From the IMG/VR virus record IMGVR_UViG_3300009370_000180, positions 1 through 22,836 of that record: 22,836 nucleotides of DNA. One strand, written 5' to 3'. The stretch comes from a virus. Both the position numbers and the translations under genes were made by a program. Below, one piece after another: positions 1-22,836 of this stretch (the stretch's first letter is position 1; the number at the start of each line of letters is the position of its first letter). Below the pieces are notes generated by a model. The model ran no database searches, was not told the origin of the DNA, and saw only the letters and a list, made by a program, of their open reading frames with translations.

Positions 1-50
1 TTCGCAAACCTCTCTAAATATTTTTCTATATTTTTGGTGCTATACTCCAT
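1..50 (-). CDS. Start of a tail-module gene, cut by the window edge
   Basis: An ATG at 50 opens a frame that runs off the left edge after 16 codons (MEYSTKNIEKYLERFA). The ATG overlaps the TAA of the upstream structural gene by one base (TAATG), the same coupling used elsewhere in this window, so it is probably a real start. In related phages a small tail-completion or HK97 gp10-like protein often sits here, but 16 residues cannot decide this; function is inferred from position only. Confidence 0.5.
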   Translation of the reverse strand, partial: MEYSTKNIEKYLERFA

Positions 51-499
51 TATACGGTTGCCACAAACACTTCTACTTCTACATTAGTTGATGCTGTTGG
101 TCTAACCTCTAATTTTGCAATATCTGCTAAAGACCCATAAGTAGGTACTGCATCTGCTTCAGCCAACATCACATCATCTGCTCTTGCTATAATATGTGAA
201 TTTCCTGCGGGTATTAACATTGAATAATTTGAAGCTGCACCTGCTACTCCTATTTCAATATCATAAGTGTCTGATAAATTAGATACTCTAATATATCTTA
301 CATTTTCTGCATCTATTGCCCCTGCACTATCATATACATTAGTAGCAAATGTAGCTATTGTAGTTGTTGCTGTATGAGGACAAGTCACTACTCTTTCAAA
401 TGTATCTACAATGCCTGTTACTGTTAATGTGTTTGTTGAACCTCTTAACGCTCCATTTATGGTTACGCTTTCGGTGATTGTTACTGCTAAATTTGCCAT
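50..499 (-). CDS. Putative phage structural protein, tail module (149 aa)
   Basis: Function not recognised from motifs. The protein is rich in Thr, Ala and Val with alternating hydrophobic residues, which suggests an all-beta fold. It has no signal peptide or membrane segment and very few charged stretches, a composition common in virion proteins. It starts with MANLAVTIT after an A/T-rich leader of about 67 bases, and its stop overlaps the next ATG by one base. It lies downstream of the tail assembly chaperone pair, which suggests a tail role, perhaps a minor tail or fibre-associated protein. That role is inference from position and composition. Confidence 0.6.
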   Translation of the reverse strand: MANLAVTITESVTINGALRGSTNTLTVTGIVDTFERVVTCPHTATTTIATFATNVYDSAGAIDAENVRYIRVSNLSDTYDIEIGVAGAASNYSMLIPAGNSHIIARADDVMLAEADAVPTYGSLADIAKLEVRPTASTNVEVEVFVATV

Positions 500-566
500 T
501 ATTATATTTTTATTGTTATTTTAAAAAAACCTATTTCTATTTTATATCTGCCTATCTTAAATTTCA

Positions 567-1118
567 TTAATATCCTGCTCCTGAATTAGTTACAGGAATT
601 GTACAAGTTTGAAAATCATTCATAACTTTAACTCCTATTGTAAAAGTCCATCCACATAAAAGATTGTCAAATTTTTCTTGGAATGGCTCTATATTAAATT
701 GATCTTCTGTAAAATACAGAGGAGCATTAATATTGTCTATGCCTGCTTCTGATTGTCTTGTACTGTGTCTTAGCATACCTATAAAGTCTGTACATATTTC
801 TAAAGTCTGATTCCACACTTGCTGTTCATTATTTTTATTGTCTATTAACTTAGTTAATCCTTGTGCTTGATATGTTTGCCAATTATCTTTCTCTGCAACT
901 AAATCACAAATAAAAAGCTGAAAGTTATATACTAATTCGCTATCACCTGTAAATACTGAAACAGGATTAATATGTAACAATGGCATTTTCTCCATTTTCT
1001 CTAAATTAATAGATGCTATATCTCCAACTGATATAGTAGAGAGTTGCTGATGATATTCACCAAGCCTACATAAAGTGTCAATTACATTGTTATATGTTTT
1101 ATTTATTGTCAAGGGCAT
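567..1118 (-). CDS. Hypothetical protein, tail module (183 aa)
   Basis: No motif recognised. It is a soluble-looking alpha/beta protein; the middle (about residues 45-75) is hydrophobic and the C-terminus ends in a Gly/Ser-rich tail. Its ATG lies inside the last codons of the frameshift extension of the chaperone gene (overlap 1099-1118), so translation is probably coupled. A gene of this size next to the tail chaperones could be a tail terminator or completion protein, but no sequence feature proves that. Confidence 0.6.
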   Translation of the reverse strand: MPLTINKTYNNVIDTLCRLGEYHQQLSTISVGDIASINLEKMEKMPLLHINPVSVFTGDSELVYNFQLFICDLVAEKDNWQTYQAQGLTKLIDNKNNEQQVWNQTLEICTDFIGMLRHSTRQSEAGIDNINAPLYFTEDQFNIEPFQEKFDNLLCGWTFTIGVKVMNDFQTCTIPVTNSGAGY

Positions 1119-1359
1119 AATTTACTTTATTTTGTGATTCTAAATCTGTTTCATAACTTAACCAAGTTAAACATTCTAATAAGCTCTTATTTGTTATATT
1201 ATCTAAGTTTGATATATCAGCATTACACAACCTATACATTACACCGAACCAAGACCATTGCTCTGCGAATGAATTTGTTGCAATAGCTCTGTCATTTCCT
1301 TCTGCTGCTGTATCAAAACAGATGGCAAAATCAGTAATAATTTTTTCCCTAAATGATAA
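1099..1359 (-). CDS. Tail assembly chaperone C-terminal extension, predicted -1 frame product (GT-like)
   Basis: From the T-run at 1358-1366 the -1 frame is open for 86 codons to a TAA at 1099-1101. It passes straight through the zero-frame stop at 1239-1241. The part after that stop reads as a well-formed domain (FAEQWSWFGVMYRL, then SLLECLTWLSYETD). In lambda-type phages the G and GT chaperones are made from one gene by a -1 slip near the 3' end; this arrangement fits that model. The fused product would have 175 zero-frame residues plus 86, or 261 in all. An ATG at 1239 in this frame could also give a separate 46-residue protein through a TAATG overlap; the sequence alone cannot exclude that. 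Confidence 0.7.
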   Translation of the reverse strand, partial: LSFREKIITDFAICFDTAAEGNDRAIATNSFAEQWSWFGVMYRLCNADISNLDNITNKSLLECLTWLSYETDLESQNKVNYALDNK

Positions 1360-1883
1360 AAAAAAACCAGTGCTGATTGCACTTGCTCTGCTGACATCTT
1401 CTTCATTTCTTCCGCCCTTATACTTATGTTTCCATCATAACCCTCAATGCTATAAAATCCATTAGATGATTCTTCTGTTATTGGCCTATATAGAATTGCC
1501 ATTAGTTCAGGTAAATTTTCTTCAACTCCATTTTTTAAAAATGTTTCTAAGTCTGCATATTCCCCAAGTGTTATAGAGTCTAAATCAGGATGAAAGCCAT
1601 ACCTTTTTCCTTCTATTTCAATTTTCTTTATTAAAGAGCTATTTTTATTCTCTTGCATTTCAGCAAGTTTGCTCGTTATCAATGCAATATCTTTTAATGC
1701 AAGTTTGTCAATTAAATTTTTGGGAATATCAGATAAAGCAGATATGGTTTCTTTTGCTTCTTTTGCTTTGCTCTGATTTTTTGATTTTATAAGTTTTAGC
1801 CACCTGCCCAATGTTACATCTGACCATTTGTTAATCAGCTTAAATCTTTTGACCTCTTTATCTTGTGTAATTTTAATGTTCAT
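1239..1883 (-). CDS. Tail assembly chaperone, short form (G-like, 214 aa)
   Basis: Predicted cytoplasmic chaperone that coats the tape measure protein during tail assembly. The protein is largely alpha-helical. Residues around 10-40 include WSDVTLGRWLKL, 100-115 include SITLGEYADLE, and about 165-185 include EQVQSALVFFYHLGK; this pattern is typical of tail chaperones in Bacteroidota phages. Supporting context is its place in the tail module and the predicted -1 frameshift inside its last fifth (T-TTT-TTT at 1359-1365). Zero-frame translation past the slip adds a Gln-rich tail of 39 residues. It starts at ATG 1881-1883, immediately after a promoter-like element, with a hairpin separating it from the terminase gene. 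Confidence 0.7.
   Translation of the reverse strand: MNIKITQDKEVKRFKLINKWSDVTLGRWLKLIKSKNQSKAKEAKETISALSDIPKNLIDKLALKDIALITSKLAEMQENKNSSLIKKIEIEGKRYGFHPDLDSITLGEYADLETFLKNGVEENLPELMAILYRPITEESSNGFYSIEGYDGNISIRAEEMKKMSAEQVQSALVFFYHLGKKLLLILPSVLIQQQKEMTELLQQIHSQSNGLGSV
1359..1365 (-). other. Predicted -1 ribosomal slippery site T TTT TTT
   Basis: The zero-frame codons on the minus strand are GTT TTT TTT TAT, inside a run of nine T. This gives X XXY YYZ phasing with X=Y=T. A slip back by one base continues into TTA TCA TTT AGG and stays open for 86 codons. No clear stimulatory pseudoknot was identified downstream. Confidence 0.6.
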
Positions 1884-1887
1884 CTAA

Positions 1888-1917
1888 TATATAATAGAAA
1901 TTGTTGTTATTTAGTTT
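1888..1917 (-). promoter_or_regulatory. Late promoter-like element A (degenerate upstream half)
   Basis: The minus strand carries TCTATTATATA (1898-1888), ending four bases before the chaperone ATG at 1883. It matches three other copies exactly and shares a 14-base core with copy B. The upstream half, CAAAT in copies B-D, is only AAACT here. It follows the hairpin after the terminase gene, so it could start a new tail operon. Confidence 0.45.
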
Positions 1918-1960
1918 ATTAATGTATATTTGCCTAGTTTTTGTGTTTCATTTTAGTTAG

Positions 1961-1990
1961 AGGGGTTGGTAGATTTTATCTATCACCCCT
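1961..1990. terminator. Hairpin between terminase and tail chaperone genes
   Basis: AGGGG (1961-1965) pairs with CCCCT (1986-1990), and GGTAGAT (1968-1974) pairs with ATCTATC (1978-1984) with one G-U wobble, a one-base bulge and a 3-base loop. The plus strand then has six T (1990-1995), so the canonical terminator orientation is plus, against the genes. On the minus strand it follows the large terminase stop directly but has no good U-tract; it may still halt or process the terminase transcript. Confidence 0.5.
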
Positions 1991-1993
1991 TTT

Positions 1994-3205
1994 TTATTGT
2001 ACAAAATATTTCCCTGCATTAGGGTTATCTAAATGATATATTACATTGTATCTCACACCATCAATAGCGTGGTTGTAATTATCTACATATAACTTTGAAC
2101 CCTTATCTGCATATATGTAATTGTTAAGCTCTTTAGCTATGTTAGTTGATTCGGGAGTTATTATTAATTCAAAATCTTGCATCCGTGTTACACCACTTTC
2201 AATAGTCCCTTTTTTTACTGGTTTAATGTTTACTCCTAAATGTTTTAAGTCAGCTATTAGTCTTGGTTCTGCTGAATCAGCTATGATAAGCTTGTTGCCA
2301 ACTTTATCTAAAACAATCTGTGCTAATTCTTGTGACTTTAAGCCGTTCTTATATATATGTTCTTTTAAATAAATCTTCCTTTTGCGTTTATCTATTGCGA
2401 CTTCTGTTAAGCTGTCAGGATCAATACTAAATCCAAAGTCCATTCCACAAGAAGTCTGTAACCCATCAGGATTAAATTCTCCTATACTCCAATTCTCAAA
2501 GACAACACCTTCTGCTTTGTCTAACCACCCACCAAGTATTTTGTGTGTGTATTTTTTAAAGTTGGTATGTTTTATAGCCTTAATACGCTCTAGGAAGCTC
2601 TTAGAGAGATTGTCTTTATTATCTAGGTATGTACTATGGATATAACATATATTGTCTTTAACGCCATTAAAACCGCCTTCTACGCCTTTTCCTTCAAAAA
2701 ATCTATTATATATCCAATGTTCTTTTGTAACAGGATTCAAAATAAGTATAACCCTATTCTGTATGTCTTTTTCTCTAATGCTTAAATCAATAGTATCAAA
2801 TATATCTTCATCTATTAATTCTTCTGCTTCATCTAATACCCAACAGCTTATTCCTTGTAACGACTTTAAGTTAGCCGTCTGATTCCCTGCTGAAGTTTTA
2901 ATCCCTCTGAATAATATATCCGATTGATTGCCTGTATTTAGCACGTCTGCTTTATTAATACTAAATACATCTTCAAATCCTAGTAACCCTATCTTTTCTA
3001 AGAACTCAGGGATGATTGATAAGTGAGCTGATGTCATTGTGAATCTTGTAAAGAGTATTCTAATACCCTTAGTCATTGTAAGTAAAGTTAAAAAAGCAGT
3101 TACAGCAAAGGATTTGCCTGATCCTCTACCACCTGTTATTATAAAATAACGAGCATCAGATTCAAATAGGGGATTGTATTTTTTATTCAGTATCAGTTTC
3201 GACAA
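1994..3205 (-). CDS. terL: Terminase large subunit (ATPase and nuclease)
   Basis: DNA-packaging motor that translocates phage DNA into the prohead and cuts it. N-terminal ATPase: Walker A GGRGSGKS at 25-32, Walker B WVLDEAEE at 122-129, and a coupling-type LNP at 156-158. C-terminal RNase H-like nuclease: Asp256 in CGMDFGF, Asp310 in LIIADSAEP and Asp382 in NHAIDGVRY are the expected metal ligands. The length of 403 fits the PBSX/Terminase_3 type. The start is a TTG at 3203-3205, since a TAA lies two codons upstream, and it overlaps the small terminase gene by 23 bases. A hairpin follows the stop. Confidence 0.95.
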   Translation of the reverse strand: MSKLILNKKYNPLFESDARYFIITGGRGSGKSFAVTAFLTLLTMTKGIRILFTRFTMTSAHLSIIPEFLEKIGLLGFEDVFSINKADVLNTGNQSDILFRGIKTSAGNQTANLKSLQGISCWVLDEAEELIDEDIFDTIDLSIREKDIQNRVILILNPVTKEHWIYNRFFEGKGVEGGFNGVKDNICYIHSTYLDNKDNLSKSFLERIKAIKHTNFKKYTHKILGGWLDKAEGVVFENWSIGEFNPDGLQTSCGMDFGFSIDPDSLTEVAIDKRKRKIYLKEHIYKNGLKSQELAQIVLDKVGNKLIIADSAEPRLIADLKHLGVNIKPVKKGTIESGVTRMQDFELIITPESTNIAKELNNYIYADKGSKLYVDNYNHAIDGVRYNVIYHLDNPNAGKYFVQ

Positions 3206-3536
3206 ATGTTATAACAGGCATATTAATAACTTTATCTCCTGATGTTATATCTAATCTATTTGTTTCATTCCATCCTAGTTTTGTTTTAGCTGCGTGTATT
3301 ACAACTGATGGCACTTTGTCATTTACACAATCATAGTATTTTGATTTTATAAAGTCCTTTGATATATTTTCTATTTCATCTACTTTATCTGCAAACTCTT
3401 TATCTTCTTTAAGCCATTTATAATAGTTTGTTCTTGACAATTCTGTTGTCTTTAAAGCAGTTGTTACAACACCTAGACTTTTCTCTAGTGCTTCTAACAT
3501 TCTAGCTTTAGCTATTTGTGTTCTATTTTGTTCCAT
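3183..3536 (-). CDS. terS: Terminase small subunit
   Basis: DNA-recognition partner of the large terminase. This 117-residue protein has an N-terminal helix-turn-helix (about residues 20-44, with TTALKTTELSRTNYYKWLKE), followed by helices for oligomerisation and a short C-terminal tail. The motif order and size fit phage small terminases, and the large subunit follows with a 23-base overlap. It begins inside the epimerase gene with a 14-base overlap, so packaging and sugar genes appear to be translated from one message. Confidence 0.85.
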   Translation of the reverse strand: MEQNRTQIAKARMLEALEKSLGVVTTALKTTELSRTNYYKWLKEDKEFADKVDEIENISKDFIKSKYYDCVNDKVPSVVIHAAKTKLGWNETNRLDITSGDKVINMPVITFVETDTE

Positions 3537-4356
3537 TAATATATTTTTTTAAGTCATTTTTTATTTCCCAATTCAATATAGTTTTAGTATCATTAGGAAT
3601 AGTTACAGCATTATATCTTTCGCCTTTACGTTCAGGAATAAAGTTGATGTTATCTGTAAACATTTTAGCAACATCTATTATTTTATATTCTTTGTCAGAA
3701 CTTAAATGCCATTCTTTATTGCTATCTTGTTTTCTAACTTTGTCTAAGGCGTTTACAATATCATCTATGTGTGTAAATTGTCTGCTTTGTTTTCCATCGC
3801 CTACAACCGTTAATGCTTTCCCTTCTTTGTATTGTTTTTCAAATATACCTATTACAGTTGCATAATCTCCTTTTGATATATGATTCTTCCCATATACATT
3901 ATAAAAGTAACATACTTCATATTTTAATTTATACCATTCTGCATAGTTTTTAACTAATTCAACCATCTTAGCTTTCACCCAAGAATAAGGACTTAGGTTT
4001 TCATTCCCACCAAACTTTGAACTTGAAGCCGAATAAATCAATTTAGCATTCCATTTCCTGCATTGCTCTAATACTCTACTTGTACCCCATAAATTTGTAG
4101 TCATTAAATATTCTACATCTTTAAACGAAGGTACAACTCTTGAATATTCTCCAAAGTGATAAACTATATCTTGTTTTGGTAACTTATGTATATCCCAAGT
4201 ACAATCTTGTATATATTCTACTCCTTTAATATGATTAACTTCTTGCCCTGTAAAATAATTATCTACTGAAGTAATTGTAGCATTAGTATTTTTTTTTAAA
4301 TGCTTAATCAAATTGCTTCCTATATATCCTGCACCACCTGTTACTAATATTTTCAT
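3523..4356 (-). CDS. NAD-dependent sugar-nucleotide epimerase/dehydratase
   Basis: Extended short-chain dehydrogenase, probably acting on a UDP- or other NDP-sugar in the cytoplasm. The N-terminal Rossmann motif is TGGAGYIG (GxxGxxG with Gly7, Gly10, Gly13). The catalytic pair is Tyr124 and Lys128 (YSWVK), with a serine cluster at 111-113. At 277 residues it is slightly shorter than typical GalE proteins (about 310-340). The exact substrate cannot be read from sequence. It follows the glycosyltransferase gene with a 4-base ATGA overlap and precedes the small terminase, so it most likely makes or interconverts the sugar donor for that glycosyltransferase. Confidence 0.85.
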   Translation of the reverse strand: MKILVTGGAGYIGSNLIKHLKKNTNATITSVDNYFTGQEVNHIKGVEYIQDCTWDIHKLPKQDIVYHFGEYSRVVPSFKDVEYLMTTNLWGTSRVLEQCRKWNAKLIYSASSSKFGGNENLSPYSWVKAKMVELVKNYAEWYKLKYEVCYFYNVYGKNHISKGDYATVIGIFEKQYKEGKALTVVGDGKQSRQFTHIDDIVNALDKVRKQDSNKEWHLSSDKEYKIIDVAKMFTDNINFIPERKGERYNAVTIPNDTKTILNWEIKNDLKKYINGTK

Positions 4357-5234
4357 TTATTATTTTTGTAAAATTTTTGTAAGGTTTTACTTTTTATTTT
4401 TTTTACTTGCTTTAGTTTTAAATCATTCTTTATGTTTTTTATATCTTCCCAATCAATATCATCCCTTCTTACTAAGCCGTGTTTAAAATGTTTTCTCCAA
4501 TTTACATAATGATGTGGTCTGTTCCAAACCATTTTTGTCTCTGCATACTGTGGCCATATTTCTTCTAAAGACCTTGCTTTTAAAACCTTTTTCTCAAAAG
4601 CATTTCCTAAATACAATTCATCTTGATTACCTCCTTTCATTTTAGCAGTTGTGGATGTCTTATCTACACAGAAAGCATTAAATAATAAAGTGCATAGCCC
4701 ATTATCTAATACCTGCAAACATAAATCAACATCTTCATTATACTTTAATCTCCATCTATAAGGCATATTGTTTTTCATAAGCATTGCGCTATATGCGTGG
4801 ACATTAAGCCAAAATGGTTTTTTAGTAGATTGCGTTACGAATGTAGAATAGTTAAACCCTGTAATGCCTACATTTTCATACCTATCTGTAAATTCTTCTA
4901 AAGCTTTTATAGCTTTCTTGCCATTACAAATAATTCTATTTCCTTTGTGCGCTCTCCTAAAAGCTCTTATATTATCATCAAACACCCAATGCCTATCAAA
5001 TCCGTTTTTAATACTATCCTCCCAAGCATAATTTCTAGCAGGATAACTACCTACACCTAAGTTTGAAAAAGGTAGTTTTGTAACATATTCCTTTCCTAAT
5101 GACTTACAATAGTTGTCATATTCCTGTGGTTCAACTAATATTTGAAAATCAATTCCATCTTTAATAAATAATTTAGCTGTCATAGGGGTTTCCCATCTCC
5201 CTTTAGATACTATATAAACAGGATATCTATTCAT
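4353..5234 (-). CDS. TET-associated-type glycosyltransferase, probable DNA base modification
   Basis: The 293-residue protein resembles the TAGT family (TET/JBP-associated glycosyltransferases), which comparative genomics links to sugar addition on hydroxylated bases in phage DNA. Visible motifs are YPVYIVSKGRW (4-14), VEPQEY (34-39), PFSNLGVGSYPARN (55-68), the DDN metal/sugar-nucleotide motif (86-88) and NEDVDL (166-171, probable catalytic acidic pair). The C-terminus is very Lys-rich, compatible with DNA binding. ParB-like and epimerase genes flank it with 8- and 4-base overlaps. No TET/JBP oxygenase or hydroxymethylase is visible in this window, so the acceptor base is unknown. A surface or protein glycan target is a less likely alternative. 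Confidence 0.75.
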   Translation of the reverse strand: MNRYPVYIVSKGRWETPMTAKLFIKDGIDFQILVEPQEYDNYCKSLGKEYVTKLPFSNLGVGSYPARNYAWEDSIKNGFDRHWVFDDNIRAFRRAHKGNRIICNGKKAIKALEEFTDRYENVGITGFNYSTFVTQSTKKPFWLNVHAYSAMLMKNNMPYRWRLKYNEDVDLCLQVLDNGLCTLLFNAFCVDKTSTTAKMKGGNQDELYLGNAFEKKVLKARSLEEIWPQYAETKMVWNRPHHYVNWRKHFKHGLVRRDDIDWEDIKNIKNDLKLKQVKKIKSKTLQKFYKNNK

Positions 5235-5829
5235 ATTTTAAGGAGTTCAAATCTTTTCTTCCTTCATAAGGGTAATGTGTTGCCCAAGCAGTTGGTAGTT
5301 TTTTAGTAAATTCTAGGTTATGTTCTTGTGCAAATACTTCTCTATCTTTTTCATTTTCAAAATGTATAATAATTTTTAAGCTATTTTCAGCTGGTTCAAA
5401 TTCAGGCATACCTACCCATTCAGAATTTTCATCACCTCTGTTTATCTTATTAATATTATCATCTAAATTTTGCCACACATCTAGTCCCCAATCTTTTATT
5501 TCTGTTGAATCCCATTCGTTAGCTAACATAGTCCAATCCCACTCACCAAAGTTTACATTATCCTTTACTACAAACTCTTTTTTTTGTTCTTCAGTAAGTC
5601 CTTCGGCTATGTCAATCCATACTTCTTTTAATCCTGCATCTTTACTAGCCTTTAATCTCATATTGCCACCAAGCACCATCATATCTTCATCTACTACAAT
5701 TGGCCTTAACTTTAACATTTCAGGAAATTCCTGTATTGACTTTACTAACTTTTTAAATTTATCATTCTTAATAATTCTAGGATTGTTAGGATTTCCCTTT
5801 ATCTTATAGAGTTTAACTTGTTGTTTCAT
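5227..5829 (-). CDS. ParB/sulfiredoxin-fold protein
   Basis: N-terminal ParB-like domain (about residues 5-95): NPNNPR near 13-18, PIVVDEDMMVLGGNMRLKA at 43-61 with the diagnostic GGNxR box, and the KEFVVKDN region near 84-91. The remaining ~100 residues, acidic in the middle, are not recognised. Phage ParB-like proteins commonly neighbour DNA-modification enzymes and terminases; some have nuclease or NTPase activity. This is probably not a partition protein, because there is no ParA partner. It is the first gene of a five-gene overlapping run ending with the large terminase, and a promoter-like element sits two bases before its ATG. Confidence 0.8.
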   Translation of the reverse strand: MKQQVKLYKIKGNPNNPRIIKNDKFKKLVKSIQEFPEMLKLRPIVVDEDMMVLGGNMRLKASKDAGLKEVWIDIAEGLTEEQKKEFVVKDNVNFGEWDWTMLANEWDSTEIKDWGLDVWQNLDDNINKINRGDENSEWVGMPEFEPAENSLKIIIHFENEKDREVFAQEHNLEFTKKLPTAWATHYPYEGRKDLNSLKYE

Positions 5830-5831
5830 AG

Positions 5832-5861
5832 TATGAAATAGAATTTATTATTATTTATTTA
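5832..5861 (-). promoter_or_regulatory. Late promoter-like element E (degenerate)
   Basis: The minus strand reads TAAAT (5861-5857), 14 bases, then TCTATTTCATA (5842-5832), ending two bases before the ParB ATG. Spacing and distance to the ATG match copy D. It would drive the ParB-glycosyltransferase-epimerase-terminase run. Confidence 0.35.
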
Positions 5862-6116
5862 ATCAAAAGATTCATTGACACCTCTTTCTCCTACTAGCTT
5901 TTCTTTAGCCCCATCCCAAAGGTAGTCCCCTCTTTTCTTTTTGCTTAATGACGCTTCAGTTCTTTTAATTTGTGGCATCCCATCTTCAGGTTCTGAATCC
6001 ATCCACAAGCCACAATCACACAACGCTTGTATTGTTCTCCACTTACCTTCTCTTAGCCCTATTGTTGCTTTGCCTATTTCTTCTTCGTTACCGCATTTAC
6101 ATTTATATAATGTCAT
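5859..6116 (-). CDS. Small zinc-ribbon-like protein (85 aa)
   Basis: Function unknown. Two CxC pairs (Cys6/Cys8 in YKCKCGN and Cys33/Cys35 in ALCDCGL) are placed as in a zinc ribbon. The C-terminal half is charged (KRTEASLSKKKRGDY) and has no membrane segment. Small zinc ribbons in phage early regions often bind nucleic acid or host proteins. It overlaps the preceding DUF3310 gene by 4 bases (ATGA). Confidence 0.6.
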   Translation of the reverse strand: MTLYKCKCGNEEEIGKATIGLREGKWRTIQALCDCGLWMDSEPEDGMPQIKRTEASLSKKKRGDYLWDGAKEKLVGERGVNESFD

Positions 6117-6376
6117 CTTACTAATCCCCCTGTTTTTGTTGTACTTTTTTTATATAGCTTGTCTAATTCAAAGTGCAAATGATTTATTGCTTTTTGTATA
6201 TCTTGTTCAGCAGGGTTTCCTTCTTTCTTTCCTGCTCTCAATAAATAGCTAACTGCTGTTCCTGTATTATATCCAAGTTCAAAGTCCTCTACTACCTTTC
6301 TAGCTGAATAACCATATTTTGTTCCTGTATAATAAATTGGTTCAGGATGTTTCTTATAATCTTCTTTTTTTGTCAT
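6113..6376 (-). CDS. DUF3310 family protein
   Basis: An 87-residue protein with the DUF3310 pattern: HPEPIYYTGTKYGYSA at the start, then DFELGYNTGTAVSYLLRAGKK (conserved N...G.A..Y..RAGkK) and EQDIQKAINHLHFEL. This family is widespread in phage replication and nucleotide-metabolism regions and is sometimes annotated as a nucleotide kinase, but its role is not well established. It overlaps the upstream small gene by 23 bases and the downstream zinc-ribbon gene by 4 bases. Confidence 0.75.
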   Translation of the reverse strand: MTKKEDYKKHPEPIYYTGTKYGYSARKVVEDFELGYNTGTAVSYLLRAGKKEGNPAEQDIQKAINHLHFELDKLYKKSTTKTGGLVR

Positions 6377-6554
6377 TTTCTAATATTTTAATTAATCCCT
6401 CTTGGGTGTTTAGTGTTCTTGATTTAGACGATTTGCGGTATTCTTCAGGAGAGTATATCAGCTTCACCTCTCTTACTAAATCACCATCATATTTGACTAC
6501 CCATCTATTTGAGTAATGCATTTTATGTCTTTTTAAGTGTGCTAAGTAACTCAT
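6354..6554 (-). CDS. Hypothetical small basic protein (66 aa)
   Basis: Not recognised. It is strongly basic (many Lys/Arg/His), has no Cys motif and no hydrophobic segment. It overlaps its upstream neighbour by 4 bases and its downstream neighbour by 23, so it is probably translated. A nucleic-acid-binding role is possible from charge only. Confidence 0.5.
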   Translation of the reverse strand: MSYLAHLKRHKMHYSNRWVVKYDGDLVREVKLIYSPEEYRKSSKSRTLNTQEGLIKILENDKKRRL

Positions 6555-6952
6555 TCAGTATATTTTTTATATAGTTTTTTTATGCCATCAAAGCAAGTTG
6601 ATATACAAGAACCGCAATTTGTGCCACTAGAATAGTTAGTGTTAAATATAACATTATAGGTTTCTATCATTCTTTTTTTTGCCGCTACATTCTTTGCTCT
6701 ACCTGTTTTTAAATCATCCCACATATCTAATATTTCATCTATTATTTCTTGCGGCAGATCATCAGGAGTTTCTATTTCTGTTGTTTTTTGCCAATACTTC
6801 TGAGGACAAGCCATAGGTGCTATTCTTGCTTTCACTTTCATAAAGCATTTACAAATAGAGCAATTTCCTAATAATTTTTTATAGTAAACACAAGACCTGC
6901 AAATAGCAATTCTATCTTTATAGACTTCATCTTTAACAAAAAACCTATTCAT
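6551..6952 (-). CDS. Cys-rich zinc-binding protein (133 aa)
   Basis: Cysteines at 18, 21, 31, 34, 36 and 49 form CxxC...CxxCxC...C, a probable zinc- or iron-sulfur-binding knot. The segment after it (KVKARIAPMACPQKYW) resembles the DUF6171-like phage family. A second Cys cluster (CGSCISTC) lies near the C-terminus. I chose ATG 6952 (MNRFFVKDEV) as start; a TTG 11 codons upstream is in frame but adds a non-conserved-looking peptide. A 15-codon reading frame (ATG at 6992, MQFGFKHPDDRRVYE) ends in a TAG overlapping this ATG and could be a coupling leader. Function unknown. Confidence 0.65.
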   Translation of the reverse strand: MNRFFVKDEVYKDRIAICRSCVYYKKLLGNCSICKCFMKVKARIAPMACPQKYWQKTTEIETPDDLPQEIIDEILDMWDDLKTGRAKNVAAKKRMIETYNVIFNTNYSSGTNCGSCISTCFDGIKKLYKKYTE

Positions 6953-7017
6953 AAACCCTTCTGTCGTCAGGATGCTTAAAGCCAAACTGCATTATAAAAC
7001 TATTATTCTTTATTGGA

Positions 7018-7602
7018 TCATACATCTTCATTTAATTCTTTTTTTAAAATTGTTCTTACTTTGTCTATTGTTGTAAATAAACTATTTCTACTTATTTTTG
7101 TTTTATCAGCTAGTGAATCTAAAGTATTACCTTCATAGTAGTACAGCTTAAATAATTCCCTATCATACCAATTATCTAATTTGTCTAGTTGTATATCAAT
7201 TTGCTCTAATCTATTTAAGCTACTGTTATCTATTTCTTCATTCGGAATATTTGATATGTCTTTATAATGGTAAGTGCCACTAATTGTATAATCATCAACA
7301 CCACTATCATTAGTAGAATAGATACTGCTGTCAATATGTGTGTAATATTTCTCATACTTATAATAAAAATTGCTTCTTTTACTTGTTAAAGCCCTTCTAA
7401 GTGCCACAGCACCATATCTGGTAACGCCATCTATTCCATCTTTTTCATATATTTTCCTAAGTGTCTGAGGATTCATTTGCAAGAAATACAGCATTAATTC
7501 CTGTACAGCTTCATTTATTTTATTTTCATCAGCAGTTAATCCATAAGCCATAGTCCTAAACTTATCAGTAAGTTTTGCTATCTCCTTATAAATCTTAGTC
7601 AT
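7018..7602 (-). CDS. Sigma-region-4-like helix-turn-helix protein
   Basis: A 194-residue protein. The last ~60 residues look like sigma-70 region 4: LDKLDNWYDRELFKLYYYEG, then a helix-turn-helix at about 157-183 (NTLDSLADKTKISRNSLFTTIDKVRTIL). The N-terminal ~75 residues are helical (EIAKLTDKF..., YGAVALRRAL) and could replace region 2, but the usual -10-binding motifs are not evident. It may be a divergent phage sigma factor or a transcription activator for late genes. Given the late promoter-like elements in this window it is the best candidate regulator. Overlaps the upstream gene by 8 bases. Confidence 0.5.
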   Translation of the reverse strand: MTKIYKEIAKLTDKFRTMAYGLTADENKINEAVQELMLYFLQMNPQTLRKIYEKDGIDGVTRYGAVALRRALTSKRSNFYYKYEKYYTHIDSSIYSTNDSGVDDYTISGTYHYKDISNIPNEEIDNSSLNRLEQIDIQLDKLDNWYDRELFKLYYYEGNTLDSLADKTKISRNSLFTTIDKVRTILKKELNEDV

Positions 7603-7951
7603 TTCTTGGTGTTAGATTGTCTAATCTTTTTACAGTTTCTTCTAACATTTGGTCTAGTATTACTTTGTAAGCCCTTAATATTGCTGCGTTGCTTTTTGTT
7701 TCTATCCCTGCAAAGAACCCTGATGTTGCTACTGAAACATTTATAGGTATTATGGTGATCCAATCATAAAAATTATTCTCTCTAACACCCTCACCATAAC
7801 CATTTGAATATTCTACAATAAGACCTAAGACTTCTAAATAATTATTGTATCTTGCTTGAGTAGTTGATTCTTGAACAAACTGAGTTGCCATTGTTATATA
7901 CACATCTACTATTGACTTATGTTCTTCACTTGAATATATTGGAATGTGCAT
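7595..7951 (-). CDS. Hypothetical protein (118 aa)
   Basis: Not recognised. Mixed alpha/beta composition, with a hydrophobic middle (about residues 66-82, WITIIPINVSVATSGFF) that is more likely a beta core than a membrane segment. No Cys or catalytic motif is visible. It precedes the sigma-like gene with an 8-base overlap, so the two are probably made together and might work together. Confidence 0.5.
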   Translation of the reverse strand: MHIPIYSSEEHKSIVDVYITMATQFVQESTTQARYNNYLEVLGLIVEYSNGYGEGVRENNFYDWITIIPINVSVATSGFFAGIETKSNAAILRAYKVILDQMLEETVKRLDNLTPRND

Positions 7952-7972
7952 ACGCCAAAGATATGAAAAATG

Positions 7973-8377
7973 TTACTCTATTCCTTTTTCTTTTTTTAAG
8001 TTTTTAACAATGGATTTGTAATATCTTATATCTTCTTCGTAATCTACCCTCATTCTTTTTGAAATTGTCTTAGCTGTAAATTCTAAATCTCCTGATGTGC
8101 CTTCTCCATATTTAACATCTAATGCAAGTCCAAATTTCCATTGCTCCCCCTGTTCAAACATATTGCATTTTACACACTGCACTTGACAGTTCTGTTCATT
8201 CCATCTTGTTGAATGACATCTTCTGCTTTGAAAATGTCCACATTGTAGTTTTTTATAATGATCTATTTTTCCACAAGTAAAGCATTGACAAATTCCTTCA
8301 TCAGTTGCTTCTCTTAATCGTATATAAAGACTAAACCATTTATCTAGTTCTTTTTTTAGTTTACTTATAGACTTCAT
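7973..8377 (-). CDS. ninG: NinG/Rap-like recombination protein
   Basis: A 134-residue protein resembling lambda NinG (Rap), which acts on branched DNA in phage recombination. The diagnostic zinc-binding core is visible: CQCFTCGK (Cys30/32/35), then QCGHFQSRR (Cys46, His48), then CQVQCVKCN (Cys64/68/71), an HNH-like arrangement. The N-terminus (KKELDKWFSLYIRLRE) and Lys-rich C-terminus also fit. It lies in the replication/recombination block and overlaps the upstream winged-helix gene by 4 bases. Confidence 0.8.
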   Translation of the reverse strand: MKSISKLKKELDKWFSLYIRLREATDEGICQCFTCGKIDHYKKLQCGHFQSRRCHSTRWNEQNCQVQCVKCNMFEQGEQWKFGLALDVKYGEGTSGDLEFTAKTISKRMRVDYEEDIRYYKSIVKNLKKEKGIE

Positions 8378-8796
8378 ATCTTCTTAATCAAATTAGCAAC
8401 CTCTTTCCAATCCTCAACTGTACTATTGTTTTTATTTTTATATAATTCTCGTAATGAATTTAAAGCATCATCTGTTCTGTGTTTCTTGGTTTTATTAGTC
8501 TTTTTTAGATTGACAGGCAACTTGTCTGTTAAATCCCACTCTATTGATGTTCTGCCTGTAATGTTACATTTTCTATTTTGAACTTCATAAATAACTCCTA
8601 ATTCTCTTAATTCAGTAAATCTTGCTCTTGATGAAGTAATTGCACTGTTTTTACTTAACATAGTAGCCAATACTTCTGCGCTTGTGCACGGTGCATTCTT
8701 TAAAATAGCTTCAAAAACTTTAAATCTCATTTTAGATAATAAACCTTCTCTTTTTATTTGATTATAACATTCTATTGATGTTTGTCTTATTTTCAT
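8374..8796 (-). CDS. Winged-helix DNA-binding protein (140 aa)
   Basis: Residues about 20-90 look like a winged helix: KMRFKVFEAILKNAPCTSAE, a recognition-helix-like TSSRARFTELRELGVI, then a beta wing NRKCNITGRTSIEWDLT. This fits a transcription regulator or a phage recombination-associated HTH protein. The C-terminal ~50 residues are Lys/Asn-rich helices. Its ATG overlaps the TGA of a tiny membrane peptide gene (ATGA). The target is unknown. Confidence 0.6.
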   Translation of the reverse strand: MKIRQTSIECYNQIKREGLLSKMRFKVFEAILKNAPCTSAEVLATMLSKNSAITSSRARFTELRELGVIYEVQNRKCNITGRTSIEWDLTDKLPVNLKKTNKTKKHRTDDALNSLRELYKNKNNSTVEDWKEVANLIKKI

Positions 8797-8855
8797 TCTT
8801 TTAGTTTATAATTTATATGCAGTAATATTGCTACTATTATCACCCAACCGATCAT
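8793..8855 (-). CDS. Tiny membrane peptide (20 aa)
   Basis: MIGWVIIVAILLHINYKLKE: one hydrophobic segment (residues 2-12) followed by a short basic tail, positive-inside type. The ATG overlaps the upstream TGA and the TGA overlaps the downstream ATG (ATGA at both ends), and the frame exactly fills the gap. That is good evidence for translation despite its size. Function unknown; it could be a small membrane regulator or only a coupling ORF. Confidence 0.5.
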   Translation of the reverse strand: MIGWVIIVAILLHINYKLKE

Positions 8856-9214
8856 TTGATTAGTTTTATTGGTTCTTGATAAAATGGCACATTCTTTTGT
8901 CCTAGTGTATGTACTTCATAGTAAGCGTTATCTATGACTTTTTTATGGGCATATGTCCATCTGTAAAATGTCCTAATATTTAAAAAGGGTTCATCCTTTC
9001 CAAACCTAACCCCCTGATGAAAAGCATCCTCCACTTGATTAAAAGTCATCTTACCAAAGCGTTTTTCTGCTATAAGGTCTTGTGCAAATATCTTGCTAAG
9101 ATTAGCAAGTGTTTCCCTATCTGTTTTGTGTCCTATTTCTACTCCTGTTCTTGCAACAAGATCAAGCACTTTTTCAGTTAGTTCTTTTAGGTTTTCGTTT
9201 TTTAATAATTTCAT
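8852..9214 (-). CDS. Hypothetical protein next to replication initiator (120 aa)
   Basis: A helical protein; the region FNQVEDAFHQGVRFGKDEPF followed by NIRTFYRWTYAHKK recurs, as far as I recall, in small proteins downstream of phage replication initiators. The spacing suggests a replisome accessory or helicase-loader role, but no Walker motif or zinc site is present. It overlaps the upstream initiator gene by 4 bases (ATGA), so the pair is co-translated. Function inferred from context only. Confidence 0.55.
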   Translation of the reverse strand: MKLLKNENLKELTEKVLDLVARTGVEIGHKTDRETLANLSKIFAQDLIAEKRFGKMTFNQVEDAFHQGVRFGKDEPFLNIRTFYRWTYAHKKVIDNAYYEVHTLGQKNVPFYQEPIKLIK

Positions 9215-9813
9215 AATAATTTTTTAGCTTCTTGCCATTCATTTATTTGTGAGTGTAGTTTACCCATTGTTTGTTTTTTTACTTCTCTCCTTTCCCAAGT
9301 TCTTACACAAGCTCTCCAGTCTTTCATTTTATTTTTACCAATCTGCCAATTTTTACTTTCATAAAAGTCAATAAAAGCTTCTGCTTCTATATTATTCTTG
9401 CGTAATATACAATAATTTTTAACTTCATCAATAGTTGGTTTTTTAAAACGCCCCTTACTATTACTATCTGTAAGATTATTATTAGTTATATTTATATTAG
9501 TATTATCTGTTAACATTTGTTTACTAGGCATATTAACCAAAGTTATCACCCTTGTATCTATTTCTTTACTACCTTGTTTATATATGTTAACACGCTTTAT
9601 GTAATTATTATCTTCTAATGTTTTAAGCCATTTTTGAATTGATACTCTACTAACTTCATAAAGTTTACAAAAGTATTGAGTAGAAGCTGTGCATTTGCCA
9701 TTCATATTACATAAAGCCGTTATTTCTGCATAAAGAAGTTTCGCATTAGGTGTTAAGTCTTTGCTGTATCTTACCTCAGCAGGAATAATTGCATAGTAGT
9801 TTGGCTTGGTCAT
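9211..9813 (-). CDS. Phage replication initiator-like protein (HTH, O/DnaD type)
   Basis: A 200-residue protein. The N-terminal winged HTH (residues about 5-85) begins YYAIIPAEVRYSKDLTPNAK, followed by STQYFCKLYEVSRVSIQKWL and EDNNYIKR, as in HTH_36-type replication initiators. A low-complexity Asn/Thr linker follows (about 97-117). The C-terminal motif FIDFYESKNWQIGKNKMKDW plus RTWE is characteristic of phage replication proteins that recruit the helicase. It follows the DnaA-like gene with a 1-base overlap. Confidence 0.7.
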   Translation of the reverse strand: MTKPNYYAIIPAEVRYSKDLTPNAKLLYAEITALCNMNGKCTASTQYFCKLYEVSRVSIQKWLKTLEDNNYIKRVNIYKQGSKEIDTRVITLVNMPSKQMLTDNTNINITNNNLTDSNSKGRFKKPTIDEVKNYCILRKNNIEAEAFIDFYESKNWQIGKNKMKDWRACVRTWERREVKKQTMGKLHSQINEWQEAKKLL

Positions 9814-10322
9814 TAAATAATTTCTAAGTTATAGTTACAATCTGTCAGTGCAAATTTACACTTTTCTAATTGATCATAAAAATCCTTATAAGAAACCTTA
9901 ACATCATATTCAACCCTCCCTGATATAACCCTAATAGTAGTTTGGTGTTTATCACTATTTTTGATTCCATTATCTCTTAGGTATATTTCTAATTGCCTTT
10001 CATCCCCAAAAGTTTTTTTAGCCCCCTGAATATTGCTATAAGAATTATAGACTTTATTGAATATTTCCCTGTATTTAGGGAATGATCTATAATTAGCTTC
10101 GTGAGTTTTCTCATAGTGATAAATCAAACTTCTATCTCTTTTAAGTTCTTTAGCTATTATTGTTTGAGGTGTATCATCAATCATTCTTCCTACAACTGCT
10201 GCAACTGTTCTAGGCACTTGATATTCTTGCTTCCTACTTCTATATGAAAGCGAACCCTTACGCAACCCTACCAGTGATGTGGTAAGGTCGCATAGTATTT
10301 TAAAGTTAATTTCTTGTATCAT
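9813..10322 (-). CDS. DnaA domain-IV-like DNA-binding protein
   Basis: A 169-residue protein. Residues about 28-75 resemble the DnaA C-terminal DNA-binding domain: SRKQEYQVPRTVAAVVGRMI, then TIIAKELKRDRSLIYHYEKT, which matches the basic loop and the helix-turn-helix signature (RDHSTV in DnaA, RDRSLI here). The AAA+ ATPase domain is absent. The C-terminal ~90 residues are unassigned. It probably binds an origin or operator. The 12-base repeats at 12372-12414, whose TTATTAACA form resembles a DnaA box, are a possible target. Confidence 0.65.
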   Translation of the reverse strand: MIQEINFKILCDLTTSLVGLRKGSLSYRSRKQEYQVPRTVAAVVGRMIDDTPQTIIAKELKRDRSLIYHYEKTHEANYRSFPKYREIFNKVYNSYSNIQGAKKTFGDERQLEIYLRDNGIKNSDKHQTTIRVISGRVEYDVKVSYKDFYDQLEKCKFALTDCNYNLEII

Positions 10323-10323
10323 C

Positions 10324-10656
10324 TTAAAATGGTAAATTGTTTTCTTCTTCAGATGTTACAAATTCTGAATTTGATTCTACATTATTACTTTGATTTGTGA
10401 AGTGGTAGCCATCTATATTATGATAGTATTTGCCGTTGTATTCTCTTGAATATACATTACACAAAATAGCTACCGTCATACCTTCTTCTAACATATTCAT
10501 TTTCTGTACTTTATCTCCAAAAGCACTTACTGCAATTATGTTATTAAATTCAGCACCTGTATCAATTACGATTGATTGCTTTTCCCATTCTTTACCTGCT
10601 TTACTTGTACCTGATTCAAGTTCAAGTTTCTTAATTAGTTTTCCTTTTACTTCCAT
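10324..10656 (-). CDS. DUF3127 single-stranded DNA-binding-like protein
   Basis: A 110-residue OB-fold-like protein of the DUF3127 type: MEVKGKLIKKLELESGTSKAG, KEWEKQSIVIDTG, then AVSAFGDKV and MTVAILCNVYSREYNGKYYH. The C-terminus is acidic and ends EEENNLPF, close to the bacterial SSB tip (DDDLPF/DDIPF) that recruits repair and replication partners. It probably coats single-stranded DNA during phage replication. The strand-annealing candidate lies just upstream and the DnaA-like gene just downstream. Confidence 0.75.
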   Translation of the reverse strand: MEVKGKLIKKLELESGTSKAGKEWEKQSIVIDTGAEFNNIIAVSAFGDKVQKMNMLEEGMTVAILCNVYSREYNGKYYHNIDGYHFTNQSNNVESNSEFVTSEEENNLPF

Positions 10657-10674
10657 TTTTATTTATTTAATTGA

Positions 10675-11061
10675 TTAATATTTCTTTTTAAAATCTTCTG
10701 ATTCATCTTCTCCAAATACTCCTAGTTCATAAAAACCTGTCAGCTTTAATACTGCTCTACTCATAGCTCGTTTTTCAGCCATTTCCATAACATACCAAGT
10801 GTTGCAGTTACCATCTTTAAATCCACCTTTTAGGGCTGATCCAAATGTTTGTATTGATGCTTCACCTTTTAAAGCATTAGCTTTTACTACACAAAAGTCT
10901 TTTTCGCAATTTATTACTTCATAGTCAATAGTTATACTTTCTATTGCTTGAATTTTGTCTATGCCTGATCTCGTTATTATTACATAGTGTTGGTGTTTAA
11001 ATACATCATCAGGAGTTAGTCCGTAATGTTTGTACTTTTCCTTAATTAGTTCTGTTTTCAT
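10675..11061 (-). CDS. Putative single-strand annealing/recombination protein (128 aa)
   Basis: Residues about 87-120 (WYVMEMAEKRAMSRAVLKL) carry the A.KRA.sRA(v)LKL pattern seen in Rad52/Erf/RecT-like annealing proteins (AeTRAigRALr). The N-terminal half is beta-rich (HYVIITRSGIDKIQAIESIT). At 128 residues it is shorter than typical Erf or RecT. A place directly upstream of an SSB-like gene fits recombination. The family assignment is tentative; it could be another phage protein that happens to share the motif. Confidence 0.45.
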   Translation of the reverse strand: MKTELIKEKYKHYGLTPDDVFKHQHYVIITRSGIDKIQAIESITIDYEVINCEKDFCVVKANALKGEASIQTFGSALKGGFKDGNCNTWYVMEMAEKRAMSRAVLKLTGFYELGVFGEDESEDFKKKY

Positions 11062-11107
11062 ATTTAATAATTTAGTTAATAATTGTGTTAAAAATACAAA
11101 ATTTAAT

Positions 11108-11416
11108 TTAAAAATTCTGTATTATAAAACTTTTTTCGCATATAGGAATTACAATCGTATGGTCATTGATCCCTTCCCAATCCTCTATCTCTTGGAATTT
11201 TTCGCAAGTATAATTAGCTTTAAATTCATCCAAATCATCATACTCTGTAAAATCGCAGCATAAAGCTATTCCATCAAATTCCCACTCTTGTCCTGTATCT
11301 TCTTCAAATTCTTCAAAATAGTTAAATAAACTTAAAAGCCCTGCCCTACTAAAATTATTAGGGCGCACATTTTCAAACCATCGTTGAAAATCGTAAAAAT
11401 TCATTGTTTGTTTCAT
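11108..11416 (-). CDS. Hypothetical acidic protein (102 aa)
   Basis: Strongly acidic and aromatic: YDFQRWFENVRPNNFSRAGL, then LFNYFEEFEEDTGQEWEFD, DGIALCCDFTEYDDLDEF and HTIVIPICEKSFIIQNF. I recall this combination in a widespread small phage protein of unknown function. The negative charge resembles DNA-mimic proteins such as anti-restriction factors, but no specific ArdA motif is identifiable. Overlaps the upstream gene by 4 bases. A 46-base AT-rich gap separates it from the annealing candidate. Confidence 0.6.
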   Translation of the reverse strand: MKQTMNFYDFQRWFENVRPNNFSRAGLLSLFNYFEEFEEDTGQEWEFDGIALCCDFTEYDDLDEFKANYTCEKFQEIEDWEGINDHTIVIPICEKSFIIQNF

Positions 11417-11703
11417 TTCGTTTTTATGTGTTTAATTAGTTGTTCTTTAATATATTCTATTTGCTCTGTGTCTATCCAATTTAAAAAATTGTATGCATCA
11501 AAACAAACTTGGAAGTCTTTACCGTATTCATCTGTTCCTCTTAAATAAAGTTCTCCATCACAGCATTGAAAAGTATTTATATCATTCATTGCTTTGTGTA
11601 TTAATTCTTCTCTTTCTAGAATAGGTTTCATCTGTTCATCTAAAACTTTTTCAACCTGTTCTAGTTTTTCTCTTGTTGATTCTTCTAAAGGTATTGGTAT
11701 CAT
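11413..11703 (-). CDS. Hypothetical protein (96 aa)
   Basis: Not recognised. The N-terminal half is a charged amphipathic helix (residues about 8-40, STREKLEQVEKVLDEQMK), probably coiled coil. A short beta region with two adjacent Cys (QCCDGELYLRGTDEYG) follows, then a helix. It overlaps both neighbours by 4 bases, which argues it is expressed as part of the early operon. Confidence 0.55.
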   Translation of the reverse strand: MIPIPLEESTREKLEQVEKVLDEQMKPILEREELIHKAMNDINTFQCCDGELYLRGTDEYGKDFQVCFDAYNFLNWIDTEQIEYIKEQLIKHIKTK

Positions 11704-12035
11704 ATCGTTGTTATTAGTGCTGAGTCATTACTTAATACATCATAAATGTTTTTGTATTCTTGCAGCTTGTTTTTAATTATTTCATTTCGTTCTTTATTAT
11801 AAAAAAATGAGCCTTTTTCTTCTACTTTAAAATCATAAACTTCATCAAGATTAAGTCCTGTCATTTCAATATAATTATCTAAAGCTTTGTCAATTTGTTG
11901 CCTTGTTCCAAATATTCTGATACTTGGTTCTACTTTTTTTATATCTGTAAACCAACCTTCAGGCGATAGCTTTTCAATTGTTTTAAATACTCCGTTATTA
12001 TAGAAGTGGTAGTCCTCGCAAATTAGTAATTCCAT
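11700..12035 (-). CDS. Hypothetical protein (111 aa)
   Basis: Not recognised. It starts MELLICEDYHFYNNGVFK; a central RIFGTRQQIDKALDNYIEM segment is helical and the C-terminal third is Lys/Asn/Glu-rich. No catalytic or metal-binding motif is seen. It overlaps the first early gene by 13 bases and the next gene by 4, so it belongs to the early operon. Confidence 0.55.
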   Translation of the reverse strand: MELLICEDYHFYNNGVFKTIEKLSPEGWFTDIKKVEPSIRIFGTRQQIDKALDNYIEMTGLNLDEVYDFKVEEKGSFFYNKERNEIIKNKLQEYKNIYDVLSNDSALITTI

Positions 12036-12322
12036 TGTGTATTGTCTTTAAAGTTATAGTATTCTTTTTTATATTCAGTAAATAATGCAGTTACACATTC
12101 TTCAGGATAATTTTTTAAAGATTTTATTGCAAATTCTTTACTACTCCAACCCTCAGGATGAATTGAATATGAAATAGGTGAATTATACCAATATTTCATA
12201 ACAACTGCAAGTGAACTTGTACATTTATTAAGCCATAATGGGTTTTCATCTAATACATCTAATATAGATATAATAGCTTCTTCTTTGTTTGTTGCTTCTT
12301 TCATTTTAAAATTTGTTTTCAT
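12023..12322 (-). CDS. First early-operon gene, hypothetical protein (99 aa)
   Basis: Not recognised. I chose ATG 12322 (MKTNFKMKEATNKEEAI). A longer frame opens at 12379, but its extra 19 residues overlap the predicted promoter boxes, and a start there would lie upstream of the expected transcription start near 12343. ATG 12304 is a further alternative. The protein is small and mixed, with several aromatic residues (MKYWYNSPISYSIHPEGW). As the first gene after the control region it is probably expressed very early, a place often used for host-takeover proteins; this is inference. Confidence 0.55.
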   Translation of the reverse strand: MKTNFKMKEATNKEEAIISILDVLDENPLWLNKCTSSLAVVMKYWYNSPISYSIHPEGWSSKEFAIKSLKNYPEECVTALFTEYKKEYYNFKDNTQWNY

Positions 12323-12349
12323 TTTGTTTTTGTATTGATTAATATAGGG

Positions 12350-12380
12350 CAAATATAAAACAAATATTTGAATTAACAAC
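12350..12380 (-). promoter_or_regulatory. Early promoter, Bacteroidota type
   Basis: The minus strand shows GTTG (12380-12377), a 19-base spacer, then TATATTTG (12357-12350). TAnnTTTG is the known -7 consensus of primary-sigma promoters in Bacteroidota; the -33 consensus is TTTG (three of four match). Start would be near 12343, about 20 bases before the chosen ATG. The motif alone is common by chance in AT-rich DNA; spacing and position strengthen it. Confidence 0.55.
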
Positions 12381-12414
12381 TATATTAACAGAAATATTAA
12401 TAAAGTTATTAACA
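12372..12414. repeat. Four direct repeats with an exact 12-base period (iteron/operator-like)
   Basis: ATTAACA begins at 12372, 12384 and 12408, and ATTAATA at 12396: four units, each 12 bases apart. An inverted partial copy (GTTAATA) lies at 12423-12429. The first unit overlaps the -33 box of the early promoter. The last is part of TTATTAACA, 7 of 9 to a DnaA box (TTATCCACA). They could be operators for an early repressor or activator, or iterons of an origin. Confidence 0.6.
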
Positions 12415-12437
12415 ATTATAGTGTTAATAGTGTTTTG

Positions 12438-12468
12438 ACTAGATAAGCAACTTTAAGTGTTGTCTAGT
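12438..12468. other. Hairpin upstream of early promoter
   Basis: ACTAGA (12438-12443) pairs with TCTAGT (12463-12468) and CAAC (12448-12451) with GTTG (12459-12462), leaving a 4-base bulge and 7-base loop. No U-tract follows on either strand, so it is not a clear terminator. It may be a protein-binding site or part of an origin. In the rest of 12469-12590 I see no gene or motif I can support. Confidence 0.4.
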
Positions 12469-12590
12469 ATATAGGGGTCAAAAAGAAAAGAAAGTGCTTA
12501 AAACGGCTAAAGGGTACTATGAATTGAGCATTAAAAGAAGTATAATAATTAATAGGTAAAAGCCAAAGAGCTGCCAGGTGATGTCTTTCT

Positions 12591-13322
12591 TCATAAGGGC
12601 ATTAAAAGATTTATTGGTAATGTACCATTGTTTAGTACCACAGAGCAACCTATGGCTTGTCTTTTAAAGTTTTTAGCGTATGCTGCTGCATAAGTCGTTG
12701 AATCTACACCACAACCTACCTGCATACCGAACACCCTAAAGCGTTTTCCTACAAACCATTTGCAATATGCTTCTGTGTGAGTATGTCCACAAACACTAGA
12801 CATTAGGTTATTTTTTGCTTTGGTTTGTGCTTGTCCGCCCTCTCCGTGTTCATACAATACATCATCATAGACTATTGAATCAACCCAATTCCAATTAGGA
12901 GTGTCTAAGACTTCATTGTAGGTCTTTATCCAAGCTTTAGGTATGCCACCTGTCATAGACTTCCTAGAAGCCATCCTGTCGTGGTTTCCAATACATACAT
13001 CAGCTTCAGGAAAAGCGTTGTACCATTGTGCTACTTTTTCTATTGTCTTTTCTAATTCTAACCCTGCTGACATTCCATCAGGATCAGGTTCGTGGTAGGA
13101 AAATGCGTGGTTGTCTAAAATGTCGCCTATGAATATAACTTGATTGCAATTAAAAGTTTCGTACTGTTCTAAGCAAAAGTCTAAATAACCATCTAGGCAG
13201 AATGGTTCGTGAAGGTCACCGATAACTAGAACATTTCTAGTCTCGGTTTCCCTCATCTTTTGTAGTGCCACCATTTCGTGTGGCTTTAATCTAAATCTAT
13301 TATTTTTTGCTGATGTCTGCAA
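12591..13322 (-). CDS. Calcineurin-like metallophosphoesterase
   Basis: A 243-residue protein with the complete metal-ligand set of the family: GDLH at 35-38, GDILDN at 66-71, GNHDR at 112-116, His159 in YEHGEGG, and GHTH at 179-182. It is expected to be a cytoplasmic two-metal phosphatase or nuclease; the substrate is unknown (DNA ends, nucleotides or protein phosphate are possible). The start is a TTG at 13320-13322, overlapping the upstream holin-like gene by 23 bases. ATG 13274 (MVALQKMRE) is a shorter alternative. The gene ends the late-side operon before the control region. Confidence 0.85.
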   Translation of the reverse strand: MQTSAKNNRFRLKPHEMVALQKMRETETRNVLVIGDLHEPFCLDGYLDFCLEQYETFNCNQVIFIGDILDNHAFSYHEPDPDGMSAGLELEKTIEKVAQWYNAFPEADVCIGNHDRMASRKSMTGGIPKAWIKTYNEVLDTPNWNWVDSIVYDDVLYEHGEGGQAQTKAKNNLMSSVCGHTHTEAYCKWFVGKRFRVFGMQVGCGVDSTTYAAAYAKNFKRQAIGCSVVLNNGTLPINLLMPL

Positions 13323-13494
13323 CTCCTTGTCCTAAAATTAAAACTAAGAATGTTTGCCATACTGTTTCTGCAACAGAAGCATCCCAACCGAATTCTTTCA
13401 TAAGGTAAGGAGTAACAATAGCTGTTACTGCATAGATAAATTTCTTACTGTGTAATATTTGTCCTAATACTACGTTTGTTAGCCAATTTTTCAT
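13300..13494 (-). CDS. Holin-like small membrane protein (64 aa)
   Basis: Two hydrophobic stretches (about residues 18-32 and 43-58) are separated by a short charged turn (MKEFGWDAS); the C-terminus ends in ISKK. Size and topology fit a class II-type phage holin or a similar small membrane protein. It lies two bases after the DUF5675 gene, which supports a lysis role, but no family-specific motif is visible. Confidence 0.5.
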   Translation of the reverse strand: MKNWLTNVVLGQILHSKKFIYAVTAIVTPYLMKEFGWDASVAETVWQTFLVLILGQGVADISKK

Positions 13495-13496
13495 TA

Positions 13497-13982
13497 TTAT
13501 TTATTTTTGATTATTAAATTAATATTCTCACCACCCAAATTTATTATTTCTTTCATAAGTAAATCCATAGCCAAAGTTGAATTATGAACAATGTCTTGTT
13601 GGCTACCCTGTCCGACTAAGATGCAGCCCCGTGTATCTTTAGCTGTATTCCCTCTATGAAATAATATATATGAACGGTCTTTTACTTCTTGAACTAATAA
13701 GTGCAAATATTCTCTTGTTGCACTTTCTCTTGGGTATCTCATTCTCACCTTATACTGTCCTGTCGGTATGCAAGATACGCTTCTTTGGTTATCCCTATAA
13801 GGTAGTTCTAATGTATCACAGAACCTTTCACCATTTACAAAAAGCTCTCCTATTGTACTTTCATCAGTAAAAGTATCTCTTAGGATTAAAAGGTTTATGT
13901 GGTTAGGTTTAGAGATAATAGGTTTTGTAGATTTTACACCCTTTAACTTCTTTAACAAATTCTTTACGCACTTTAACATCAC
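13497..13982 (-). CDS. DUF5675 family protein, possible lysis-related
   Basis: A 161-residue protein. From about residue 30 it matches the DUF5675 pattern: LLILRDTFTDESTIGELFVN, then FCDTLELPYRDNQRSVSCIP, TGQYKVRMRYP, ILFHRGNTAKDTRGCILVGQ. The family is common in phages and beside lysis genes; its His and Cys (HRGN, RGC) recall L,D-transpeptidase/YkuD-like sites, so a wall-related enzyme has been suspected. The ~29-residue basic N-terminus (KNLLKKLKG) lies outside the family core. A separate 43-codon frame overlaps its first 74 bases. Confidence 0.7.
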   Translation of the reverse strand: MMLKCVKNLLKKLKGVKSTKPIISKPNHINLLILRDTFTDESTIGELFVNGERFCDTLELPYRDNQRSVSCIPTGQYKVRMRYPRESATREYLHLLVQEVKDRSYILFHRGNTAKDTRGCILVGQGSQQDIVHNSTLAMDLLMKEIINLGGENINLIIKNK

Positions 13983-14040
13983 TTTCTTGGGTTTTGTTAT
14001 ACTTAGGATTGTTGCTGTTGAGTTTTCGTTTTTTAGTCAT
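13909..14040 (-). CDS. Possible small basic protein overlapping DUF5675 gene (43 aa)
   Basis: ATG at 14040 follows the stop of the membrane protein gene with no gap (TAA then ATG). The product starts MTKKRKLNSNNPKYNKTQES, is rich in Lys, and ends in TAA at 13909. It overlaps the DUF5675 start by 74 bases in another frame, which is unusual here. Without it about 58 bases would be non-coding. Plausible but unproven. Confidence 0.4.
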   Translation of the reverse strand: MTKKRKLNSNNPKYNKTQESDVKVRKEFVKEVKGCKIYKTYYL

Positions 14041-14196
14041 TTATTTTTTTTTGAATTTTACAAATTTATAAATAGTAAAACATATTGCTAATATTAAAGA
14101 AAAGAAAGTTAGCAATTCATTAGCTTCTACTAATGATACTCCAATAGCTGAACCGTTAGCTATTCCTACTTGTAGTGTGTCTTTTAGGTCTGTCAT
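14041..14196 (-). CDS. Small single-pass membrane protein, holin candidate (51 aa)
   Basis: The N-terminal ~25 residues are polar/amphipathic (MTDLKDTLQVGIANGSAIGV). One transmembrane segment follows (about 28-46, ELLTFFSLILAICFTIYKF) and a basic tail KFKKK. This layout is typical of the smallest phage holins or of membrane anchors near phage lysis genes. It lies just upstream of the DUF5675 gene. Confidence 0.6.
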   Translation of the reverse strand: MTDLKDTLQVGIANGSAIGVSLVEANELLTFFSLILAICFTIYKFVKFKKK

Positions 14197-14278
14197 TATT
14201 ATTTTTATTTAGCTTAGTTTCCAAGTAGGACTTTAGCTTAGTTATATTCTGTGGTTTTGTTTTATAGTGTTTCTTCAT
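14156..14278 (-). CDS. Small basic protein (40 aa)
   Basis: The ATG at 14278 overlaps the TAA of the DUF6712 gene (TAATG). The product starts MKKHYKTKPQNITKLKSYLE and is very rich in Lys, Asn and Arg. It overlaps the start of the membrane protein gene by 41 bases. The coupled start favours translation; function unknown. Confidence 0.45.
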   Translation of the reverse strand: MKKHYKTKPQNITKLKSYLETKLNKNNNDRPKRHTTSRNS

Positions 14279-14850
14279 TAATCTCCTGCGCTTAAAAAAT
14301 CTCTTAGTGTTAATTTAGTTCCTCGTCTTACTGGTCTTTCAAGGTTCATTCCATTATAGTAGGCATTAGGATCAGGGCTGATATCTGCACCAGAATTGGT
14401 ATTGTATTCAGGAAAGCTAGATGTATTATTTCTAACATAATCTATCATTCTTTCGGTATAATATTCAGCCGTATTTCTTACTTCTTCTCTAAGGTGTTGT
14501 GCTTCTTCTGTACTTAAAGCAGTTCCAGTTTCTGATGTCTTAGAATAAATATTGCCATTCTCGATTTTAAATCTTAAAAATGGAACAGCGTGGTAAAATG
14601 CCCAGTTAGGAAGCATATCCCCTATATAAGTATCAACTAAAGTTTCATAAGCTTCATTTCCAACATCCCCAATAGTTCCTGCCGTTATTAAGTCTTTAAG
14701 TTTTTGTGTTAAGTCCGTGCCTAGTTTTGGCTCCACATAAAGTTTCTGTGCCTGTCTTACATACGGTAAGAGCAAATCAGTAGAAACATTTAAATTGATT
14801 GCTGTGCTATCTTTTAGCTTAGCTTCTGATACAAATAATACGTATGCCAT
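14278..14850 (-). CDS. DUF6712 protein, head-tail connector candidate
   Basis: A 190-residue protein. It begins MAYVLFVSEAKLKDSTAINL, then DLLLPYVRQAQKLYVEPKLG and TDLTQKLKDLI, a helical pattern seen in DUF6712 proteins of Bacteroidota phages. By size and helical content these resemble gp6-like connector proteins that sit below the portal. It follows the portal gene by two bases. The connector role is inferred from position and fold type. Confidence 0.65.
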   Translation of the reverse strand: MAYVLFVSEAKLKDSTAINLNVSTDLLLPYVRQAQKLYVEPKLGTDLTQKLKDLITAGTIGDVGNEAYETLVDTYIGDMLPNWAFYHAVPFLRFKIENGNIYSKTSETGTALSTEEAQHLREEVRNTAEYYTERMIDYVRNNTSSFPEYNTNSGADISPDPNAYYNGMNLERPVRRGTKLTLRDFLSAGD

Positions 14851-14852
14851 AG

Positions 14853-16727
14853 TTATCTTGGTTCTAAAAATCCTTCGTTCTTCATAGTCTTAGGTGCTCT
14901 TGCGACTAGATTATCATTTCTTTTAATTGTAAATCCTTCACTTCTTGCTTTTGTTGCAGATACGATTTTATCTGTTGTAATGTTATCAGGATAGACTACA
15001 AAATCCTCATCACTTGCAGGTGCTTTAAAAATCACACGCTTCCAATAATGATGGCAGTTTCCACCGCCCTTGTAAAGCCATATAGAATAAGTTGCTGCGC
15101 CACGTGGCCCCCAACCTTTATTAACAGGTTTAGTTCCCATATTAATGATGTTTTCTTTTCTATATATTTTTTTAGATTTCATCATTAACTTACAAAAATC
15201 TCTTGTTTCTCCTTCTTGGCTTAAAGATTTATTTTTAGTATAAACATATCTTACTTTGTAAAAAGCATTTTCTTTTTTATTTAATCCATCTTGCTCACTT
15301 CTAGTATTAGGAGTAGCTCTACCTGTTGAAACAAAATCAAATTTTTCACTTGCTACTTTATTAAGTTCAGCTTCAAAATCAAAGTCTTGATGCTCTCCAT
15401 CTACAATCTCATCATCAATCATTTCCCACCCTTCAGGAATATCCTCACCAAATTCTTCAATAAAAGATTCTAATTCTGTCTTTTCTACTTTAGCTAACTT
15501 CACATCTTGTTCTACTGTATCTTCTCCATCTAAAGGTTCAAGCCCTAATTCTTCTCTAATTTCATCCGTAGTCATTACCTCACGTATAGTTTTAGAATCA
15601 AATTGTACTGTAATAGGTTTTAACTGAACAAAATTTACAGGCATATCCATTTGATTTACTTGAAAGATCTTTCTAAGCTGCTTTACTAATTGGTCTTGGA
15701 ATGGCTTAATCACCGTATTTAGATAAAAGTTTGCAGCGTTTATAAGCTCATCTGTATTGCTTGAGAACCCATTAGTACTGTCAATGCCCATAAGTGTCTT
15801 AGAAGTCACCCTATGGCCTGAGAGGATGTTGCTAGTCAATAGTTCTTGGAGTGCCAAATAACTCTTGTCTAAATCACTTGTGCTTATTGGTGTTACTTCA
15901 GGTGTTCTTGTTTTATCATCTGAGAACGTAAGTACAAATTTTCCTGCGTTGGTTTCTGAACAAAACTTGTCAGTAAGACTTTGTTCTATTTGCATCCTTT
16001 CTTCTTGTGTCGGGATGCCATTAGCAAAAGATATCATAAAAGATCCGGCAAAGCCATTAGATATATTGTTGAGGTGATACTCAGATACTCTTGAATCAAT
16101 TAAAGCCCAGTTATTACAACTAACGTAGTCAGGTGTAAAATAAGAGTTCATATTAGGACTATAAAGCCCTGAGTACATAATTTGATTTGCTGATGTTCTA
16201 TCATTTGTATTAAAGGCAGGAACATAATAAGGTTTGTGCTGTCTTGTATTACTCCAATCACTTGATATATAATAACCAGTAGTTTTGCCAAATTCATCAG
16301 GTCTTGCACATCTAATCTTTTCTGCTGCTACGTGATAGATTTCAGCAATTTGTGTCCTGTCTTTGCTCCAAACAATGTTTAAGGCAAAAGCTCCTTGAAG
16401 TTTAAAGTCAAAAGATAGTTTTTTAATAACCTCGTGCAAACTTTCATTTCCATTTGCTCTATTAATAAAGTTTTCTAGTTTAACTCTAGCTTCTAAATCT
16501 CTATCATCTTCATCCTCTATGATAAGTGCTTCACCTGCAATCATTTCCGCAGTGGCGTTGATAATAGCTGCCGATATACTACTAGAATAGTATAAGTCAA
16601 TTAAGAATTGAGGATAGAGGTTTCGCCAATTATCTGTTCCATATTCTATCCAATCTCTACCTCTTACTTCTTGTATAACAGGTGATGTGCTAGTTTCTAG
16701 ATTAATATTAATTATGTTATCTTTCAT
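14853..16727 (-). CDS. Portal protein with extra C-terminal Cys/His domain
   Basis: A 624-residue protein. Residues ~1-430 fit a phage portal (RDWIEYGTDNWRNLYPQFLI near the start, conserved middle NNISNGFAGSFMISFANG, and IKPFQDQLVKQLRKIFQV before the clip/crown region). The dodecameric portal is the DNA channel and docking site for terminase. An acidic linker (about 425-470) is followed by a second domain with RDFC at 509-512, then Tyr/Asn-rich YRKENIINMG, GWGPRGAATYSIWLYKGGGN and CHHYW (Cys558, His559-560). This resembles the Cys/His pattern of MuF-like or other morphogenesis proteins and is unusual on a portal. The portal lies downstream of the capsid genes rather than next to the terminase. 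Confidence 0.85.
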   Translation of the reverse strand: MKDNIININLETSTSPVIQEVRGRDWIEYGTDNWRNLYPQFLIDLYYSSSISAAIINATAEMIAGEALIIEDEDDRDLEARVKLENFINRANGNESLHEVIKKLSFDFKLQGAFALNIVWSKDRTQIAEIYHVAAEKIRCARPDEFGKTTGYYISSDWSNTRQHKPYYVPAFNTNDRTSANQIMYSGLYSPNMNSYFTPDYVSCNNWALIDSRVSEYHLNNISNGFAGSFMISFANGIPTQEERMQIEQSLTDKFCSETNAGKFVLTFSDDKTRTPEVTPISTSDLDKSYLALQELLTSNILSGHRVTSKTLMGIDSTNGFSSNTDELINAANFYLNTVIKPFQDQLVKQLRKIFQVNQMDMPVNFVQLKPITVQFDSKTIREVMTTDEIREELGLEPLDGEDTVEQDVKLAKVEKTELESFIEEFGEDIPEGWEMIDDEIVDGEHQDFDFEAELNKVASEKFDFVSTGRATPNTRSEQDGLNKKENAFYKVRYVYTKNKSLSQEGETRDFCKLMMKSKKIYRKENIINMGTKPVNKGWGPRGAATYSIWLYKGGGNCHHYWKRVIFKAPASDEDFVVYPDNITTDKIVSATKARSEGFTIKRNDNLVARAPKTMKNEGFLEPR

Positions 16728-16742
16728 ATTTTATTTTTTTAT

Positions 16743-17474
16743 TTACAATGTCCTTAAATATGCTATCATATCTGATAACTCAGTAGCAGTTAAAGCAGTA
16801 TTAAAGTAAGTTAAGTGTCTTATTAATCCGTTTAAGTTTTGCGCATCATCATTCCAAGACCCTACTGTTTCAGCTTCAAATGTATCGCTATCTGTTCCTG
16901 ATCCCCAAACCACACTATCAAGTCCATCACCATCTACTGTTACTGTTACTGTGCCACTAGCTCGTGTTAATATAATAGTGTACCATTTATCATAAGACAA
17001 TGTATTAGAGCCATTTGTTATGCTTAATTCAGCAGTACCACCCGCTCTAAAAGCAAAAGTATTATCATCTTCTATTTCAAATACATTTTGATTAGATTTC
17101 CCTAAAAGTCCATCTTGATTAGGAGTTGCTATTGTATAAACACTAAAGACAAAAGAAAAATCTGCTGCTGCCGATAAAGGAGTTGTAAATTCATAAAATT
17201 TGTTGTCATTTATATTAACTGCCATTTTACCGTTATTCCACAAAGGTTTGTTCCAATTTTGAGCATTGTCTAATAAATTACTCCCCACTTGTGATTGCCA
17301 AGTTATTTTATCAGTATTAACAAAGTCATCAGGGTCTGTTTCTCCATCTTGATTTTCTAAACCTGCTAAATTCTTATACCATAACTGTAAAGAACTAATA
17401 TCAGTTGGAGCAAATGCTGCACTGCCTGTTGGTTTTGGTGAACCTAAATTTAATCCTAGTTTTAATGCTAACAT
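16743..17474 (-). CDS. LamG/concanavalin A-like structural protein (243 aa)
   Basis: From about residue 25 to the end it looks like one jelly-roll LamG domain: ISSLQLWYKN at the start, then AADFSFVFSVYTI, WYTIILTRASGTVTVTVDGD and LIRHLTYFNTALTATELSDM at the end, the usual closing strand and helix. The N-terminus (LALKLGLNLGSPKPTG) is low complexity. Phage LamG proteins are typically carbohydrate-binding decorations of head or tail. It lies between the 91-residue protein and the portal, and is separate from the larger LamG protein upstream. Confidence 0.75.
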   Translation of the reverse strand: MLALKLGLNLGSPKPTGSAAFAPTDISSLQLWYKNLAGLENQDGETDPDDFVNTDKITWQSQVGSNLLDNAQNWNKPLWNNGKMAVNINDNKFYEFTTPLSAAADFSFVFSVYTIATPNQDGLLGKSNQNVFEIEDDNTFAFRAGGTAELSITNGSNTLSYDKWYTIILTRASGTVTVTVDGDGLDSVVWGSGTDSDTFEAETVGSWNDDAQNLNGLIRHLTYFNTALTATELSDMIAYLRTL

Positions 17475-17477
17475 ATC

Positions 17478-17753
17478 TTATGTAGTTGGACCTTCGTTAT
17501 AACAAATAGCTACTCCGCTAGTTAAAGTTATATCTGTTACGTTAAGAAATAACGATGTTCCTGCACTAAAAGTCGTTTGCAGACCTGCTTCTGCAACACC
17601 TGCTACTTTTAACACAGAGACTGCTGTTTCAACAGGAAAGTTTACACAGTAAAAGTCTTTGCTAGTAACTCCAACTGCTCCTGATAAAATTTCTGTTCCT
17701 GGATTTTTACCTAATTGTTCTGCTAATAATTGTTGTACATTTTCTATTGCCAT
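17478..17753 (-). CDS. Small structural protein between two LamG genes (91 aa)
   Basis: Not recognised. Predicted mostly beta with a helical N-terminus (IENVQQLLAEQLGK). It ends three bases before the second LamG gene. By size and place it could be a capsid decoration or LamG anchor protein. The leader is almost pure A/T (about 28 bases), typical of Bacteroidota starts. Function inferred from context. Confidence 0.5.
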   Translation of the reverse strand: MAIENVQQLLAEQLGKNPGTEILSGAVGVTSKDFYCVNFPVETAVSVLKVAGVAEAGLQTTFSAGTSLFLNVTDITLTSGVAICYNEGPTT

Positions 17754-17781
17754 TTTTTTTAATTTTTTTAATTTTTATTTT

Positions 17782-19020
17782 TTAAGGAACAGTTGTTACA
17801 ATACTTGTTGAAGTTAAAGCTCCTTCCATTGTTCCATCATTACTATTTAAACTTGCATCAGGAATTGTAGGGAATGAAGATTGACCATTAGGATCACCCA
17901 TTCTCCAATAACCCACTAACCCTGCTAGGGAAGAAACATCAGCAGGTGCTCCGCTATTATAAAGTGCTGTGATTTCACCTGCTGTTTTAGTAGTGTTAAA
18001 TAAACTAAACTCATCAATGAATCCATCATAATAATTCCTGCTAGCACCTGTAACTAGCTTCGCATTTCCCACTGTAAGCTCTCCATTAGCACCGCCTGTT
18101 GGATTGTTTGTATAATTAAAAGTTCCTGTTGCTCCTGCCCCTAGAACCCCGTTCAGGTATAATTTATAAGTCTTAGCTGTTGTATCTCTAACAAGACCTA
18201 AATGGTACCAAGTATTCGTGCTTGCCATTGTATTGAAATATTGTTTTTCAAATATACCTGCGCCATATTCGTGTCCTATCTGAAATTGCATTGAACTTGG
18301 TGCTGACCCCCCAACGGCTATATAATAAAGTGCGTTGTCTGCCTCTGCTGTTCCTGCCGTTCCCACAGATAATAAATGATTCCCATTAAACGCATCAAGT
18401 GATGTTGTATTTATCCACATACTTATAGTCATATCACCTGATAATCTAAGTGCAGCGTTATTCCCCATATTTACCGAACCACCAACAGCAGGCATAACAA
18501 CTGAAGGGAAGTCAATAGAGAATTTGTTTTCCCAAACGGGTGTACCACCATAATATATGTAATTTGTTGCAGTAGGTGCTTCTCTTTCAATATATTGTAC
18601 TTGCTCTGTTCCTGCTTTTTCATCTACATACATCTTACCTTTAGTTACCAATCCCTGAACAACTCCATTATCATTATCAACAGGTAACACATCTATTTCA
18701 GTTGTTGGTGCTTTATCCAATTCTAGACTTACTGTTCCTATCCAACTTACTTCATACACTTCATACTTCCAATACCCTGCGGGTAAAAAATTAATTCTAC
18801 CTAAAAATACATTTTTCGTAGTATTGTAGTCAAACGTAAATTTTGTATATCTCTCATATATAGTTTCAGTAGCACCATAAGCGTATTGCACAGACTTATC
18901 ACTATCATTTGTGAATTTTAATAAATGCCTAATTTGAGTGCTAGCAACTGATGTATCAATTCTATTATCCTCAGTTTGTAAGTAGGTAGTTAGATTAGTT
19001 TGTGTGATTGCTTGTATCAT
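17782..19020 (-). CDS. LamG-domain virion protein (412 aa)
   Basis: The N-terminal ~155 residues form an unassigned beta-rich domain (TSVASTQIRHLLKFTNDSDK, FLGRINFLPAGYWKYEVYE), probably for virion attachment. Residues ~160-395 form a LamG/concanavalin A-like domain: GNNAALRLSGDMTISMWINT, WYHLGLVRDTTAKTYKLYLN and YYDGFIDEFSLFNTTKTAGE are the classic strands. It may bind sugars on the host surface or on particles. It starts at ATG 19020, five bases after a late promoter-like element, and is separated from the tail-tube candidate by a terminator. Confidence 0.75.
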   Translation of the reverse strand: MIQAITQTNLTTYLQTEDNRIDTSVASTQIRHLLKFTNDSDKSVQYAYGATETIYERYTKFTFDYNTTKNVFLGRINFLPAGYWKYEVYEVSWIGTVSLELDKAPTTEIDVLPVDNDNGVVQGLVTKGKMYVDEKAGTEQVQYIEREAPTATNYIYYGGTPVWENKFSIDFPSVVMPAVGGSVNMGNNAALRLSGDMTISMWINTTSLDAFNGNHLLSVGTAGTAEADNALYYIAVGGSAPSSMQFQIGHEYGAGIFEKQYFNTMASTNTWYHLGLVRDTTAKTYKLYLNGVLGAGATGTFNYTNNPTGGANGELTVGNAKLVTGASRNYYDGFIDEFSLFNTTKTAGEITALYNSGAPADVSSLAGLVGYWRMGDPNGQSSFPTIPDASLNSNDGTMEGALTSTSIVTTVP

Positions 19021-19025
19021 CCTAC

Positions 19026-19055
19026 TATATAATAGAAATAAGTCTTTTTTATTTG
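19026..19055 (-). promoter_or_regulatory. Late promoter-like element B
   Basis: The minus strand reads CAAAT (19055-19051), 14 bases, then TCTATTATATA (19036-19026), ending five bases before the LamG ATG. It sits immediately after the terminator of the upstream gene, the expected place for a new transcription start. Confidence 0.6.
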
Positions 19056-19087
19056 CTATAAAAGAAAAGAGGGCTAAAAAGCCCTCT
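19056..19087 (-). terminator. Rho-independent terminator after tail-tube candidate
   Basis: On the minus strand, AGAGGGCT (19087-19080) pairs perfectly with AGCCCTCT (19075-19068) around a TTTT loop. It is followed by TTTCTTTTATAG (19067-19056), a U-rich release tract. It lies 32 bases after the stop at 19120. Confidence 0.85.
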
Positions 19088-19119
19088 AATCAAGAAATAT
19101 ATGAAAACTACTAATAAGA

Positions 19120-19701
19120 TTATGAAGTAGTAGGGAATGTTGCTGCCTCATTGATAAAGCCAGTTTGATCCCACGGATTTGTAGTATAATCTTCTAAGAA
19201 AGCGAAAGGAATTGCCTCCATTCCATCAAAGGTCAGAGTGTAACCATTTCTGTCCCCCCAGGAAGCTCCGCTATCCATTGTACCTGCGTTTAATTCCATT
19301 CCATTAGCCATTCCTAATGCAATAAACACATCGTGTCCATTTGTTAGTTGTTGATTTAATTGAGCAAAAATTCTCACTTTTGTAGCGCCCAATAATTTTA
19401 TTTCGTTTTGATCTTCTTTTGTCAATCTATTTAACATTATGTTAACAGTTGGAGTGTAGTAGATAGTCCCATTTTCACGACTACCAACAATGGTATCAGT
19501 AACACTAGCTACTCCAAGTGGCATAACATATTCATAAATTGTGGTAGAGTTCCAATCAATTGCATCAATTTCTAAAGGGTTTGATCCATCATAAGTATAA
19601 GATACATCTGGATCATATACTGAGAAAAATATTTTTTTTACTCCCCCTGATATTCTATTACAATCAAGTCCTCTACCCCGTGTAAGTGCTGTACAAGCCA
19701 T
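19120..19701 (-). CDS. Putative major tail tube protein (193 aa)
   Basis: It begins MACTALTRGRGLDCNRISGG, then VKKIFFSVYDPDVSYTYDG, and contains VTDTIVGSRENGTIYYTPTV followed by NRLTKEDQNEIKLLGATKV. A mostly beta protein of ~190 residues with this place (directly after the capsid gene, flanked by a hairpin and a strong terminator) fits an abundant virion protein, most likely the tail tube subunit. A head decoration or head-closure protein is the alternative. The short A-rich leader follows a hairpin at 19730-19749. Confidence 0.6.
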   Translation of the reverse strand: MACTALTRGRGLDCNRISGGVKKIFFSVYDPDVSYTYDGSNPLEIDAIDWNSTTIYEYVMPLGVASVTDTIVGSRENGTIYYTPTVNIMLNRLTKEDQNEIKLLGATKVRIFAQLNQQLTNGHDVFIALGMANGMELNAGTMDSGASWGDRNGYTLTFDGMEAIPFAFLEDYTTNPWDQTGFINEAATFPTTS

Positions 19702-19729
19702 AGTTATTTTATTTTTTAAGGTTAAAGGA

Positions 19730-19749
19730 GTGAGTGCCTAAGCACCCAC
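19730..19749 (-). terminator. Hairpin after the major capsid gene
   Basis: On the minus strand, GTGGGTGC pairs with GCACTCAC (8 pairs, one G-U) around TTAG. The following tract, TCCTTTAACCTT, is only moderately U-rich, so it is probably a partial terminator or an RNA stabiliser between capsid and tail-tube genes. Confidence 0.6.
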
Positions 19750-19764
19750 TTCTTGTAATTATTA

Positions 19765-20688
19765 TTACGATACTCTTACGATATCTGCTCCAACTCCTGT
19801 TTGAACTCCTGCAGAATATCTTGCAACTACTCTTAGGTTATCACTTCCGTCTAAAGCTGACATATCTAAAAGTTGGATTCTAGTTTGGTCGCTTAGAAGG
19901 TCTGTACCAAAGAACATATTTGATCTCTGTGCAATTACTAACTCATCATTCCCCATTCCATTACACGGTGCTAATTTAAACCCTTGGAATAAAGGTCTGT
20001 AGTCGCCATTCATTTGATAAGCATTTACATATCCTAATGTAGATACAGCACCTATATACATTTGATAAGAAGTTGGTGACAGATAAATATGTAAATCTTC
20101 TTTTCCGTATAAAGCATCTGAAACAGAATCAACTCCTGCTTGTAAGTTAGATATGATGTTGGCTGCTGTAAATGGTGAAGCTGCTGCTGCAGTTTGAACA
20201 ACTGTTCCATCAACACCTGGAAGTAATAATCCTACTGCACCCGTAACCATTCCTGTAAATTCTCCTGAGTTAGCAGTGTTTCCTGTCCATATACATTTTT
20301 CTGTGTTAGAAGCTATAATCTCACCTATGTAAGATATGATATAATCTTCAAAAGTTGCTGATGGATTTCCACCTGCTCCTGCTCTCATTTCAAGAGCTTC
20401 CCAAGATTCTAGTAAGTTTTCCTTACAAATATCTAAGTTGACCATAACGTTTTTAGGTTCGATGGTTTTTTCAGTTAATGCTAAGGTTGTTCCTGCATTT
20501 TCTGTAAAATCACAAATTGCATCGTGAACCATTGAAGTTCCTTCGATTCTTGTGATATTAGATTTGTACTTTACGTTCTCCATCATTGTAAAGTAGTCTA
20601 ACGAATTAACTTGTTGCAAAGCTGCTGAGATATAAAATCCAGCACTCTTTCCGTTAAAGTTTGGTTGTGTTACTGTTGGTAAAGGCAT
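19765..20688 (-). CDS. Major capsid protein
   Basis: A 307-residue protein directly downstream of protease and scaffold genes, the usual head-gene order. Features include PKNVMVNLDICKENLLESWE, EDYIISYIGEIIASNTEKCI, LYGKEDLHIYLSPTSYQMY and a C-terminal beta segment LRVVARYSAGVQTGVGADI, all of which fit an HK97-fold coat protein with E-loop, P and A domains. The size matches a mature coat; no long delta domain is present because a separate scaffold is encoded. The leader is a long A/T tract and a hairpin follows the gene. Confidence 0.85.
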   Translation of the reverse strand: MPLPTVTQPNFNGKSAGFYISAALQQVNSLDYFTMMENVKYKSNITRIEGTSMVHDAICDFTENAGTTLALTEKTIEPKNVMVNLDICKENLLESWEALEMRAGAGGNPSATFEDYIISYIGEIIASNTEKCIWTGNTANSGEFTGMVTGAVGLLLPGVDGTVVQTAAAASPFTAANIISNLQAGVDSVSDALYGKEDLHIYLSPTSYQMYIGAVSTLGYVNAYQMNGDYRPLFQGFKLAPCNGMGNDELVIAQRSNMFFGTDLLSDQTRIQLLDMSALDGSDNLRVVARYSAGVQTGVGADIVRVS

Positions 20689-20719
20689 AATTTATTTATT
20701 TTTATTTATATTTATGTTT

Positions 20720-21421
20720 TTATTTATTTGATAATGCAAAAAGGATCTTTTCCCTTTTAGACATTTTATTTAAGTTAGCTCTACTTAATTTAGGTTTTTC
20801 ATCACTGCTAAATTTATTTGTATTTATTGGGCTATCAGCAGGACTTGCTGCTAATTCCGTTTTTAGTTTTTCGTTTTCAGCTTTTAATGCTTCAATTTCT
20901 TCTGATGAAAATTCTTTTACTTCTGTTGTTTTAATAGTCTTAGGATTTGTAGAAGGTTCAACAACTTCTTCAGTCATTTCTTCTACTTCATCATCACCAC
21001 CTTCTTTATCTCTTTTAAGATCAGCTACTGCATCTTCTAAGTTTTTGATTCGCTTTTCCATTCCTGCCCAATCATCAACTGCTACTTCATCATCATCTTC
21101 ACCTCTATCTTCACCTAGTTCTTCTTTTACTTCTTGTGAAGCTTCTTCTTTTTGTTCAGTTTCAGATTCAATAACTTCAGCAACTACGCCTTCTTCTTCA
21201 ACTCTAAAAGAAACGCCTGTGTCTGTTTTGTACGTTCCGATAGGTAAAAGGATTGTAGTTCCATCTTCCGTTAATACAGAGATATCTACCCCTGCTTCTA
21301 ATTCCTCAGCAGTAGAAACAAAGATTGTACCATCTTCGCTTTTCGCTTGCCAAGCTAATTTAACTTCTTCTTCGGCTTTGTTTAAGCCAAGTGCTACTAG
21401 TATTTGTTCTTTAATATCCAT
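20720..21421 (-). CDS. Capsid scaffold protein
   Basis: A 233-residue highly acidic protein. Residues ~85-155 are dominated by Glu and Asp, with a coiled coil near 118-138 (MEKRIKNLEDAVADLKRDK) and another near 175-195 (SEEIEALKAENEKLKTELAA). The C-terminus is short and basic (RANLNKMSKREKILFALSNK), the usual coat-binding helix. This architecture, and the location between protease and coat genes, is typical of a scaffold that directs prohead assembly and is later digested. Confidence 0.8.
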   Translation of the reverse strand: MDIKEQILVALGLNKAEEEVKLAWQAKSEDGTIFVSTAEELEAGVDISVLTEDGTTILLPIGTYKTDTGVSFRVEEEGVVAEVIESETEQKEEASQEVKEELGEDRGEDDDEVAVDDWAGMEKRIKNLEDAVADLKRDKEGGDDEVEEMTEEVVEPSTNPKTIKTTEVKEFSSEEIEALKAENEKLKTELAASPADSPINTNKFSSDEKPKLSRANLNKMSKREKILFALSNK

Positions 21422-21442
21422 AAGTTCTTTTTTAGGTTCTGT

Positions 21443-21472
21443 TATATAATAGATTTATTTTGATTTTATTTG
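21443..21472 (-). promoter_or_regulatory. Late promoter-like element C
   Basis: The minus strand reads CAAAT (21472-21468), 14 bases, TCTATTATATA (21453-21443). It overlaps the end of the protease gene (stop at 21455-21457) and leaves a 21-base leader before the scaffold ATG, longer than at the other copies. Confidence 0.55.
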
Positions 21473-22183
21473 ATTTTCGTTTATGATTTCATTTAAAGCT
21501 GATAGTATTTCTTCATCAGTTGGTACTTTTTCTGACATCTTTTCCATTTTGTCTGTAAAGTAACCTTCTATACTTAAGCCTTTAAGCTCTCCTGATTTTA
21601 TCTTTTCCCATAAGTCTTTGTTTTCAATTTTCATTTTTACAAACCAAGTCCCATTAGGTAGGTCAAATCCGTACATTTTAGACTTATCACTATCACCTTC
21701 TTTTATCCAACTCTCCACAGTTAGAACTCCTGACACTCTTTCGTTGTGTTCGTGAGTAGCTTTGTGATGATTGTTATGTCTTAAATATAACTCACTAGCT
21801 TTTCTAACTGTTTCAGGACTAAAATACACATAGTATTCTGAGTCAGTATTAGGATCATATCTGAAAATTTGCTTGTTAGGTATTAATGCAGGACTAACTA
21901 GCATTCGCTTTTCTTCATCTACTTTAGCAAAAGTTAAATTGTTTTTCTCCTTACCAAAGAACACAAAGTCTTGTTCTATTGCAGGTGCTGATACTAAACT
22001 TATAGCATCAATAGCTAATTCTTGACTATCATCATCAATTACCAACTCAACTATTGAGGTGGTTTTCATTTCTTCATAATGGTGGTCAGGATTTGCTTTT
22101 TGACATTCTTCTAGAGTATCATATTCACAAGCTCCTGTTTTACCCCATTTATATTTTCCATCTTTGCATTGAGTACACGGCAT
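21455..22183 (-). CDS. XkdF-like prohead protease
   Basis: A 242-residue protein of the XkdF type, predicted serine protease that processes the prohead. Key positions: a His cluster HNNHHKATHEHNE (136-148), Glu158-Ser-Trp (ESW), W180, and Ser204 in GELKGLSIEGYF (198-209), the probable nucleophile. The N-terminus holds a Cys motif (CTQC at 3-6 and KWGKTGACEYDTLEEC at 12-27), perhaps a small zinc or disulfide module. It precedes scaffold and coat genes as expected. Confidence 0.8.
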   Translation of the reverse strand: MPCTQCKDGKYKWGKTGACEYDTLEECQKANPDHHYEEMKTTSIVELVIDDDSQELAIDAISLVSAPAIEQDFVFFGKEKNNLTFAKVDEEKRMLVSPALIPNKQIFRYDPNTDSEYYVYFSPETVRKASELYLRHNNHHKATHEHNERVSGVLTVESWIKEGDSDKSKMYGFDLPNGTWFVKMKIENKDLWEKIKSGELKGLSIEGYFTDKMEKMSEKVPTDEEILSALNEIINENQIKSK

Positions 22184-22185
22184 AG

Positions 22186-22215
22186 TATATAATAGATTTT
22201 TAATTAATATATTTG
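22186..22215 (-). promoter_or_regulatory. Late promoter-like element D
   Basis: The minus strand reads CAAAT (22215-22211), 14 bases, TCTATTATATA (22196-22186), ending only two bases before the protease ATG (22183). It lies in the short gap after the tape-measure stop. If it is a promoter, the message would be leaderless or nearly so. Confidence 0.6.
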
Positions 22216-22219
22216 ATTT

Positions 22220-22836
22220 TTAAATTGTAGCCCTTCTTCTAATTGCGGCTAATTTGTCTTGATTGTTTGTTATGTCATCACTTACAACATAAGCTTGTAC
22301 AGGATCAGGTTTAAGACCACCGCCTAGTTCAAAAGTACCACCCATCATTTGAGGTGCAGGGGGTTGTGCTGAAGCTGTTGCTATTGATCCCGCTGATATA
22401 CCACCACCACTTTCACTTCCAGGCGTAGGTGTATTTAATATATCCCTAACTTGCAACATACCGAAAGCACCTGTTGCAACGGCTTGTGCAATATTCCAGG
22501 GGCCATAAGGTGTTGCACCTAAAGCTGCTGTTATAGCTTCTTTTGTATTCATAATAGCCATAGCTACTGCTACTGCCTTTCCTACTGCGCTTCCCTCTCC
22601 TGCTATCTTCATAGCTACATCTGAAGTTAATTGAAGTGTCTTTACTTTAGCATCTGCTGTCTTTTCAGCTAGTAGTTTTTCAGTATCAGACGTTTTTTTA
22701 GCATTTTCTTGTTGTTTTTTATTCCAAGCATCATTATCTGCAATTATTTTATCCCATTTTGCATTATCTGCATCTTCTAATTCTTTTTCGTTTGCTTTAA
22801 TTTCTGCTGCTATCTCATTTCTTAAAGTATTAACTT
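22220..22836 (-). CDS. Tape measure protein, C-terminal part (cut by window edge)
   Basis: The frame is open from the right edge (about 205 codons visible). The first ~75 residues are a charged coiled coil (EIKANEKELEDADNAKWDKI). A hydrophobic Ala-rich segment follows (VGKAVAVAMAIMNTKEAITA), then LGATPYGPWNIAQAVATGAF and a Pro/Gly/Ser-rich tail (PTPGSESGGGISAGS). This coiled-coil plus Ala-rich hydrophobic layout is typical of the C-terminus of phage tail tape measure proteins. The next gene is a head protease, so this gene ends the tail module. An internal ATG at 22612 is not the start. Confidence 0.7.
   Translation of the reverse strand, partial: VNTLRNEIAAEIKANEKELEDADNAKWDKIIADNDAWNKKQQENAKKTSDTEKLLAEKTADAKVKTLQLTSDVAMKIAGEGSAVGKAVAVAMAIMNTKEAITAALGATPYGPWNIAQAVATGAFGMLQVRDILNTPTPGSESGGGISAGSIATASAQPPAPQMMGGTFELGGGLKPDPVQAYVVSDDITNNQDKLAAIRRRATI

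Follow-up and report, generated by a model that had tools for sequence, protein, structure and literature searches.

The gene that directly follows the large terminase in this viral genome almost certainly undergoes a real, conserved and programmed frame switch at a run of nine T's. The window, by which we mean the whole stretch of DNA analysed (22,836 nucleotides), corresponds to IMG/VR record IMGVR_UViG_3300009370_000180. We consider it probable that this is a two-product gene in the manner of lambda G/GT, that its frame switch would occur mainly through slippage of RNA polymerase, and that its products would serve as tail assembly chaperones. Sequence comparison supports the place of the switch, its -1 direction and selection for each of the two products, and from the features described below we infer polymerase slippage as the main switch and the chaperone role. 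The features discussed are as follows.

1–22,836: the window, IMG/VR virus record
1239..1883, minus strand: zero-frame open reading frame (ORF) of 214 aa, comprising an N-terminal domain (codons 1–175) and then a 39-codon zero-frame tail
1358..1366, minus strand: run of nine T's (T9), the putative slippage run, read in the zero frame as GTT TTT TTT TAT (1367–1356, codons 173–176)
1359..1365, minus strand: in-phase heptamer T_TTT_TTT, a site usable by the ribosome
1102..1362, minus strand: -1 frame extension of 87 codons (FLSFREK...WSWFGVMYRL...ECLTWLSYETD...), conserved in distant phages and prophages
1242..1361, minus strand: segment open in both frames after the T run, with selection against zero-frame stops
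1237..1241, minus strand: TAATG stop/start overlap (zero-frame TAA at 1241–1239, ATG at 1239–1237 opening a 46-codon ORF)
1994..3205, minus strand: large terminase, directly upstream of the frame-switch gene (phrog_2, 5.7e-42)
567..1118, minus strand: next gene, 183 aa, function unknown, overlapping the end of the -1 extension; related contigs have one too
22220..22834, minus strand: C-terminal part of a tape-measure-like protein; in fuller relatives its gene comes several genes after the frame-switch gene

The -1 frame is open from 1362 and reaches its stop at 1101–1099, giving a fusion of 261 residues. The original prediction had described this layout from the window, and its T run, its two stops (1239 and 1099), its fusion length and its TAATG overlap were all confirmed. 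Scanning viral contigs yielded 80 close relatives with 54–82% identity, and the downstream domain lay in the -1 frame in every close relative where it was detectable. The T run was found in 79 of 79 rows (the window and 78 relatives) in the forms GTT TTT TTT T--, CGG TTT TTT TTT and CTT TTT TTT TTC. Aligning the relatives under the fused reading, which had been proposed as a check, gave a nearly gap-free alignment. Divided into blocks of ten codons, it showed codon position 3 as the most variable in nearly every block before and after the run. Specifically, variability at position 3 of the -1 frame begins immediately 3' of the run, which places the change of coding frame at the run itself and no further downstream. 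The N-terminal domain is also kept in relatives and matches phrog_32199, a family of unknown function. Two isolates, Nonlabens phages P12024L and P12024S (~30% identical), carry T9 and the same -1 layout as the window. In their deposits the two halves are separate hypothetical proteins (genes 40 and 41 of P12024L, JQ823123.1, L082; genes 38 and 39 of P12024S, JQ823122.1, L083), which comparison shows to be joined by a -1 switch at T9.

The conservation of the run was also assessed by blind sampling, in which loci were searched for by the downstream domain alone so that the T run played no part in choosing them. The three samples were unique within themselves and partly overlapped one another. 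T9 or T10 was present in 79/79 complete unique cases in the first, in 84/84 complete cases in the second (two more were cut off at a contig edge) and in 81 of 82 in the third, the exception being a T8 in L361. The second sample took in loci from bacterial genomes, including Galbibacter pacificus, Dysgonomonas and other Bacteroidota; the T run is carried by the Galbibacter and Dysgonomonas prophages, and genome searches yielded further prophages. The gene belongs to marine Bacteroidota phages, and its frame switch is widespread, with nine or ten T's retained in hundreds of relatives. A downstream domain encoded as an independent protein, with no conserved T run, had been named beforehand as one finding that would speak against a frameshift, and this is not the pattern in the relatives. 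One distant locus, L338 (G1164:C6), has the same two-frame layout with only T5 at the junction (TCGGTTTTTCAGACG); the locus may be decayed or misassembled, or may use another site, and we leave it unexplained.

Homopolymers are typical places for sequencing and assembly faults, and the frame break might in principle reflect such an error or a decayed gene. We attach practically no probability to this, because every independent contig examined shows the same -1 offset, as do the two isolate genomes.

Stop-coupled reinitiation at the TAATG overlap, by which the final 46 codons would be translated as a small protein of their own, had been named as a competing model. The overlap is present in the window and similar ones occur in part of the close clade, but the ATG is found in 98 of 129 close relatives (missing in 31) and in none of the 171 distant ones. 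In many close relatives the zero frame ends 14 codons earlier, and conservation of the -1 frame starts at the T run, well before the ATG. With the ATG absent from distant relatives and the -1 frame conserved upstream of it, reinitiation fails as an explanation and was rejected as very improbable. The TAATG is most readily understood as an incidental outcome of Val followed by Met in the -1 frame (GTA ATG). A distant homologue, L341 (G1135:C15), also argues against a separate small protein, holding the N- and C-domains in one 258-codon frame with no switch (hhalign 95% and 81%). For L330, support covered the C-domain only, and this locus was consequently not used as a fusion. The C-domain of L342, used as a query, retrieved no viral relative.

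Selection on the shorter product was investigated by holding the -1 residues fixed and resampling codons from each sequence's own usage, then counting stops in the zero frame. Family-wide, the 50 codons after the run contained 0.72 zero-frame stops observed vs. 2.22 expected (ratio 0.32), and six controls, four of them in the N-terminal domain and the others being the third frame and the later zero frame, gave ratios of 0.99–1.11. The window's own clade (129 sequences) had 0 zero-frame stops in codons 3–16 after the slip vs. 1.35 expected and showed no depletion beyond. Among distant relatives the zero frame is nearly stop-free for ~55 codons and then returns to expectation. Depletion in the window taken alone was not significant (p 0.135). 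The depletion across the family indicates that both products are selected, and favours a partial, programmed switch over an obligate one. The gene shares with the G/GT class a -1 switch that joins two frames and an N-terminal domain common to both products.

The length of the run was then compared with its codon phase. Among 300 unique protein pairs, chosen for a run of at least 7 T's, T9 occurred in 268, T10 in 31 and T8 in 1, with all three codon phases occupied. How many T's an in-phase T_TTT_TTT requires depends on the codon position at which the run begins: nine for position 1, eight for position 2 and seven for position 3. Runs starting at position 1 had nine T's (9 pairs) or ten (16), and those starting at position 2 had nine (244), ten (15) or eight (1). 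Runs starting at position 3 had nine T's in 15 of 15 pairs, though the heptamer needs seven. Counting T's on either side of the TTTTTT core in 104 non-redundant representatives gave, as pairs of before and after, (2,1) in 71, (1,2) in 13, (2,2) in 8, (3,1) in 7, (3,0) in 4 and (2,0) in 1, so that fewer T's on one side of the core go with more on the other. Where the codon before the core supplies a single T, a TT- codon follows the core, and the total stays at nine. Given the residues and the heptamer, nine T's already follow in the main phase, so that the remaining phases have to carry the case for selection on length. At least 15 changes of phase were counted on a tree from which the run had been left out. 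Compensation between the 5' and 3' sides could be compared in only 3–5 tree-independent pairs; nearly all went in the expected direction, but the number was too small for significance. Random synonymous recoding of the same residues produced nine or more T's at this place in 22% of draws, so the 79/79, 84/84 and 81/82 of the blind samples exceed chance.

According to a review, runs of nine A/T are sites of efficient in vivo slippage by bacterial RNA polymerase (PMC5009743), and a genome survey found that avoidance of A/T runs in genes usually starts at nine nucleotides (PMC1088944). A switch by transcriptional slippage calls for a homopolymer of roughly nine A or T, and 9 or 10 are present in 299 of the 300 unique pairs. 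Because the length is kept in every codon phase and an RNA stimulator was not found, polymerase slippage fits better than ribosomal slippage, and judged from these sequence features it is probably the mechanism at T9. The single T8 (L361) and the single T5 (L338) run counter to this reading. Any nine-T run contains an in-phase T_TTT_TTT, and ribosomal slippage is therefore never excluded by sequence alone.

A purely ribosomal -1 frameshift on U_UUU_UUU, with tRNA-Phe in the P and A sites, would likewise give two products, and we regard it as a possible though distinctly less probable account. A heptamer of the X_XXY_YYZ type that such a shift uses is in phase in every pair tallied. The Phe codons at the core are all TTT (76% elsewhere) and the preceding Val codon is GTT (37% elsewhere). 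Ribosomal -1 shifting is moreover established in tail assembly genes, and some phage cases seem to be stimulator-free (PMC5009743). This account does not, however, predict nine T's in a phase that needs seven, or the near absence of other run lengths across a broad family, and U_UUU_UUU is a weak ribosomal site, far less shift-prone than A_AAA_AAG in Escherichia coli (PMC5009743). The stimulator that usually, if not obligatorily, accompanies a -1 ribosomal frameshift was also not found. Folding of the 80 bases downstream gave no RNA structure (mean z −0.11, 60 loci), RNAalifold returned no consensus pair for 28 aligned sequences, no hairpin was seen upstream of the run, and a Shine–Dalgarno (SD)-like motif lay upstream of the run in 14 of 238. 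The frameshift proposed originally thus holds as a -1 switch, and ribosomal slippage is not its better-fitting cause.

Under polymerase slippage, in-frame reading through T9 would give the 214-aa short product, and entry into the -1 frame after T9 would give the 261-aa product with its second domain. RNA polymerase would be the main source of the switch, slipping on T9 and inserting one extra U, or any number equivalent to one modulo 3, so that a minority of mRNAs would lead normally translating ribosomes into the -1 frame. The ratio of products would be set by the length of the run. Both products would act as tail assembly chaperones, and the extension would bring tail subunits to the tape-measure complex.

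Recoding by the ribosome is the textbook account of frame switches in tail assembly genes. The lambda G/GT chaperones (Xu, Hendrix and Duda 2004, as cited in PMC5009743) resemble the present gene in having two products from one start, the longer reached by a -1 switch, in the tail region. They differ in that the lambda shift is ribosomal and lies near the end of G, whereas here a T9 of conserved length sits in a gene after the terminase and the zero frame runs on, under constraint, for tens of codons. Searches also gave no family match to known chaperones. A nine-base A/T run is used in dnaX of Thermus thermophilus (PMC5009743), where the homopolymer likewise partitions expression between two products; unlike the present gene, dnaX is a cellular DNA polymerase gene, and its slippage leads to the shorter product, whereas here slippage would lead to the longer. 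In Shigella spa13 and Citrobacter tssM1, genes of secretion machines, slippage on an A/T homopolymer adds a C-terminal extension, and for tssM1 the authors remark that a ribosomal stimulator is lacking (PMC5009743, PMC4256274). These are not phage genes, and such sites are uncommon in tssM according to the authors, whereas here nearly the whole family has one. The genes of P12024L and P12024S are direct homologues with T9 and the -1 layout, differing in that the frame switch is unannotated in the deposits.

Searches of the PMC literature, where most subscription papers are absent, turned up no tail chaperone reported to use transcriptional slippage. We lean slightly towards a tail-gene family across Bacteroidota in which polymerase slippage on nine T's would set the product ratio, with dual-frame coding after the run. 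If true, phages could set the ratio of tail products at transcription, and the conserved element would be homopolymer length in any phase. Gene pairs that deposits currently list as unrelated hypothetical proteins would also gain full-length products, and the stretch 3' of the run would offer a natural case of two overlapping frames under constraint.

The identity of the protein was investigated by sequence, fold and gene order. Searches of Pfam, NCBIfam and the sequences of solved structures gave nothing credible. The predicted structure of the N-terminal domain is confident (mean pLDDT 87); against PDB folds it had no match at E 0.001 and one uninformative VIA-align row (Z 2.2). In the viral fold library BFVD its closest matches were uncharacterised phage proteins, and weak matches named tail assembly chaperone stood at ranks 45 and 47 (E 0.09 and 0.14). 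Matches to the C-domain model were not used because the model is poor (mean pLDDT 65). A G/GT-type gene is expected between the tail tube and tape measure genes. Here the gene follows the terminase, with the tape-measure-like gene several genes downstream. Together, gene order, architecture and the weak fold matches make a tail assembly chaperone role likely; gene order and architecture render the lambda-type label given initially plausible, but a match by sequence or solved structure did not emerge. The switch could also be real in a protein of another kind, for example another tail or neck assembly factor, under either slippage mechanism. The families are unannotated, the gene sits beside the terminase and several genes ahead of the tape measure, and the lack of a solved-structure match points the same way. 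We nevertheless consider this unlikely, as a gene of the tail region that makes two products through a -1 switch shows the hallmark of tail assembly chaperones (PMC5009743) and two weak BFVD matches carry that name.

Several other features of the window were observed. The record ends mid-gene on both sides, in an ATG-started frame at 1–50 on the left and in the tape-measure-like gene at 22220–22836 on the right; judging by relatives of ~28–32 kb, this suggests that several kb of the tail region are missing. An XkdF-type phage serine protease domain lies at 21455–22183 (PF14550, 3.9e-19). Two more nine-base A/T runs occur at 4289–4297 and 14044–14052, within predicted minus-strand ORFs (3523–4356 and 14041–14196, respectively). 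Between the small terminase and other early genes, the region at 3523–5234 holds genes that by eye are sugar-epimerase-like and glycosyltransferase-like.
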